A stretch of DNA of 64,000 nt from Desulfomicrobium orale DSM 12838. GTDB lineage: Bacteria > Desulfobacterota > Desulfovibrionia > Desulfovibrionales > Desulfomicrobiaceae. The notes beneath the pieces were generated by a model that made no database searches, was not told the origin of the DNA, and worked only from the letters and a program-made list of their open reading frames with translations. The translations under genes were made by a program, and so were the position numbers. The DNA lies in assembly GCF_001553625.1 (NCBI RefSeq), contig NZ_CP014230.1, positions 1,054,001 through 1,118,000 of the forward strand, read 5' to 3'. This document shows, piece after piece, positions 1 through 64,000 of this stretch (positions are counted from its first letter, which is position 1; the number at the start of each line of letters is the position of its first letter).

Positions 1-115
1 GGGTGTTTATGGTGGGGTCTTCCCAGGTCCACTCGTGATTAACAGGCACAGGTTCGAAGCTTTTGTACTGGTAACGCTTCTTCCATTGACCAGCCTTGAA
101 TGTTTCGAACTTCAT
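1..115 (-). CDS. Fic family protein, N-terminal part (runs off the left edge)
   Basis: Only the first 38 codons are in the window. The protein begins MKFETFKAGQWKKRY, and its segment YKSFEPVPVNHEWTWEDP resembles the N-terminal region of Fic/DOC proteins, which often transfer AMP or other nucleotidyl groups to target proteins. The catalytic HPFx[D/E]GNGR motif would lie outside the window, so activity cannot be judged. Its ATG overlaps the hsdS stop codon (ATGA, 4 bp), which points to translational coupling with the restriction-modification operon. The family call rests on this short stretch alone. Confidence 0.55.
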   Translation of the reverse strand, partial: MKFETFKAGQWKKRYQYKSFEPVPVNHEWTWEDPTINT

Positions 116-1401
116 GTGCTGACCTCTTGGCTGGTACAGCTCCGCACATCGATTTTGCCCGTCACGGCGGCGGTGATGAGCGCGGCGCGGTATTCCTGCA
201 AGCGGCTGATGAGCAGTTCGATCTTCTCCACCAGCCGGTCAATTTTGGCCGTTTCGCGGTCAAGGTAGGTGGAGATGGCGGTTTGTTCGGGGAGAGGAGG
301 AACTGGCGCAAATTCGGCTCGCACTCTGGTTCCCGTGATTAGCGGTTGGGCAGTTTTATCGGCTATCTCATTCAGATTTCTTGTACGGAGTACAGATGCC
401 AGATATTTGAGGTCAAAAGTGTTTCGTTGGACGGTTAAAACCAGTGAGTTATCTGTAATCCACGCAGAATAATTGATTTCGTGGACATTTCCACAAAGAG
501 CTCCCACACGCCCAACAGCGAGAACTGGAGTATTTGAATTGGCTGAAGAGCAATAACCCATAATGCCATTCCCCCCTATTACTGGGATGTTGGCATCTAC
601 ACTTTTTTCGGGAGAAACCTCGAAGGTGGGTATGCCGTCTCCACTTTTTGTTCTGATCCGCCATTTCAGTGCCGTCACCTCCCACCCTTCCGGCACCTGC
701 CCCAGCCATTCAATGCCGGAATCCTTGAAGCGGGTGTGGGGTTCAAGGCCGAATGCGCGGGCCACTGATGCAGGCAGGCCACGGGTGACGGTGCGGGAGA
801 TGAGTACTGTGCGTTTCTCCTTAAGCAGCGCAATCAGCCGCCGCTTCTTCGCCACCAGCGTGTCGATCCTCCCTGTCTCCCGGTCGAGAAAATCGGCAAT
901 GGCGGTCTGTTCGGGGAGAGGGGGAACTGGCAATAGACAGTTGCCGATAAAATCCCAGTTGGTGCGTGGCATCTTCGACCCATAAGTGGACGAATCAACT
1001 AGCTCGATGAAGCCATCCGTCAATAGCCAATAAAGCAAGGCTCTCCGATCAAAACCCTCACTTTCGATCACCAGCAATTCGGTCGAACATAGCCCATCAA
1101 AATCAGGATTATATGCCTTGCCTAAGTATGGCCGGAGTTTGCCGAACAGGGTATTTTTCGCAGTGAATCGATTGGCAACACCAGATGGAACAATATCACG
1201 ATCAATGGGCAGCAGCTTTCCTGTCCATGATTCAATGTTTTCCATGCCAATATACGGAACGGGGCTCTCCTCGTCGGCCTCAACTTTTCTGTCATTCAGA
1301 TGGGCAGCCTTTTTCAGCCGCTTCACCTCCCAATGCTCCGGAACCTGCCCCAGCCACTGGACGCCGCTCTCTTTATATTCGGGATAGACCGGATACCTCA
1401 T
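112..1401 (-). CDS. hsdS: Type I restriction-modification specificity subunit HsdS
   Basis: 429 aa DNA-recognition subunit of a type I restriction-modification enzyme. The two-fold internal architecture is visible: each half begins with a target-recognition domain introduced by SG(V/I)(Q/E)WLGQVPE.WEV (near residues 12 and 225). Each half ends with a conserved helical spacer starting PPLPEQTAI (near residues 158 and 367), followed by D(R)ETx(R/K)ID. Length is typical. It is separated from the upstream unknown gene by about 300 bp and its stop overlaps the Fic start. The two target-recognition domains set the bipartite recognition site, which cannot be predicted here. Confidence 0.95.
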   Translation of the reverse strand: MRYPVYPEYKESGVQWLGQVPEHWEVKRLKKAAHLNDRKVEADEESPVPYIGMENIESWTGKLLPIDRDIVPSGVANRFTAKNTLFGKLRPYLGKAYNPDFDGLCSTELLVIESEGFDRRALLYWLLTDGFIELVDSSTYGSKMPRTNWDFIGNCLLPVPPLPEQTAIADFLDRETGRIDTLVAKKRRLIALLKEKRTVLISRTVTRGLPASVARAFGLEPHTRFKDSGIEWLGQVPEGWEVTALKWRIRTKSGDGIPTFEVSPEKSVDANIPVIGGNGIMGYCSSANSNTPVLAVGRVGALCGNVHEINYSAWITDNSLVLTVQRNTFDLKYLASVLRTRNLNEIADKTAQPLITGTRVRAEFAPVPPLPEQTAISTYLDRETAKIDRLVEKIELLISRLQEYRAALITAAVTGKIDVRSCTSQEVST

Positions 1402-1704
1402 GCCAGTCCCTTTTTCTGTCGGCGAAAGGCACGAGACTCACGGAAAAGAGCATTCCTTTTCGTGTCGTTCCGTGTTTTCCGTGGACCCATTTCCGCTTTG
1501 ATCCAGCTCAGGACGCCCCCCTCAGTCAAACAGCCATCAAATAAACCCCTTGAGGATAACTCATTGTTATTTCGACAGTTAATGCCGTCCCACCTCATCA
1601 AGAAGGGGTCATCCATCAAATGACCGTCAAATAAAATTTGCCTGTTCATCTGGTCCGTCCTGGCAGGTATTTGAGGAAGTAGGGAGATTGATCATCCAGC
1701 ATAT
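1402..1704. other. Intergenic gap in the hsd locus with TTCCGTG-type repeats
   Basis: No convincing gene. An 83-codon open frame (minus, 1398-1649) fills it, but part of that frame reads through a low-complexity stretch of repeated TTCCGTG/CACGGAA units at about 1435-1492. Such stretches commonly give spurious frames. The gap separates hsdS from the three co-directional genes upstream, so hsdS may have its own promoter here. Confidence 0.5.
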
Positions 1705-2082
1705 TCATGGCGTGAGTTCTTGATAGAGCCAACCGCGCACTTCCGCTTTTGCCTTGAGGAGTTTGGCTTTTTTTTCGGTTGCGCTCTTGCCGTAGGCGGA
1801 AAAATCGATCAGCACATGTTCCGGAAAAGAGGCTGGATCTGGCGTCACGGGCAGGTCGAGCGCCCTGCATTCTGCCATGGATACAGCCAGCACACCGCTG
1901 CTGCCCAGCTTGAGGGTCTTGGTGTAATGCTCAAAGGCATCGGCCGGGGTAATCTGGTCGCCGTCGTAGACGGAGAGCTTCTGTTCATCCTTGGGTGTGG
2001 GACGGAAGGCCTGGGAGGAGGCCCGCCCATTTTGCACGAAACCGGGGTGAATCTGGCGTAGCAAAAAGGTGTTGTTATTCAC
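1705..2082 (-). CDS. Unknown small protein of the type I RM locus
   Basis: 125 aa protein that I do not recognise. It starts MNNNTFLLRQIHPGFVQNG and contains FRPTPKDEQKLSVYDG and a C-terminal Lys/Ala-rich helix (ATEKKAKLLKAKAEV). No signal peptide or membrane segment is seen. Its start overlaps the end of the preceding 383-aa gene by 8 bp, so the two are probably translated together and belong to the hsdM transcript. The position between hsdM and hsdS suggests a role linked to the restriction system, such as modulation or an accessory defence function. This is inference only. Confidence 0.7.
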   Translation of the reverse strand: MNNNTFLLRQIHPGFVQNGRASSQAFRPTPKDEQKLSVYDGDQITPADAFEHYTKTLKLGSSGVLAVSMAECRALDLPVTPDPASFPEHVLIDFSAYGKSATEKKAKLLKAKAEVRGWLYQELTP

Positions 2083-3226
2083 GCGTCACCCCGGTCCGCT
2101 CAGTGATTTCCTTTGACAGCCATTGCCAGTCAGCGGGTTCATTCAGGTTGAGTGTCCGCTCCTCTTCCTGCTCATTGGACATATTCAGCGCATGCCATTG
2201 GCCCTGATGCCGTTCAAAGTCGACTTCAAGGCTGATCTCCCAATCATTCAGCGACCATTCGGCCTGCACGCCGCCTTCTGCGGTCGGGTAGAGATAAGGC
2301 TGGGGCAGTTCATCCGGATAGTTGCGCTGGAACGTCTCTGCCAACCAGTCAAGACCTGCCTTGTCGGGCGCAAAGCCCTGCTTACCATCCAGCCAGCCGT
2401 GGCGTAACGATTTAAGCTCTTCCACGCGGGCGGCGATGTCATTACTGTCCAGCAGACTGAGGTGCTCAACGGTTTCCAAGCTTTGCAGCCGGTCGTAACG
2501 GCTGTAGCGCCCGATGCCCTGGAGGAGCACACGTGCACCCTGTTTGTAGCCGTTAAAGGCTTCCATCACGGTCAATAGATGCTGGCCTGCGATGGGGGCG
2601 GTCACACGGGGGCCGTTGATAACCTGAAGTTCGAAGGTCATCTTGCCTTGGTCGGCTTCGGGGATACTGCCGCGCAGAATGACTTCTTCGGTGAGCTCCT
2701 GCATCTGACTGGAGGTCAGCACCAGCTTGCGGCGCGTGACTCTGGTGAGTCGGGCCTTGCGGTCGGCCTCCTGAGGTGCGAATTCAATGGCCTCGTCATC
2801 GCGCAGGCCGCGACCAATGCGGTCGAAGTAGGCCAACAGCTCCTCGGGAAGATGTTGGGTGACCGGCTCATTGTGCTCGGCGGCATTAATTGCGCCAATT
2901 AAATGTGTACGGGCTTGTTCGAAATAGGTCTGGGCCTGCGGTCGAAATGGAAAGAATGAAAAGAGTTGTGGCTGTTCAACAACTAGGCTTAACCGGGGTG
3001 CGGCGCTACCTTCACCGACACCGGACAGCTTAAGAGCGACGCCATCGGTAAAGCCTCTGGGAGAGCGCTTGCGCTCAGGGTGATCCCGCAGGTAGCACCA
3101 TTTGGCAACCTCAATGAGCATCTCCCCCAGCACAGCCAAATCTTTAAGTAACTCCAATGGAATGGCGTGTTCGTCAAAACGCCGGCCAACCATACGTGGG
3201 GTCAGGAATTCGATGATTTGGCTCAT
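2075..3226 (-). CDS. Unknown 383-aa protein between hsdM and hsdS
   Basis: No family recognised. The sequence starts MSQIIEFLTPRMVGRRFDEH and looks soluble, with no signal peptide or transmembrane segment. The N-terminal half is predicted mixed alpha/beta, the middle carries RRKLVLTSSQMQELTEEV, and the C-terminal third is acidic and Trp-rich (AEWSLNDWEISLEVDFE). The start overlaps the hsdM stop by 4 bp (ATGA) and the end overlaps the next small gene by 8 bp, so it is an integral part of the operon and not a stray insertion. It has no nuclease or helicase motif and cannot substitute for HsdR. Confidence 0.8.
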   Translation of the reverse strand: MSQIIEFLTPRMVGRRFDEHAIPLELLKDLAVLGEMLIEVAKWCYLRDHPERKRSPRGFTDGVALKLSGVGEGSAAPRLSLVVEQPQLFSFFPFRPQAQTYFEQARTHLIGAINAAEHNEPVTQHLPEELLAYFDRIGRGLRDDEAIEFAPQEADRKARLTRVTRRKLVLTSSQMQELTEEVILRGSIPEADQGKMTFELQVINGPRVTAPIAGQHLLTVMEAFNGYKQGARVLLQGIGRYSRYDRLQSLETVEHLSLLDSNDIAARVEELKSLRHGWLDGKQGFAPDKAGLDWLAETFQRNYPDELPQPYLYPTAEGGVQAEWSLNDWEISLEVDFERHQGQWHALNMSNEQEEERTLNLNEPADWQWLSKEITERTGVTRE

Positions 3227-5349
3227 GCCGTCACCTCCCGGAGCAGTTCAAGAATCTCACCTTCCAGATTCTTGATTTCGGCCTCGATCTCGGCCAGTTC
3301 GCGCGGCGGTTCGTAACGGTAAAAGTGGCGGTTCAGAGGAATCTCAAAACCGACCCTGGTTTTGCTGTGGTCGATCCAGGCATCAGGCACGTGGGGCAGC
3401 ACCTCGCGTTGGAAGTATTCCTCGATGCGTTCTTGCAGCGGTACGGTCTCGGTATCGCGCAGCTCGGTATCCGGTTCCGGATCGCCCTTCTTGTCTTTGC
3501 AGATCTCGGCGGTCTCGTCCCGCTCACCCAAGGCGGCGAGCACCGCTTTCAGCTCGGACGGGGAGAGTTTGACGCCCCGTGCGCGCTCTGCCTTGCGCAG
3601 ACTCAGCAGAAACTGTTTACGATCCTTGCACATTGTCTCGCCATGCTCTCCGGCAAAGGCGGTCAGCAGATCGCGGATGGCCTGCTGACGAGTCCTGCCT
3701 GCCTCGATCTCCTGCTGGCGGACGGTTTCATTCTTCTTGTTACTGGAAGCGAGATTCTTGAAGGCGGTCTGTTCTTCCAGCCGGGCAATGCGCTCCTCTG
3801 TAGCCTGGAAGTTGAGGCGCAAGGGGCGTTCGACGGTGATTTTGTGGTAGCCGAAGTCATCGTTGTCGAACAGCTTGCTGACCACGAGTTCCTTCTCCCT
3901 GCCGTCAAGGAGGAAGGTGCGGGTCTCGCCATCCTGGAAACTCTCGTAGATGCGGGTGATCTCGGCAATATGATCCGGGTCTTTGGCCTTGTCCTGCGGG
4001 TCGCCGATACGGCGGCGCTTGTTGCCCAGCGACTTTTCCATCGGAACCCAGAAGTTGCGGGCATCGATGAGCTGCACCCTGCCTCTGCGTTCTTTGACCT
4101 TGCGGTTGGTGATAACCCAGATATAGGTGGCGATACCTGTGTTGTAGAAAAGCTGTTCCGGCAGGGCGACGATGGCCTCCAGCCAGTCGTTTTCGATGAT
4201 CCAGCGGCGGATTTCGCTCTCGCCGCTGCCGGCATCGCCGGTGAAAAGCGGCGAACCGTTGAAAACAATGCCGATGCGGCTGCCGCCTTTCTCGGCAGGG
4301 CGCATCTTGGAGATCATGTGCTGCAGGAAAAGCAGCGCCCCGTCGTTGATGCGCGGGGTGCCTGCGCCGAAGCGCCCGGAAAAGCCCAAGATATCGGCCT
4401 CCTGGTTGATGTATTTCTGCTGCTGCCTCCACTCCACGCCAAAGGGGGGATTGGCCAGCATGTAGTCGAAGGTCCACTTGTTGCCGTCGGAAGTACGCTC
4501 AAAGCCGTCGGCGGTGAAGGTGTCGCCGAGGATGACGTTGTCGGCGTCCTCGCCCTTGATCAGCATGTCGGATTTACACACCGCCCAGGCTTCGTCGTTC
4601 CAGTCTTGTCCATAGAGATGCGGGCGGGCGTCGCGGTTGAGGTGGCGGATGTACTCCTCAGCCACCGAGAGCATGCCGCCGGTGCCGCAGGCGGGATCGT
4701 AGATGGTCTTGACCACATCACTCTTGGCCAGATCCCCCTCCGGTGCCAGCAGCAGGTTGACCATCAGTTTGATCACCTCACGCGGCGTGAAATGTTCCCC
4801 GGCCTCTTCGTTGGACTGTTCCGCGCCGATCCGGATCAGTTCCTCGAACACATAGCCCATCAGCATCTGGTCCACCCGCTGAGGCGAAAGGTCTATCCCC
4901 GCAAAGGCCTTGGCCACCTCGAAGAGGATGTTCTTTTCCGCCATGTGGGCGATCTGTTCGCCAAACCTGAACCGCTCCATGATGTCACGGACGTTGGAAG
5001 AAAAGCCGTTGATGTAGCTGTTCAGATTTGGTGCGAGATTGTTGGGGTCGTCCAGCAGCGAATGAATCTTTTCGCCCGGCAGAGCGAGCCGTATCCTCGA
5101 CAGGCTGTAGAAACGGTGTCCGGAGACCTGCTGCAACCGCGCCCGCTGAACACCTTCGGGCTTGGTCTTCAGCGACTGGAATTCTTCAATGACGGCCTGC
5201 CGGGTCGGTTCGAGCAGGCACTCGAAGCGGCGCAGCACCGTCAGCGGCAGGATGACCTTGCGGTACTCGTTGCGCTTGTAGGGGCCACGCAGCAGGTTGC
5301 AGATGGACCAGATAAAACTGGCCAGCTGGGTGTGGGTCTCTCCGTTCAT
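3223..5349 (-). CDS. hsdM: Type I restriction-modification methyltransferase subunit HsdM
   Basis: 708 aa N6-adenine DNA methyltransferase subunit. The SAM-binding motif I is DPACGTGGM (near residue 218) and the catalytic motif IV is NPPF (near residue 298). An N-terminal helical HsdM_N-like region precedes them, with QLASFIWSICNLLRG. The protein is longer than many HsdM proteins (about 500 aa) because of a C-terminal extension rich in charged helices (EIEAEIKNLEGEILELL at the end) that could contact HsdS. It is the first gene of the operon. No hsdR is visible; if present it lies beyond the Fic gene to the left. Confidence 0.95.
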   Translation of the reverse strand: MNGETHTQLASFIWSICNLLRGPYKRNEYRKVILPLTVLRRFECLLEPTRQAVIEEFQSLKTKPEGVQRARLQQVSGHRFYSLSRIRLALPGEKIHSLLDDPNNLAPNLNSYINGFSSNVRDIMERFRFGEQIAHMAEKNILFEVAKAFAGIDLSPQRVDQMLMGYVFEELIRIGAEQSNEEAGEHFTPREVIKLMVNLLLAPEGDLAKSDVVKTIYDPACGTGGMLSVAEEYIRHLNRDARPHLYGQDWNDEAWAVCKSDMLIKGEDADNVILGDTFTADGFERTSDGNKWTFDYMLANPPFGVEWRQQQKYINQEADILGFSGRFGAGTPRINDGALLFLQHMISKMRPAEKGGSRIGIVFNGSPLFTGDAGSGESEIRRWIIENDWLEAIVALPEQLFYNTGIATYIWVITNRKVKERRGRVQLIDARNFWVPMEKSLGNKRRRIGDPQDKAKDPDHIAEITRIYESFQDGETRTFLLDGREKELVVSKLFDNDDFGYHKITVERPLRLNFQATEERIARLEEQTAFKNLASSNKKNETVRQQEIEAGRTRQQAIRDLLTAFAGEHGETMCKDRKQFLLSLRKAERARGVKLSPSELKAVLAALGERDETAEICKDKKGDPEPDTELRDTETVPLQERIEEYFQREVLPHVPDAWIDHSKTRVGFEIPLNRHFYRYEPPRELAEIEAEIKNLEGEILELLREVTA

Positions 5350-5564
5350 GACTTCTTCTTGTCTTTATTGTCGGCTGGCATTTCCGGCCGCGCGTGACTT
5401 CAACAGATCAATTCTTCGAGGCAGGAGCTCCGGCAGGGCCATGCCAGGGTTTGGATTCATTTTGACGTAGCCGCCAAATCGTCAAAGAACAGGCGTTATG
5501 TGTGGATGCTGCTACTGCCAGAATGAAAAATCATACGATGCAAACTCTGGTTCCCCCGGTCCGC
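5350..5564. other. glmS 3' / hsd island junction
   Basis: This 215-bp stretch separates the glmS stop from hsdM, both on the minus strand. A 31-codon minus-strand frame (5365-5460) could be a remnant, but nothing supports it as a gene. The site just 3' of glmS is the classic attTn7 landing site. I looked for Tn7-like TGT...ACA ends and saw none I can defend. Confidence 0.4.
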
Positions 5565-7382
5565 TCATTCCACCGTGACGCTTTTGGCCAGGTTCCGGGG
5601 CTGGTCCACATCCTTACCCAGGTACACGGCCGTCTCGTAGGCGAAAAGCTGCACCGCGGGCAGCACCAGAAAACTCTTCAGCGGGCCCCAGACTTCCGGC
5701 AGCACCCACGGGTCATCTGCATCCAGAGAGGCGCCGGGATTGACCAGAGCGATGACCCGGCCTCCCCGGGCCTGCACTTCCTGCAGGTTGGAGGCCACCT
5801 TCTGGAGCAGTTCGTCGTTCAAGGCCATGGCGAAGGTCGGAAAATGGGCGTCGATGAGCGCAATGGATCCGTGCTTCATTTCTCCGGCCGCGTAACCTTC
5901 GGCGTGAATGTAGGAAATTTCCTTGAGCTTGAGGGCTCCCTCCATGGCCAGCGGAAAGTAAAGCCCCCGGCCCAGGAAAAAGAAACTCCGGGCGTCGGCG
6001 TATTCCTGACTCAGCTTTCCGGCCCTGTCGCGCAGGGCGGGCAGCTGGGCCTCCAGAATGTCCGGCAGCCGGGTCAGGGCTTCCAGGCAGCGCTCCCGGA
6101 CATCTGTAGGCAGGGTCTTTTTGCGGTCGCCCCAGAACAGGGCCATCAGCAGAAGCAGCACCATCTGGCTGCACATGGCCTTGGTGGAGGCCACACTGAT
6201 TTCCGGCCCGGCCTGGGTGTACACCACCCGGTCCGATTCCCGCGCAATGGAAGAACCGACTACATTGCACAGACCGAGAATGGGCGTTCCGGCCTCGCGG
6301 GCGATGCGGATGGCGGCCAGGGTGTCGGCGGTTTCGCCGGACTGGCTGATGGTCAGTACCGCGTCGCCGGGCAGGAAAACACTGTCCCGGTAGCGGAATT
6401 CAGAGGCGATCTCGACCTGCACCGGGATTCTGGCCCAGGCTTCGAGCAGATACTTGGCCCACAGGCCGGCGTGGTAGGATGTGCCGCAGGCCACGATGGT
6501 CAGACGGTCCGGAACGGGCATGTCTTCCAGCTCCGGCAATGTGACCCGCCCCCGCTGGATGCGCCCGGCCAGGCAGTCCCGGACGACCTTGGGCTGCTCG
6601 AAGATCTCCTTGAGCATGAAATGCTTGTAGCCGTCCTTCCGGGCCGCCTGCACGTCCCAGGCAATATGCTGGGGCGTCTTGTCCTTCTCCTCCAGGCTCC
6701 GGACGTCGAAGACCCGCCAGGACCCGGCTTCCACCTCGGCCAGCTCGCCGTTGTCCAGAAAGACCACTTCACGGGTGTAGAGCAGGAAGGCCGGAATGTC
6801 CGAGGCCAGAAAATTCTCGCCCGTGCCGATGCCCATGAGCAGCGGGCTGGCCTTGCGGCTGGCCCAGATTTTTCCGGGATGCTCGCGGCTCAGAAGAGCG
6901 AAGGCGTAGGCGCCGTCTACCCGGTCCAGAGCCCAGGAAATGCCCTGGCGCACATCGCCGGTCAGGCGCACGCCCTTGGCGATGACATGCACCAGCACTT
7001 CCGTGTCCGTTTCAGACTGGAAGGTTTCTCCCTCGGCCATGAGTTCGGCTTTGAGCTCCGCGTAATTCTCGATGATGCCGTTGTGCACCAGGGCAAAGCG
7101 GCCTTCGCCGTCCATGTGCGGATGGGCGTTGCGCTCCACGGGCAGGCCGTGCGTGGCCCAGCGGGTATGGCCGATGCCGCAGACGGAGCCTGCCGTGTCC
7201 AGGCCGGAAATTTTCTGGTCCAGCGCGTTCAGCTTGCCTTCGGCCCGGACCACGCGCAGCTCCCGGCCTTCCTCGTAGGCCACGCCGGAAGAGTCGTAGC
7301 CCCGGTATTCGAGGCGGCGAAGCCCCTCAACGATGGCCGGAATGGCCGGTCTGTGGCCGGTGTATCCGATAATTCCACACAT
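5565..7382 (-). CDS. glmS: Glutamine--fructose-6-phosphate aminotransferase (isomerizing)
   Basis: 605 aa, the normal length. It makes glucosamine-6-phosphate from fructose-6-phosphate and glutamine, the entry step to UDP-GlcNAc for peptidoglycan and LPS. The N-terminal class II glutaminase domain starts at Cys2 (MCGIIGYTG), with GHTRWATHG and the HNGIIEN loop. Two SIS sugar-isomerase domains follow (SQSGETADTLAA near residue 345, and a second after residue 450), and the C-terminus ends NLAKSVTVE as in the family. It starts 1 bp after the rdgB stop, so the two form an operon. No glmS ribozyme is expected, since the gene is second in its operon. Confidence 0.97.
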   Translation of the reverse strand: MCGIIGYTGHRPAIPAIVEGLRRLEYRGYDSSGVAYEEGRELRVVRAEGKLNALDQKISGLDTAGSVCGIGHTRWATHGLPVERNAHPHMDGEGRFALVHNGIIENYAELKAELMAEGETFQSETDTEVLVHVIAKGVRLTGDVRQGISWALDRVDGAYAFALLSREHPGKIWASRKASPLLMGIGTGENFLASDIPAFLLYTREVVFLDNGELAEVEAGSWRVFDVRSLEEKDKTPQHIAWDVQAARKDGYKHFMLKEIFEQPKVVRDCLAGRIQRGRVTLPELEDMPVPDRLTIVACGTSYHAGLWAKYLLEAWARIPVQVEIASEFRYRDSVFLPGDAVLTISQSGETADTLAAIRIAREAGTPILGLCNVVGSSIARESDRVVYTQAGPEISVASTKAMCSQMVLLLLMALFWGDRKKTLPTDVRERCLEALTRLPDILEAQLPALRDRAGKLSQEYADARSFFFLGRGLYFPLAMEGALKLKEISYIHAEGYAAGEMKHGSIALIDAHFPTFAMALNDELLQKVASNLQEVQARGGRVIALVNPGASLDADDPWVLPEVWGPLKSFLVLPAVQLFAYETAVYLGKDVDQPRNLAKSVTVE

Positions 7383-7383
7383 G

Positions 7384-8034
7384 TTATCCCTCCCGTTCCG
7401 TTTGGACGTGTTTCCAGAATCCGGGCCAGTCCCGCAAAAGCGCCGCCACGGCCCGGCCTCTGTGGCTGCGGGCGTTTTTTACCTCGGGGGGCATCTGCGC
7501 CGCGGTCATGCCCAGTTCATCGTCAAAAAACACAGGATCGTAGCCGAAGCCGCCCGTGCCTGCCCGCTCCCGGACCACCCGCCCGCTCCACCGGCCGTGA
7601 GCCGACAGTTCCCGTCCGGATGGAGCGGCTGCGAGCATGACGCAGGCAAAATGACATCCACGCTGGCCGTCCGGCACATCGCGCAGGGCATCCAGCAGTT
7701 TGGCCACGTTTTTTTGGTCCGTGGCGTCTTCTCCGCTGTAGCGGGCCGAATACACGCCCGGCGCGCCGCCGAGAGCGTCCACGACCAGGCCGGAGTCGTC
7801 GGCCACGGCCACCAGCCCTGTGGCTTCGGCCACGGCTCTGGCCTTGATGCGGGCGTTCTCCTCGAAAGTCGTTCCGGTTTCGGGAATCTCTCTGATCTCC
7901 GGAAAATCCTTCAGGCCCAGTACGCGGATGCCGGGCACGCATGCGCCCAGCATGGCTGAAAGTTCGCGGATTTTTCCGGCGTTGCCGGTCGCAAGGACAA
8001 TGGTGTCCGTAAATGATGCAGACGTCGGGGACAT
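7384..8034 (-). CDS. rdgB: XTP/dITP diphosphatase (RdgB/HAM1 family)
   Basis: 216 aa non-canonical purine NTP pyrophosphatase that hydrolyses dITP/XTP to the monophosphate and keeps deaminated purines out of nucleic acids. Family motifs are present: ATGNAGKIRE at the N-terminus, the DDSGLVVDALGGAPGVYSAR active-site loop and GGFGYDPVFF near residue 165. The ATG at 8034 lacks a clear Shine-Dalgarno, and about 11 residues precede the usual family start, so the exact start is uncertain. It lies upstream of glmS with a 1-bp gap and is divergent from hisS. Confidence 0.95.
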   Translation of the reverse strand: MSPTSASFTDTIVLATGNAGKIRELSAMLGACVPGIRVLGLKDFPEIREIPETGTTFEENARIKARAVAEATGLVAVADDSGLVVDALGGAPGVYSARYSGEDATDQKNVAKLLDALRDVPDGQRGCHFACVMLAAAPSGRELSAHGRWSGRVVRERAGTGGFGYDPVFFDDELGMTAAQMPPEVKNARSHRGRAVAALLRDWPGFWKHVQTEREG

Positions 8035-8271
8035 AGATTCAGCGATGCGCTCCGCAAGGTTCTGTTTACGGCCGGGCTTTCACCGCGCGGACGTTCCGGG
8101 CCGCCGGGGCCGGTTGCCGTCCGCATGGCCCGGCGGGGCAGGGGTCTGCCGCATGCCCGCTTTGACAATCACAGGTCTATCAACTAGCTGATTTCACTTT
8201 CCGTGAGTGCCGCCGAAGCCGCAGACGGCGGGCTTCGCATTATCCGCGCATGTGAAGGATTGCCACCCAAT

Positions 8272-9522
8272 ATGTCCAAAATCCAGAAAATTAAAGGTTT
8301 TTCTGACCTGTTCACCCCGGAGAGCACGGTCCACACACATATGGAAAATCTGGCCCGGGAGACTTTCGGCGCCTACGGCTGCCGCGAAATCCGCGTGCCC
8401 ATCCTGGAAAAAACGGAATTGTTCGCCCGTTCCATCGGCGAGGAAACGGATGTGGTCCAGAAGGAAATGTACACCTTCGCCGACCGCAAGGGCCGCTCCC
8501 TGACCATGCGTCCCGAGGCCACGGCAGGCGTGCTGCGGGCTTTCATCGAAGCGGGCGCGCCGTCGGACGGCGTGACCAAGCTTTTCGCCTGCGGTCCCAT
8601 GTTCCGCTACGAGCGGCCCCAAAAGGGCCGGTTGCGCCAGTTCCACCAGCTGGATGTGGAAATTCTGGGCACCAACGCGCCCCAGGCGGATGCGGAAGCG
8701 GTGCTCATGCTGTGGACCTTTTTGTCCCGGCTGGGCCTGAAGGGCCTGGAGCTGGAGCTGAACTCCCTGGGATGCCCGAAATGCCGGCCGGTCTTTCATC
8801 AGCGTCTGCGGGACTTTCTGGCTTCCGTGGAAACCTCGGCGCTGTGCGAGGACTGCTCCCGCCGGGCGGTTTCCAATCCGCTGCGCGTGCTGGACTGCAA
8901 GGTGCCCGCATGCCGGACGCTGACGAAAGACGCGCCCCGCATCGTGGACGCTCTGTGCCCGGAATGCGCGGAACATTTCGGACAGGTCCGGCGGATTCTC
9001 GACAGCGCCGGGCTTTCTTACCGGCTGAATGACCGGCTGGTGCGCGGGCTCGACTACTACCAGCGGACCACCTTCGAGGTGGTTTCCGGAGAAATCGGGG
9101 CGCAGACGGCCGTGGCCGGCGGAGGCCGGTACGACGGCCTGATCCGGCAGCTCGGCGGACCGGATCTGCCCGGCATCGGCTTTGCCTGCGGCATGGAGCG
9201 GCTGGCCCTGCTGTGCGGCGAAATCCGCGTCTCCGACCCGGATTTCTACATGGCCGTGCTGGACGATCAGGCCCTGAACACGGCCTTGCTCCTGGCCCAG
9301 CGTCTGCGCGAACGCGGATTTTCGGGCGAGGTATCCTTCGACGTGCGCAGCGTGAAGAGCCAGATGCGTCAGGCCAACAAGCTGGGGGTGAAAACCTGCC
9401 TGCTGCTCGGTCAGGACGAGATGGACAAAGGGCTTATCGTGGTCAAGGATATGGCTACCGGCGCGCAGAAATCCGTGGCTCAGGACGACATCGAGCAGGC
9501 TCTGGGCTTCCGGGGGCGCTAG
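8272..9522 (+). CDS. hisS: Histidyl-tRNA synthetase
   Basis: 416 aa class II synthetase that charges tRNA-His. It begins [17 protein letters not shown], a good family start. A longer frame begins at 8203 but adds 23 unrelated residues, so the internal ATG is preferred. Motif 2 is visible ([21 protein letters not shown]) and so are the His-specific [11 protein letters not shown] and AGGGRYDGL segments. A C-terminal anticodon-binding domain follows. First gene of a plus-strand run of six translation-related genes; promoter signals should be in 8035-8271, the divergent region shared with rdgB. Confidence 0.96.
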
Positions 9523-9676
9523 AATCCGGTCCGGAAACCGGTGGACACCGCCAGTCACGGCAGTCCGGGGCCGCGCCGCTTTCCGGTCTTCAGGCCCGGA
9601 TACACGACAGAAATTTCCGGGACTCGCCCCCGCCGGGGTGCAGGCCCGCGAAAATATCCCACACGGCAGGACAAAC

Positions 9677-11473
<1,797 letters not shown>

Positions 11474-11476
11474 GAC

Positions 11477-11983
11477 ATGCCCCGCAGCATCGTGACCTAT
11501 CCCCATCCGGTTCTGGCCGGAAAAGCCCGGCCCGTGACGGAAATCACGGACGAAACGCGGGCTCTGGCCGCCGAGATGGCCGAACTCATGTATCAGGACA
11601 ACGGCATCGGCCTGGCCGCGCCGCAGGTGGCCGAGCCCCTGCGCCTTATCACCGTGGACCTGAGCGGGCCGGAGAGACGCGAGGACCTGCGCGTTTTCGT
11701 GAACCCGGTGCTGTCGGCTCCGGAGGGCGAGGTGGAATCCGAAGAGGGCTGCCTGTCTGTGCCGGGTTACCGAGCCACGGTGAAACGGGCCGAAAGGCTG
11801 CATCTCTCGGCTCTGGACCTGAACGGCAATCCGGTGGAAATGGACGCCGACGGTCTCATGGCCATCTGTCTGCAGCACGAGGTGGACCATCTGGACGGCG
11901 TACTGTTCATCGACCGGATCAGCCGCCTCAAACGCACCCTGTACGAACGGAAATACAAAAAATGGCTGGCGCAGAAAAAATAA
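11477..11983 (+). CDS. def: Peptide deformylase
   Basis: 168 aa metalloenzyme that removes the N-formyl group from nascent proteins. All three motifs are present: GIGLAAPQV near residue 45, EEGCLSVPG with the metal-binding Cys near residue 92, and QHEVDHLDG with the two metal-binding His near residue 135. The coding sequence overlaps fmt by 22 bp, the usual def-fmt coupling. The C-terminus is Lys-rich (ERKYKKWLAQKK). Confidence 0.97.
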   Translation: MPRSIVTYPHPVLAGKARPVTEITDETRALAAEMAELMYQDNGIGLAAPQVAEPLRLITVDLSGPERREDLRVFVNPVLSAPEGEVESEEGCLSVPGYRATVKRAERLHLSALDLNGNPVEMDADGLMAICLQHEVDHLDGVLFIDRISRLKRTLYERKYKKWLAQKK

Positions 11984-12936
11984 AAGTCGTGTTCATGGGC
12001 ACGCCGGACTTTGCCGCCGCGTCCCTGACCCGGCTGCTGGCCTGGGACGGGTGCCACGTGGCTGCCGCGTACTGCCAGCCCGACCGGCCCAGCGGCCGGG
12101 GACGGGCGCTCACGCCGCCGCCGGTCAAGGTCCTGGCCCGGGAGCACGGCGTACCCGTGATGCAGCCGGTCAATTTCAGGGACCGGGCGGATGTGGCCGC
12201 GCTGGCCGCCCTGGCTCCGGACATTCTGGCCGTGGCCGCCTACGGCCTGATCCTGCCCCAGACGGTGCTGGATGTTCCCCGCCTCGGAGCCCTGAACGTG
12301 CACGCCTCCCTTCTGCCCGAATACCGGGGCGCCGCGCCCATCCAGCGGGCCATCATGGACGGCCGTCCGGTTACGGGCATCACTATCATGCGCATGGAAG
12401 CCGGTCTGGATTCGGGCGACATCCTGCTGCAGCGAAGCATGGCCATCGGCATCGACGACACGGCCCGGACTCTGCACGACCAGCTGGCCGACATGGGCGG
12501 CAGACTGCTGGTGGAGGCTCTGGAGAAAATGCACTCCGGGCGTCTGGCGCGCATTCCCCAGGACCATTCTCTGGCCACCTACGCGGCCAAGCTGTCCAAG
12601 GAAGAAGGGCGCATCGACTGGAACCAGCCCGCCCTGACCGTGCACAACCGGATTCGCGGCCTTTTTCCGTGGCCCGGTTCCTGGTTCGACTGGACCGGGC
12701 CGTCCGGCGCATCCCTGCGCCTGACCGTGTATCCGGGCCGTATCGGCGAACCCCTTCCCGCAGATGCCCGGCCAGGAGACATTCTGGGACTGGAAGGCGA
12801 CGAGCTGCTCATTGCCTGCGCCGACCGGGCCTATGCCGTTTCCGGGCTCAAGCCCGCCGGAGGCAAGGTGCTGAGCGGCCGGGAATTTTCGTGCGGCTAT
12901 CTGGCCCGCCCCGCCGCTGGAGCAACCGGAGACTGA
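11962..12936 (+). CDS. fmt: Methionyl-tRNA formyltransferase
   Basis: 324 aa enzyme that formylates the initiator Met-tRNA with 10-formyl-THF. The N-terminal formyltransferase domain has VVFMGTPDFAA at the start and the catalytic signature NVHASLLPEYRGAAPIQ near residue 110, followed by GITIMRMEAGLDSGDIL. A C-terminal OB-like domain follows. Its start lies inside def, and the DUF116 gene follows 5 bp after the stop. Confidence 0.97.
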   Translation: MAGAEKIKVVFMGTPDFAAASLTRLLAWDGCHVAAAYCQPDRPSGRGRALTPPPVKVLAREHGVPVMQPVNFRDRADVAALAALAPDILAVAAYGLILPQTVLDVPRLGALNVHASLLPEYRGAAPIQRAIMDGRPVTGITIMRMEAGLDSGDILLQRSMAIGIDDTARTLHDQLADMGGRLLVEALEKMHSGRLARIPQDHSLATYAAKLSKEEGRIDWNQPALTVHNRIRGLFPWPGSWFDWTGPSGASLRLTVYPGRIGEPLPADARPGDILGLEGDELLIACADRAYAVSGLKPAGGKVLSGREFSCGYLARPAAGATGD

Positions 12937-12941
12937 CGCCC

Positions 12942-13739
12942 ATGGTCAGAGAGCGGCGGTACTCTCCACTGGAACAGGAAATCCGGGACAGCTTCCAGGT
13001 CCGCAAACGGCTGTTCATCGGCCTCATCACCGGCTCTTCCATCCTGGTCTGTCTTTTTCTCGTGTTGCTGTGGGCGGTGCCTGTGGTGGGGCTGCCGTCC
13101 ATTCATCCGGTTGCGCCCTGGATCTTTGGGGGCGTCATTTTTCTGCTCATCCTGGCCGTCGCCTGGGCCGCTCTGGCCCTGGTGCTGAACATCCTGCTCG
13201 GCAGACCCGTGCTTTTCGCCAAGCCCATGCGCGGCGTGACCATCAAACTCTTTCTGCCGCTCATGGCGCTTCTGGGCCGGGCTTTGGGCATCTCCAAACA
13301 GCGGGTCCGGGCGTCTTTCATCAAGGTCAACAACGAGCTGGTCAAAAGCGAGGGACACCGCTACCCGCCGGACAGGCTGCTGCTGCTCATGCCCCATTGC
13401 ATCCAGAACAGCCGCTGCAAATTCCGTCTGACCTACGACATCGACAACTGCAAACGCTGCGGGGACTGCGCTCTGGCCGGGCTTCTGCGTCTGCGCGACA
13501 CATACGGGGTCAAGCTGGCCGTGGCCACAGGCGGGACCATCGCCCGGCGCATCGTGGTCCAGCTCCGGCCGAAGCTCATCATCGCCGTGGCCTGCGAACG
13601 CGATCTGGCCAGCGGCATCCAGGACACCTATCCCTTGCCCGTGTACGGCATCCTGAATATCCGCCCCTTCGGCCCCTGTCTGGACACGGACGTGGCCCTG
13701 GAGCGGGTGGAGTGGGCCATCCGCCAGTTTTCCTCATGA
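12942..13739 (+). CDS. DUF116 family membrane-anchored protein
   Basis: 265 aa. Two N-terminal hydrophobic segments (about residues 27-47 and 57-80) would anchor it in the cytoplasmic membrane. The remainder is a cytoplasmic Cys-containing domain with MPHCIQNSRCKFRL and DNCKRCGDCALAGLL, which could bind a metal or an Fe-S cluster. This matches DUF116, a family of unknown biochemical function often encoded next to fmt and the rRNA methyltransferase. A longer in-frame opening upstream runs antiparallel in frame to fmt and is rejected. The stop overlaps the next start (ATGA). Confidence 0.85.
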   Translation: MVRERRYSPLEQEIRDSFQVRKRLFIGLITGSSILVCLFLVLLWAVPVVGLPSIHPVAPWIFGGVIFLLILAVAWAALALVLNILLGRPVLFAKPMRGVTIKLFLPLMALLGRALGISKQRVRASFIKVNNELVKSEGHRYPPDRLLLLMPHCIQNSRCKFRLTYDIDNCKRCGDCALAGLLRLRDTYGVKLAVATGGTIARRIVVQLRPKLIIAVACERDLASGIQDTYPLPVYGILNIRPFGPCLDTDVALERVEWAIRQFSS

Positions 13740-15070
13740 ATCCGTCCTCATCCGGCAAAAAAGGACGCGCCGCGAAGAGTCCTGCGCCAAGACCGGAGCC
13801 GTCCGCCCGGCATATGGCTTTGGAGGCCCTGCGGCTGTGTCTTGATCGGGGACGGGACATCCAGGCCGCCCTGGATCGGGCCTTGACCGCGAGCCCTGCG
13901 GCCGGACCCGGCGACGCCGCCCTGGCCACGGAGTTGGCCTACGGCTATCTGCGTTTTCGCGGGCGGCTGGATTTTCTGCTGGATACCCTTCTGGCCGCGC
14001 CCGGCCGTACGTCTTCCGCCGTGCGCCGCATTCTGGGACTGGCCGCCTATGAGATCCTGTTTCTGCAAAGCGTTCCCGCATACGCCAGCGTGGACTGGGC
14101 CGTGGGGATCATCCGCAGGCGTCTGGGCCGCACGATGGGCAATGTGGCCAATGCCGTGCTCCGCGCCCTGGTCCGTCTGGACGGTGCACCGCTCCGGGAG
14201 GATTATTTCCGGGAGCGGACAGCTGGGGATATTTCTTTCCTGTCCGTCTGGTATTCCTGCCCGCCGTGGCTGGTCCGGCTCTGGATCGGCGCTTACGGCC
14301 GGGAGGAAGCCGAAGCCTTTCTGCGGGCCTCCCTGTGTGTTCCGCCGCCGGGGGTGCGTGTAAACCGTCTGCACCCGCTCGGAGCGGAACTGTTCAGGCG
14401 TCTGGAACCCCTTGCCGCGGCGTCCTCGGCCTGGGGGATGGCTCTTGGAAACTGGCCGGACTTTCTGGACGAAGCGGTAAGTCTGGGGCAGGCCACGCGG
14501 CAGAGTTTCGCCACGCAGCGGATTCTGGACAGTCTGGAGCCGCAGGAATGGCCGGAACCCGTGCTGGACGCCTGCGCCGGACGCGGCGGCAAGACATTTC
14601 TTCTGCGGGAGGCGGGCAAAACGGTCTGGGCCTCGGACGTGAACGCCTTCCGGCTGCGGCAGCTGCGGGCCGAAGGGCTCCGCCTGGGACTTTTTGTCCC
14701 GGCCTTCCTGTCTCCGGGGCAGGGACCGTATCCGCTGCGGCACGCTCCCCGGACGGTTTTTCTGGATGCGCCCTGTTCCGGCCTGGGCGTTCTCTCCCGC
14801 CGTCCGGACATCAAATGGAAGCGCACAGGCCGGGACTGCCGCCAACTGGCCGGACTGCAACGGAAACTCCTCGATAGTGCGGCCGGACTGCTCCCTGCCG
14901 GCGGGGTTCTGGCCTATGTGACCTGCACCCTGCATCCCGAGGAGAACGAACGGCAGGTGGAACGGTTTCTGCGGGATCAGCCCGCGTTCCACCTGGTCTG
15001 CCGGGAAAGGACGGGCGCGGACTCCGGCCTGGGAGAATTCTTTTACGGGGCCGTACTGCGAAAACGCTGA
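13736..15070 (+). CDS. rsmB: 16S rRNA (cytosine-C5) methyltransferase, RsmB/Sun family
   Basis: 444 aa. An N-terminal NusB-like RNA-binding domain (about residues 20-150: RHMALEALRLCLDRG, AAYEILFLQSVPAYASVDWAV) is followed by a SAM-dependent methyltransferase domain. The latter has motif I DACAGRGGKTFLL and two catalytic Cys regions: DAPCSGLGVL near residue 345 and YVTCTLHPEENE near residue 393. It methylates C967 of 16S rRNA in model species. The start at 13736 overlaps the DUF116 stop by 4 bp. Last gene of the translation-related run. Confidence 0.93.
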   Translation: MNPSSSGKKGRAAKSPAPRPEPSARHMALEALRLCLDRGRDIQAALDRALTASPAAGPGDAALATELAYGYLRFRGRLDFLLDTLLAAPGRTSSAVRRILGLAAYEILFLQSVPAYASVDWAVGIIRRRLGRTMGNVANAVLRALVRLDGAPLREDYFRERTAGDISFLSVWYSCPPWLVRLWIGAYGREEAEAFLRASLCVPPPGVRVNRLHPLGAELFRRLEPLAAASSAWGMALGNWPDFLDEAVSLGQATRQSFATQRILDSLEPQEWPEPVLDACAGRGGKTFLLREAGKTVWASDVNAFRLRQLRAEGLRLGLFVPAFLSPGQGPYPLRHAPRTVFLDAPCSGLGVLSRRPDIKWKRTGRDCRQLAGLQRKLLDSAAGLLPAGGVLAYVTCTLHPEENERQVERFLRDQPAFHLVCRERTGADSGLGEFFYGAVLRKR

Positions 15071-15176
15071 CCCCGCCCCGCTTTCCCGTTTCGGCGCGCC
15101 ACGGGTTTCAAGGCGCATCCGTTCTTGCCAACGCCGGTCCATTCTTCCTATCCTTCGAAAGGAGGAGGTGAGCCAT

Positions 15177-17066
15177 ATGTCCCATCCGCATGTTCTCGGC
15201 GATCTCGACATCTACCTGTTCAAGCAGGGCCGCCACACCCGGCTGTACGAACATTTCGGCGCGCATCCCGGCTCCGTGGATTCTCCCGGCACCCGTTTCG
15301 CCGTGTGGGCTCCCAACGCGTCTTCCGTTTCGGTCATCGGCGACTTCAACTGCTGGGACCGGAACGCCGCCCCCATGCAGCCCCGCATGGACAGCTCCGG
15401 CATCTGGGAGTGCTTTGTGCCCGACGCACGGCACGGGCAGCGCTACAAATATTTTCTGACCTGGCCCGGCGGCGAGGCCGAACGCTCGGATCCCTTCGCT
15501 CTTTTCTGCGAGGAGCCGCCCGCCACGGCCTCCATCATCTGGGATTTGCAGTACCAGTGGAATGACGATGCCTGGATGCGTGACCGGGCCTCGGCCAACA
15601 GCCTGGAAAGCCCGTGGAGCGTCTACGAGGTTCATCTCGGCTCCTGGAGACGCGACGAACACGGCAATTTCCTCAACTACCGCCAGATTGCCCACGAGCT
15701 GGCGGACTACGTGACGGATGTGGGCTTCACCCACGTGGAGATCATGCCCGTGGCCGAGCATCCCTTTTACGGCTCCTGGGGTTACCAGAGCACGGGCTAT
15801 TTCGCGCCCACCAGCCGCTACGGCTGTCCGCAGGATCTGCGCTACTTCGTGGACCATCTGCATCAGCGAGGACTGGGAGTCATTCTGGACTGGGTGCCCG
15901 GACATTTTCCCATGGACGGGCACGGTCTGGCCCGTTTCGACGGCACGGCCCTGTACGAGCATGCGGACCCCAGGCAGGGCTTTCATCCGGAATGGAAGAG
16001 CGCCATTTTTAACTACGGCCGCTACGAGGTGGCCGGTTTTCTGATCTGCAACGCCATGTACTGGCTGCGCGAGTTCCATCTGGACGGCCTTCGCGTGGAC
16101 GGTGTGGCCTCCATGCTCTATCTGGACTATTCCCGGAACGAGGGCGAATGGGTGCCCAACCGGCACGGCGGCCGGGAAAATCTGGAAGCCATGGACCTGC
16201 TGCGCGAGCTGAACAAGGCCGTGTACGAGGAGTTTCCGGACGTGCAGACCATTGCCGAGGAATCCACCTCCTGGCCCATGGTTTCCCGCCCCACGTACAT
16301 GGGCGGGCTGGGCTTCGGCCTCAAATGGAACATGGGCTGGATGCACGACAGCCTGTCCTACATGGCTCTGGACCCCGTGCATCGGCAATACCACCATAAT
16401 CTGCTGACCTTCACCCTGTGGTACGCCTACGCCGAGAATTTCATCCTGCCCCTTTCCCACGACGAGGTCGTCCACGGGAAAAAATCCCTGCTCTCGAAAA
16501 TGCACGGCGACTCCTGGCAGCAGATGGCCTCTCTGCGTACCCTTCTGGGCTACATGTACGGTCTGCCCGGCAAGAAGCTGCTGTTCATGGGCACGGAGTT
16601 CGGCCAGTGGAACGAGTGGAATCACGACAAGGCCCTGGACTGGGAACTGCTCCGCTTTCCGGTCCACGACGGGCTGCGGGCCTGGGTGCGCGATCTGAAC
16701 CGGCTCTACCGGAGCCTGTCCGCGCTGCACACCCAGGATTTCACACCCAGCGGATTCGACTGGGAAAACTGCCATGACGCGGCCCGGAACGTGCTCAGCT
16801 TCTTCCGCACCGGCAAGGACGGCCGGACCGTTCTGATCGTCTGCAACTTCTCCCCTGTCCCGCGTTCCAATTACGTCGTGGGCGTGGATACGGACGGCGT
16901 GTGGCGGGAGGTGCTGAACTCCGACAGCCAGGCCTACGGCGGCAGCGGCATGGGCAACATGGGCGAAGCGCGGGCCGAGGCCATTCCCGTGAACAACAGG
17001 GCCTATTCCCTGAATCTGACCCTGCCCCCTTTGAGCGTCCTCTTTCTGCAACCGGAACAGGCATGA
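15177..17066 (+). CDS. glgB: 1,4-alpha-glucan branching enzyme
   Basis: 629 aa. It introduces alpha-1,6 branches into glycogen. An N-terminal CBM48 domain (FAVWAPNASSVSVIGDFNCW) precedes a GH13 catalytic barrel. The nucleophile Asp is in HLDGLRVDGVASMLYLDY, the acid/base Glu in TIAEESTSWP, and the third Asp in LPLSHDEVVHGKKS. A very strong AAAGGAGGA lies 8-10 bp upstream of the ATG at 15177. An in-frame GTG at 15168 overlaps that site and is rejected. The stop overlaps the malQ start by 4 bp. Confidence 0.97.
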   Translation: MSHPHVLGDLDIYLFKQGRHTRLYEHFGAHPGSVDSPGTRFAVWAPNASSVSVIGDFNCWDRNAAPMQPRMDSSGIWECFVPDARHGQRYKYFLTWPGGEAERSDPFALFCEEPPATASIIWDLQYQWNDDAWMRDRASANSLESPWSVYEVHLGSWRRDEHGNFLNYRQIAHELADYVTDVGFTHVEIMPVAEHPFYGSWGYQSTGYFAPTSRYGCPQDLRYFVDHLHQRGLGVILDWVPGHFPMDGHGLARFDGTALYEHADPRQGFHPEWKSAIFNYGRYEVAGFLICNAMYWLREFHLDGLRVDGVASMLYLDYSRNEGEWVPNRHGGRENLEAMDLLRELNKAVYEEFPDVQTIAEESTSWPMVSRPTYMGGLGFGLKWNMGWMHDSLSYMALDPVHRQYHHNLLTFTLWYAYAENFILPLSHDEVVHGKKSLLSKMHGDSWQQMASLRTLLGYMYGLPGKKLLFMGTEFGQWNEWNHDKALDWELLRFPVHDGLRAWVRDLNRLYRSLSALHTQDFTPSGFDWENCHDAARNVLSFFRTGKDGRTVLIVCNFSPVPRSNYVVGVDTDGVWREVLNSDSQAYGGSGMGNMGEARAEAIPVNNRAYSLNLTLPPLSVLFLQPEQA

Positions 17067-18568
17067 ACAGCAAACACCGCCGCTGCGGCGTCCTGACCCA
17101 TGTGTCCTCTCTGCCCGGCCCGTACGGGCTTGGCGATTTCGGCCCGGAGTGCGGCCGGTTCATCGATTTCCTGGCCGAAGCGGGACAGAGCGTATGGCAG
17201 ATGCTGCCCCTGACGCCCGTCAATCCGGGCGCGGGCAACTCTCCCTACAGCGGCTATTCGGCTTTCGCCGGGAATGTGCTGTTCATAAGTCCGGCTCTGC
17301 TGCTCCGGGACGGAGTCCTGCGGGAGGCGGACATGGCCGGATTCCCGGAGACACCGCCCGGCCGCGTGCAGTTCGATCTGGTGACGCCGTGGAGGCTGCG
17401 TCTTCTGGAGCAGGCTTTTGACAATGCCTATCCGCACCTTCAGACGGACAGGGATTTTCTGGATTTCTGCCGGGAAGAGATCCACTGGCTTGAAGACTAC
17501 GCGCTGTTCACAGCCCTGAAAAAGGAACACGGCGGCAGCGCCTGGTTCCAGTGGCCCGTGGAGCTTCGCCTGCGGGAAGGTCCGGCGCTGGATGCGGCGC
17601 GGGAACGCCTGGGTTACGGCGTGCTGCGGGAAAAATTCTTCCAGTATCTGTTCGCCGGGCAGTGGCGGGAGGTCCGTCGGAAAGCGGCGGCCAGCGGCGT
17701 GGACCTCATGGGCGACGTGCCCATCTACGTCAGTCTGGACAGCGCGGATGTCTGGGCCAACCGGAGCCTGTTCGAACTCGACGATACCGGCCTGCCCATC
17801 TACTGCGCGGGCGCGCCGCCAGACTATTTTTCCGAAACGGGCCAGCTCTGGGGCAATCCCATCTACGCCTGGGACCGGCTGCGGGAAACGGGCTTTTCCT
17901 GGTGGGTGCGGCGTCTCGCGCACGAAAGCTGGCGCTTTGATCTCGTCCGCCTGGACCATTTTCGGGGCTTCTGCGGTTTCTGGCAGGTGCCCGCGTGTGA
18001 ACCCACGGCCCAGAACGGAGTGTGGATTCCCGGCCCCGGCAGGGCGCTTTTCTCCGCGTTGCGGGAAGCCGTTCCGGACCTGCGTCTGGTGGCTGAGGAT
18101 CTGGGCCTCATCACTCCGGACGTGATCCGGCTCATGGACGAGCTCCAGTTGCCGGGCATGAAAGTGCTGCAATTCGCCTTTTCCGGGGACATGCCCGAGA
18201 ACGCCTATATTCCTCACAATATCACCAGACAGAGCGTGGTCTATACCGGAACCCACGACAACAACACCACCCGGGGCTGGTATGAACGGGAAACGGATGA
18301 GGACACCAGACGGCGGCTGAACGAATACTGCGGCAAGACCGTGGAGGCCTGGAATGTCTCGGAAACTCTCGTCCGCATGGCCCTGGGTTCGGTGGCGGAT
18401 CTGGCCATCGTGCCCATGCAGGACTACCTGAATCTGGGTGAGGAAGGGCGCATGAACATCCCCGGCGTGGCCGGCGGAAACTGGAGCTGGCGCATGGAAG
18501 AAAGCGCCCGGAATGGCGATACCGCCGCGCGTTTGCGCGGTCTGGCCAGGACCTATGGCCGCATCTGA
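17063..18568 (+). CDS. malQ: 4-alpha-glucanotransferase (amylomaltase)
   Basis: 501 aa GH77 disproportionating enzyme that transfers maltooligosaccharide units. Catalytic residues are visible: the nucleophile Asp in VRLDHFRGFCGFW (near residue 300), the acid/base Glu in LVAEDLGLIT (near residue 347) and the third Asp in GTHDNNTTRGW (near residue 398). The N-terminal LTHVSSLPGPYGLGDFG is diagnostic. Start codon in ATGA overlap with glgB, so glgB-malQ form a glycogen-processing operon. glgA, glgC and glgP are not in the window. Confidence 0.97.
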   Translation: MNSKHRRCGVLTHVSSLPGPYGLGDFGPECGRFIDFLAEAGQSVWQMLPLTPVNPGAGNSPYSGYSAFAGNVLFISPALLLRDGVLREADMAGFPETPPGRVQFDLVTPWRLRLLEQAFDNAYPHLQTDRDFLDFCREEIHWLEDYALFTALKKEHGGSAWFQWPVELRLREGPALDAARERLGYGVLREKFFQYLFAGQWREVRRKAAASGVDLMGDVPIYVSLDSADVWANRSLFELDDTGLPIYCAGAPPDYFSETGQLWGNPIYAWDRLRETGFSWWVRRLAHESWRFDLVRLDHFRGFCGFWQVPACEPTAQNGVWIPGPGRALFSALREAVPDLRLVAEDLGLITPDVIRLMDELQLPGMKVLQFAFSGDMPENAYIPHNITRQSVVYTGTHDNNTTRGWYERETDEDTRRRLNEYCGKTVEAWNVSETLVRMALGSVADLAIVPMQDYLNLGEEGRMNIPGVAGGNWSWRMEESARNGDTAARLRGLARTYGRI

Positions 18569-18589
18569 ATGTTCGTAAGGAGAAACCGC

Positions 18590-19024
18590 ATGCGTCTTCC
18601 CCAGCCCGCCCGTATACTGCTGCCGCACCAGCCGCCCATGGTCTGTATCGACAGACTGCTGGAGGCCGGAGAGGACCGGGGTCTGTGCGAGGTCCGGCTG
18701 GTGGAAGGGCACACGCTTCTGGACGCAAAAGGGCGGCTGGAGCCCTGCGGGTTCGTCGAACTGGCGGCCCAGAGCGTCGCCGCCCTCAAGGGCTGGGAGC
18801 GCGTCCGGCGCGGCCTGCCCCTGCCCCTGGGCTTTCTGGTGGGCGTGCAGGATTTCGTCTGTTCCGGCGCGGCCCGCGTTGGCGACACTCTGCGCATAGA
18901 AACCGTTTCCCTGGGCGCTTTCGAGGGCTTCGGCGTGGTCCGGGCGCACATCACCCGCGGTGAAACCGTTCTGGCTCAGGGCCGGATCAAGCTTTACGCC
19001 CCCAGCGGCGCCGAGGAGGAATAA
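18590..19024 (+). CDS. Hotdog-fold 3-hydroxyacyl-ACP dehydratase (FabA/FabZ-like)
   Basis: 144 aa with a single hotdog fold: LLPHQPPMVCIDRLLEAGE at the N-terminus, GFVELAAQSVAALKGWE in the central-helix region and a C-terminal strand VLAQGRIKLY. The pattern fits dehydratases of aryl-polyene or unusual fatty-acid clusters better than housekeeping FabZ. The start is set by AAGGAG 8 bp upstream; an ATG 21 bp earlier is less likely. It begins about 20 bp after malQ and is directly followed by lolA-like, MMPL and DUF3261 genes, so it probably supplies or edits a lipid that these genes handle. Confidence 0.8.
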   Translation: MRLPQPARILLPHQPPMVCIDRLLEAGEDRGLCEVRLVEGHTLLDAKGRLEPCGFVELAAQSVAALKGWERVRRGLPLPLGFLVGVQDFVCSGAARVGDTLRIETVSLGAFEGFGVVRAHITRGETVLAQGRIKLYAPSGAEEE

Positions 19025-19642
19025 ATGGTCCGTCTTCTTGTGCTCGCGTGCCTCATCTGGGCCGGGCCGTCCCTTGCCGCACCGCCGGACGGGCTGAACG
19101 CCACGCTGCGCGGGCTTCAGGACAGGGCCGCGCACATCGCCAGCCTCTCCTGCTCCTTCACTCAGGAAAAGCATCTGGCCATGTTCGCCGCGCCGGTGAC
19201 TTCCACCGGACGATTCCTTTTCGCCCGGCCGGATAAACTGCGCTGGGAATACTTCTCTCCGGCAAGGGACGGATTCGTTCTGGACGGCGGCAGCGGAGCT
19301 CGCTGGACCGGGGAGTCCGATGCCCGCCAGACTTTTTCCCTGCGGGATGACCCAGCCATGCGCCTTGTGGCCCGTCAGCTTCTGGCCTGGACCACCTTTG
19401 ACCTGCCCTGGCTCCTCCGGGAATACGAGATGAAACTGGAAAGCCGGACTCCGACGGTGCTTTCTCTCACGCCCAGACAGTCCGGCACGGCCGCTGTTCT
19501 GGAATCCCTGATCATAGAATTCTCGCCCGAGTCGGACACGGTCCGCCGTCTGGAACTGCATGAGCCGGACGGGGATTTCACCCGCATCATTTTCGCCAAC
19601 ACCACGGTGAACGGCCCCGTGGACCCAGCCCTGTTCCGATGA
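19025..19642 (+). CDS. LolA-like periplasmic outer-membrane lipoprotein carrier
   Basis: 205 aa with a cleavable signal peptide (MVRLLVLACLIWAGPSLA-A). The mature part has features of the LolA/LppX half-barrel: a repeated beta pattern, ...SCSFTQEKHLAMFAAPVTS and GRFLFARPDKLRWEYFSP. It presumably shields acyl chains while ferrying a lipid or lipoprotein across the periplasm. Members of this subgroup occur in aryl-polyene clusters rather than next to LolB/LolCDE. It starts 1 bp after the dehydratase stop and its end overlaps the MMPL start by 4 bp. Confidence 0.85.
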   Translation: MVRLLVLACLIWAGPSLAAPPDGLNATLRGLQDRAAHIASLSCSFTQEKHLAMFAAPVTSTGRFLFARPDKLRWEYFSPARDGFVLDGGSGARWTGESDARQTFSLRDDPAMRLVARQLLAWTTFDLPWLLREYEMKLESRTPTVLSLTPRQSGTAAVLESLIIEFSPESDTVRRLELHEPDGDFTRIIFANTTVNGPVDPALFR

Positions 19643-21966
19643 GTGTTTCCGGCCGCGCTCCCCGTCTGCTGCTCGCGGGATGCGCCGTGTTTTTCGGCCT
19701 GTGCGCCCTGTTCGTATCGCGCATCGCCCTGCGCGAGGACATCGCGGCCATGCTGCCGGACGAGGGCCGGGTAGCGGCGGATTTCGACCTGCTGCGTCTG
19801 GCCCCTTTTTCCCGGCGGCTGGTGGTCACGGTCAGCCACCCCGGCGGCGATCCGGCCGTGGCCTCGGCGATTCTGGCCGACGCCTTGCGGGCCGAGGGCG
19901 TATTCGCCGGCGTGCTGGACGGGCCCGGCGGCGGTTTGGGTCCGGACTTCTGGAACAGGCTGCTGGATGCCGCGCCGTCCCTGCTGGACGAAGAGGACCT
20001 GCGCCTGCTGGACCAGCGGCTCACGCCGGAGCGGGTGGGCGCGGAGCTGGACAGGGGCCGGGCTTTGCTTCTCGGACCCGCCGGTCCGGCTCTGAAGGGA
20101 GCGCTGGCCCGCGATCCTCTGGGCATCCGCGAACTGGTCCTGCCCAAGCTGAGCGCCCTGGCTCCGCTGGGGCGGGCGCGGATCGAGAGCGGATCGTTTC
20201 TCAGCCCGGATGGAAAGCATGCCCTGCTTCTGGTTTCCACGGACATGCCGGGCACCGAGGCCCTGGGAGCGGAGCGGGTCATGGCGGCCTGGCGCAGCGC
20301 CCTGAAATCCTTGCCCGAAGGGGCGCAGGCCATGCTGGTGGGCGGACACGTTCACACGGAAGCCAATGCCCGGGCCATCAAGCGCGATCTGCGCGTCATC
20401 CTGCCCGCTTCCGCCGCGCTTCTGGCCCTGATTTTTCTTTTTTTCCTGCGTACACCCCGCAGCGCATATGTGTTTCTGATTCCGGTCTGCGCCGTATGCG
20501 CGGCCGGAGCGGCCACGGCGGCCGTGACCGGCGGCGTCTCGGGCATCGTGCTGGGCTTTGGGGCGGTCCTGCTGGGCATTTCCGTGGATTTCGGACTGCA
20601 CGTCTTCTTCGCCCTCCGTCACGCTGCCCAAACCGGCGGCGATGCTGTTCTGGCCCTGAGAAAGACCGCCCGGCCGGTCATCTTCGGAGCCCTCACCTCG
20701 GGGGCGGCCTTTGCCGCTCTGGGCGCGGCCGGGATTCCCGGTATCCGGCAGCTGGCCCTGCTTTCCATGCTGGGGCTTGGTGTGTCCCTGCTGCTGGCGC
20801 TGTTCGTGCTTCCGCGCTGTCTGGGTCTCTCCGCCGGTCTTTTCCCGCGCCGGGAAAGATCGCCCAAACCCGCGGTCCGTCCATCCGCCGGATGCAGCAC
20901 AACGCTGCTGATTGTGACCTGGCTCGCGGTGCTCGCGGCGGGTCTCTGGGCCGGTACGCGAATCCGGCTGGACAGCGATCCCCGAAGTCTTGGCTATCTG
21001 CCTGCAACCCTGCGCGAGGACGAAGAGAACACCCGCCGGATCTGGGGCGGCATGCGCGAGGCAGCCCTGATTTTCGCTCACGGCGATACGCCGGATCTGG
21101 CGCTGGATGCCAATCGCGTTGTCTGGGAGCAGCTGCGCCGGGAGCATCTCGCCGGAAACGCGGCCAGCATCGCTCCAGTGCTGCCCGGCCCACAGGCCCA
21201 GACGCGCAATGCGGCCCGGTGGAAAGATTTCTGGGAAACCCGGGCGGCCCGGACCCTGAGCCTGGTGGAAAGCGAAGGCCGAAAACGCGGTTTTTCCGCC
21301 GCGGCTTTCGCCCCATTCGCCGCGTATCTGGAACGGGAGCCGGTCCTCGCGGCCGCACCCATTCCCGAAAACATGAGCGCTTTATTCATGACCGAAAACG
21401 CCTCGTCCGCGCTGGTTGCGACCTTTGTCCCGGACACGCCGGAGCTGGCTCAAGTGTTTACCCCGGAAACAGAGGCCGGACTTTCGGCCCGGCTGGTTTC
21501 CGGCAGCCGCTTCAGGGCGGAACTGGAGCATGCGTTGGGAAGTGATGCCAAGCGGTTTACTGCGTTCAGCCTGATTCTGGTCGTGCTTCTCACGGCCGTG
21601 CTGCTGCGCCGCGCAAGCCGGACCGCCCTGGCCCTGCTTCCGGCCGGAGCCGGTGTAACGGCCGTACTGCTCGCCGCCCAGGCTGCCGGCCAGCCCCTGC
21701 ATCTGTTTCACCTGGCTGCTTTTCCGCTGATCATGGGCCTGAGCGCGGACTACGGCATCTTCATGGTCTGCGGGCGGGATGCGGACACAACGGAAACCAC
21801 CAGGCGGGCCGTTTTCGTCTCGGGGCTGACCACCCTGGCCGGGTTCGGCGTGCTGATTCTGGCCCGCCATCCGGCCCTGCACGCTCTGGGGCTGACCGTC
21901 TTCTCGGGCATCGCCGTGGCCATGCTCACGGCCGTGTTTCTGCTGCCCGGGCTGGAGCGGCCATGA
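19639..21966 (+). CDS. MMPL/RND-family lipid exporter
   Basis: 775 aa inner-membrane transporter with two repeats of the RND/MMPL fold. Each repeat has one N-terminal helix, a large periplasmic domain and five further helices. Membrane clusters are near residues 10-30, 250-390, 420-440 and 630-775. FGAVLLGISVDFGLHVFFALRH and AAFPLIMGLSADYGIFMVCGR are the paired TM4 segments with the conserved Asp relay positions. It likely extrudes an acylated product into the periplasm for the LolA-like carrier. Its ends overlap both neighbours by 4 bp. Confidence 0.9.
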   Translation: MSVSGRAPRLLLAGCAVFFGLCALFVSRIALREDIAAMLPDEGRVAADFDLLRLAPFSRRLVVTVSHPGGDPAVASAILADALRAEGVFAGVLDGPGGGLGPDFWNRLLDAAPSLLDEEDLRLLDQRLTPERVGAELDRGRALLLGPAGPALKGALARDPLGIRELVLPKLSALAPLGRARIESGSFLSPDGKHALLLVSTDMPGTEALGAERVMAAWRSALKSLPEGAQAMLVGGHVHTEANARAIKRDLRVILPASAALLALIFLFFLRTPRSAYVFLIPVCAVCAAGAATAAVTGGVSGIVLGFGAVLLGISVDFGLHVFFALRHAAQTGGDAVLALRKTARPVIFGALTSGAAFAALGAAGIPGIRQLALLSMLGLGVSLLLALFVLPRCLGLSAGLFPRRERSPKPAVRPSAGCSTTLLIVTWLAVLAAGLWAGTRIRLDSDPRSLGYLPATLREDEENTRRIWGGMREAALIFAHGDTPDLALDANRVVWEQLRREHLAGNAASIAPVLPGPQAQTRNAARWKDFWETRAARTLSLVESEGRKRGFSAAAFAPFAAYLEREPVLAAAPIPENMSALFMTENASSALVATFVPDTPELAQVFTPETEAGLSARLVSGSRFRAELEHALGSDAKRFTAFSLILVVLLTAVLLRRASRTALALLPAGAGVTAVLLAAQAAGQPLHLFHLAAFPLIMGLSADYGIFMVCGRDADTTETTRRAVFVSGLTTLAGFGVLILARHPALHALGLTVFSGIAVAMLTAVFLLPGLERP

Positions 21967-22619
21967 TGCGCGGCGTGCTGGCTTTCGTACTTTTCTTCTC
22001 CCTTTGGAGCTGCGCCGCCCGGCCTGTGGACAGAACACCGTGGTCTGCCGCGCCGGACCCGGATGCCATATGGTTTCAGACCGGTCCGCCAGCCGCTTCG
22101 TACCTGCTGCGGCATGCCGTGCAGTTGCGGGTTCCGGCCGGAAATATGGATTTGAGCTTTGGCGGTGTGATGCGCCTTGATCCTGGCTCCCGTACGGCGC
22201 GGGTGGTGGCCCTGGGCGGGTTCGGATTCAAACTGTTCGATCTGGAAATCGGGATGGACAGCCTGCGTATTCACGCCCTGCATCCGTCCGTGGCGCGCAT
22301 GGGCCGCCTGCCCGAGCATGTGGCCTTCTGCGTGCGGCGAATCTGGCTCGGCTTTGGGCCCAGCCCTGCGGACGGTCTTGTCCGGAAGAAAAATTCCGCC
22401 AGACTTTATGGCAGACACGGCGGCGTTTTTCTGGAGCATGAAATGAACGGAAATCTGCGCACAGCCACCAGAGCCTCGGGACCGGACGAGTTCTGGGAAC
22501 TTGTCTTCGCCCCCGGCGTATCTCCCACTCAGGAGCCCGACCTCATCACGTTTACAGATGAAGATATCGGACTCACGATCCGGCTGGTGGATAAAGTTCC
22601 GGTCCCGCCCGGTCATTGA
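21963..22619 (+). CDS. DUF3261-like outer-membrane lipoprotein
   Basis: 218 aa with a short signal peptide ending in a lipobox (SLWSC, Cys about residue 17), so probably a lipoprotein. The mature domain contains GGVMRLDPGSRTARVVALGGFGFKLFD split over beta strands. This agrees with DUF3261, a family found with LolA-like and MMPL genes in aryl-polyene clusters and proposed to act at the outer membrane like LolB. Last gene of the four-gene unit; an intrinsic terminator follows about 85 bp later and an IS element shortly after that. Confidence 0.75.
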   Translation: MMRGVLAFVLFFSLWSCAARPVDRTPWSAAPDPDAIWFQTGPPAASYLLRHAVQLRVPAGNMDLSFGGVMRLDPGSRTARVVALGGFGFKLFDLEIGMDSLRIHALHPSVARMGRLPEHVAFCVRRIWLGFGPSPADGLVRKKNSARLYGRHGGVFLEHEMNGNLRTATRASGPDEFWELVFAPGVSPTQEPDLITFTDEDIGLTIRLVDKVPVPPGH

Positions 22620-22704
22620 GCGGGGCGTGGGGCAGGGCGTGCTTCCTCTGAAAAGCGGAATGCCTGGACCCGCCAGGTGGAAATGCCGAAGCGGCGTAAC
22701 GTAA

Positions 22705-22730
22705 AAAGCCTCCGGCTTCCCGGAGGCTTT
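22705..22730 (+). terminator. Intrinsic terminator after the DUF3261 gene
   Basis: An 11-bp stem (AAAGCCTCCGG / CCGGAGGCTTT) with a CTTC loop. A short T-run is included in the 3' arm. It closes the dehydratase-LolA-MMPL-DUF3261 transcript. Confidence 0.8.
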
Positions 22731-22755
22731 GCGCTGGTTTCGGCTATTTTGCGAA

Positions 22756-23491
22756 GGGTCATGCCTAGCTGAGTGGATTTTCTCTGAGCATTTTGAGCAG
22801 AAGTTTATAACTATCTTCGTTTCTATGGTTAAAGCGAAATTCACATTCTTTCAAATGAAAGTAAAAAGTGTGCTTGGGCAAACCCCTAAAACGAACAAGT
22901 CGTGTTTTGGCAAAAGCCCAGAAGCTCTCAATGCCGTTAATGTGTGAGTTTTTATTGGCAAATTCATTGTTGCCATGCTCAACCCGGAAGTGTTTTTGGT
23001 AGCCTAGGTCTACGAGACCATCATAGCCGCGCCAGCCATCAGAGTGAATAATGCTTTCAAGTTTCACGCGGCCCCGGATGATCCCTTGGAGGGTGATTTT
23101 TGAACAGTCCGGGACAATTTCGGTATAAACGCGACCTTCACGCTTGAATAAGCCGAACACAATGGTTTTGCCCTTGGCTCCTCGGCCTCTGACTCCTTTA
23201 ACGCGGCGTGCGCCAAAATAGCTTTCATCAACCTCAACTTCGCCTTGAACAGGAGACTCCGCCTCGCAGAACCGGGCAATCCTCTCTCGGAAAGCAGCCA
23301 GATAACGGTTCGCGGTATTACGATTTACCCCGGCTATTTCAGCTATCTGCAGGGCATTCAAATCCACGGCAAACAGCTTCACTATTTGTCGGACTTTGGC
23401 CTCTGAAATTCTTGAACGCTTCGCATACTTGTTTTTCATTGTCGTGACTAGCCTTATAGTCGAATGGAGACTCACGGACTAGGCATGACCC
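22756..23491 (-). mobile_element. IS1595-family insertion sequence, copy A (736 bp)
   Basis: Complete element with 13-bp perfect terminal inverted repeats (GGGTCATGCCTAG) and 8-bp target duplications TTTGCGAA at 22748-22755 and 23492-23499. It carries a single transposase gene on the minus strand. The same sequence recurs at 26022-26757 with no difference that I can find, which implies recent transposition. It sits between the DUF3261 terminator and the 3' end of the Csm6-like gene, and breaks neither. Confidence 0.95.
22765..23439 (-). CDS. IS1595-family transposase, copy A
   Basis: 224 aa DDE-type transposase of the ISXO2-like group. An N-terminal helix-turn-helix (ISEAKVRQIVKLF, then IAEIAGVNRNTANRYLAAF) precedes the catalytic domain. 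The first catalytic Asp is in VEVDESYFGARR, the second in IIHSDGWRGYDGL, and the third acidic residue region is HINGIESFWAFAKTRL. An in-frame GTG at 23475 would add 12 residues, but the ATG at 23439 (MKNKYAKRSR) looks more natural. It appears intact. Confidence 0.93.
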   Translation of the reverse strand: MKNKYAKRSRISEAKVRQIVKLFAVDLNALQIAEIAGVNRNTANRYLAAFRERIARFCEAESPVQGEVEVDESYFGARRVKGVRGRGAKGKTIVFGLFKREGRVYTEIVPDCSKITLQGIIRGRVKLESIIHSDGWRGYDGLVDLGYQKHFRVEHGNNEFANKNSHINGIESFWAFAKTRLVRFRGLPKHTFYFHLKECEFRFNHRNEDSYKLLLKMLRENPLS

Positions 23492-23569
23492 TTTGCGAAT
23501 ACTCCTGATATGGCCGCCGATTGCCAGAAAATCAGACCCGCCGTTGCCGTCCGCTTGCCCGAACGGCAG

Positions 23570-24889
23570 TCAGTTTCTTCCCTCCTTTGCGCTGAAATCC
23601 GCACTCCGGGCCGCTTCAAGGGCTGAAGCCGCCTCGGCGGAATCCTCAAGCAGCAGGTTTTCCAGTTCGGCGTAAATTTTCCGCAGTTCTTCATCGGAGG
23701 ACATGCGCGTGGCGGAAAATCCGTGGATCAGGAGGCTCCTGTTTCGGGCCTTCACAAAATCACCCTCGCCGACCTTGAGTAATCTGGCTCCCATGGGATC
23801 ACCCAGTACCTTCAGCAGCCGGGCCGACAGTTCCCTTGGGGCGGTGTAATTTCCGGTTTTACGAATAACCCCGAACCCGCTTTCATTCTCTTTCAACTTG
23901 GCTTTCAGCTCCTGTACGGCCGGATGTTCCGGAGGAAGCTGACCAGAATCCAGACCATGCATAAAAAGCCGGGCCTGGCCGATGAGTTCCAGTACCCGGT
24001 AAGCCCGCAAATAGGCGTCCTCGAACTGACGGTCCCGGATTCTGCGTTCTCCGTTGGCCAACAGGTCCACCGCTCTGACCCGCACCCAATCGGCACACTC
24101 CTCATTGAGGTCGGGTTTGGTTTCGGCCAGCCGCCGCACATGCTTGCACACATCTGTGCCGGGCACAAAGCACTCCCAGCCTTTGTCCGGACATTCCGGC
24201 AAGCCTCCGCCCAGCAGTTTTCCGGCCTCGGCGTAATCCAACCGGTCCCAGGCAGCGTAAAAGGCCGCCGCCGCCCGCCCGAACCGGGACAATTTTTGTA
24301 CATCATCAGGCCATACGCCCGCCATGGGACCGCTGACGTCCGGCAGAATATCCAGCACTGCTGCAAAATTTCCCTTTTTCATAACCAGCAGAGCCTGGTC
24401 CAACAGCCGGTGTCCGCTGGAAATCCTCGTGGGGAACTCGTGTATATCTTCTGTTCCGGCAATGACGTTCCCGGTCTTTCCTCTCTGCCCGACAATATAT
24501 CGCAGCCGGGGAATATCGTAACGGGAGGCGGCCAGAACCAGTGCGGCGCTCATGGCCTTGGTGCCCCGGGTGAAGTCCGCCACCATCCGCTCCGGAGGCG
24601 TTCCGGCGGCGATGCGGCCGGCAATGACTTTCTCGAAATGGGCGTAGGTCTTATCCGCATCGTTCTCCTGCCCAGAGCCGGGCAGAGGCTCCATCACAAT
24701 AGGGATGCCCTGCAGCTCATCATGAAGCAACTGCGCGGAGCGGGCCGTTTCCTGGGAGGGCAGCAACACCACTTCCTGCCATTCTCCTTTGAGAATGGAT
24801 TTTTTGAGCGGAATGAGCAGAGTTTTTTCTAAATCTTCGATATTACCAGTTCCTACTGTCGCAAAAAGTATCTTTCCTCTATCTGCCAT
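23570..24889 (-). CDS. CARF-HEPN CRISPR ribonuclease, Csm6/Csx1-like (Cas02710 family)
   Basis: 439 aa ancillary effector of the type III system. The N-terminal CARF domain starts with KILFATVGTGNIEDL and has the FTRGTKAMSAAL motif (near residue 107), the ligand-binding element of the Cas02710/TIGR02710 group that senses cyclic oligoadenylate made by Cas10. The C-terminal half is helical, with a HEPN RNase motif R-x4-H in ARNRSLLIHG (near residues 382-389). The start at MADRGK is preferred over an ATG 12 bp upstream because GGAG lies 6 bp before it. It lies 3' of the array on the same strand as the cas genes, apart from the main operon. Assignment to Csm6 rather than Csx1 is not resolved. Confidence 0.85.
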   Translation of the reverse strand: MADRGKILFATVGTGNIEDLEKTLLIPLKKSILKGEWQEVVLLPSQETARSAQLLHDELQGIPIVMEPLPGSGQENDADKTYAHFEKVIAGRIAAGTPPERMVADFTRGTKAMSAALVLAASRYDIPRLRYIVGQRGKTGNVIAGTEDIHEFPTRISSGHRLLDQALLVMKKGNFAAVLDILPDVSGPMAGVWPDDVQKLSRFGRAAAAFYAAWDRLDYAEAGKLLGGGLPECPDKGWECFVPGTDVCKHVRRLAETKPDLNEECADWVRVRAVDLLANGERRIRDRQFEDAYLRAYRVLELIGQARLFMHGLDSGQLPPEHPAVQELKAKLKENESGFGVIRKTGNYTAPRELSARLLKVLGDPMGARLLKVGEGDFVKARNRSLLIHGFSATRMSSDEELRKIYAELENLLLEDSAEAASALEAARSADFSAKEGRN

Positions 24890-24996
24890 TACAATCTCCA
24901 TTATTCGTGGTTATGCCGCACACTGGCCCGGAACAATTCTGAATATCCATCCTTCTTCTTCGGAGATGAGACGAAAGACAAGATAGTATATACTGT

Positions 24997-25113
24997 TCAA
25001 GATTCCGATATAATCCCATCATCCCCATTTTTTGTCACGTAGTTATATTCTAGAAGGCATTCTTCAATGTCTTTCATGGCAGAGGTCATCGCAATCCCCT
25101 CTTTTATCTGCAT
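24997..25113 (-). CDS. Possible 30-38-aa leader ORF upstream of the Csm6-like gene
   Basis: A minus-strand frame MQIKEGIAMTSAMKDIEECLL... ending at 24997. A start at the internal ATG 25089 (MTSAMKDIEEC) would have GAGGGG 6 bp upstream as ribosome-binding site, and that GAGGGG belongs to the repeat-like sequence at 25089-25108. No homology recognised. It could be a short upstream peptide, or simply untranslated leader of the csm6-like gene. Confidence 0.25.
   Translation of the reverse strand: MQIKEGIAMTSAMKDIEECLLEYNYVTKNGDDGIISES
25089..25108 (-). repeat. Orphan fragment of the CRISPR repeat upstream of the csm6-like gene
   Basis: Reads GATAAAAGAGGGGATTGCGA on the minus strand. This equals the 3' half of the array repeat, including the crRNA-handle part ATTGCGA, with one extra A. 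The uninterrupted match is 16 nt. It lies 0.8 kb from the array's distal end and about 200 bp upstream of the csm6-like start, in the same orientation. The 5' half of the repeat is not recognisable. Confidence 0.6.
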
Positions 25114-25213
25114 AATCTGCGTTGCGTGCAGGCGGACTTTGAGACGTTCCGCTTCGTCGGCTCCTATGGCGGGACACAACGCGGCGCCTGTTTGTCACGG
25201 AGACAGGATCTAT

Positions 25214-25368
25214 TTATTCTTCGAGAAGCAACAACTCAAATCCAAACGGAGCGCCAAACTGGCGTGCCTTGTTCAGCACCCAAAGCCATCGCTGGATTCT
25301 GGAGAATTGGCCGTTGAATATACTGCAATAACATCACCAGGTACGATATTTCTCAGTTTTGCTTTCAT
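25214..25368 (-). pseudogene. Small frameshifted ORF, unknown
   Basis: The minus strand opens with MKAKLRNIVPGDVIAVYSTA and continues to SSDGFG, where a stop follows. Shifting frame at GGCTTTGGGTG (one T short) restores VLNKARQFGAPFGFELLLLEE and a TAA. Together this gives an apparent protein of about 50 aa broken by a 1-bp deletion. No family recognised. It lies downstream of the two terminators of the small membrane cassette. Confidence 0.35.
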
Positions 25369-25402
25369 TTTTTTCTCTGTCCGTTGTGGCGGGTGGTTAA
25401 AA

Positions 25403-25422
25403 AAGCCACATTACTGCGGCTT
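25403..25422 (-). terminator. Second of two tandem intrinsic terminators
   Basis: On the minus strand AAGCCGCA-GTAA-TGTGGCTT is followed by a T-run (TTTTTT overall). An 8-bp stem with a GUAA loop. It backs up the terminator at 25434-25453. Confidence 0.7.
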
Positions 25423-25433
25423 GGGAAAAAGAA

Positions 25434-25453
25434 AGGCCCTCCGAAGAGGACCT
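25434..25453 (-). terminator. Intrinsic terminator with UUCG tetraloop
   Basis: On the minus strand AGGTCCTC-TTCG-GAGGGCCT is followed by TTCTTTTT. An 8-bp stem capped by the very stable UUCG loop. It directly follows the 26-codon gene at 25457-25537 and terminates the small cassette. Confidence 0.85.
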
Positions 25454-25456
25454 GCT

Positions 25457-25537
25457 CTAGTTTTGCTTGCGGGCGAGGTAGAGGCCCCATGCTATGACCG
25501 CAAGGACCATCGCCAGCGTAAGTCCCCATACCATCAT
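25457..25537 (-). CDS. 26-aa hydrophobic membrane peptide
   Basis: Short frame MMVWGLTLAMVLAVIAWGLY then LARKQN: one transmembrane segment followed by a positive cytoplasmic tail. Its ATG overlaps the stop of the upstream 50-codon gene (ATGA), and a strong terminator follows its stop at once. Both points argue for real coding. Function unknown; one-span peptides of this kind are known in phage lysis, toxin and accessory membrane systems, but nothing here decides between them. Confidence 0.6.
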   Translation of the reverse strand: MMVWGLTLAMVLAVIAWGLYLARKQN

Positions 25538-25686
25538 GACGTCCCCTCCATTTTGCGGGTGAGCAACATGCATCCGCCAAAGGCCACCACGGCAATCACG
25601 ATACCAAAAGGATTGCTTTGGAAAAGACCGACGGCCAAGGCCGCGACGCTGACTTTTTCCAGCCAGTCAGCAAATCTTTTGACCAT
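25534..25686 (-). CDS. 50-aa small membrane protein, homologous to a target of the adjacent CRISPR
   Basis: Begins MVKRFADWLEKVSVAALAVG and continues LFQSNPFGIVIAVVAFGGCM, LLTRKMEGTS. It has an amphipathic N-terminus, then two short hydrophobic stretches in a helical hairpin. AAGGAGGAGG lies 4-5 bp before the ATG, an unusually strong site. The start region (SD, ATG and the first four codons) closely matches the spacer at 27839-27878: 23 identical contiguous nt, then a start reading M-I-K-R where this gene reads M-V-K-R. The gene and the spacer target are therefore homologous. It is likely part of a mobile-element module. No family recognised. Confidence 0.65.
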   Translation of the reverse strand: MVKRFADWLEKVSVAALAVGLFQSNPFGIVIAVVAFGGCMLLTRKMEGTS

Positions 25687-25746
25687 ACCTCCTCCTTAAT
25701 CCCTGATTTTCTTCCTGTCCATTGCTCCGGCTTGATCCGGCTGTCT

Positions 25747-25905
25747 TTACTTTTTTGCAGGTACAAGTCTGGGGAGGGCCTTCCTTTCGTCAACCTGTCT
25801 GCGGGCGGCGATGCCACCTGGCTCGGCACTCAGGGTCGGTGCGCCGCCATAATCCGGTGTACCGCTCCATGGTCCGAAGACCATTTTGCCGCTGATAATC
25901 TTCGC
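25747..25905 (-). pseudogene. C-terminal fragment of an unknown gene at the array edge
   Basis: A minus-strand frame of about 50 codons (AAKIISGKMVFGPWSGTPDY, GGAPTLSAEPGG, ... LVPAKK) ends about 60 bp before the small membrane gene. Upstream the frame runs into the terminal degenerate CRISPR repeat and hits a stop within it. The composition looks protein-coding, so it is probably the tail of a gene cut off when the array or its flank was placed here. A short gene starting at the internal ATG (25881) is an alternative. Confidence 0.4.
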
Positions 25906-26021
25906 AGCCCCCTCTTTATCGGGTCATGCAGTGATATGGCTTTGTCGGAGTTATACGTGCGCATTGATGCGTGCGTGTCGCAATCCCCTCTTTATCGGGT
26001 CATGCAGTGATATATTTTCAA

Positions 26022-26757
26022 GGGTCATGCCTAGCTGAGTGGATTTTCTCTGAGCATTTTGAGCAGAAGTTTATAACTATCTTCGTTTCTATGGTTAAAG
26101 CGAAATTCACATTCTTTCAAATGAAAGTAAAAAGTGTGCTTGGGCAAACCCCTAAAACGAACAAGTCGTGTTTTGGCAAAAGCCCAGAAGCTCTCAATGC
26201 CGTTAATGTGTGAGTTTTTATTGGCAAATTCATTGTTGCCATGCTCAACCCGGAAGTGTTTTTGGTAGCCTAGGTCTACGAGACCATCATAGCCGCGCCA
26301 GCCATCAGAGTGAATAATGCTTTCAAGTTTCACGCGGCCCCGGATGATCCCTTGGAGGGTGATTTTTGAACAGTCCGGGACAATTTCGGTATAAACGCGA
26401 CCTTCACGCTTGAATAAGCCGAACACAATGGTTTTGCCCTTGGCTCCTCGGCCTCTGACTCCTTTAACGCGGCGTGCGCCAAAATAGCTTTCATCAACCT
26501 CAACTTCGCCTTGAACAGGAGACTCCGCCTCGCAGAACCGGGCAATCCTCTCTCGGAAAGCAGCCAGATAACGGTTCGCGGTATTACGATTTACCCCGGC
26601 TATTTCAGCTATCTGCAGGGCATTCAAATCCACGGCAAACAGCTTCACTATTTGTCGGACTTTGGCCTCTGAAATTCTTGAACGCTTCGCATACTTGTTT
26701 TTCATTGTCGTGACTAGCCTTATAGTCGAATGGAGACTCACGGACTAGGCATGACCC
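26022..26757 (-). mobile_element. IS1595-family insertion sequence, copy B, inside a spacer
   Basis: 736 bp, apparently the same sequence as copy A, in the same orientation. The 8-bp target duplication ATTTTCAA lies at 26014-26021 and 26758-26765. Removing the element and one duplication restores a normal 40-nt spacer flanked by two intact repeats. Insertion happened exactly at the repeat/spacer edge, with the duplicated 8 bp being the first 8 bp of the spacer on the plus strand. It would separate the two distal repeats from the rest of the array transcript. Confidence 0.97.
26031..26705 (-). CDS. IS1595-family transposase, copy B
   Basis: 224 aa, identical in sequence to the protein of copy A, with the same HTH and DDE motifs (VEVDESYFGA, IIHSDGWRGY, NGIESFWA). 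Intact. Transcription runs in the same direction as the array, so crRNA precursors could read into it, or its own transcript could reach the two distal repeats. Confidence 0.93.
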   Translation of the reverse strand: MKNKYAKRSRISEAKVRQIVKLFAVDLNALQIAEIAGVNRNTANRYLAAFRERIARFCEAESPVQGEVEVDESYFGARRVKGVRGRGAKGKTIVFGLFKREGRVYTEIVPDCSKITLQGIIRGRVKLESIIHSDGWRGYDGLVDLGYQKHFRVEHGNNEFANKNSHINGIESFWAFAKTRLVRFRGLPKHTFYFHLKECEFRFNHRNEDSYKLLLKMLRENPLS

Positions 26758-28296
26758 ATTTTCAAAACTCTCAACCCCGAACAGCTCGCCGAACTGAGTC
26801 GCAATCCCCTCTTTATCGGGTCATGCAGTGATATCCTTTTTCAAAAATCAAAGACCGCGACAACGTGTGGGCTGTCGCAATCCCCTCTTTATCGGGTCAT
26901 GCAGTGATATTCAAAAATGAAAAAGGAAAATGAGCAATTGAGGTTACAGCGTCGCAATCCCCTCTTTATCGGGTCATGCAGTGATATCGAGTCCAAACCG
27001 GCGGCCGGAGGATATGCGTCAGGACAGCGTCGCAATCCCCTCTTTATCGGGTCATGCAGTGATATGTGAAAAACTTCAGGGTGCGAAGAACAGAGGTGAC
27101 GAGCTTTGTCGCAATCCCCTCTTTATCGGGTCATGCAGTGATATTGAGTGTGAATTTTCCATCATGAACATAAGCATAAGAACCGAGTCGCAATCCCCTC
27201 TTTATCGGGTCATGCAGTGATATTATTTATATTGTTTTTAACTAAACAATTATATTTATATATTTGTCGCAATCCCCTCTTTATCGGGTCATGCAGTGAT
27301 ATGATTTATTAAAAATATAAAGGAAAAAATAATAAATGAGTAGTCGCAATCCCCTCTTTATCGGGTCATGCAGTGATATGCCCGAAGTCGTTGCACGCTT
27401 GGCGATCGACGACCCTACTGCGTCGCAATCCCCTCTTTATCGGGTCATGCAGTGATATGATAGGTCACATTGTGCACCTACCCAATAAACATATTTGTCG
27501 CAATCCCCTCTTTATCGGGTCATGCAGTGATATTAACTTTTTTAAAAAATTGGAGGGGAATATGAATACACTCGTCGCAATCCCCTCTTTATCGGGTCAT
27601 GCAGTGATATTTAAAAAAAGAGGAAAATTATGGATACTTATGAAATTGCGTCGCAATCCCCTCTTTATCGGGTCATGCAGTGATATGCAACACAGAGCGA
27701 TTTGTACGCCGGCGTTTTGAGCGCGTCGCAATCCCCTCTTTATCGGGTCATGCAGTGATATCTTATAGCTTTACCACAATAAGAACAAATAACTGGGTGG
27801 TGTCGCAATCCCCTCTTTATCGGGTCATGCAGTGATATGATAAAATCAGGGATTAAGGAGGAGGCATGATAAAACGTCGTCGCAATCCCCTCTTTATCGG
27901 GTCATGCAGTGATATCGGCAAGGAGGCGTCCGTCAGCACGTCCAGCCGCACCGAGTCGCAATCCCCTCTTTATCGGGTCATGCAGTGATATGCCGGTTGT
28001 TCGGGCCTGCTCCAATGGCCTACTTTCTGCGTCGCAATCCCCTCTTTATCGGGTCATGCAGTGATATCTCACACAAAAGTCCGAGGTGACGACGGACGAT
28101 GACGGCGTCGCAATCCCCTCTTTATCGGGTCATGCAGTGATATGGCAGGAGGTGCAGCTCAGGCAGAAACAGGCAATATTAGTGTCGCAATCCCCTCTTT
28201 ATCGGGTCATGCAGTGATATTCCCCGCCTGCGCCTCCTCCAGGAGCTGCATTATACCCCGTCGCAATCCCCTCTTTATCGGGTCATGCAGTGATAT

Positions 28297-28495
28297 GGCG
28301 CGGTCTCAAACACGTTTCTTCCCAGGGACTGGCTGTCACGTTTTCCGTCACCGGTACGAGCCTGTCGCTATCTCGAATAAAAATTCCGGGAGAATACTCC
28401 TCGATCACAACTACCTCCATGAAATTATTAAAGAATTTTGTTGCCGTAACCACCGGCATCTTTTGCTGGCCCGGCTGGTTACGAAGGAATCGGCT
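28297..28495 (-). promoter_or_regulatory. CRISPR leader between cas2 and the first repeat
   Basis: 199 bp with AT-rich patches (TTCTTTAATAATTTC, TTTTTATTCG on the minus strand), located where new spacers should be added. A 45-codon frame (28283-28420, start MEVVVIEEYSPG) opens in it and stops inside the first repeat. I consider it fortuitous. No clear -35/-10 pair stands out, so the array may be co-transcribed with the cas genes or use a promoter I cannot recognise. Confidence 0.65.
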
Positions 28496-28795
28496 TCAAA
28501 CAATAAAAACGATTTCCTCACCCACTTCCGGCCCCGGCTGCATAACTCCCAACTTGCGAACCTTGGCCGCACAGGACGAGCACATGGGATAGATACGGAC
28601 ACTGTCTTCCGCCTCGTCGATCAGTTCCTCCAGTTCGCCGGCCAGCCTTTCCATGAGCGTATTGTCAATCAGGGCCTCAAAGACGCTGAACTGAACACGG
28701 TCCCCATATCCATCCAGACACCTGGCTACCTTTATCCGCCGCTTGTCGTCCGGGATGTCATAACAGATAACATACCGCAATGGTTTTCCACGCAT
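28496..28795 (-). CDS. cas2: CRISPR adaptation protein Cas2
   Basis: 99 aa, ferredoxin-fold partner of Cas1 in spacer integration. LRYVICYDIPDDKRRIKVAR gives the first beta strand with the conserved Asp and the following helix, and DRVQFSVFEA is the second strand. An unusual Cys pair occurs in YPMCSSCAAKV. The start at MRGKPL is 2 bp after the cas1 stop. Only the leader separates it from the array. Confidence 0.95.
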   Translation of the reverse strand: MRGKPLRYVICYDIPDDKRRIKVARCLDGYGDRVQFSVFEALIDNTLMERLAGELEELIDEAEDSVRIYPMCSSCAAKVRKLGVMQPGPEVGEEIVFIV

Positions 28796-28797
28796 TG

Positions 28798-29835
28798 TCA
28801 GCCACCATACAAAAAGGGCTGGTACGGACTGCCGTTCCGCAGGGAGGCGGCGAAGCGTTCCACCTGGCGACCGAGAATATCCCTGGGCGTCGGCCTCTCC
28901 GCGTTGCCTTGCTCCCGCAGGGGTTTGCCCAGATGCTCCTCCCACTGGGCAAAGAATATCCTGAGGCCCTCTTGGGTCAGACGCACGCCGCCATCCTCGT
29001 CCGGAGGTTCAAAGTGTTCCGGACGGATGATACGCAGGTTGCAGCTTCGCAGGACGAAGCGATCGACAATGGGGTGGCGGAGTTCTTCAAGCAGATCGAG
29101 GGCAAGGCTTGCCCGGCCGGACCGAAGATCGTGGAGAAATCCGATGCAGGGATCGAGCCCCCTGCCTTCCAGCAATCCCGCAAGCTTCGATGCCAGAATC
29201 ACGTACCCGAAGGACAACAGAGCGTTGGCCGGATCGGAGGCCGGCCGGTGCTTCCGTCCGTGAAAGGGGATTTCCGCCCGGAAGGCTCCGCCCAATGCCT
29301 CGAAGTAGCAACGCGCGCCGCTGCCTTCGACCCCGAGCAGGCTGCCGATCTCCCGGCATGAATGCACCGCCTCCGCCATGCGTTTGAGTTCCGCCAGAGC
29401 CCGTCCCAAAACTTCGTTGCCGGGATTGTTGCTCTGGATATCCCGCAGAACGGCGTGGGCGTTCAGAAGCTTGGCGCGCACAGCGTCAGCCGCGCGGGCC
29501 AGTCTCGTCTCCGCCTCCGAGGCGGCTGCATACTGACGCAGCCGGATATCCGCCGAACGCGGCATGGCGCCGACAGTGCGGCCGAGGAACTCGCCGCCGC
29601 GGGTCAGCCAGGCGGTCGAAATGCCTCGTTCCAGGCAATGCCGCATGGCCGCGGAAGTAATGTGGGCCCTGCCGACGATGCATACCAGCTCCAGCCTGTG
29701 CGACTCCACCTCCATCAGGACTTTCCGCCGCCCGGTCCCGCCGCCGTCCGAAGGATACTCCTCGGCGGTCACCAGCAGACTCTCGCCGGACTGGCGCACG
29801 GTGGCGCCGGGAACAGTGACGTACAAAACAGGCAT
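28798..29835 (-). CDS. cas1: CRISPR integrase Cas1
   Basis: 345 aa, normal length. An N-terminal beta domain (MPVLYVTVPGATVRQSGE) is followed by a helical catalytic domain with the metal-binding regions: the Glu-containing helix before SNNPGNEVLGRA, GLDPCIGFLHD with the conserved His, and LALDLLEELRHPIVDRFVL with the acidic residues. No reverse-transcriptase or Cas6 fusion is present. The start at MPVLYV lies 8 bp after the csm5 stop; a longer opening upstream overlaps csm5 and is rejected. The array's spacers indicate that adaptation has been active. Confidence 0.95.
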   Translation of the reverse strand: MPVLYVTVPGATVRQSGESLLVTAEEYPSDGGGTGRRKVLMEVESHRLELVCIVGRAHITSAAMRHCLERGISTAWLTRGGEFLGRTVGAMPRSADIRLRQYAAASEAETRLARAADAVRAKLLNAHAVLRDIQSNNPGNEVLGRALAELKRMAEAVHSCREIGSLLGVEGSGARCYFEALGGAFRAEIPFHGRKHRPASDPANALLSFGYVILASKLAGLLEGRGLDPCIGFLHDLRSGRASLALDLLEELRHPIVDRFVLRSCNLRIIRPEHFEPPDEDGGVRLTQEGLRIFFAQWEEHLGKPLREQGNAERPTPRDILGRQVERFAASLRNGSPYQPFLYGG

Positions 29836-29843
29836 CGCGCCAC

Positions 29844-31388
29844 CTATCCATCCCCAAGAATGCCCCGGACCTTCTGCACCTTGACCCACTGCTTGTCCGT
29901 GCACTTTTTCTTTTCCCATTTGCCGGCCTTTTCCCAGAATGCCCGCAACGCCTGTGCGGACTTCCGGCGGAGAGGCTCATCCAGCCCGTCCAGTTTGCCG
30001 TAGAGCTCCACGGCCTGGTTCTCATTGCCGCCGCTTTCCACCGCTGAGATAAGGCGTTCCTCCGGAGTCATGGCCGCCAGTTCTTCCTGCCGCTGGGCCT
30101 CGGCTTCCTGCCGTTCCCGTTCGGCCTGTTCCCGCTCGGCCCGTTTTCTGGTTTCGGCCTCGCGTTCTTCGAGACGCACGTGACGCCGGCGGACGCGCTC
30201 GGCCAGAAAAGCGGTGTCGTGCTCTTCCCGCCGGGCGCAGGCCTCGGCGTATTCCCCGGCGCTGACAATGCTCAGTCGCGCCCAGCCAAAAGGATGGATG
30301 CCGTCGGCCAGGGTGCGGGTGGTGCCGGAAGGCATGAAGCTTCCATCCTTCAGCCGCCGGGTCTGGGGCTGATTGTTGGTCACGGTCATGCACTCCACAT
30401 GGGAGTAATGCCCCAGGCGGAGGATCATGGCATCCGGGCCCGGCTCGGCCATGACGGCATCAACGGGCTTTAGGGCGGCGAGGGACCGGTCAAGATGCTG
30501 TTGCAGGTAGAAGGCGCCGCGTTCCGTACTGTAGCGCTCCCGGTAGAATTCATTGCACAGTTCCATCAGCTCCCGCAGGGTCCACGCTTTTTCCCTGCCC
30601 CGCATGGAGACCGTCAGGGCCGTATCGCGGCTGCCCGCATCGTGTGCGCCTACGGCGATTTTGCCGTACAGGGCGGGGCTTTGGCCGGACATGCTCAGGG
30701 AAAGGGTTGCCTCGCACGGATTTTTCGGAGTGCCCTGTTTGTTCGGGTTGTACCGCCGCCGCACTTCCTTTGCCGTCACAATGACCGACTCCCCGAGGGC
30801 CGCCGGGAAATCACCGACCTTGAGGTTACGGAAGGCGTTTTCGCTGACCTTGCCCAGCAGTTCCTCCAAAGCGCGTCCATAGCCCTGGCGGGGATCTCTG
30901 TTCATGGCCTCTTTGAGGTTTACCTTCCAGTTCCTGTCCAGCCAGTCGATGACGGCCGTGCGGATCGCGCCTTTGATGGACGAGCCGGGAACAAGCAGGG
31001 CGCCGGTGAGCGGATTCTTCAGGGCCGGGTCGATAAGCAGCTGATTGGCGCTGTCCCGGGAAGCCAGTTCCCGGTCATATTTCTCATAGATTTCCCGCGA
31101 AGCCACCCGCACTGGCGCGCCGCCGTACACTTCCACCAGCGGGGCCAGCTCTTTGGCCAGATGGGCCCGGATTTCCGGAAGAGGCTTTGTGGAAAAAAGC
31201 TCCGCCAGTCCGGCCGGGTCTGGATGCGCTTCCACCCAGGAAGGCACGTCCACGGAATAGAGAAACGGATTTCCGCCTTCTTCCTTCATGATGTAGGACA
31301 GCGGGTCCATGGTCTCCCCGGTGCCGATGTGGATCGGCGTGAGGGGTTCGAGGCGGATGAAGGCGGTCTGCTCGTGAAGGCGCGTCAT
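29844..31388 (-). CDS. csm5: Csm5, type III-A RAMP subunit with C-terminal coiled-coil extension
   Basis: 514 aa, longer than the usual Csm5 of roughly 350-400 aa. The N-terminal RAMP fold has IRLEPLTPIHIGTGETMDPL and the Gly-rich loop PGSSIKGAIRTAVIDWL (near residues 135-150). This subunit caps the 3' end of the crRNA in the Csm complex. After about residue 385 comes a very charged Arg/Glu/Gln coiled coil (EREAETRKRAEREQAERE...) and then a small helical domain ending VQKVRGILGDG. The start MTRLHEQ overlaps the csm4 stop by 4 bp. Confidence 0.9.
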   Translation of the reverse strand: MTRLHEQTAFIRLEPLTPIHIGTGETMDPLSYIMKEEGGNPFLYSVDVPSWVEAHPDPAGLAELFSTKPLPEIRAHLAKELAPLVEVYGGAPVRVASREIYEKYDRELASRDSANQLLIDPALKNPLTGALLVPGSSIKGAIRTAVIDWLDRNWKVNLKEAMNRDPRQGYGRALEELLGKVSENAFRNLKVGDFPAALGESVIVTAKEVRRRYNPNKQGTPKNPCEATLSLSMSGQSPALYGKIAVGAHDAGSRDTALTVSMRGREKAWTLRELMELCNEFYRERYSTERGAFYLQQHLDRSLAALKPVDAVMAEPGPDAMILRLGHYSHVECMTVTNNQPQTRRLKDGSFMPSGTTRTLADGIHPFGWARLSIVSAGEYAEACARREEHDTAFLAERVRRRHVRLEEREAETRKRAEREQAERERQEAEAQRQEELAAMTPEERLISAVESGGNENQAVELYGKLDGLDEPLRRKSAQALRAFWEKAGKWEKKKCTDKQWVKVQKVRGILGDG

Positions 31389-32374
31389 ATGGTGTCCTCC
31401 TTGGCAGGGGTGAAGGCGATGGTCAGGGGCCACGTTACCTGAACCACCCTTGAATCCGGATGCAGACCCCGAAGGACATAGCCGGAGGCGGGCAGACTCT
31501 TGAAGACCGAGCCCTCCTCCATGGCCAGGAAGGTTTTCTTGAACGGGTTGGCCTGCCCCAGCGCGCCGCCGGCGCGGCCGGACTTGGCAAAGACGCGGTA
31601 CCAGCCCGACGCTTCGGACAGATTCATAGCGGAGAGCACCGACAGACTCATCCGGTGGGAGCCGCTGCCGTCGAGTTCGCCGGGCGTGAAGGCTTCATCG
31701 CGGGTGAAGTCAAACCATCCCTTGCCCGTGCTGGCGTCCCGGCCGAATCCTGTGGCCGCCACATGCCGAAGCAGCCGCTCGAAGCTGTCGGGGGCGTCCG
31801 TCCGGACATAGAGATCGAGCCTGACCCCGGAGCCGTAGAAGGTTGAATCCGAAAGAAACAGGCCGCCTTCCTGCAGAACGCTCCCCGTGGCCCGGTCGAT
31901 GCTGTTGTGCGCCTCCACATGGCCGGTTCGCCATGTGTTCTCAAAGGGGGCGGGTTTGGGCCGGAAGATGTCCGGGGCCTGGAGCCATCGCTCGAAAAGG
32001 CCGGCCAGGCTCAATCCGCCGCGTAAAGCGGCCCAGAGATCGACAGGAACATGAGCCTGTTTCCGGAACGCTTTATAGGCGTTCAGAGCTTCCACCTTGT
32101 CCCCTTTGAACATTCCGCCCGGAGCGCAAAAGCGGTCCCGAAAGGCGCTTCTGGACAAAGGCGGCAGGCAGGGCATGGGCAGCATTCCCGCCGGGAAGGC
32201 GGAAGAGCAGACAAAGGGCGGGTTGTCCGAGTCAAAAGCGGCAATGAGCCCGGCCACAGCCTCGCCGCCGTCAAGTTCCGCTGCGGCGCACAGAAGCTGA
32301 CCGTGCAGGGTGTCGCTGCGCAGGGGCGTGCCGAAGGCCCCGCGCGGAGTAATCGTGTACCGGTACAGTGGCAT
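31385..32374 (-). CDS. csm4: Csm4, type III-A RAMP subunit binding the crRNA 5' handle
   Basis: 329 aa. Two RAMP-like halves are visible: an N-terminal ferredoxin fold beginning LYRYTITPRGAFGTPLRSDTL and a C-terminal part with GFGRDASTGKGWFDF, the Gly-rich loop typical of Csm4. It sits next to Cas10 at the base of the complex and holds the crRNA handle. Co-directional between csm3 (9-bp gap) and csm5 (4-bp overlap). Confidence 0.92.
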   Translation of the reverse strand: MPLYRYTITPRGAFGTPLRSDTLHGQLLCAAAELDGGEAVAGLIAAFDSDNPPFVCSSAFPAGMLPMPCLPPLSRSAFRDRFCAPGGMFKGDKVEALNAYKAFRKQAHVPVDLWAALRGGLSLAGLFERWLQAPDIFRPKPAPFENTWRTGHVEAHNSIDRATGSVLQEGGLFLSDSTFYGSGVRLDLYVRTDAPDSFERLLRHVAATGFGRDASTGKGWFDFTRDEAFTPGELDGSGSHRMSLSVLSAMNLSEASGWYRVFAKSGRAGGALGQANPFKKTFLAMEEGSVFKSLPASGYVLRGLHPDSRVVQVTWPLTIAFTPAKEDTI

Positions 32375-32383
32375 GGCCCGCTC

Positions 32384-33064
32384 CTAGTCGAGGTTCACAC
32401 TCGCCAGATCCACCTTTTGCCCGTCGCAGGTCAGATCGCTGAAACTGACCTGCCCGCAGCCTCTGGACCCGCATCCGCCCAGAGCGTCCAGTTCGATGAG
32501 CCTGAGCCCCCGGTACACATAGTCGATCAGGTCGGAGGCATCGCCCTCGAACACCTTGAAAGAAAGGTTGAAATCAAAGGCCACACCGGCGGGAACACGT
32601 TCCAGCGGCCGGGGGTGCTCCGCGATGCCTTTCACTCTGTGGATGATGTTTTCGTATTTCACCTCCATGGGCAGCTCACCCTGGGCAAAGCGTTTCCGGT
32701 CTGGGTCGCAGAGCATGGCGTCGCGCACCATGAGCCGCGAAGGGCCGGTGTCGGAGTCCTTCTTGTCCCCGGAAGAGCCGAAGATGACGCAGGCCGGGCA
32801 GTCCTTCTGCCCGCAGCCGCAGGGTCTGCCTTTTCCGACGAAATCGCGGGTCCGCGGATTTCCGATGAAATAATAGACTTCAAGCAGGGAGCGCATCTTG
32901 CCCTTGAGGGACGAACCCGGAACATAGGGCTCCCCGGTGATGGGGTGCTTGACGATGGGCTGGTCCAGTCCGCCGATTTCGATGATATCCCTGCCCGCGC
33001 CGATGTGCAGACCGGAAACGACCTGGAGCGTGCCGGTGACATGTTTGATCTTTTCGAGTTTCAT
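32384..33064 (-). CDS. csm3: Csm3, backbone subunit and target-RNA ribonuclease
   Basis: 226 aa Cas7-type subunit that polymerises along the crRNA and cleaves target RNA at 6-nt intervals. GLHIGAGRDIIEIGGLDQPI contains Asp34, aligned with the catalytic Asp33 of the S. thermophilus protein, so target slicing should be intact. PGSSLKGKMRSLLE is the Gly-rich RNA-binding loop, and a Cys cluster (CGCGQKDCPAC) suggests a zinc site. Located 17 bp after csm2. Confidence 0.95.
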   Translation of the reverse strand: MKLEKIKHVTGTLQVVSGLHIGAGRDIIEIGGLDQPIVKHPITGEPYVPGSSLKGKMRSLLEVYYFIGNPRTRDFVGKGRPCGCGQKDCPACVIFGSSGDKKDSDTGPSRLMVRDAMLCDPDRKRFAQGELPMEVKYENIIHRVKGIAEHPRPLERVPAGVAFDFNLSFKVFEGDASDLIDYVYRGLRLIELDALGGCGSRGCGQVSFSDLTCDGQKVDLASVNLD

Positions 33065-33081
33065 ATAATTTCTCCCCTGTG

Positions 33082-33510
33082 TCAGGAATTGCTCATGCCG
33101 AGGCCATAGCAGAAACCGACCACGGCTTCGAAATGGAGCATGAAGGCCTTGAAATCGTCGGCGGTCTCGATGGCGTCGATGTTCTTCTTCAACCAGTCCG
33201 CAAAGGAGGGCGGAACTTTTGCGTTACGCGGGTTGGAGGCGTAGGCCACCTTGGATTTGACCATCTTCACCAGAGGCAGAACCGCAAGAAACGGGTCCGC
33301 TTCATTTCCGGTCTGCTGCCTGGAATCCAGCTTCCGCTCCAGGTTTTTCAGGTCCCCGTAAAAACGCCGCAATTGCGCGGAGTTCACGGAATTACGGTCA
33401 TCCCGTTTGCCATCGGGACGCAAGACAACGAACTTCTTGGCGACATCCTCCGATTCCGTTCCGAGAAGTTCCGGGCGTATGTTCCCTTTGCCGTCGAAGT
33501 AGATACTCAT
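33082..33510 (-). CDS. csm2: Csm2, small subunit of the type III-A complex
   Basis: 142 aa, mainly helical, Lys/Arg-rich. LRRFYGDLKNLERKL and LPLVKMVKSKVAYASNP are the characteristic Csm2 helices; DDFKAFMLHFEAVVGFCYG ends the protein. It lines the target RNA opposite Csm3. It lies 9 bp after cas10, and the presence of Csm2 rather than Cmr5 defines subtype III-A. Confidence 0.9.
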   Translation of the reverse strand: MSIYFDGKGNIRPELLGTESEDVAKKFVVLRPDGKRDDRNSVNSAQLRRFYGDLKNLERKLDSRQQTGNEADPFLAVLPLVKMVKSKVAYASNPRNAKVPPSFADWLKKNIDAIETADDFKAFMLHFEAVVGFCYGLGMSNS

Positions 33511-33519
33511 CGGTCCTCC

Positions 33520-35973
33520 TTATTCTGTCCGCATTCTGTAGAGTGCATAGGAAATGGCCAGCCGCATCCGTTTCAGGGTTTCCGGATCCGTACCCAGGGC
33601 CTCCAGTTCTTCCCGGTCCTTTTCCGCAAGGACCTTGCCGTTCAGATTTCTGGCGAAGTCGTAACGCATGTGTGAGCGGTACATGCCGCTGCGGCGTCCA
33701 CCCCGGCCGCTCGAAAAGGCCGCGCAATCGTCGGCGTAGCCCATGAGCCGCCGCAGCAGCCCCGAAGGGATGCCGCCGCCAAGGGCAAGTTCTTCAAGCC
33801 ACAGGCCCTTGCGACTGAGTCTGGAATATTCCTCCCATCCGGCGGTCACGCCCAGCGCGGTCACGGCATTTTTGGTCCGGCCGTTTCCGTCCGTACTCCG
33901 GTAGTTTTTGGACTCGTCCAGCAGGATTTCCGCGTTGCGGGCAATGGTGTTGGCGGGCAGGGCGGGCTTGGCGACAAAAATGCCCGCGGACAGCGTAATG
34001 TCGCTGTTGTCCGCGACATAGCGCCGGAACTCCGCCGCCAGTTCTTCCGCGAAATCCATCATCTGGTGCCAGGGGCCGATGAGGAAAAGATCGTCGCCCC
34101 CGGCGAACACCGTGTATATGTCGTTGTAGAGCCGGTTATCGCGGATCATGCCGGTCATGACCTCGGCAAAGAAATGATTGAGCATCCGGGAGAGGCCCGC
34201 GAACCGGGACAGAGAGAGCCTGTCCCCGAACCCGATGCTGAAAAGCAGCCCCAGATTGTCCACGTCGGCCTTGAAGGCTCCGAGAAAAGCCTTGCCGCGC
34301 AGTCCGCCCTGGCCGTCGGCAATACGCGCCTCCTGGGCCAGATGGGTGAAGGTCTTCGGGGCTCCGGACCTGATTTCTTCCTCCTGGTCGGTCTGGCGGC
34401 CTTCCTCTTTCCATCTGGTATCATCGCCGGGGGCGAATCTGGGCAGGTGTCCCGCGATGGCGTGACCCGTGAACCGGGTCCGGTCGCGCAGGTTCAGAAT
34501 GTCCAGGGCGTCCTTGTGCCGTCTGTCGGCTTCTTCCATGAAATGGAGCCATATCCCGCCGAACAGCTGCACGCCGTTTGGTGACGGGGTGCCGGAGAAA
34601 AGGGCGAATGGCGCTGTCGGCAGCCGCCCGCCGATCCGGCTGATCTGGGCTTCGCACTGTCCGCAGAGCCCGGCGGGTTTGCCGGTCTGCTGTTCATAGC
34701 GGGCGCTGGCCGCGTCCGACACCGGGTTGATCTGGCAGACCGCGCAGGCTCCGGACGAGAAATCCTCATCCTCGCGGCCCGCCACGGGAGAGCGCCCTGC
34801 TTCCAGCAGACTGGAGAATTTTCTCATCTTCCGCGCTTCCAGCTGGTCGAAAAATTCATCGAGCCGCCGGCTGAAAACGGCCAGTTCAAAATCCTTTTCA
34901 CTCATCCGCACCGCATGACTCAGGTTGAGAGACAGACGGCCCTTGAATTCATCAAGAAACCATGCCTGCACCTCGTCGGCGAACGCAGGCAGCAGTGCCT
35001 CGACCTTGGGCACCGCGGGCAAAAGCAGGATGAAGCGTCCGCCGGCGTCCATGATTCTGGCCAGGGGAAAAAGCTCCGCCCGTTCCAGAAAGGTGAGAAT
35101 GACCGAATGGGTGAGAGCCTGCAGATGAAAGGACCGGGCGCGAAGCAGCTTGGCCACGCCGGTACCGTGCGATTTTTCGATGCCGAAGATATAGGACTGG
35201 ATGCCCGAGAGATCACCCCCCATGAGAATGAATTTCTGCGTGTCCCCGGAGCCGGGCATGTCGCCGTGGTGGTGATGGTACACGAACAGGGCCTGGGCTA
35301 TGGCCGCGGTGGTCACGGCGTGGTCGTAGAGCGAAATGTCCGGTTCGGTCTTGTAAGTGGAGGAGGGGATGCACCAGGTGTAGCGCTCCAGAAGGGAAAC
35401 AAGAGAAGAAAGATAGTGCCTGACGCCCATGTCCCGCGGGATCGCGCCAAGTCCTTCGAGAAAGGTGTCGAACAATTCCGGATAGCCGGTTTTGCGGGCC
35501 TCGTCCAAATCCGTGGGGAAAGGATCTTCCTCGATGGGGGCCAGGGCGTGGTATTTTCTGGGGGCACCGCCGTTTTCCGAAAAACGTATCTGCGAAAAAG
35601 CCGAGAGCAGCCGGGCGGTCATGTAATCACCCGCGTCCTCCTCCTGCCGGGCTCGATCCATGCCTGCGGACAGGCGGTCCGCCCTGGAGAGAACCTGCTC
35701 CATCAGGTTGTCTCCCGCAGGCTTGTGGTGAGCCGAGGCCAGCCGCGCGATACGCGATCTGCAGGGCTCCAGCTCCGGAGGGAGCGGCAGATCGTTTTCG
35801 ATGAAATAATCGCTGTACAGAACATGCAGGTGGCTCGGCCTGCCCCCTTGGGAGACCGGGCAATATTCGCCTTCCAGATCGACGCTTTTGGGCCGCCGCG
35901 CACGCTGGGCGAGCTTGCCGATATCGTGCAGCAAGGCGGAAAGAACCAGAATCTCCATTTCAGTCCGTACCAT
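33520..35973 (-). CDS. cas10: Cas10/Csm1, large subunit with HD nuclease and cyclase
   Basis: 817 aa. The N-terminal HD nuclease has LLHDIGKLAQR (near residue 14), which normally degrades ssDNA. A Cys4 zinc ribbon is seen as CAVCQINP... and CGQC (near residues 410-440). The second Palm domain carries VFAGGDDLFLIG (near residue 624); the intact GGDD implies synthesis of cyclic oligoadenylates, consistent with the CARF-HEPN effector at 23570-24889. It starts directly after the cas6 stop. Confidence 0.97.
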   Translation of the reverse strand: MVRTEMEILVLSALLHDIGKLAQRARRPKSVDLEGEYCPVSQGGRPSHLHVLYSDYFIENDLPLPPELEPCRSRIARLASAHHKPAGDNLMEQVLSRADRLSAGMDRARQEEDAGDYMTARLLSAFSQIRFSENGGAPRKYHALAPIEEDPFPTDLDEARKTGYPELFDTFLEGLGAIPRDMGVRHYLSSLVSLLERYTWCIPSSTYKTEPDISLYDHAVTTAAIAQALFVYHHHHGDMPGSGDTQKFILMGGDLSGIQSYIFGIEKSHGTGVAKLLRARSFHLQALTHSVILTFLERAELFPLARIMDAGGRFILLLPAVPKVEALLPAFADEVQAWFLDEFKGRLSLNLSHAVRMSEKDFELAVFSRRLDEFFDQLEARKMRKFSSLLEAGRSPVAGREDEDFSSGACAVCQINPVSDAASARYEQQTGKPAGLCGQCEAQISRIGGRLPTAPFALFSGTPSPNGVQLFGGIWLHFMEEADRRHKDALDILNLRDRTRFTGHAIAGHLPRFAPGDDTRWKEEGRQTDQEEEIRSGAPKTFTHLAQEARIADGQGGLRGKAFLGAFKADVDNLGLLFSIGFGDRLSLSRFAGLSRMLNHFFAEVMTGMIRDNRLYNDIYTVFAGGDDLFLIGPWHQMMDFAEELAAEFRRYVADNSDITLSAGIFVAKPALPANTIARNAEILLDESKNYRSTDGNGRTKNAVTALGVTAGWEEYSRLSRKGLWLEELALGGGIPSGLLRRLMGYADDCAAFSSGRGGRRSGMYRSHMRYDFARNLNGKVLAEKDREELEALGTDPETLKRMRLAISYALYRMRTE

Positions 35974-36963
35974 TCAATCCTCCTCGTCGTCTGCTTTGCC
36001 GGTAATCCGAAGACCATCCGCAGGCTCCGGCCGCCAGACCATCTCCAGTTTACCCAGCCCGAAAGTTGATTGTTTTCCCAGATGCAGGAGGCCCGCCATT
36101 TCCAGTACCGGCAAATACTCTCCGGGTACGCCCGCATAGCGGACCGTGCCGACCATGCCGCCCAGCATCATCCGGCGTTTCTGCCGGTTGGAATACCGCT
36201 CCCAATCCAGCCACCGCAGCTTGCAGGAAAGGGTTCGCACCTGGGCGGCTTCGGCCGCGAGACGGGCATATTCCAGATCGGGTTCGCCGTTTCCGTGAAC
36301 GGCGAAAACGGCCGAGACTCTGCGCAGCGCCGCCCGGACAAGCACGTGAAAAGGAAGCGTGTCCTGAAGCTGGCTGTGAAACTTCAACCGCAAAGGAGTC
36401 CGCAGGGCGGCCGTCAGGGTCCAAAAAGCGCCGGAAGGAGCTTCCCGCAGCCGTATATGACCAGCTACGGGCTCGGTGGCCAGCCGCCCGGTTTCCGGGT
36501 CAAAAAGGTTGACGCCCGGCTTCTGCCCGACTTCCTGCAGTACAAAGCGTCCGCCACCCGGTCCATTCCCGCGTCTGCCAATGCCCCGCCGTCCCATCAT
36601 CTCAAAGGCGTTCAGAAAAAACGGCAGACAGGAATTGGCTTCGCCAAACAGAAGCAGATTGAAAGACAGGGATTCGCCTCTGCCAAGGCGGGATAAATGT
36701 TCAGAAGGAGGTTCGAGAACGTAGGCCGGAGGCGGCTCCATACCCCGAAGATTTACGCCGTCGGGGAGAAATTTGGGCTCGAAGGTTTTGGCGTAGAGGC
36801 ATCTTTTGGCAATGCCGCAGCTTCCGCAGTCGCGGGACAGATTGCCGCACATGGAGGTCTTCAGGGCCGTTCCAAAGGCCCCGCGCAGGGTGGAGCCGAG
36901 GTAGCCCGGCAGCAGGATGTCGTCTTCAGCGCGGACTGTGATGAAATATCGCCCGAAACGCAT
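35974..36963 (-). CDS. cas6: Cas6 crRNA-processing endoribonuclease
   Basis: 329 aa, first gene of the cas operon. It cuts the repeat to leave the 8-nt handle. Two RAMP-type folds; the C-terminal Gly-rich loop is LLHLGKQSTFGLGKLEM near residue 300. An unusual Cys cluster near the N-terminus (MCGNLSRDCGSCGIAKRCLY) suggests a bound metal, as in the Cas6 subgroup with CRISPR_Cas6 (PF10040)-like architecture. The start at 36963 is preferred because GGGAGAG precedes it; upstream ATGs at 36975 and 37017 lack this. The catalytic His cannot be named from sequence alone. Confidence 0.88.
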   Translation of the reverse strand: MRFGRYFITVRAEDDILLPGYLGSTLRGAFGTALKTSMCGNLSRDCGSCGIAKRCLYAKTFEPKFLPDGVNLRGMEPPPAYVLEPPSEHLSRLGRGESLSFNLLLFGEANSCLPFFLNAFEMMGRRGIGRRGNGPGGGRFVLQEVGQKPGVNLFDPETGRLATEPVAGHIRLREAPSGAFWTLTAALRTPLRLKFHSQLQDTLPFHVLVRAALRRVSAVFAVHGNGEPDLEYARLAAEAAQVRTLSCKLRWLDWERYSNRQKRRMMLGGMVGTVRYAGVPGEYLPVLEMAGLLHLGKQSTFGLGKLEMVWRPEPADGLRITGKADDEED

Positions 36964-37377
36964 GGGCTCTCCCATGTTGAGAATGGAACCCGGATTGCCG
37001 TTCGGCAAACCTGTCATCCGGGCTGTTCACGGCATCCTTGCCTGTCCGACCTTCCTTGGCGTGACTGTCTTTGTGGCACATTTGATTCAAAAATGGAACG
37101 GCCTGTCCTCCATGAGATGGCAGTTCCTCTTCGCCGATGGATATTGACAACCCATGAAAAGATTCAGGAGCCAGCCATAGAATTGTCAAGCGGACTCCGT
37201 TGCATTATATGTGTCGATCTCAAAATCTGAGATAGCCGGAAATATATTATGATGCAGAAAGTCCATCATGCATATGAGAGAGAAGATAAGAAACTGCATA
37301 TATATACAGGTCATAATATATTTATTCATGATGAACCATGTAAGTGAAGCAGATGCTTCTAAGGATTACTCTCTTTG
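36964..37377. other. Divergent region upstream of cas6 and the deacetylase gene
   Basis: 414 bp without a gene. The right half (37200-37370) is strongly AT-rich with palindromic patches such as CATATATATACAGG and ATAATATATTTATT. A possible minus-strand -35 TTGACA (37184-37189) faces the cas operon, with only a weak -10 (TGAATC, 17-bp spacing). AAGGA at 37361-37365 is the likely ribosome-binding site of the deacetylase. Confidence 0.4.
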
Positions 37378-38658
37378 ATGAACTTCATGGAGAAGTTATT
37401 CATTGCTGTATTGTTTTGCACGGCATTTATCCTTTCACAGGGGAACATCGTTTTTGCCTTGCAGATTTTGGAGAACCAACGGAACGATTCTTCTTCCTTT
37501 GTTTCTGCTGAGGGAAGAGTTGCGTCCACGGAAGTTCAGATCGGGTTGGAAGACATGCTGCTCCGGGCGCAGACGCTGCTCCGGGGACATTTTTACGCCG
37601 AGGCCCTGGACCTGCTGGACGGTCTGGATTCCATATATCCGGGTGAACCGCGCGTGCGGGAACTGACGACGCGCTGTCTGGAGGGACAGACCAGTCTGAT
37701 TCCTTACAGCGGCAGCATTCCGCATGTTTTTTTTCACTCCCTGGTGGTGGACCCCAAAAAGGCTTTTGACGGCGACAGAAAGTCCAGAGGCTATAACGCC
37801 TGGATGACCACCGTGGGCGAGTTCCGGAAAATTCTGGCCCGGATGCACGCGCAGGACTACATGCTCATTGATATCGGAGAAATCTGGGAAGCCGTGACGG
37901 ACGAGGACGGCAACGCGTCCTTCCGCAAGAGGCGCCCGCTGGTGCCTGCGGGGAAGAAGCCGTTCATCCTTTCTGTGGACGATGTGAACTACTACCCCTT
38001 CATGAAAGGGGATGGTTTTGCCGACAGACTGGAGCTGGACCGCCACGGGAATGTGGCCGCGCGGTACCGGGAGGGCGAGGAAATCCGGCTCGGAGAGTAC
38101 GACGTGGTGCCCATTCTGGACAATTTCGTCAGAGAGCATCCCGGTTTCTCCTATCGCGGGGCCAAGGGCATTCTTGCCGTCACCGGCTATGAAGGCTTGC
38201 TGGGCTACCGCACTCAGGAGCTGGAAGCCCCGGACCACGCCGACCGCGTCCAGGCCGCGACGGAGGTCGTCAACCGGCTGAAAAAGACGGGCTGGCGTTT
38301 TGCTTCCCACGGGTACGGCCATCTGCACAGTTCCAGAATTTCTTTGGAACGCCTGCGGGAGGACACGGCCAGGTGGAAAGAGGAAGTGGGGACCCTTGTG
38401 GGTGAAACGGAGATCTATATTTTTCCGTTCGGCGAAGAAATTCCGTACCGGGGCGAGAAGTTCGAATGTCTGAAAGAAGAAGGCTTCCGCGTATTCTGCG
38501 GCGTGGACAGCCGGGATTTTCTGCGTGTCCGTAAAGGTTACGTACGCCAGATGCGGCGCAATCTGGACGGATACACCATGCTGAAGCGGCCCGAACGGCT
38601 GCGGGATCTTTTCGACGCGGAAGAGGTGCTGGACCCGTCGCGGCCGCCGCTGGAGTAG
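37378..38658 (+). CDS. Secreted polysaccharide deacetylase-like protein
   Basis: 426 aa with an N-terminal signal peptide (MEKLFIAVLFCTAFILSQGN, cleavage near FA-LQ). A TPR-like helical segment follows (LLRAQTLLRGHFYAEALDLL), then a NodB-type carbohydrate esterase fold. Motif-like regions are FILSVDDVNYYP (usual Asp-Asp position) and ASHGYGHLHSSRIS, whose two His fit the metal-binding H-x3-H pattern. Such enzymes remove N-acetyl groups from cell-wall or capsular glycans. The ATG at 37378 is chosen over the adjoining TTG. Convergent with the regulator at 38687-40024. The substrate is unknown. Confidence 0.75.
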   Translation: MNFMEKLFIAVLFCTAFILSQGNIVFALQILENQRNDSSSFVSAEGRVASTEVQIGLEDMLLRAQTLLRGHFYAEALDLLDGLDSIYPGEPRVRELTTRCLEGQTSLIPYSGSIPHVFFHSLVVDPKKAFDGDRKSRGYNAWMTTVGEFRKILARMHAQDYMLIDIGEIWEAVTDEDGNASFRKRRPLVPAGKKPFILSVDDVNYYPFMKGDGFADRLELDRHGNVAARYREGEEIRLGEYDVVPILDNFVREHPGFSYRGAKGILAVTGYEGLLGYRTQELEAPDHADRVQAATEVVNRLKKTGWRFASHGYGHLHSSRISLERLREDTARWKEEVGTLVGETEIYIFPFGEEIPYRGEKFECLKEEGFRVFCGVDSRDFLRVRKGYVRQMRRNLDGYTMLKRPERLRDLFDAEEVLDPSRPPLE

Positions 38659-38686
38659 ACTCGGCCGGCTTCCTTCCTCCGGTTCT

Positions 38687-40024
38687 CTATCCCAGCCCGT
38701 ATTCCTCCAGTTTGCGGTAAAGGGTCTTGCGGCCGATGCCCAGAATCCGCGCCGCCTGCGACTTGTTGCCCCCCAGAGCATGCATGACCATGCTGATGTG
38801 GGACCGCTCGAGCTCCTCCAGGGTCAGAAAGCCGTCCTTTCGCTCTTCCCGTCCTTCCTGGGGGAAAAAGGGGAGTGCCTGGACGTTGATCAGGTCGTTT
38901 TCGGCCAGAATCATGCCCCGTTCGATGATGTTCTTCAGTTCCCGGACATTGCCCGGCCAGGGGTTGTCCATCAGCCGCTGCATGGCTCCCGGCGAGATTT
39001 TGTAGGTCCGGCCGTCCTTGGGCAGGGACGCGAGAAAGTATTCCACCAGGGCGGGGATGTCTTCCCGCCGTTCACGCAGCGGCGGAAGTTCCACGCGGAA
39101 CACGTTGATGCGGTGGTAGAAAGCGTCATGGAAACGCCCGGCCCGCACTTCTTCCGCCAGGTCCTTGTTGGTGGCGAAAATGAAACGCACGTCCACGCAG
39201 CGTTCCTCCCGGTCTCCCACCCGCCGGAAATGCTGTGTCTCCAGCAGGCGCAGCAGGGCGGCCTGCAATTCCAGAGTCAGTTCTCCCACCTCGTCGAAGA
39301 AGAGCGTGGCCTTGTGGGCCAGAGACAGCAGGCCGTCCTGGCTTTGCCCGGCCCCGGTGAACGCGCCTTTGCAGTAGCCGAAAAGTTCGCTGCGCAGCAG
39401 TTCCTTGTCGAAGGCGCCGCAGTTCTTGACGATGAGGGGCTGATCGGCGCGCCTGCTCTGCGCGTGCAGGGCGGCCGCGGCCACGTTTTTGCCCGTGCCC
39501 GACTCGCCGGTGAACAGCACCGGGATATCCGTGGGCGCGGCTTTTTCGATCAGAAAACGGACATGCTGCACGGCCTTGGAATGGCCGATGAACTTGGGCG
39601 AGGGCTTGTGTCCGGTGCTGTGCCGCAGCAGGTCGTTTTCGCGCTGCAGGCGGACCTTCTGGTAGGCCTTCTCGATGACCTGCTCCATGCGTTCCAGTGA
39701 GAACGGCTTGGTGATGTAGTCGTAGGCGCCGTTCTTCATGGCCCCCACGGCGCTATCCACGTCCGCATGGCCGGTGATCAGGATGATGGCCACGTTGGGC
39801 ATGGTTTCCAGCTGGGACATGAGTTCCAGGCCGTTGGAGTCCGGCAGACGGATGTCCAGAATGATCACGTCGCAGTAGTGCCGGCGCAGGTGCTCCATGG
39901 CTTCGGCCGCACTGCCCACGGTGTGGATGGTCCGGCCCGGCGAAGCCATTTCGCGTTCGAACAGCTTGCGGATGTTGGCTTCGTCGTCCACGACGAGGAT
40001 TTCGATGGAGTTGAAGATGCTCAT
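38687..40024 (-). CDS. NtrC-family sigma-54 response regulator
   Basis: 445 aa. Receiver domain with VVDDEAN and phospho-acceptor Asp57 (ILDIRLPDSNG). The AAA+ domain has Walker A GESGTGKN (near residue 170), GAFTGA for sigma-54 contact (near residue 218) and the Walker B region TLFFDEVGEL. The C-terminal Fis-type HTH is NKSQAARILGIGRKTLYRKL. Translationally coupled (ATGA) to the kinase upstream. It probably activates the two divergent sigma-54 promoters at 42442-42455 and 42749-42763 in response to the kinase signal; this is an inference from context. Confidence 0.92.
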   Translation of the reverse strand: MSIFNSIEILVVDDEANIRKLFEREMASPGRTIHTVGSAAEAMEHLRRHYCDVIILDIRLPDSNGLELMSQLETMPNVAIILITGHADVDSAVGAMKNGAYDYITKPFSLERMEQVIEKAYQKVRLQRENDLLRHSTGHKPSPKFIGHSKAVQHVRFLIEKAAPTDIPVLFTGESGTGKNVAAAALHAQSRRADQPLIVKNCGAFDKELLRSELFGYCKGAFTGAGQSQDGLLSLAHKATLFFDEVGELTLELQAALLRLLETQHFRRVGDREERCVDVRFIFATNKDLAEEVRAGRFHDAFYHRINVFRVELPPLRERREDIPALVEYFLASLPKDGRTYKISPGAMQRLMDNPWPGNVRELKNIIERGMILAENDLINVQALPFFPQEGREERKDGFLTLEELERSHISMVMHALGGNKSQAARILGIGRKTLYRKLEEYGLG

Positions 40025-41241
40025 GCGAGGTCCCGGGATGTTCGGCGGGAAAGGGGAAGGCTGACCCTGAAGATTGAGCCCTTGCCCGGATCGCTGCAGA
40101 CGCGGATTTCCCCGCCGTGGTTCTGGATGACGTTGTAGCAGATGGACAGGCCGATGCCGATGCTGTGCCCTTTGGTCTTGGTGGTGAAAAAGGGGAGGAA
40201 GAGCTTTCCCAGCACCTCCGGTTCGATGCCCTGTCCCGTGTCTTCCACGATGAGCAGGGCGTGCCCTTCCGTTTCCCGGCAGGCGCTGATGGTGATGGTT
40301 CCCTCGTCCTCGATGGCGTCCATGGCGTTCAGGATCAGGTTGAGCAGGACCTGCTTCAGGTCTCCCTGAGCGCCCCGGATCACGAGAGGTTCGGGATGCA
40401 GGTGCTGAACCAGAGCGATGCCCGGCCGGAGTTTGATCTGGTGCTGGAGAATGCGCAGCGTGTCCTGGACCAGCACGTTGAGATCGAGCGTGTCCAGCTT
40501 CATGGCCTTTTTGCTGCTGAAAGAGAGCAGGCTGCCCACGATGTCCCGGCAGCGGTTGCATTCCTCCAGAATGATGCTCGCGTATTCCTCGAAACTGTCC
40601 ACCATGTCCCGGTCCGCAGCTTCACGGGCCAGATGACGCAGCTTGGGGATGCGCCGCTTCATGGCTTCGGAAAAGCCGCTGATGGCCGTCAGGGGGTTGT
40701 TGATCTCGTGGGCTACGCCGGCCGCGAGCAGACCCACGGTGGCCATTTTCTCGGCCTGGTGGAATTTGGCCTGATATTCCTTTTCCAGAGTCACGTCCCG
40801 TTTGACGATGAGCACGTTGCGGACCCGGCCCCTGTCATCGAAGATGGGAGACGCCGACACTTCAAAATGCGTGGTCCGGCCGGAACTGGTGTCGATGCGG
40901 GCGATGCGGTCCGGCTTGCCGGTTTGCAGGGCGGTGCGCAGGGGACATTCCAGACAGGGGCCCTGACGGTCCCGGAAGACCTCGTAACAGTGCCGCCTTT
41001 CGGGGTTCGGGACGTCGAAATACTGGTGAAAGACCTTGTTGGTGTAGAGAATGCGGTAGTCCGGGGAAACAACGGCCAGAATGTCCATGATGCCGTTCAG
41101 GATGTCCTGATTTTCCTGCTTCTTGTGCTCCAGCTCTGCGTTGTAGGTTTCCAGCTCGGCCATCTTTTCCTGCACTTCGCGGAAAAATCCGAGCTTGGTG
41201 TATTCCGGACCGATGATGTCGCTGAGCTTGGTGGGGCTCAT
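40021..41241 (-). CDS. PAS-domain sensor histidine kinase
   Basis: 406 aa without membrane helices, so a cytoplasmic sensor. An N-terminal coiled coil (KMAELETYNAELEHKKQEN) precedes a PAS domain (DILAVVSPDYRILYTNKVF) containing CYEVF...GPCLECPL, a Cys set that could hold a metal or cofactor. The H-box is GVAHEINNPLTAISGF (His near residue 177), with N-box and G-boxes NLILNAMDAIED, VEDTGQGI and GIGLSICYNV. The start at 41241 overlaps the dehydrogenase stop by 1 bp (TGATG); a GTG 6 bp upstream is an alternative. Confidence 0.92.
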   Translation of the reverse strand: MSPTKLSDIIGPEYTKLGFFREVQEKMAELETYNAELEHKKQENQDILNGIMDILAVVSPDYRILYTNKVFHQYFDVPNPERRHCYEVFRDRQGPCLECPLRTALQTGKPDRIARIDTSSGRTTHFEVSASPIFDDRGRVRNVLIVKRDVTLEKEYQAKFHQAEKMATVGLLAAGVAHEINNPLTAISGFSEAMKRRIPKLRHLAREAADRDMVDSFEEYASIILEECNRCRDIVGSLLSFSSKKAMKLDTLDLNVLVQDTLRILQHQIKLRPGIALVQHLHPEPLVIRGAQGDLKQVLLNLILNAMDAIEDEGTITISACRETEGHALLIVEDTGQGIEPEVLGKLFLPFFTTKTKGHSIGIGLSICYNVIQNHGGEIRVCSDPGKGSIFRVSLPLSRRTSRDLA

Positions 41242-42383
41242 CACCACACCTCCCGGCAGATGGCCAGCAGATCTCCGGCTGTGGCCGGACGCGGATTAGT
41301 CAGCAGGCAGGCGTCCCTGACGGCTGTCTCGCAAATCTGGGGGAAGGCGGCATCGTCGTCCACCATTTCCCGAAGCCGGACCACCGCGCCCAGCTCCCGG
41401 AAGATCTCCCGGAGGCGATCTATTCCGGCCTGCCCCGTCTGGGCGTCGGAAGACAGCCTCCGGCCCAGAATGATTTCGCCGATGACCGCGCTTTTCCGTT
41501 CACAGGCGGGAAGATTGTAGGCCATGACGGCCGGGAGCAGAGCAGGGTGGACCATGCCGTGGGTGGTGTCGAAGAAGCCTCCCAGGGAATGGGCTATGGC
41601 GTGACAGGCCCCGAGACTTGCGTTGCTGAAGCTCATGCCTGCGGACGTGGCGGCCACGGACAGGTTCTCCAGAGCCTCCGGTTCCCGGTCTTTGAGAGCG
41701 GGGAAGATGTTTTCCAGAATGAGATGGATGGCCTTCAGGGCCAGGGTCTCAGTCAGGGGATGAGCGATGAGGGACACGTAGGACTCCACGGCATGGGCCA
41801 GCGCGTCCACGGCCGAAGACAGGATCAGTTTGTCGTTCGCCGTGGACAGCATGTCCGGGTCGATGATGGAGACGTTGGGCGTGAGGGACCGGCTGATGAG
41901 GGACATCTTCACTCTGCGCCGTGCGTCGGTGATGATGGCGAACTGAGAAACGTCGGACCCGCTTCCGGCTGTGGACGGCAGAAAGATCATGGGCGGCAGC
42001 GGATTCAGGATGAGATTGGCCCCCTCGTAGTTCTGAATGACGCCGCCGTTGCTGACCACCGCGGCCACGCCTTTGGCCGTGTCCATGGGGCTGCCTCCGC
42101 CCAGGGCCACGATGACGTCCGCTCCTTCCTCCCTGTACAGCTTCGCGCCTTCGTGGACTTCGGTGTCGCGGGGGTTGGAGCTGACCCTGTCGTAACAGAC
42201 CCAGCCCAGGCCGGAGCTTTCAAGAACTTCGAAGAGCCTGTGTGCCCATCCGGCCTGTTCCAGGCCGCGGTCCGTAACCACGAATACCCTCTTTCCTCCC
42301 AGCTGCCGGGCGTAGAGACCCGTGTAACGCCTGCTGCCGTGTCCGAAGATGATCTCCGGAAGAGAAAACTTGCGGATGTCCAT
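41241..42383 (-). CDS. Iron-containing alcohol dehydrogenase (first copy)
   Basis: 380 aa group III Fe-ADH. The NAD-binding loop is ALGGGSPMDTAKGVAAV (near residue 95). Metal-binding positions lie in the helix AVDALAHAVESYVS and in ACHAIAHSLGGFFDTTHGMVH. It is the first gene of an operon with the kinase and regulator, so the sensor may control its own dehydrogenase and the paralogue at 42832. Preceded by a sigma-54-like promoter on the minus strand. The substrate is probably a short alcohol or aldehyde. Confidence 0.92.
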   Translation of the reverse strand: MDIRKFSLPEIIFGHGSRRYTGLYARQLGGKRVFVVTDRGLEQAGWAHRLFEVLESSGLGWVCYDRVSSNPRDTEVHEGAKLYREEGADVIVALGGGSPMDTAKGVAAVVSNGGVIQNYEGANLILNPLPPMIFLPSTAGSGSDVSQFAIITDARRRVKMSLISRSLTPNVSIIDPDMLSTANDKLILSSAVDALAHAVESYVSLIAHPLTETLALKAIHLILENIFPALKDREPEALENLSVAATSAGMSFSNASLGACHAIAHSLGGFFDTTHGMVHPALLPAVMAYNLPACERKSAVIGEIILGRRLSSDAQTGQAGIDRLREIFRELGAVVRLREMVDDDAAFPQICETAVRDACLLTNPRPATAGDLLAICREVW

Positions 42384-42441
42384 GGCTGTGTCCTGGTTAT
42401 GCGTTGGTCCCGTTCAACCAGAGGCGGTTATGCGGGACTGT

Positions 42442-42455
42442 GCAAAAACATGACC
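42442..42455 (-). promoter_or_regulatory. Sigma-54-type -24/-12 promoter for the ADH-kinase-regulator operon
   Basis: Minus strand CGGTCATGTTTTTGCA. The invariant GG and GC are separated by exactly 10 bp, and the TTTTTGCA core fits the consensus. It lies 59 bp before the dehydrogenase start. Confidence 0.65.
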
Positions 42456-42519
42456 GCGCTGCTTCCTCCGGATGCATACGACCTGGAGGTGGCGGGACAA
42501 ACCATCCGGAATGCCGGGT

Positions 42520-42533
42520 CCGGACATGTCCGG
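42520..42533. promoter_or_regulatory. Perfect 14-bp palindrome, candidate enhancer site
   Basis: CCGGACATGTCCGG is fully self-complementary and lies about 65 bp upstream of the minus-strand sigma-54 element. This is a normal distance for an NtrC-type activator site. Confidence 0.5.
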
Positions 42534-42611
42534 TTCCGGGAATAAACGTACCCCAGCCTGAAAAGGCGGGTAAAGACTTTTCTTGGCTTGGGGCGGGTGT
42601 GTCGTATCGGA

Positions 42612-42634
42612 CCGGAAAACAGAGGATTTTCCGG
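42612..42634. promoter_or_regulatory. Inverted repeat, candidate enhancer site for the second ADH
   Basis: Arms CCGGAAAA and TTTTCCGG with a 7-bp spacer, about 115 bp upstream of the plus-strand sigma-54 element. The half-site CCGGA is shared with the palindrome at 42520-42533. Confidence 0.45.
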
Positions 42635-42748
42635 GTCAGGATGACACATGGAGAGGCTGGCTTCCATTTCGGAAAGATGGTCTGGTCCTCCCCTTCATGG
42701 TGGCCGGACCGGCCCGACCGCACGGTCCGTCGGGGCTCGTATTCGCTC

Positions 42749-42763
42749 TGGCCCTGTTTTTGC
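42749..42763 (+). promoter_or_regulatory. Sigma-54-type promoter for the second Fe-ADH
   Basis: TGGCCCTGTTTTTGC with GG and GC separated by exactly 10 bp. It is about 70 bp upstream of the start codon at 42832. Confidence 0.7.
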
Positions 42764-42831
42764 CAAATGAGAGGCGGAAAGAGGCAAAGGTCATCGGTTT
42801 CTCACTTCTGCCCACATTTGGAGGTACAATC

Positions 42832-44013
42832 ATGGCTGTTCAGGAAATGGTGTACGGTTTTTTTATTCCCAGTGTCACATTGATCGGCATCGGCGCGGCC
42901 AAACAGATTCCCGAAAAGGTCAAGGCTCTGGGCGGGAGCAAACCTCTGGTGGTCACGGACAAGGGTATCACGGCCTGCGGCCTGATCAAGCAGATTACGG
43001 ACCTTCTGGATGCGCAGGGCATGAAGTACGAGGTGTACGATGAGACCGTGCCCAATCCCACGGACAAAAACGTTCACGACGGCGTGGACATTTACAGGAA
43101 GAAAAAGTGCGATTCCCTCATTTCTCTGGGCGGCGGCAGTTCCCATGACTGCGGCAAGGGCATTGGTCTGGTCGTGTCTAACGGCGGCAAGATTCACGAT
43201 TTTGAAGGGCTGGACAAATCGACCAAACCCATGCCTCCGTATCTGGCTGTGAACACCACGGCCGGCACGGCCTCGGAAATGACCCGCTTTTGTATCATCA
43301 CCGACACCTCGCGCAAGGTGAAGATGGCCATTGTGGACTGGCGGGTGGCCCCGGGCGTGGCCATCGACGATCCGAACCTGATGGTCGGCATGCCTCCGGC
43401 CCTGACCGCCGCCACGGGCATGGACGCGCTGACCCATGCCGTGGAAGCCTACGTGTCCACCATGGCTACGCCCATGACCGACGCCTGCGCCCAGAAGGCC
43501 ATCGAGATCATCTCGGAATTTCTGCGCAAGGCCGTGGCCAACGGAACGGACATAGAAGCCCGTGAAGCCATGTGTTTCGCACAGTTTCTGGCAGGCATGG
43601 CCTTCAACAACGCAAGCCTCGGCTACGTGCACGCCATGGCGCACCAGCTTGGCGGCTTCTATGATCTGCCGCACGGCGAGTGCAACGCCATCCTGCTGCC
43701 GCATGTCTCCAGGGCCAACATGAACGCCAAGATGGAGCGTTACGCGGCCATCGCGAAATTCATGGGCCGCTACACGGACGGCATGTCCTTCCGCGTGGCC
43801 GCCGAAAAATGCTTCCAGGGCATCGAGCAGCTTGCCAAGGACATCGGCATCCCCGAGGGGCTGGTGGCTCTCGGCAAGAAATATGGCAAGGACGTACGCA
43901 AGGAAGATATCCCGGTCATGACGGCCAACGCCCAGAAGGACGCCTGTGCTCTGACCAATCCGCGCAAGATGAACGATGCTGATGTGGCGGCCATTTACGA
44001 GGCGGCCATGTAG
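42832..44013 (+). CDS. Iron-containing alcohol dehydrogenase (second copy)
   Basis: 393 aa group III Fe-ADH resembling the abundant Desulfovibrio enzyme. The N-terminus is MAVQEMVYGFFIPSVTLIG. NAD-binding SLGGGSSHDCGKGIGLV lies near residue 97. Metal ligands are expected in GMDALTHAVEAYVS and in YVHAMAHQLGGFYDLPHGECNA. GGAGGT lies 6 bp before the ATG. It is single, divergent from the first copy, behind a sigma-54 promoter and followed by a 13-bp-stem terminator. Likely high-level ethanol oxidation or aldehyde reduction linked to energy metabolism. Confidence 0.95.
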   Translation: MAVQEMVYGFFIPSVTLIGIGAAKQIPEKVKALGGSKPLVVTDKGITACGLIKQITDLLDAQGMKYEVYDETVPNPTDKNVHDGVDIYRKKKCDSLISLGGGSSHDCGKGIGLVVSNGGKIHDFEGLDKSTKPMPPYLAVNTTAGTASEMTRFCIITDTSRKVKMAIVDWRVAPGVAIDDPNLMVGMPPALTAATGMDALTHAVEAYVSTMATPMTDACAQKAIEIISEFLRKAVANGTDIEAREAMCFAQFLAGMAFNNASLGYVHAMAHQLGGFYDLPHGECNAILLPHVSRANMNAKMERYAAIAKFMGRYTDGMSFRVAAEKCFQGIEQLAKDIGIPEGLVALGKKYGKDVRKEDIPVMTANAQKDACALTNPRKMNDADVAAIYEAAM

Positions 44014-44160
44014 TAAGCGAAAAGACCGGCGGAATCAGGCGATATGCGCTCCGACGAAGGATGGATTCTCGAACTGGAAGAGACCGTGTGGGCGTACAGC
44101 GGTCGGGAGGGGTTCCCGGGAGAATACCCGCCGTCTTGATGACTCGCGACGGGAAAGAAG

Positions 44161-44192
44161 AAATCCGGAGACGCTCTTGCGTCTCCGGATTT
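44161..44192 (+). terminator. Hairpin terminator after the second Fe-ADH
   Basis: A 13-bp perfect stem (AAATCCGGAGACG / CGTCTCCGGATTT) around CTCTTG, followed by CTGTCTTAT. T-rich on both sides, so it could act in both directions. Confidence 0.75.
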
Positions 44193-44213
44193 CTGTCTTA
44201 TAGACGTCTGTCC

Positions 44214-44239
44214 CCCCGGCGCCGGTACGGGCGCCGGGG
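44214..44239. promoter_or_regulatory. GC-rich inverted repeat upstream of mop
   Basis: 10-bp arms CCCCGGCGCC / GGCGCCGGGG with a 6-nt loop, 40 bp upstream of the mop start. No T-run follows, so a leader hairpin or operator is more likely than a terminator. Confidence 0.4.
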
Positions 44240-44279
44240 CCAAAGTAAGCAAGAAAATCTATCATTACAGGAGAATACA

Positions 44280-44705
44280 ATGAAAACATCCGCCCGCAAC
44301 ATGTTCGTCGGTCAGATCAGCTCCATCCGTCAGGGCATGGTAGTGTGCGAAGTGGAACTGACCACGTCCTCCGGCCTCAAAATCGTTTCGGCCATCACTA
44401 AGGAAAGCCTCGAAACGCTGGGCCTGGCCCAGGGCAAGACCGTCACGGCCACGGTCAAGGCTCCGTGGGTAGTCCTGGTCAAGGACGGCAAGGACGTTAA
44501 AACCAGCGCACGGAACAGGTTCTGCGGCAAGATTTCCGCCATCAGCAAGGGCATGGTCGCCGTGGAAGTCGTGGTGGATCTGCCCGACGGTACCAAGGTC
44601 ACATCCCTCATCACCGACGGCTCGGCCACATCGATGGATCTCAAGGTCGGCGACGAGATCTGCGCCCTGGTCAAGGCCTTTTCCGTCATCCTGACGGTGG
44701 AATAA
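44280..44705 (+). CDS. Molybdenum-pterin/molybdate-binding protein with two Mop (TOBE) domains
   Basis: 141 aa cytoplasmic molbindin. Two tandem Mop repeats: residues about 1-68 (KTSARNMFVGQISSIRQGMV) and about 73-141 (KTSARNRFCGKISAISKGMV), each ending in a VKA.W/F-V-LV strand. It binds molybdate or tungstate for storage or buffering, useful in an organism rich in Mo/W enzymes such as formate dehydrogenases. AGGAGA precedes the ATG. It is monocistronic between the inverted repeat at 44214 and the terminator at 44741. Confidence 0.93.
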   Translation: MKTSARNMFVGQISSIRQGMVVCEVELTTSSGLKIVSAITKESLETLGLAQGKTVTATVKAPWVVLVKDGKDVKTSARNRFCGKISAISKGMVAVEVVVDLPDGTKVTSLITDGSATSMDLKVGDEICALVKAFSVILTVE

Positions 44706-44740
44706 CCTCCCTCCACTGCCCTTTGGCTTTTCGTACCACA

Positions 44741-44780
44741 CCCGGCCGCCCTGAATTTCAGGGCGGCCGGGTTTTTCTTT
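44741..44780 (+). terminator. Intrinsic terminator after mop
   Basis: A 14-bp stem CCCGGCCGCCCTGA / TCAGGGCGGCCGGG with an ATT loop followed by TTTTTCTTT. Confidence 0.92.
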
Positions 44781-44827
44781 GTACCGGGAACGGATTTTCC
44801 GGATTCCCGGAAAGCAGCGGCATTCCC

Positions 44828-47035
44828 TCAGGCGCGCAGAAGGCGCAGGCCGTTTACGAGCACCAGCAGGCTCACGCCCATGTCGGCGAATACGGCCATC
44901 CACATGGTGGTCTGGCCCAGAAAGGTCAGGCCGAAAAAGACCGTCTTGATACCCAGGGCCAAGGCGATATTCTGGGTCAGAATGGCGTGGGTCTTCGCGG
45001 AGAGGCGGAGAAACACGGGGATTTTACGCAGATCGTCGTCCATGAGGGCCACGTCGGCCGTTTCGATGGCCGTGTCGCTTCCGGCCGCAGCCATGGCAAA
45101 GCCGATATCAGCCCTGGCCAGGGCCGGAGCGTCGTTGATGCCGTCGCCGACCATGCCCGTCCGGCCGGGCAGTTCCGCTACGGCGGCCAGTTTGTCGTCC
45201 GGCAACAGTTCCGCCCGGAAGCGCTCTATGCCTGCCTGAGCGGCGATGCTCCGGGCCGTGTGCGCGTTGTCTCCGGTCAGCATGACCGGGGTCACTCCCA
45301 GGGCGCGTATTTCGGCCACGGCTTCCCGGGCCGAGGGCTTCAGGGTGTCGGCCACGGCGAAGAGCGCGTGGACTCCTTTTTCGTTCATGAGCAGGACCAC
45401 GCTTTTTCCGGCTTCCTCCAGCGGAAAAATCCGGGATTCCAGTTGCGGGGAGCACAGGCCGCATTCCTCCACCATGCGGTGATTGCCGAGACTCCAGACC
45501 ATGCCGTCCATCACGCCCTGAATACCCTGTCCGGGAACGGCGGCGAACTCGGAGATCTCCCGCAGGGACAGGCCTTTTTCCCGCGCGGCCAGAGCCACGG
45601 CCGCCGATACGGGATGGTCCGACCGGGCTGCCAGACTGGCCGCCAGCCGCAGACCTTCTTCCCCATCCACGCCGTTTATGCCCTGAACATCGATGCATCG
45701 AGGCTGACCCATGGTCAGAGTGCCGGTTTTGTCCAAAGCCAGGGTGGAGATTTTGCGCCCCAGCTCCAGAAACGCGCCGCCCTTGATCAGGATGCCCCGG
45801 CGGGCGGCCGCGGCCAGCCCGCTGACCAGGGTCACGGGAGTGGAAATGACCAGAGCGCACGGGCAGGCTATGACCAGAAGCACCAATGCCCGGTAGATCC
45901 AGTCCAGCCAACCCCCGCCGAGCAGCAGCGGCGGCAGTGTGCCTGCCAGCACGGCCAGACCGAAAACCAGCGGCGTGTAAACTTCCGCGAAGCGGTCCAC
46001 AAAACGCTGGATGGGCGCGCGGCCGCCCTGGGCCGATTCCACCGCGTGCAGAATGCGGGACAGCGTGGAGTCGGCGGCCAGAGCCGTGACCTCGTATTCA
46101 AAGGAGCCCGCTTCGTTGATGGTGCCCGCGAAAACAGCGTCGCCCGGCCCTTTGTCCACGGGCAGGCTTTCTCCGGTGATGGGAGCCTGGTTGATGCTGG
46201 AGGCGCCCTCCAGAATGCGGCCGTCCAGAGCCACGCGCTCTCCCGGCCGGACCCGCACCCGGCTGCCCACAGCTATGGTCTTGGCGTCCCGCTGGGCCCA
46301 TTCGCCTTTCTCATCGAGGACCGTGGCCTGTTCCGGAGCCAAGCTCAACAGTTCGCGGATGGCCCCGCGCGCCCGGTGCAAGGCTCTTTCCTCCAGCATT
46401 TCAGCCAGGGAAAAAAGCACCATGACCGTGGCCGCCTCGGGCCAGTGGCCGATGAGCAGGGCGCCTGTGGCCGCGCAGGACATGAGGGCGTTCATGTTCA
46501 GATTTCTGTTCTTCAGGGCGATCCAGCCGTTTTTGTACGTTCCGAGTCCACCCAGCAGAATGGCCGCCAGGGCGAGACCCAGAACCAGCCAGTCCGGCCC
46601 TGAGGCGAATTCGGCCGCCTCCGAACCCAGAGCCAGGAGTCCGGCGGCCAGCACGCGCTTCCACGGCAGAGCCGGAGCTTCCGCCGGCTGCTCCCGCTCC
46701 GTCCGTGCGCCCATGTTCAGGGATTCCAGCACCCTGGTGATGGCTTCAAGGGCTTCAGGGGCGTGTCCTATACGCACCGTGCGCCGCATGTGATCGAAAT
46801 GCAGGCCGTGCACGCCGTCCATGCCATCCAGCTTTTTGCGGATAAGAGCCGCTTCCGTCGGGCAGCACATGCCCGGCACGTGAAAAAGCGTCTGGCAGGC
46901 GAAATCCTCCAGAGACGCCGGATTTTCTGGCTCGGCAGCCGGACCGGCCGGGGCTTCGTGGCAGCCGCAGCCGGAACACGAGCAGGCCTTTTCCATTGTG
47001 GGCAGGGTGAAGTTTTCAAGTTCGAGTTTCTTCAT
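44828..47035 (-). CDS. zntA: Zn2+/Cd2+/Pb2+-exporting P1B-type ATPase
   Basis: 735 aa. The N-terminal Cys/His stretch (CSCSGCGCHEA) is followed by an HMA domain whose motif GMCCPTEAAL is typical of Zn/Cd rather than Cu pumps. Membrane helices follow, then actuator TGES, the CPC ion site VIACPCALVIST (near residue 390), phosphorylation site DKTGTLT (near residue 433) and GDGINDAPAL near residue 640. The start at MKKLELENF is preferred over an opening 96 bp upstream that would cover the operator. Divergent from a MerR-type regulator that likely controls it. Confidence 0.95.
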   Translation of the reverse strand: MKKLELENFTLPTMEKACSCSGCGCHEAPAGPAAEPENPASLEDFACQTLFHVPGMCCPTEAALIRKKLDGMDGVHGLHFDHMRRTVRIGHAPEALEAITRVLESLNMGARTEREQPAEAPALPWKRVLAAGLLALGSEAAEFASGPDWLVLGLALAAILLGGLGTYKNGWIALKNRNLNMNALMSCAATGALLIGHWPEAATVMVLFSLAEMLEERALHRARGAIRELLSLAPEQATVLDEKGEWAQRDAKTIAVGSRVRVRPGERVALDGRILEGASSINQAPITGESLPVDKGPGDAVFAGTINEAGSFEYEVTALAADSTLSRILHAVESAQGGRAPIQRFVDRFAEVYTPLVFGLAVLAGTLPPLLLGGGWLDWIYRALVLLVIACPCALVISTPVTLVSGLAAAARRGILIKGGAFLELGRKISTLALDKTGTLTMGQPRCIDVQGINGVDGEEGLRLAASLAARSDHPVSAAVALAAREKGLSLREISEFAAVPGQGIQGVMDGMVWSLGNHRMVEECGLCSPQLESRIFPLEEAGKSVVLLMNEKGVHALFAVADTLKPSAREAVAEIRALGVTPVMLTGDNAHTARSIAAQAGIERFRAELLPDDKLAAVAELPGRTGMVGDGINDAPALARADIGFAMAAAGSDTAIETADVALMDDDLRKIPVFLRLSAKTHAILTQNIALALGIKTVFFGLTFLGQTTMWMAVFADMGVSLLVLVNGLRLLRA

Positions 47036-47129
47036 AATGCGTCTCCAATACCGCTTCCGAAGGCGGATATGGCCTGGAATCCGCCGGTTCGCGTCGGTGA
47101 AAAGTCCGGCCGCAGGGTTTCTTTTGACC

Positions 47130-47160
47130 AAGGTAATGTCTCAAGCTACTTGAGGGTCAA
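47130..47160 (-). promoter_or_regulatory. MerR-type promoter/operator of the metal ATPase gene
   Basis: On the minus strand -35 TTGACC and -10 TACCTT are separated by 19 bp, the long spacer typical of MerR-activated promoters. The spacer holds the dyad CTCAAG-TAG-CTTGAG (47140-47154). The ATPase start lies about 95 bp downstream. Confidence 0.85.
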
Positions 47161-47182
47161 GTCTTTTTTTCGGAGGCGGCAA

Positions 47183-47662
47183 ATGAAGATTGGAGAACTG
47201 GCCAGACGCGCCGGATGTCAGGTGCCCACTGTCCGCTACTACGAGCAGGAAGGGCTTTTGGGAGCCCCCCGGCGCACGGAGCAGAACTATCGCGTGTATG
47301 GCGAGGAGGATGTGGAGCGGCTGCAATTCATCCGCCATTGCCGGGAGCACCAGATTTCCCTGGAGGAGATCAGACAGCTCCTCGATTACCGCGACGAACC
47401 CAGGCGGGACTGCACCTGGGTCACCGAGCTCATTGGCACGCGTATCACGGCTGTGGACAAGCAGATACAGTCTCTTGTCCGGCTCAAGAAATATCTGGAG
47501 GAACTGCGGGGAAAATGCTCCGGCGGCGGCTCGGCGGGGGGCTGCGGCATCATGCGCAGTCTGGGCGACATGGCCCTTTGCCCCTGTTCCGGCGGCAAAA
47601 AAGGCCCGGCGCAATCGTGCGGGGAACCGCAAGGAAAGAAGCCTGCCGAGAACGGCGGCTAG
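47183..47662 (+). CDS. MerR-family metal-responsive regulator (ZntR/CadR/PbrR-like)
   Basis: 159 aa. N-terminal winged HTH (MKIGELARRAGCQVPTVRYYEQEGLL), then the coiled-coil dimerisation helix. The C-terminus is Cys-rich (KCSGGGSAGGCGIMRSLGDM and CPCSGG), the probable metal site. A Cys in the dimer-helix region (RRDCTWV) matches the position used by Zn/Cd/Pb sensors. CGGAGG lies 6-8 bp before the ATG. Divergent from zntA with the operator between them. Confidence 0.92.
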   Translation: MKIGELARRAGCQVPTVRYYEQEGLLGAPRRTEQNYRVYGEEDVERLQFIRHCREHQISLEEIRQLLDYRDEPRRDCTWVTELIGTRITAVDKQIQSLVRLKKYLEELRGKCSGGGSAGGCGIMRSLGDMALCPCSGGKKGPAQSCGEPQGKKPAENGG

Positions 47663-47670
47663 CCCTCTGA

Positions 47671-47709
47671 AAAAAACGGGAGATGCAGAACAATGTTGCT
47701 GCATCTCCC
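47671..47709 (-). terminator. Intrinsic terminator between merR and putA (convergent genes)
   Basis: An 11-bp stem GGGAGATGCAG / CTGCATCTCCC. On the minus strand it is followed by a T-run (complement of AAAAAA at 47671-47676), so it terminates putA; on the plus strand it may also slow merR read-through. Confidence 0.85.
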
Positions 47710-47734
47710 GGTGGGCCTGGGAGGTTATCTGGTC

Positions 47735-50700
47735 TCAGGCGATCCAGTCGTCATCCGCCTCGATGGGCGCGAAGCCCCGGCGCATGGTGTTCTCGCAGAT
47801 CACGCGCGGGTCCATGAACTGGAGCAGATAATCCGGCCCTCCGGCCTTGGAGCCGATGCCGGACATGTGGAAACCGCCGAAGGGATGGCGTTCCACCAGC
47901 GCGCCGGTGGAGCCCCGGTTCAGATACAGATTGCCCACATTGAAGCGGGCGGAGGCTTTTTCCAGATGCCGGGGACTTCTGGAAAACACGGCCCCGGTCA
48001 GGGCATAGGCCGTGGAGTTGGCCCATTCCAGAGCCTGATCGAAATCCCTGACCTTCATCACCGCCAGAACCGGCCCGAAGACCTCCTCCTGGGCGATGCG
48101 GTGCTCCGGCGTGATGCCCTCCACGATGGTCAGGGGTGCGTAGTATCCGCCTTCGGGCACGGCGCTCTCGAAAAGAAGCCGTCCTTCCCGCTTGGCCAGT
48201 TCCGCGTAGTGCCGCACGTTGTGCAGCGCCTTTTCGTCCACCACCGGCCCCATGAAGCAGGCCGGGTCTTCGGCCGGGCCGATGGCCAGGGACCGGGCTC
48301 CTTCGGTCAGGCGGTGGATGAATTTTTCATAGATCGGCTCCACTACGATGACCCGTGAGCAGGCCGAGCATTTCTGGCCCTGAAAGGCGAAGGCGGAATG
48401 CAGGACCTCGCGCACGGCCTCGTCCAGATCCGCGTCATCGTCGATGATGATGGCGTTCTTGCCGCCCAGTTCGGCGATGACCCGCTTGATCTGCTTCTGG
48501 CCGGGATGGACCGTGGAAGCCTTGTTCAGAATGCGCCGTCCCACCTCCAGAGACCCCGTGAAGGCGATGACGGCGATGTCCGGGTGCTCCACCAGATAGT
48601 CCCCCATGACCGAGCCCCGGCCGGGAACATAGTTGAACACGCCGTCGGGCAGCCCGGCTTTGCGGAAGATTTCGGCCAGGGTGAAGCCTACCACGGAAGA
48701 CGGGCCGGCGGGTTTGTACAGCACCGGATTGCCCGTCACAATGGCAGCGGAGCTCATGCCGCAACTGATGGCCAGGGGAAAATTCCAGGGTGCGATGACG
48801 GCCGCGATGCCCTTGGGCTGATAGACAAGGCGGCTCATTTCTCCCGGAGCCCGGCCCATGCGCGCCGGAGCGCCGAGGCGGATCATTTCGCGGGCGTAGT
48901 ATTCCAGAAAATCGATGGCCTCGGCCACATCGGCCTGGGCCTGGTCGAACTGCTTGCCCACTTCCAGCGTCTGCCAGGCGGACAGGGCGTAAATATCCTT
49001 GCGGGCGATTTCCGCGGCCCTGATCAGATACGCGGCGCGCTCCGCGGGCGGCAGGGCTCTCCAGCCCGGCGCAGCTTTTTGGGCGGCCTCGATGGCCAGG
49101 TCGATTTCCCTGGTGGACGCCTGGCAGACATCCCCGATGAGTTCCCTCGGGTCGGCCGGATTGACCGATGGCAAAATATCGTCGGTATACACTTCCCTGC
49201 CGCCGATGATGAGCGGATATTTCCGGCCGAGCCGGGCGCGGACCTGAACCACGGCGTCCGTGAAGGCCCGCCGCACCGGCTCCCGCGTGAAATCGGCAAA
49301 GGGCTCGTTCTCGAAGCGGCCGGTCTCCCGGCCGGAAGACGTACCGGGGGCTGCGTGCTCCTTTTCCCGCCCGGCCGTCAGGAGCGGGTTTTCCAGCAAC
49401 CGTTCCATTTCGGTCTCTTCGACGAAGGATTGCCGCAGGAAGGATTCGTTGGCCGTGTTTTCCAGCAGGCGGCGGACCAGATAGGCCATGCCGGGCAGCA
49501 GATCGCCGTAAGGCGCGTAGAGGCGCACGCGCCGGGCCACGTTGAGGAGGCCTTTACGCACGGGCTCGGCCATGCCGTAGAGCACCTGGAATTCATAGCG
49601 GCTCTCGGGCACGTTCAGGCTTCGGGCCGTTTCCATGACGGCGGAAATGGTGCGGATGTTGTGCGAAGCGCAGCCGAAATGGCAGATGTCGTGGTTTTCC
49701 AGAATAGTTCTGGCCAGCCGCTCGTAGGCCGCGTCGCTCTCGGCCTTGACGGTCCAGACGGGAATATCCCAGCCGTTCTGCTTGGCGATGACGGTCTCGG
49801 AGTCCCAGTACGCGCCCTTCACCAGACGAATGGATATAGGCAGATTTCTTTCTCTGGCCCAGGTCAGCAGATCGGCCAGATCACGGTCGGTGTCCTTCAG
49901 ATAGGCCTGAAGCACGATGCCCAGATGCGGATAATCGCGGAATTCGTCGCTGTCGCGCAGGCGGCGGTACGCCTCCAGAGTAATGTCCTTGAACTTGTAC
50001 TGCTCCATGTCGATGCGCATGAAGCCGTTCATTTCCCGGACCTTGCGCAGAATGGGCGTCAGACGGCCGCAGATACCCCGGACGGAGCCTTCGAAATCCT
50101 TGGGCGAGGCCTGGGAAAAAAGCGCCGTGGGCTTGACCGAGATATTCACGCGCGGAGCGTGCCCCCAATCCATCTCCTGTCCGCCCAGAGCCGGCCAGGC
50201 GGCGTATTCGGTACGCAGAGCTTCCAAAAGCTCCAGATATTCCCGCAGGTAGGCTTCGGATTCCTCCTCGCTGACCGAGGCTTCGCCCAGAATGTCCACG
50301 GTGAAAGCGAAGCCGTCCTTGCGGATTTTCTTCAGGTTTTTGAGGGCGCCGGCCGTATTCTCGCCGATGATGAACTGCCTGGCCATGCCCTCGATATTGG
50401 AGCGGATGGCCTTGGCCACCAGCCCGGCGGCCAGCTTGCTGCCCAGCCCGGAGCCCATGGCTCCGGCGCCCAGCCTGAGCACCTTGGGGACGTCCTGACC
50501 GTCTCCGGCGAAGTATTCGTCGATGTGCCGGGTCAGCGACTCGGACGTGTTCAGGTAGGGCAGCACGTCCACGAAGCGGAAGAGCTGAATCTTGAAATTC
50601 TCGTTTTTCATGGACCAGTCCATGACTTTGCCTGTCCACCAGCCCTTGTTGAAGATGGAAGGAGCTTCGCCGGAAATGCTGACGAAAAATTCCTTCCCGC

Positions 50701-50740
50701 GCTCCACAATTTTTCTGTCCAGACCTGCCAGATCCATCAT
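47735..50740 (-). CDS. putA: Bifunctional proline dehydrogenase / L-glutamate gamma-semialdehyde dehydrogenase
   Basis: 1001 aa. It oxidises proline to glutamate in two coupled steps. The N-terminal FAD-binding barrel (about residues 60-470) has VNISVKPTALFSQ, SIRLVKGAYWDSE and YEFQVLYGMAEP. The C-terminal aldehyde dehydrogenase (about 510-990) has APWNFPLAISCGM, FTGSLEVGRR and catalytic Cys in GQKCSACSR near residue 790. The N-terminal DNA-binding domain of the E. coli PutA type is absent, so regulation is probably by the adjacent Lrp-type gene. The double ATG at 50740/50737 follows AAGGAG; it starts 1 bp after the lrp stop. Confidence 0.95.
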   Translation of the reverse strand: MMDLAGLDRKIVERGKEFFVSISGEAPSIFNKGWWTGKVMDWSMKNENFKIQLFRFVDVLPYLNTSESLTRHIDEYFAGDGQDVPKVLRLGAGAMGSGLGSKLAAGLVAKAIRSNIEGMARQFIIGENTAGALKNLKKIRKDGFAFTVDILGEASVSEEESEAYLREYLELLEALRTEYAAWPALGGQEMDWGHAPRVNISVKPTALFSQASPKDFEGSVRGICGRLTPILRKVREMNGFMRIDMEQYKFKDITLEAYRRLRDSDEFRDYPHLGIVLQAYLKDTDRDLADLLTWARERNLPISIRLVKGAYWDSETVIAKQNGWDIPVWTVKAESDAAYERLARTILENHDICHFGCASHNIRTISAVMETARSLNVPESRYEFQVLYGMAEPVRKGLLNVARRVRLYAPYGDLLPGMAYLVRRLLENTANESFLRQSFVEETEMERLLENPLLTAGREKEHAAPGTSSGRETGRFENEPFADFTREPVRRAFTDAVVQVRARLGRKYPLIIGGREVYTDDILPSVNPADPRELIGDVCQASTREIDLAIEAAQKAAPGWRALPPAERAAYLIRAAEIARKDIYALSAWQTLEVGKQFDQAQADVAEAIDFLEYYAREMIRLGAPARMGRAPGEMSRLVYQPKGIAAVIAPWNFPLAISCGMSSAAIVTGNPVLYKPAGPSSVVGFTLAEIFRKAGLPDGVFNYVPGRGSVMGDYLVEHPDIAVIAFTGSLEVGRRILNKASTVHPGQKQIKRVIAELGGKNAIIIDDDADLDEAVREVLHSAFAFQGQKCSACSRVIVVEPIYEKFIHRLTEGARSLAIGPAEDPACFMGPVVDEKALHNVRHYAELAKREGRLLFESAVPEGGYYAPLTIVEGITPEHRIAQEEVFGPVLAVMKVRDFDQALEWANSTAYALTGAVFSRSPRHLEKASARFNVGNLYLNRGSTGALVERHPFGGFHMSGIGSKAGGPDYLLQFMDPRVICENTMRRGFAPIEADDDWIA

Positions 50741-50741
50741 G

Positions 50742-51254
50742 TCACTCCTTTTCACGCGGCAAGCCGTGCCCCGCCTTTCTGGATTGTTTGGGACGGACGA
50801 AATCCAGGGGCAACGCCTGGGTTTCCTTGAGGGTTTCAAGCACCAGCGTGGTCCGGCTGTCCTGCACGCCGGGGATTTCGCCGAACTTCTTCATGAGCAG
50901 CCCCAGGGTGTCGGTGCCGCTGATCCTGGCCTTGACCAGATAATTGTATTCACCCGCGATCCAGTGCACTTCCTGTACTTCCGGAATGGCGGCCAGCAGG
51001 CGGCCGATGTCCGTGCCGCCCACGGAATCGGTGGTCTTGACCTGGATGAAGGTGGACAGGCCCAGACCCAGTGCCTTGGGATCCAGACGCGCGGCAAATC
51101 CGAGGATGACGCCCCGGCTTTCCAGCTTCCTGACCCGCTCCAGCACGCCGGACGGAGCCATGCCCACCCGCCGGGCCAGATCCGCATTAGTGACTTTGCC
51201 GTCTTCCTGAAGAATATTCAGTATCTGAATGTCTATGCTGTCAAACATCTTCAT
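50742..51254 (-). CDS. Lrp/AsnC-family regulator, probably of putA
   Basis: 170 aa. N-terminal HTH (IDIQILNILQEDGKVTNADL, then ARRVGMAPSGVLERVRKLE) and C-terminal RAM ligand-binding domain (VHWIAGEYNYLVKARISG). It heads a two-gene operon with putA, an arrangement known for proline-responsive PutR-type activators. Starts at 51254 or at the second ATG (51248) are both possible; the protein is slightly long because of a basic C-terminal tail. Confidence 0.9.
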   Translation of the reverse strand: MKMFDSIDIQILNILQEDGKVTNADLARRVGMAPSGVLERVRKLESRGVILGFAARLDPKALGLGLSTFIQVKTTDSVGGTDIGRLLAAIPEVQEVHWIAGEYNYLVKARISGTDTLGLLMKKFGEIPGVQDSRTTLVLETLKETQALPLDFVRPKQSRKAGHGLPREKE

Positions 51255-51499
51255 CTTCTCCCGGATGACGGAAGATAATTTCTGAATAAATTTCAGTCAA
51301 CGAACATAGGCAAAGCACACTCAATCTGAAAACAGGCTGGACCTGAGCGGACAGCGGTCCCTTGAAAGGAGAGGTAAACTCCGTTCTGATCGTTTTTTGG
51401 ACAAGAACCTTGAGATACATTTTATCTCCTTGATCAACTAGGGGTACTCTGTAACGCATGATTTTCCCCAAAATACCTTTTACAAATTTTCTCTAAATA
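51255..51499. other. Upstream region of lrp and left edge of the AT-rich island
   Basis: Non-coding. Base composition changes from GC-rich to AT-rich between about 51420 and 51500, which I take as the left boundary of the acquired segment. No tRNA, direct repeat or integrase is seen at this edge. Confidence 0.4.
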
Positions 51500-51533
51500 T
51501 TGACAACATGTCTCAAAAGAGATACGTTTTGAG
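51500..51533 (+). promoter_or_regulatory. Toxin-antitoxin promoter with operator palindrome
   Basis: TTGACA at 51500 and TACGTT at 51523 are spaced 17 bp apart. The inverted repeat CTCAAAA (51512-51518) / TTTTGAG (51527-51533) overlaps the -10, a typical autorepression layout for RelB-like antitoxins. Confidence 0.65.
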
Positions 51534-51553
51534 CAAAGAACCAAGGAGAAAAA

Positions 51554-51817
51554 ATGGCAAGCATAATGGTGCACATACGTATAAATAAAGAACTCAAGGA
51601 AGAGGCATGCACAAACCTTGAGCTCATGGGTTTATCTCTTTCGGAAGCTGTTCGTTTACTGTTGGTTAGAATCGCAACAGAGGGGGCTCTACCCTTTGAG
51701 GTCCGAGTCCCCAATGTCAAAACAAAAAGTGCTATGGAGTCCGCAAAAGCTAATGATCTAATTGAGTTTAGTTCTTTTGAGGAGTTGATGTCGGGCAATG
51801 ATGAAAAGAAACTGTGA
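51554..51817 (+). CDS. RelB/DinJ-family antitoxin
   Basis: 87 aa. The N-terminal ribbon-helix-helix (MASIMVHIRINKELKEEACT, then NLELMGLSLSEAVRLLLVRI) is the DNA-binding part, and the acidic C-terminus (DLIEFSSFEELMSGNDEKK) should wrap the toxin. AAGGAG lies 5 bp before the ATG. It overlaps the toxin frame by about 20 bp. Codon usage is AT-rich like the rest of the island. Confidence 0.88.
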   Translation: MASIMVHIRINKELKEEACTNLELMGLSLSEAVRLLLVRIATEGALPFEVRVPNVKTKSAMESAKANDLIEFSSFEELMSGNDEKKL

Positions 51818-52181
51818 GGCAACAAATATTTTTAAAGAAGATTTGGAAAGGTATAAAAACAACTTGGAGGTATTGAATAAAATTAAATATACACTAGAAA
51901 TATTAGCTAATGATTTAGAAGTATTAAATGGACTTTTTTTCTATCCCATTTCAAATATTAGTGATTCATTTTATGAATGTAAAGCATCCAAAGATATATT
52001 CATTATTTACAGAAAATTACCTCCCCATAAAATACAGTTTATAAGAGTAGGAGAAATTAAAGACTTCGAATGCCGCATGGACGACTATACTGTTGGATTT
52101 AGTGTGTCATGTGCGTCTATTCCACATTGGGAGAAATGTCAATTTTATAGAAATGAAAAATTTTTACCCGAGGAGCTGAGC
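51801..52181 (+). pseudogene. YafQ/RelE-type toxin domain lacking its own stop codon
   Basis: The frame opens at 51798/51801 and encodes a RelE-fold mRNA-interferase-like domain: IFKEDLERYKNNLEVLNKI, FYPISNISDSFYECKASKDI, FIIYRKLPPHKIQFIRVGE. The fold should be complete near residue 92, where family members stop. Instead the frame stays open for about 36 residues of unrelated sequence (CRMDDYTVGFSVSCAS...) and continues without any stop into NhaC. The usual catalytic C-terminal residues cannot be matched with certainty. It may be a toxin with a lost stop, or a toxin domain N-terminally fused to the transporter (600 aa in all). Confidence 0.65.
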
Positions 52182-53600
52182 ATGAAAGCGCATCACAAGC
52201 CAACTCTTTCATTTTCTTTAACTGCCTTAATCACTGTTGTTGGGATTATTTCTTGTGGGATGATGTTTTTTGATTTGAAGCTGCATGTCCTTATGCTTGC
52301 GTGTTGGCTTGTGGTCGCCTTTTTTGCTCGCTGTCTGGGTTATACTTATGCAGAACTTGAGGTCGGAGCTTATGAACTCATTCAAAGGGCTATGGGGGCC
52401 GTGATTATTCTCATGTGCGTCGGGGCTCTTATAGGGGCGTGGATATCGGCGGGCACAGTTCCAATTATGATTTACGCCGGATTAAAAATAATAACTCCAA
52501 AGCTCTTTCTAGTAACAAGCTTTATACTATGTTCAATCACATCTCTAACCACGGGTACTTCTTGGGGAACTATTGGAACCGTCGGCTTGGCTTTAATGGG
52601 AATCGGAGCTGGTTTAGGATTTGACCCAGGGCTGACCGCTGCCACAATCATTTGTGGAGCATATTTTGGAGACAAAATGTCTCCATTATCTGATACAACG
52701 AATATGGCCGCTGCAGTGAGTGGTGTTCCGTTATTACGTCATGTCCGTCATATGGCAAACACTATTGCTCCAGCATTTATCATTTCAATTATTCTTTATG
52801 GCATAATGGGATTCAAATATAGCGGAGGAAGTGTTGATTCCAGCCAACTGAATAGTATTTTGGCAGGTATTAGTGAAAATTTTCCTGTCGATTTCGTGCC
52901 TGCACTGCCAATGCTTCTGGTTTTATTTCTTCTCATTCGTCAAACAAATCCAGTAGTTGCCATCGTAGGAGGCGCCCTGTTCGGTGTCTTTATTGCTGTA
53001 TTTTATGTAGGAATGGACCTAAAAACTGCCTTTAATTCAATGTGGGATGGATACAAAGGAGAGTTTTCCGATCCTATTCTAATGAAGCTACTCAATAGAG
53101 GTGGAGTCATTAGCATGCTTAATATTGCGGCATTGGTTATTTTTGCTTGCGGTCTTGGCGGCATGCTTCGTCATATTGGAGTTGTTGATGCTATACTCAG
53201 CCCAATAGCAAAAAAAGCAAAATCTGGTCTTTCACTTGTTCTTTCGACTTTGATTATAGGATATGGTAGTCTAATGCTGACCGCCTCATGCTACTTTAGC
53301 ATAGTTCTTAATGGGACTCTGATGGCCCCTCTTTTTCGGAAACAAGGATTTCGTCCAGAAAATTGTTCCAGAATTGTTGAGGATGCAGGCACTCTCGGAG
53401 GACCACTTGTTCCTTGGAGTTCCAATGCTCTCTTTCCCATTGGCATGCTGAGCATTTCATATATTGAATACCTTCCTTACTCTTTTCTTTTATATCTCAC
53501 TCCTTTAATCTCCATTAGTTATGCTATGGTTAAATTTAATATGCCAAAATTAACGCCTCAAGAAATGAAAGAGTACGAGGAATCGGGGAAGAATGATTAG
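52182..53600 (+). CDS. NhaC-type Na+/H+ antiporter family transporter
   Basis: 472 aa from the ATG at 52182, which has GAGGAG 7 bp upstream, so it can be translated independently of the toxin frame. About 11-12 membrane helices. Family signatures are TGTSWGTIGTVGLALMGIG and GAYFGDKMSPLSDTTNMAAA, together with GYGSLMLTASCYFSIVLNG. Members exchange Na+ for H+ or, in some cases, organic anions (malate-lactate type). In front of three aspartate-related genes it may import isoaspartyl dipeptide or aspartate, but ion antiport remains possible. Confidence 0.85.
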   Translation: MKAHHKPTLSFSLTALITVVGIISCGMMFFDLKLHVLMLACWLVVAFFARCLGYTYAELEVGAYELIQRAMGAVIILMCVGALIGAWISAGTVPIMIYAGLKIITPKLFLVTSFILCSITSLTTGTSWGTIGTVGLALMGIGAGLGFDPGLTAATIICGAYFGDKMSPLSDTTNMAAAVSGVPLLRHVRHMANTIAPAFIISIILYGIMGFKYSGGSVDSSQLNSILAGISENFPVDFVPALPMLLVLFLLIRQTNPVVAIVGGALFGVFIAVFYVGMDLKTAFNSMWDGYKGEFSDPILMKLLNRGGVISMLNIAALVIFACGLGGMLRHIGVVDAILSPIAKKAKSGLSLVLSTLIIGYGSLMLTASCYFSIVLNGTLMAPLFRKQGFRPENCSRIVEDAGTLGGPLVPWSSNALFPIGMLSISYIEYLPYSFLLYLTPLISISYAMVKFNMPKLTPQEMKEYEESGKND

Positions 53601-53642
53601 CGCCTTTAAATAGAAAACATTATTTTATAAAAAGGAGATATT

Positions 53643-54815
53643 ATGTCTTCAATCCTTATAAAAAAAGTTGATGTGTATTCTCCTGAACCTAAGGGTGTCA
53701 TGGATATTCTCATTATTAATGAGCAAATTGTTGCTCTAGATTCAAAGATTAATCTGCCGAGATGGCTCTCAGAAACTAAAGTTATAAAAGGAGATAACTT
53801 AAAAGCTGTTCCAGGGTTCATAGATGCCCATGTTCATATAACTGGTGGAGGCGGAGAGTCCGGATTTTCATCTCAAGTTCCTCCTGTACAATTATCAACT
53901 CTGATAAAATCGGGAATCACTACTGTCGGCGGGCTGCTAGGGACAGACACTGTTACTCGTAATGTAGCATCTGTTCTGGCAAAAGCAAATTCCTTGTACG
54001 AAGAAGGTATCTCTTCATTTATAGTATCTGGGGGATACCCGATAGAGTCTCCTACAATTACTGGAAATATTCGCTCAGATGTTACTTTTATTGAAAAAGT
54101 GAGAGGAGGAAAAATTGCTCTATCTGATCATAGAGCTTCCCCTGTATCTCCTGAGCAACTACTTTCACTTGGAATAGATATCCGGGTAGGTGGAATGCTT
54201 AGAGGATTTGCTGGTATGTTAATTATGCATATAGGATCAGGTGCAGAATGTCTTGATATAGTATTTCAAGTTCTTGACAAATCACCTTGTCTTGGGAGAC
54301 ATTTTATCGCAACACATATCAATCGAAACTATAAACTACTTAATGATTCTATTAAATTAACAAAAAAAGGTGGATATATGGATATATCATCTGGGCTTAA
54401 TACAAGCACCATTGGCTCTGAAGCAATAAAGCCTTCCACTGCTATATTCTATGCTTTGGAAAATGGTGCTGTAAAAGAGAATATCCTTATGAGCTCCGAT
54501 GGAAATGGAAGCGCTGCCAAGTATGGTAATGATGGAAGTGTAAATGGTCTAGTCGCATCAGATCCAATGTCTATATATTATGAATTTATTGATTGCATAA
54601 AAGAAGGACTTACATTAACAGAAGCTCTTTCTCCAGTAACTCGAAATGTAGCAAAAGCATTTTCCTTTTTCCCAAAAAAAGGAACAATCTCTGTTAATTC
54701 AGATGCAGATATTTTATTGCTAGATAAAAAATTAGATATAAAAACTGTTATATCCAGAGGGGCTGTCATGATGGATAATGGTGTTTTTATTAAAAAAGGA
54801 AGTTTTGAAAATTGA
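53643..54815 (+). CDS. iadA: Isoaspartyl (beta-aspartyl) dipeptidase
   Basis: 390 aa amidohydrolase. The first metal site is in PGFIDAHVHITGGGGESG, whose GGGGE stretch is characteristic of IadA. FIATHINRNYKLL supplies a later His, and ILMSSDGNGSAAKYG contains the catalytic Asp. It hydrolyses beta-Asp-Xaa dipeptides left by breakdown of isomerised proteins or cyanophycin, releasing aspartate. AAAGGAG lies 7 bp before the ATG. Second gene of the island operon. Confidence 0.92.
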   Translation: MSSILIKKVDVYSPEPKGVMDILIINEQIVALDSKINLPRWLSETKVIKGDNLKAVPGFIDAHVHITGGGGESGFSSQVPPVQLSTLIKSGITTVGGLLGTDTVTRNVASVLAKANSLYEEGISSFIVSGGYPIESPTITGNIRSDVTFIEKVRGGKIALSDHRASPVSPEQLLSLGIDIRVGGMLRGFAGMLIMHIGSGAECLDIVFQVLDKSPCLGRHFIATHINRNYKLLNDSIKLTKKGGYMDISSGLNTSTIGSEAIKPSTAIFYALENGAVKENILMSSDGNGSAAKYGNDGSVNGLVASDPMSIYYEFIDCIKEGLTLTEALSPVTRNVAKAFSFFPKKGTISVNSDADILLLDKKLDIKTVISRGAVMMDNGVFIKKGSFEN

Positions 54816-54867
54816 AAATATATTTGACAAGGCAGAGCGTAAACAAACTTTCTTATTAGGATGAAAA

Positions 54868-56271
54868 ATGTATACACGTATAGAGCATGATTTTTTAGGA
54901 GAATTGGAGATTCCTCAAAATGCTTACTATGGTATTCAAACAGCCAGAGCTATGCATAACTTTCAAATTACTGGCCAGTCAATTGCAAGCATTCCTGAAT
55001 TAATTATAGCCCTTGCTCAAGTGAAAAAAGCTGCAGCAACTGCAAATGTTCGGTTAGAGGTGCTAGAAGAGGACATTTTTTCTGCTATCTGCCAATCCTG
55101 TGACGAGATTATTTCGGGAAAATGGCATGACCAGTTTCCAGTTGACTGCATCCAGGGAGGAGCTGGAACTTCAACAAATATGAACGCTAATGAAGTTATT
55201 GCCAATAGATCTCTTGAGATTATGGGATATGAAAAAGGTGAATATCAGTATTGCCATCCAAACAATCATGTTAATTGTTCCCAATCAACTAATGATGTCT
55301 ATCCCACTGCTTTGAGAATTGCACTTTATTCTAAGCTGGCTGGGCTAATATCGGCACTTTGCTATTTACAAAAAGGATTTCTTCAAAAAAGTAAAGAATT
55401 TACAGATGTAGTAAAAATAGGCAGAACTCAGCTTCAAGACGCAGTCCCGATAACATTAGGCATGGAATTTTCTGCATATGCAACTACATTGGAAGAAGAT
55501 ATTAACCGACTTAATGAGGCCCGAGAACTGCTTCTTGAAGTCAATATTGGAGCGACAGCAGTAGGCACGGGGATTTGTTCTCCTTCTGGTTATTTTCCCT
55601 TAGTGGTTCAGATTTTAGCTGAAGTCACAGGACACGCTATTGTCCCGTCAAAAAATCTTGTTGAGGCAACGTGGGACACAGGTGCTTATGTGCAAATTTC
55701 TAGTGTTCTTAAGCGTACAGCGACAAAAATATCAAAAATATGTAATGACTTACGTTTGCTATCTTCTGGGCCTCGAGGAGGGCTTAATGAAATTATTTTG
55801 CCGCAAGTACAGCCCGGTTCTTCTATCATGCCCGGGAAAGTAAACCCGGTGATACCCGAGCTTGTTAATCAAATATGTTTTGATATCATCGGCAAAGATG
55901 TGACTATTTCCATTGCCTCAGAATCTGCACAACTTGAATTGAATGCAATGGAGCCTATCATTGCTTTTTGCTTATTTAATGGGATAGATCACTTGACTCG
56001 AGGCATAATAACATTACAAGATTTATGTATTTATGGAATAAAAGCAAATAAAGAACATTGTAAACATATTTTAGAAAAAAATATTAGCAGTATCACTACA
56101 CTAATCCCTTTTTTAGGATACGAAAAAGCCACAGAAATAGCTAGAGAAGCATCAAAATCCAACCTATCTATCTATAATTTTATTATAGAGAAAAAAATTA
56201 TAGACGAAAAAATATTAAAGGATATTTTTTCTCCAAAAAATATGCTACATCCATATACAGTAAAAAAATGA
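54868..56271 (+). CDS. aspA: Aspartate ammonia-lyase
   Basis: 467 aa. It deaminates L-aspartate to fumarate and ammonia. N-terminal YTRIEHDFLGELEIPQNAYYGIQT is typical, as are GGAGTSTNMNANEVIANRS, HPNNHVNCSQSTNDVYPTA and the superfamily signature GSSIMPGKVNPVIPE. It supplies fumarate, an electron acceptor or carbon source. The last codons overlap the racemase start by 4 bp (ATGA). Confidence 0.95.
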   Translation: MYTRIEHDFLGELEIPQNAYYGIQTARAMHNFQITGQSIASIPELIIALAQVKKAAATANVRLEVLEEDIFSAICQSCDEIISGKWHDQFPVDCIQGGAGTSTNMNANEVIANRSLEIMGYEKGEYQYCHPNNHVNCSQSTNDVYPTALRIALYSKLAGLISALCYLQKGFLQKSKEFTDVVKIGRTQLQDAVPITLGMEFSAYATTLEEDINRLNEARELLLEVNIGATAVGTGICSPSGYFPLVVQILAEVTGHAIVPSKNLVEATWDTGAYVQISSVLKRTATKISKICNDLRLLSSGPRGGLNEIILPQVQPGSSIMPGKVNPVIPELVNQICFDIIGKDVTISIASESAQLELNAMEPIIAFCLFNGIDHLTRGIITLQDLCIYGIKANKEHCKHILEKNISSITTLIPFLGYEKATEIAREASKSNLSIYNFIIEKKIIDEKILKDIFSPKNMLHPYTVKK

Positions 56272-57089
56272 ATGATGTATTTATAAAAATAAATATGGAT
56301 AATAAATTAAAGATGATTAAATATTCTAGATCTATAGGAATTGTTGGCGGTGTCGGACCTTATGCGGGTATTGAGCTGGCAAGAAAAATTCTTCTTGCAA
56401 CAAAAGCATCATCTGATCAAGAACATATCCCTATATTACTTCATTCACGGCCTAATTTAATAATGGATAGAACATCATTTCTTATGGATAGATCCCTCGA
56501 AAATCCAGGATTAATTCTTGGAGAGATAATGAGAGAGCTTGCAATGAATGGTGCCGTAGTAATAGGAATGCCTTGCAATACAGCACATAGCCCTGCTATT
56601 CTAGATACAGCTCTCTCTAAAATAGAAGATATTAAGGAGAAAACTTTTTTTGTTAACATGATATCATCTGTTGTAGAATATATTTCACAATATAGACATA
56701 TAAATAAGGTAGGAATATTGAGCACAATTGGAACTTATCAGGCAAAAATCTATCAGGATGCTTTTATAAAAAAAGGAATAACGACAATATTTCCGTGTGA
56801 AAAAGGGCGGCGCTTCGTCCAACAGGCTATCTCAAATAGAAAATTTGGCATTAAAGCCGTATGCTGTCCGCCGACAGCACAAGCTAAGAATATTTTGCTG
56901 GAGCAAGCCAGACTCCTTATACAAAAAGGGTCTCGGATTATCCTTTTAGGATGCACAGAAATTCCTTTAGCTTTAACAGAAGACTCTCTTGATTCAGTAC
57001 CGTTTATTGATCCAGCGGAAATTCTTGCAGAAAAACTTATTTCTGTTTTTGATCCGGAAAAAATATTAAAGAAGGAGAGGAGTATATAA
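56268..57089 (+). CDS. Aspartate/glutamate racemase family protein
   Basis: 273 aa PLP-independent racemase. The first catalytic Cys is in VVIGMPCNTAHSPAI and the second in IILLGCTEIPLAL, both present. SIGIVGGVGPYAGIELARKI is the usual N-terminus. Coupled to aspA, it most likely interconverts D- and L-aspartate so that D-Asp from damaged proteins or walls can enter the aspartase step. Slightly longer than average (about 230-250 aa) because of an N-terminal leader; an internal ATG start is possible. Confidence 0.9.
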   Translation: MNDVFIKINMDNKLKMIKYSRSIGIVGGVGPYAGIELARKILLATKASSDQEHIPILLHSRPNLIMDRTSFLMDRSLENPGLILGEIMRELAMNGAVVIGMPCNTAHSPAILDTALSKIEDIKEKTFFVNMISSVVEYISQYRHINKVGILSTIGTYQAKIYQDAFIKKGITTIFPCEKGRRFVQQAISNRKFGIKAVCCPPTAQAKNILLEQARLLIQKGSRIILLGCTEIPLALTEDSLDSVPFIDPAEILAEKLISVFDPEKILKKERSI

Positions 57090-57146
57090 TTTTGATCCTA
57101 GACTATCAGGCTATCGTCTGACAGGCCAGAAAAATTTTTGAAAACA

Positions 57147-57512
57147 GCAAGTTAAGCCGATGCAAAGTCGAGAAAATTATCGAATGCTTTTGCATCGACA
57201 TTGATGCTACCAATCTATCCCTGAAGCTGAACAGAAAGACTGTGAACAGGTATTTTCTGGCCTTCAGGCGGTTGATTTATCTCCACCAGGTATCCAAAAA
57301 AGAGCAACTACTGGACGTAGTTGAGGTTGATAAAAGCTTCTTTGGCCCCGCCCGGGTTCGTGGGTGGCCCGGCTCCAGAAAAAGAGGAAGGGGCACGCTT
57401 AAACAGCCGGTCCTCGGCATCTATAAGCGTGACGGAACCGTTTACACAGAGCTGGTCACGGACTGCTCAGCCAAAACGCTTCAGGCCATCATCAGAGGCA
57501 AGGTTTTACCTA
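57147..57512 (+). pseudogene. Truncated IS1595-like transposase relic
   Basis: The translated frame reads KVEKIIECFCIDIDATNLSL, KLNRKTVNRYFLAFRRLI, VVEVDKSFFGPARVRGWPG and IIRGKVLP. It aligns with the first two thirds of the IS1595 transposases at 22765 and 26031 but is clearly divergent. The first Asp context VEVD-K-SFFG is altered from VEVDESYFG. The rest is missing: the IS5-type element at 57513 cuts it. No upstream start codon is in frame before a stop at 57118. Confidence 0.85.
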
Positions 57513-58273
57513 GGTTCAGGCCTCATTAATTGCAAAAATGAGGCAAGTTGTTTAGCTGTGCTCAAAGGAGGATGTAATGAGCCAGCTTTTCTACCTTTCT
57601 GCCGAACAACTCGAGCGTATCAAGCCTTTCTTTCCACTTTCACACGGTATTCCACGCGTCGATGACCTGAAAGTCATAAGCGGCATCATTTATGTCATCA
57701 AACATGGCCTGCAATAATATTTTTACCGAGCTGGCAAAAACAGCGGGAAAAGATGGACGATTGATGATCGATGCGACCCACCTCAAAGCCCATCGTACCG
57801 CCGCAAGCTTGCTCAAAAAGGGGCTCTTTCCCGCTGCATCGGACGCACAAAGGGCGGTCTGAACTCAAAACTCCATGCTGTTTGCGACGGTCACGGCAGG
57901 CCCCTGGCCATGACGCTCACAGAAGGCCAGGTGAGCGACTACAAAGGAGCCGCCCTGCTTATGGACGCCATAGATGCTTTGCCTGAGGCCAGGGAGCTTC
58001 TGGCGGACCGTGGTTACGACGCCGACTGGTTCCGTGGCGCCCTGCTCGCCAGAGGCATTACGCCCTGCATCCCGCCCAGAAGGAGCCGGAAGAGACCCAT
58101 CTCTTACGATAAAAATCTGTATAAACAGCGGCACAAGATCGAGATCATGTTTGGCAGGATCAAGGACTGGCGCAGAATTGCCATGCGTTATGACCGTTGC
58201 GCGCATACCTTCTTTTCAGCTCTGTGCCTCGCGGCTTCCCTCATTTTCTATCTCAATTAATGAGGCCTGAGCA
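57513..58273 (+). mobile_element. Decayed IS5-family element (761 bp)
   Basis: Bounded by imperfect inverted repeats that share CAGGCCTCATTAATTG (left GGTT.., right TGCT..) and flanked by TA at 57511-57512 and 58274-58275, the target duplication expected for the IS427 subgroup. It is inserted in the IS1595-like relic. No continuation of that relic is seen to the right, so flanking DNA has been lost. Confidence 0.85.
57577..58260 (+). pseudogene. IS5-family transposase with internal deletion and frameshift
   Basis: The first part, from 57577 (MSQLFYLSAEQLERIKPFF ... GIIYVIKHGLQ), stops at 57715. The middle part reads IFTELAKTAGKDGRLMIDAT, HLKAHRTAASLLKKGLFP in another frame, without the WKDAPxEYGPHKTLYNRF region expected between. 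After a second shift the remainder reads CIGRTKGGLNSKLHAVCDGH to CAHTFFSALCLAASLIFYLN. DDE parts are therefore split over three frames; programmed shifting would not restore the missing segment, so the gene is dead. Confidence 0.85.
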
Positions 58274-58388
58274 TAGGGCCTTTATTTTTTCCTCTGACTT
58301 CTCCCGCTGTTTCCCCGAATGCTCTTTCCTCTTTTAATTTCAAGGCCGACACCTTATAGCAGCTGGAAAAACGACTGATGGAGGAGCT

Positions 58389-59231
58389 GTGAAGAAAATT
58401 TTGTTTCTTATGGCGCTTGCCCTTTCCCTGAGCCTGACTGTCCTCACACTGCCCGATTCGGCGGAGGCCAAGCGTCTGGGCGGGGGGCGGTCCTTCGGCA
58501 GCAAACCTGCGTATTCCCAGAAGTACCAGAAATCTTCTCCCCAGCAGCCCAATCAGCAGGGCGCTCCTCAGGCCGCTCCCACAGGAGGCCGGGGACCTTT
58601 CGGTGGGCTGCTTGGCGGTCTGCTCGCGGGCGGACTGCTTGGTTCTCTGCTCTTCGGAGGCGCTTTCAGCGGTATCGGCCTTCTGGATATTCTCCTCATC
58701 GGCGGCGGACTTTTTCTGCTTTTCCGTTTTCTCCGCAGCCGCCAGACGGCACTGGAAACACCGGGCGGTTTTCAGCCATCAAGAGAACGACAGTCCTCAT
58801 GGGACGCGCTGCGTTCAGCCCCTGGCAGTTCCGCTCCTCGCCATGCATCGGCCGTTCCTGCGGGTTTCGACACGGAAGAATTCCTGAGAGGTGCGAAGAC
58901 CGCCTACACGCGCATGCAGGATGCCTGGGACAGGCGGGATCTGGAAGACCTGCGGCAGTTTACTTCCCCTGAGGTGCTTGCCGAAATTCAGACTCAGGCC
59001 GAAGAAGATCCGGCGCCGGGCAATACGGAGATCCTGCTGCTTGAGGCGCAGCTTCTGGAAGTCAAATGTGTGGGCAATCAGACTGTGGCGACTGTGTTTT
59101 TCGATGCCATGTTGCGGGAAGATTCTCCGGCTGCCCCGGCCCAGCAGGTCCGGGAAGTCTGGCATTTCAGCCGATACGAGACCGGCGGCAATTCCCATTG
59201 GGTGGTGGAAGGCATTCAGCAGATGGCGTGA
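58389..59231 (+). CDS. Tim44-like domain envelope protein
   Basis: 280 aa. Signal peptide (MKKILFLMALALSLSLTVL, ending near AEA-K), a low-complexity Gly/Ser/Pro/Gln linker (GGRSFGSKPAYSQKYQKSS), and a Gly-rich hydrophobic hairpin (GGLLGGLLAGGLLGSLLFGG) followed by a second membrane segment. The C-terminal Tim44-like domain (about 165-280) has FLRGAKTAYTRMQDAWDRRD and FFDAMLRED. Bacterial members are membrane-associated and of uncertain role. GTG start with GAGGAG very close upstream. Confidence 0.8.
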   Translation: MKKILFLMALALSLSLTVLTLPDSAEAKRLGGGRSFGSKPAYSQKYQKSSPQQPNQQGAPQAAPTGGRGPFGGLLGGLLAGGLLGSLLFGGAFSGIGLLDILLIGGGLFLLFRFLRSRQTALETPGGFQPSRERQSSWDALRSAPGSSAPRHASAVPAGFDTEEFLRGAKTAYTRMQDAWDRRDLEDLRQFTSPEVLAEIQTQAEEDPAPGNTEILLLEAQLLEVKCVGNQTVATVFFDAMLREDSPAAPAQQVREVWHFSRYETGGNSHWVVEGIQQMA

Positions 59232-59319
59232 TGGCGGTTGGTTCCCGGATGTATGGCGATGTCTCGCTCGCGTGGTCCGGAATTCCAGAAACTTCTACAG
59301 AAACATAAGGAATCAGAAC

Positions 59320-60060
59320 ATGAAAAGAATCATTTTCCTGGCCATGTCACTGTGTTTTCTGGCGGTCTCCGCTTCGGCGGCGACTCCCGAGGAGACTCTG
59401 AAGCTTCTGATCCTGGGGAACCAGAAATATGTTCTGGAGAATGCTCTGGATGACGGCTTCGTTGCCACGGTTCTGACGGATTCCACCCTCAGGACTTCTC
59501 CGGACACTCTTTTCGGCCTGCCCGAATCGCGCCTGAAAACAGTCCGGACTGACGACGGGCTCCCCGCCGAGGGCATTACTCCCGTGATTATCGTGCTGGG
59601 TGAGGACGAGGCAAAGGTCTGGAGTGCCTATGCCGGCGTGCTGAAAAAGTCCCCGGCCCTGATTCAGGCGGTACTGAAAGGGCAGACATCCGTTCTCGGT
59701 GCGACGCTGAATGCCGAAGACGGTTCGGTCGACATTCTGGGGCCGCATCCTGACCTTCTCGTCATGGCCGGGCAGTATATTCTCGGCAAGCCTGTCCAGG
59801 AAAGCGCTTCGGAGAATGCGGAAGCCGTGCCGGAGGAATCCGGTAAGGAGGAGTCGAGCAAAGTCGAGCAGGAGCCGGTTCAGAAAATCGAACAGGAGGC
59901 CGGTCTGGAAGAGAAAGAAACATCCGCAGCCCGGAGCACTCCGGCCTCGGAGGAAGTTCAGGCTTCCAGCGGAGGATCGGGATTTTTGGGCGCGTTGCTG
60001 TCTGTGGCCGCCATCATCGGCATTGTCATCGTTTTGGATAAGACGGTCCTCAAGTCCTGA
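59320..60060 (+). CDS. Unknown secreted/anchored protein with C-terminal membrane segment
   Basis: 246 aa. N-terminal signal peptide (MKRIIFLAMSLCFLAVSASA-A), a soluble domain of about 130 residues, then a charged Glu/Ser/Pro linker (EEKETSAARSTPASEE) and a C-terminal hydrophobic span (FLGALLSVAAIIGIVIVLDK). The start of the soluble domain (EETLKLLILGNQKYV) faintly recalls the N-terminal helix of beta-carbonic anhydrases, but the zinc-ligand Cys/His motifs are absent. It lies 88 bp after the Tim44-like gene and may be co-transcribed. No function proposed. Confidence 0.7.
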   Translation: MKRIIFLAMSLCFLAVSASAATPEETLKLLILGNQKYVLENALDDGFVATVLTDSTLRTSPDTLFGLPESRLKTVRTDDGLPAEGITPVIIVLGEDEAKVWSAYAGVLKKSPALIQAVLKGQTSVLGATLNAEDGSVDILGPHPDLLVMAGQYILGKPVQESASENAEAVPEESGKEESSKVEQEPVQKIEQEAGLEEKETSAARSTPASEEVQASSGGSGFLGALLSVAAIIGIVIVLDKTVLKS

Positions 60061-60405
60061 GCGGCTCCTGTCCATTTTGCGGCGTGTGTGCAAACCATGC
60101 GCCGCCCTGCCGTTTTTCGACCGGCACTCTTCGGATGCTCCGATATGTGACAGGGGTGGGTTCTTGACCCTTTCGTGTGTGCTTATGTATGCGTAAACGC
60201 ACGATCTTTCCGATCGCCCGGATGATTTGTGTTGCCGATAAGTGCTTCATGTATGAAGGGAACATTTTTTGTTGAAACCTTCATATCCGGATGTCTGCGT
60301 TTGAGTATGCTTTGAAGATTTCAAAACAGTTGAAACGGGGCCTGACCCCGGCGTCGTGCGGGGCAGCGTTTCACGAAACAGCAATACCCGCCAGGGACAT
60401 TTTTC
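60061..60405. other. Upstream region of pyrB
   Basis: 345 bp without a gene. It holds short dyads (TTGAA-N3-TTCAA near 60312 and a CTTCAT...ATGAAG pair near 60247) and a GC-rich imperfect hairpin around 60336-60365 (GGGGCCTGACCCC). It might control pyr expression, but I see no PyrR-type antiterminator or known riboswitch. Confidence 0.35.
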
Positions 60406-61338
60406 ATGAACTGGAAGCATAAGGATCTGCTGGAGATTTCCCAGCTCAATCGGGAAGAGATTGAACATGTCTTCCAGACGGCGGCCCGGTTCGCGGAGGT
60501 CAATCAGCGGCCCGTGAAGAAAGTGCCCGTACTCAAAGGCAAGAGTGTGGTGCTCTTTTTTGCCGAAGACTCCACCCGGACCAGAACATCCTTCGACATG
60601 GCAGGGAAACGGCTGTCCGCCGACACATTCGCCCTGAGCAAGACCGGTAGTTCCCTGCAGAAGGGCGAGAGCCTGAAAGACACGGGACTTACCCTCCAGG
60701 CCATGAATCCGGATGCTATCGTCATTAGGCACTGGGCCAGCGGCGCCGCCCGTTTTCTGGCCGAACGCCTGCGCTGTTCCGTCATCAACGCGGGCGACGG
60801 GTGGCACGCGCACCCGACTCAGGCTCTGCTGGACGGCTTTACTCTGTCCCGGGTCTGGGAATCCTTCGAGGGCAAAACCCTGTGCATCTTGGGTGACATC
60901 GCCCACAGCCGCGTGGCCCGGTCCGATGTGGAGCTTTTCACCATGCTCGGGGCAAAGGTGCGGCTGTGCGCGCCCAGGACTCTTCTGCCCGCCGGAGTGG
61001 CCGCATGGCCCGTGGACGTGTTTTCCGATCCGGCCGCGGCCTGCGCCGGAGCTGACGCCGTGATCTGCCTGCGCCTGCAGCTGGAGCGGCAGCAGGCCGG
61101 GCTGCTGCCGGATTTGAGCGAGTACGCGGGCACCTACGGCCTGGCCTCCCGGCATCTGCGGGATGCCGCGCCGGACGTGAAAATCATGCACCCGGGCCCT
61201 ATCAATCGGGGGCTGGAAATCAGTTCGGAACTGGCCGACCGGGCCGAGAGCCTCATTCTGGATCAGGTGGCCGCCGGAGTGGCCGTGCGCATGGCTCTGC
61301 TGCACCTGTATCTGTCCGGCCCCCGTTCGCAGGACTGA
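60406..61338 (+). CDS. pyrB: Aspartate carbamoyltransferase, catalytic chain
   Basis: 310 aa. It makes N-carbamoyl-aspartate, the committed step of pyrimidine synthesis. The carbamoyl-phosphate loop is [16 protein letters not shown], followed by [10 protein letters not shown] and [12 protein letters not shown]. The first 15 residues ([20 protein letters not shown]) match the family. No pyrI regulatory chain is next to it; the gene is followed by pyrC, an arrangement seen in organisms in which the two enzymes associate. Confidence 0.96.
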
Positions 61339-61428
61339 AAGTTATGATGGACACCAGCAGCAAACGGATCGGAACGCCGCCCTGCCGGATTTCGGAGGAT
61401 ATGGAAAAATTGCGTGCCGGAGGCTGCC

Positions 61429-62724
61429 ATGCCGCAGATTGAGCTGACTGTTCGCAATGTTTTCTGGCAGGGCCGTGCGTGCGACCTGCTGGTTTCCGGG
61501 GGCCGTGTTCTGGAGCTGACAGAACCCGGACGCGAGACCGCTCCGGGAGCCGCCATGGTGGACGGCGGCGGGCTCATGCTGCTGCCAAGCCTCATCGATG
61601 CCCACACGCATCTGCGCGAACCCGGCCAGGAGTATAAGGAGACCATCGTCACCGGGCTTGCCGCCGCCGCCGGAGGCGGTTTCGGTCAGGTCATGGCCAT
61701 GGCCAACACCAGTCCGGTCAACGACTCGGGCGCGGTCACCAGATTCATGCTGGACAGGGCCCATGCCGCACAGCCCCACGGTCCCTGGTTGCGGCCGGTG
61801 GGCGCTCTGACCGTCGGACTCCGGGGCAAGGAACTGTCGCCGATGGCGGAACTGGCCGCCTCGGGATGCGTGGCCGTGTCCAATGACGGCCTGCCCGTGG
61901 AAAATACGGAAATTTTCCGCCGGGCCATGGAATATGCAGCGGATTTCGGTCTGACTGTCATCGACCACTGCGAAGATCCCTGGCTGGGCCGGGGCGGCTG
62001 CATGAACGAAGGTGAGGTTTCCGGACGGCTTGGGCTGAAGGGCGTGCCCACCGTGTCCGAGGCCATCCAGGTGGCCAGAGATATCCTGCTGGCCTCCTAT
62101 CTGGATCTGCCTATCCATCTGGCGCATATCAGTTGTCGGGAGTCGGTGGAACTCATCGCCCGGGCCAAGGAGCGCGGCATTGCCGTCACTGCCGAGACCT
62201 GCCCCCACTATCTGCTCTGGGATGAAACCCTGGTGGAGGGGTATGATCCCCGTGCGCGGGTCAACCCGCCCCTGCGCGCGAAAGACGATGTACTGGCCCT
62301 GCGGCAGGCCGTACGCACGGGAGTGATTGATATCCTGGTCACGGACCATGCTCCTCACGCGGATCATGAAAAGGACGTGACCTTCGCCGATGCGCCGAAC
62401 GGTATTTCCGGGCTGGATACGGCCCTGTCTCTGACTTTCAGGCTGGTGCGCGGCGGCGAACTGGACAGCGCCGATCTTGCCCGGCTGTGGTGCTGGCAAA
62501 CGGCGGAGATTTTCCATCTGCCCGGGAATCGGATGCGGCCGGGAGACCCGGCGGACTTCATATTGTTCGATCCTGAGCGGTCCTGGATGGTCACATCGGA
62601 ATCCATGCTCTCCAAAGGCAGGAACACGCCGTGTCTGAACCGGGAAATTCCGGGCCGGGTGATGGACCACTATCTGGGCGGGATCTCCGTGTTCTCCAGG
62701 CGGGAGGCCCCGGACGGACCATGA
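61429..62724 (+). CDS. pyrC: Dihydroorotase
   Basis: 431 aa type I dihydroorotase of the amidohydrolase superfamily, the step after PyrB. The metal-binding DAHTHLREPGQE (near residue 60) is intact. Later His positions are in VIDHCEDPWL and PIHLAHIS, and the catalytic Asp is in ILVTDHAPHADHEK. The carboxylated Lys expected in type I enzymes is not obvious and deserves checking, since pyrB-linked non-catalytic homologues (PyrC') exist. The start MPQIELTV has GGAGG 6 bp upstream; an in-frame GTG at 61414 is less likely. Confidence 0.9.
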   Translation: MPQIELTVRNVFWQGRACDLLVSGGRVLELTEPGRETAPGAAMVDGGGLMLLPSLIDAHTHLREPGQEYKETIVTGLAAAAGGGFGQVMAMANTSPVNDSGAVTRFMLDRAHAAQPHGPWLRPVGALTVGLRGKELSPMAELAASGCVAVSNDGLPVENTEIFRRAMEYAADFGLTVIDHCEDPWLGRGGCMNEGEVSGRLGLKGVPTVSEAIQVARDILLASYLDLPIHLAHISCRESVELIARAKERGIAVTAETCPHYLLWDETLVEGYDPRARVNPPLRAKDDVLALRQAVRTGVIDILVTDHAPHADHEKDVTFADAPNGISGLDTALSLTFRLVRGGELDSADLARLWCWQTAEIFHLPGNRMRPGDPADFILFDPERSWMVTSESMLSKGRNTPCLNREIPGRVMDHYLGGISVFSRREAPDGP

Positions 62725-62791
62725 TTTAAGATGCGGGACGCCGGACCGCAGGGAAGAGAGAACGCCAACCGGCGTATGACGGGAAAAAAGC

Positions 62792-64000
62792 ATGTCTAAT
62801 ATACTCATTGCCGACGACGACCTGAGCCTGCGCGAAGTGCTGGAGGTCGCCCTGACGAAGAAAGGGCACACTGCCTGGAGCGCGCCGGACTCCACCACGG
62901 CACTGAATATCCTGCACAAGGAGCATATCGATCTGATCCTGCTGGATCTGCGGTTGAAGCAGGAAAACGGCATCGACCTGCTCATCCGCATCCGCGAAAC
63001 CTGGGCGGACATTCCGGTGCTCATGGTCACGGCCTATGCCGACACCAAAAGCGCCATCGCGGCCATGAAATACGGGGCCAAGGATTACATCAGCAAGCCT
63101 TTCGATCTGGACGACCTGCTCTACACCGTAAACAGAACGCTGGAGACGGCCCGGTTGCAGGAGGAAAACGCCTGGCTGCGCGGGCAGATTCAGGGAAGCG
63201 GCACGAATATCGTGGGGCAAAGCCCGGAGATACAGAATGTATTTGCTTTGGTCCGCCGGATCGCGCCCACCAACATCAGCGTTTTGATCACCGGAGAATC
63301 GGGTACGGGAAAGGAGCTCTTCGCCCGCAGCATCCACGAACAGAGCGAACGGGCCTCCCGGTCCTTTCTGGCCATCAACTGCGGCGGCCTGCCGGAAAAT
63401 CTGGTGGAAAGCGAACTGTTCGGCTTTCGCCGTGGCGCCTTCACCAGCGCGGACCGCTCCAAGAAAGGGCTGCTGGAAATGGCCGAGGGCGGCACTCTTT
63501 TTCTGGACGAAGTGGGCGAACTGGCCCTGTCCACCCAGGTGAAGCTTCTGCGTTACGTGCAGGAACGCCGCTTCATGCCGCTTGGCGGCACCGAGGAGAT
63601 ACGCTCGGATGTGCGCATTATCACGGCCACCAACCGGAACATGGAGCAGTGCGTGGTCGACGGGGTCTTCCGGGAAGACCTCTACTACCGTCTGAGCGGC
63701 GTGAAAGTGCATCTGCCTCCGCTGCGCGAACGCGGAGAAGACATTCTGACCCTGGCCGATCATTTTCTGGAAAAAGCCTGCCGTTCCCAGAAGCGGCAGG
63801 TCCGGGGCTTTACGCAGGCCGCCCGCCAGAAGCTGCTGACTTACCGTTATCCGGGCAATATCCGTGAGCTGGAAAATATCGTGGAGCGCGCCGTGGCTCT
63901 GGAGCCCGGCGAAGTAATCACCGAGGATTCTCTGGTCATCTACGGGGCGACGACTCAGAGCGAGCAGAACATTGGCATACAGCTGGTCCTGGCCGGACAG
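62792..64000 (+). CDS. NtrC-family sigma-54 regulator (runs off the right edge)
   Basis: The first 403 codons are visible. Receiver domain with ADDDLS and phospho-acceptor Asp52 (LLDLRLKQENG). AAA+ domain with Walker A GESGTGKELF, a Walker B region TLFLDEVGELAL and arginine finger region FREDLYYRLSG. The sigma-54 contact loop reads GAFTSA (near residue 216) instead of GAFTGA. The C-terminal HTH begins beyond the window. It starts 67 bp after pyrC and could be a separate unit; the target genes are not in view. Confidence 0.93.
   Translation, partial: MSNILIADDDLSLREVLEVALTKKGHTAWSAPDSTTALNILHKEHIDLILLDLRLKQENGIDLLIRIRETWADIPVLMVTAYADTKSAIAAMKYGAKDYISKPFDLDDLLYTVNRTLETARLQEENAWLRGQIQGSGTNIVGQSPEIQNVFALVRRIAPTNISVLITGESGTGKELFARSIHEQSERASRSFLAINCGGLPENLVESELFGFRRGAFTSADRSKKGLLEMAEGGTLFLDEVGELALSTQVKLLRYVQERRFMPLGGTEEIRSDVRIITATNRNMEQCVVDGVFREDLYYRLSGVKVHLPPLRERGEDILTLADHFLEKACRSQKRQVRGFTQAARQKLLTYRYPGNIRELENIVERAVALEPGEVITEDSLVIYGATTQSEQNIGIQLVLAGQ

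Follow-up and report, generated by a model that had tools for sequence, protein, structure and literature searches.

A type III-A CRISPR spacer of Desulfomicrobium orale with a near-self match to the start region of a small-membrane-protein gene beside its array

The type III-A locus and the cassette at its distal end

The window, a stretch of 64,000 nucleotides, was taken from the single-contig genome of Desulfomicrobium orale DSM 12838 (2,783,374 bases). Read along the minus strand, the locus comprises genes for Cas6, Cas10, a Csm2-like protein, Csm3, Csm4, Csm5, Cas1 and Cas2, followed by the CRISPR array, a pair of genes for small membrane proteins and a gene for a CARF-HEPN protein. The features are as follows.

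23570–24901, minus strand: Csm6-type CARF-HEPN protein (TIGR02710, PF09670), Csm6 HEPN domain, R-x-x-x-x-H present
25085–25105, minus strand: partial repeat remnant, one base inserted, beyond the small pair as seen from the array and within a small ORF
25434–25453, minus strand: terminator-like hairpin and T tract, 3' of the gene pair
25457–25537, minus strand: 26-aa small membrane-protein gene, 4-nt overlap (ATGA) with the 50-aa gene
25534–25686, minus strand: 50-aa small membrane-protein gene, first of the pair, protein MVKRFADWLEKVSVAALAVGLFQ...
25696–25722, minus strand: candidate 8-codon leader ORF, proposed from its translation (MDRKKIRD, then stop)
25901–25937, minus strand: degenerate leader-distal terminal repeat; cas1 and cas2 lie at the opposite array end
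25901–28296, minus strand: CRISPR array, 22 repeats of 37 nt
26014–26797: IS1595-family element inside a spacer, transposase at 26031–26741 on the minus strand, 8-bp duplication ATTTTCAA
28496–28819, minus strand: cas2
28798–29919, minus strand: cas1, 373 aa, without a reverse transcriptase domain
29844–33510, minus strand: csm5, csm4, csm3 and a csm2-like gene, csm2 being assigned from position only
33520–35973, minus strand: cas10/csm1 with HD and GGDD motifs
35974–37017, minus strand: cas6 (PF10040)

This is a complete type III-A system without a reverse transcriptase. Cas10/Csm1 matched TIGR02578 with 617 bits (HD at 16, GGDD at 625), and Csm3 (TIGR02582), Csm4 (TIGR01903) and Cas6 (PF10040) exceeded their cut-offs, with Csm5 falling just below (35.3 versus 38.3). 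No reverse transcriptase family match was obtained in Cas1 and no reverse transcriptase-like ORF was seen in the operon, and acquisition of spacers from RNA, as in type III systems with RT-Cas1, was therefore rejected. Rfam and tRNA scans of the 64-kb window gave no matches. On the minus strand the repeat ends in ...GGGGATTGCGAC, its crRNA-side end being ATTGCGAC. From this repeat end, together with the degenerate repeat far from cas1 and cas2, we conclude that the array is read leftwards, which makes its crRNA antisense to the mRNA of the 50-aa gene. The IS1595-family element may keep transcripts of the leader-proximal array from reaching the last repeats.

Two further repeat-bearing loci occur in the same genome. 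Near a type I-C cas1, another array (L236, 2227050–2228900) contains several repeated spacers, with TTATCCGTGACGGTGG... present five times, pointing to recombination between repeats. A solitary copy of the III-A array repeat (L235, 2144518–2144554; 34/37 identical) has its three differences all in the loop, with the flanking stem and the handle kept. It lies in a conjugative gene cluster, across the beginning of a gene for a VirB1-like lytic transglycosylase, including the start codon and signal peptide. Solitary repeat units have been described as RNA anti-CRISPRs (PMC10651486); the copy at L235 is similar, but differs from them in covering a coding start, in antisense orientation.

The small proteins gave no Pfam or NCBIfam match and no significant PHROGs match. 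A profile search of 297 class genomes detected the 50-aa family in 49 of them, in as many as seven copies per genome. The family also occurs outside the class, in a Campylobacterota and a Planctomycetales assembly, and on five IMG/VR contigs. Where relatives of the 50-aa gene have a named source, it is mostly Desulfovibrio, and the pairing with the 26-aa gene recurs in most relatives. Read by eye, the neighbourhoods of various copies contain tyrosine-integrase genes, a resolvase and tRNA 3' ends. At the syntenic locus of the closest relative (L111, cas region about 71% identical), the array is directly followed by the CARF gene, without the cassette, which was therefore probably inserted at the resident locus. 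This distribution fits a putatively mobile cassette, not a vertically inherited gene, and the resident copy is best read as such a cassette, apparently lodged in the array trailer. As the original prediction required, homologues are not confined to vertically inherited genes: copies of the 50-aa gene lie on mobile elements. A role as a conserved CRISPR accessory gene was rejected, most homologues being away from cas genes and L111 lacking the cassette. Upstream of the 50-aa gene, many cassette copies share recurring short motifs (ATGGACAG..., GGCTATCT...) with the appearance of a short leader ORF.

Of the 79 distinct copies of the cassette, only those in the window and at two other loci (L077 and L245) lie directly behind a degenerate last repeat, where about 0.02 such loci would be expected by chance (rough estimate). 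The arrays at these three loci are type III-like, with the cassette on the same strand. At L077 (1–1200) there are two tandem copies with a repeat-spacer-repeat unit between them; at L245 (3800–4486, minus strand) the cassette behind the degenerate terminal repeat is frameshifted. A preference for inserting at array ends might explain the association. About two dozen other type III array loci were examined, and none has a cassette.

The near-self match and its pairing with the resident mRNA

The match concerns one spacer of the array and the start region of the 50-aa gene.

27839–27878, crRNA strand minus: spacer whose plus-strand sequence is the sense strand of a start region
25674–25713, minus strand: near-self target, 32/40 identical to the spacer, with a 23-nt exact block at 25688–25710

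The spacer is 40 nt long (plus-strand sequence GATAAAATCAGGGATTAAGGAGGAGGCATGATAAAACGTC) and sits mid-array between two perfect 37-nt repeats, 2.2 kb from the resident gene. Its near-self target, which reads AAGAAAATCAGGGATTAAGGAGGAGGTATGGTCAAAAGAT on the minus strand from 25713 to 25674, spans the ribosome-binding site and the start of the 50-aa gene. A script recount gave 32 identical positions out of 40 and 23 out of 23 nt in the block, and thus bore out the 23-nt identity, its coordinates and the reading of the start codons as ATG-ATA-AAA-CGT (M-I-K-R) in the spacer versus ATG-GTC-AAA-AGA (M-V-K-R) in the resident gene; the orientation originally noted, with the crRNA antisense to the ribosome-binding site of the 50-aa gene mRNA, was likewise right. 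The block is more than a ribosome-binding-site consensus, as it also contains AAAATCAGGGATTAA, and the last codons and stop of the leader ORF candidate fall within it. An exact 23-nt match of a 40-mer to a 2.78-Mb genome has a chance expectation of about 1e-6 (rough estimate), and blastn against the own genome returned the match with E = 1e-6 to 2e-5. The near-self match is genuine and non-random.

The own-genome search covered the array segment 26830–28262, which lies on the leader side of the spacer at 25938–25976 and of the spacer split by the IS element, and no other spacer of this segment had an off-array match better than E of about 0.3. In self-targeting, a spacer fully matches its own chromosome; here the identity is 32/40, and the next own-genome matches are noise. 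The self-targeting spacers reviewed in PMC6990116 are similar in matching the own chromosome partially, the difference being the 32/40 identity with mismatches mostly at the guide 5' end.

Between the guide and the resident mRNA, mismatches fall at positions 1, 2, 4, 8, 10, 14, 38 and 40 counted from the handle, those at 1, 10 and 14 being G-U wobbles, and pairing is uninterrupted at positions 15–37. The computed duplex energy is -54 kcal/mol for the resident mRNA; a perfect target gives -71 kcal/mol, and random stretches of the window average -18 kcal/mol. A check of 5' tag complementarity, proposed along with the original prediction, showed that the anti-tag matches the 3' flank of the resident mRNA at 2 of 8 positions, which places the target on the non-self side of the rule; self-recognition would thus not protect the resident RNA. 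In the Thermus Cmr complex (type III-B), pairing at guide positions 1–7 is needed for cyclic oligoadenylate synthesis, but not for binding or cleavage, and the binding seed is located towards the guide 3' end (PMC8376896). Reasoning from this III-B complex, and not from the III-A complex of this lineage, we infer that the resident mRNA may here be bound and cut without raising the alarm.

Spacers antisense to translation starts in type III-A arrays

In four spacers of the own array, an ATG follows a Shine-Dalgarno-like motif in the target sense; the opposite sense has no such case. This pattern, noticed here before the test was made, was examined in 31 type III-A arrays (the own array, 14 from the class and 16 from the phylum), with 19 type I-C arrays of the class as the control; arrays were oriented by the repeat end, and starts were recognized by motif, with protospacers unmapped. 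Of the 531 spacers in the type III-A arrays, 44 cover a start region in antisense and 2 in sense orientation (40 versus 2 without the own array), compared with 10 antisense and 7 sense among 258 type I-C spacers. Antisense exceeds sense in 15 arrays and the reverse holds in 2 (sign test, p = 0.002), and stricter and looser start motifs agree with the excess. For comparison, coding-strand stretches of lambda and Mu reach 3.7% and 3.6%, about half the antisense rate of 8.3%, these backgrounds being drawn from other phages.

Type III spacers have a known coding-strand bias of about 65% (PMC8482600), and in a type III system without reverse transcriptase the strand bias was attributed to selection (PMC7515739). 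The present system resembles known type III-A systems with an RT-less Cas1 in its Cas10 with HD and GGDD motifs, Csm3–5, Cas6, Csm6, Cas1-Cas2 and coding-strand spacer bias. It differs in that one of its spacers nearly matches a gene only 2.2 kb from it, and the start bias of about 20–22:1 found here differs from the bias of about 2:1 over whole ORFs for type III (PMC8482600). A partial literature search found no earlier report of an excess at start regions. Spacers like that at 27839–27878 are common in type III arrays, and since antisense-to-start spacers are general in the sampled arrays, this feature does not indicate a special relation to the neighbouring gene.

Origin of the spacer and alternative explanations

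We consider it likely that the spacer at 27839–27878 is the memory of a mobile homologue of the cassette, and that the near-self resident copy is tolerated. The match and the mismatch map support the originally noted origin in a close homologue, not in the resident copy, and the cassette has a patchy distribution, occurs in multiple copies, turns up on viral contigs and often neighbours an integrase or tRNA gene, so that the spacer most likely records a mobile relative. It would then be an ordinary type III-A immune memory of a mobile element carrying such a relative, which we propose was retained for its antisense orientation to a transcript, the translation start being covered by happenstance, as it is by about 8% of the type III-A spacers sampled. 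The resident cassette would be a diverged copy (32/40) at the distal end of its own array, whose mRNA the Csm complex may bind, and perhaps cut, through guide positions 15–37. As far as the type III complexes studied so far are a guide, the mismatches at positions 1, 2 and 4 would stop Cas10 from making cyclic oligoadenylate, and the near-self pairing would for this reason be tolerated.

The source itself was sought by blastn of the full spacer against phage and plasmid records, by core patterns in IMG/VR, and by a start-region pattern, with up to three mismatches allowed, in the 297 class genomes. Apart from this spacer and the resident copy, these searches recovered noise and no exact source. 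Of the mobile-element searches suggested earlier, those with the 50-aa family thus led to IMG/VR contigs, and those with the spacer to no exact source in phage or plasmid records. The proposal that the resident cassette is a remnant of the immunizing element holds in so far as the cassette appears mobile and is absent from L111, but no exact mobile source was found. For another spacer of the array, a 21-nt match on five IMG/VR contigs was rejected as a true source and attributed to a chance start-region match (25/40 identity), and two further array spacers gave no match in IMG/VR. Conservation is higher in the 5' untranslated block than in the codons that follow the start, a pattern that simple divergence of a homologue would not necessarily produce and that counts against a mobile homologue as the source; the candidate leader ORF MDRKKIRD may account for this better-conserved stretch.

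The spacer might instead have been acquired from the resident locus, the resident sequence later diverging to escape. Handle-proximal escape mutations would give such a pattern, and self-acquired spacers are known (PMC6990116); however, the six differences within 14 bases around and after the start, some of them synonymous (AGA versus CGT, Arg), exceed what escape needs. The second chromosomal copy of the 50-aa family (L014) is no better source and was rejected as such, its 19/40 identity being at noise level. We regard self-acquisition as unlikely, and we hold the same view of a later arrival of the cassette on an element whose variant evades an existing spacer. The position of the cassette within the array trailer, its absence from the nearest relative (L111) and the fall of the mismatches in the region required for signalling agree with a later arrival, but one genome cannot give the relative timing of spacer and cassette, and this scenario is close to that of a remembered mobile homologue, from which it differs mainly in the order of events.

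A regulatory role was also considered, in which the crRNA covers the ribosome-binding site and silences the small membrane proteins, possibly toxins, as a type III counterpart of CreTA that would free the toxin once CRISPR is lost. The antisense position over the ribosome-binding site, the 23 unbroken base pairs, the duplex of -54 kcal/mol versus the mean of -18 kcal/mol, and the occurrence of related cassettes behind degenerate terminal repeats at L077 (two copies) and L245, above chance by our rough estimate, all speak for it, the position behind array ends being the strongest hint. However, no spacer or pseudo-spacer at L077 or L245 matches the local cassette, the L245 copy being frameshifted besides; the guide is a mid-array spacer with perfect repeats, unlike an ectopic degenerate unit; the mismatches are arranged as expected for a diverged foreign target; and most cassette relatives are far from any array. 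We therefore judge regulation distinctly unlikely. The regulation of the resident transcript envisaged in the original prediction found no support, as no other spacer is near-self, the guide 5' end is mismatched and L077 and L245 are without a match.

As described, CreTA works through the type I Cascade (PMC9458426). The locus resembles it in that small genes follow the degenerate repeat of an array and a guide is partly complementary to a control region, but lacks defining parts of that arrangement. CreTA has an extra-array guide flanked by degenerate repeats, whereas the resident guide comes from a regular mid-array spacer with both repeats perfect; and its complementarity is to the toxin promoter, that of the spacer being, as far as seen, to the ribosome-binding site of an mRNA, with none at the two other loci. 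The scaRNA/Cas9 repression of a lipoprotein operon in Francisella novicida is alike in that a CRISPR-derived RNA is partly complementary to a 5' untranslated region, but it is a type II system with a separate small RNA and a degenerate repeat, according to PMC9458426, and not a canonical type III spacer. Still more speculative, and in our judgement very improbable, is an addiction module in which the small-membrane-protein pair repeatedly settles behind type III terminal repeats and is silenced by array crRNA, with a type III effector acting on mRNA.

The analysis also brings to light a previously undescribed two-gene membrane-protein cassette, apparently mobile. If the start pattern holds on mapped protospacers, useful type III spacers would be those that hit accessible or ribosome-bound RNA. 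The layout of mismatches between the spacer at 27839–27878 and the resident mRNA would separate binding from signalling: with 23 pairs over the presumed seed and the Cas10-activating end mismatched, this spacer and transcript may serve as a natural test of how far type III immunity tolerates near-self RNA.
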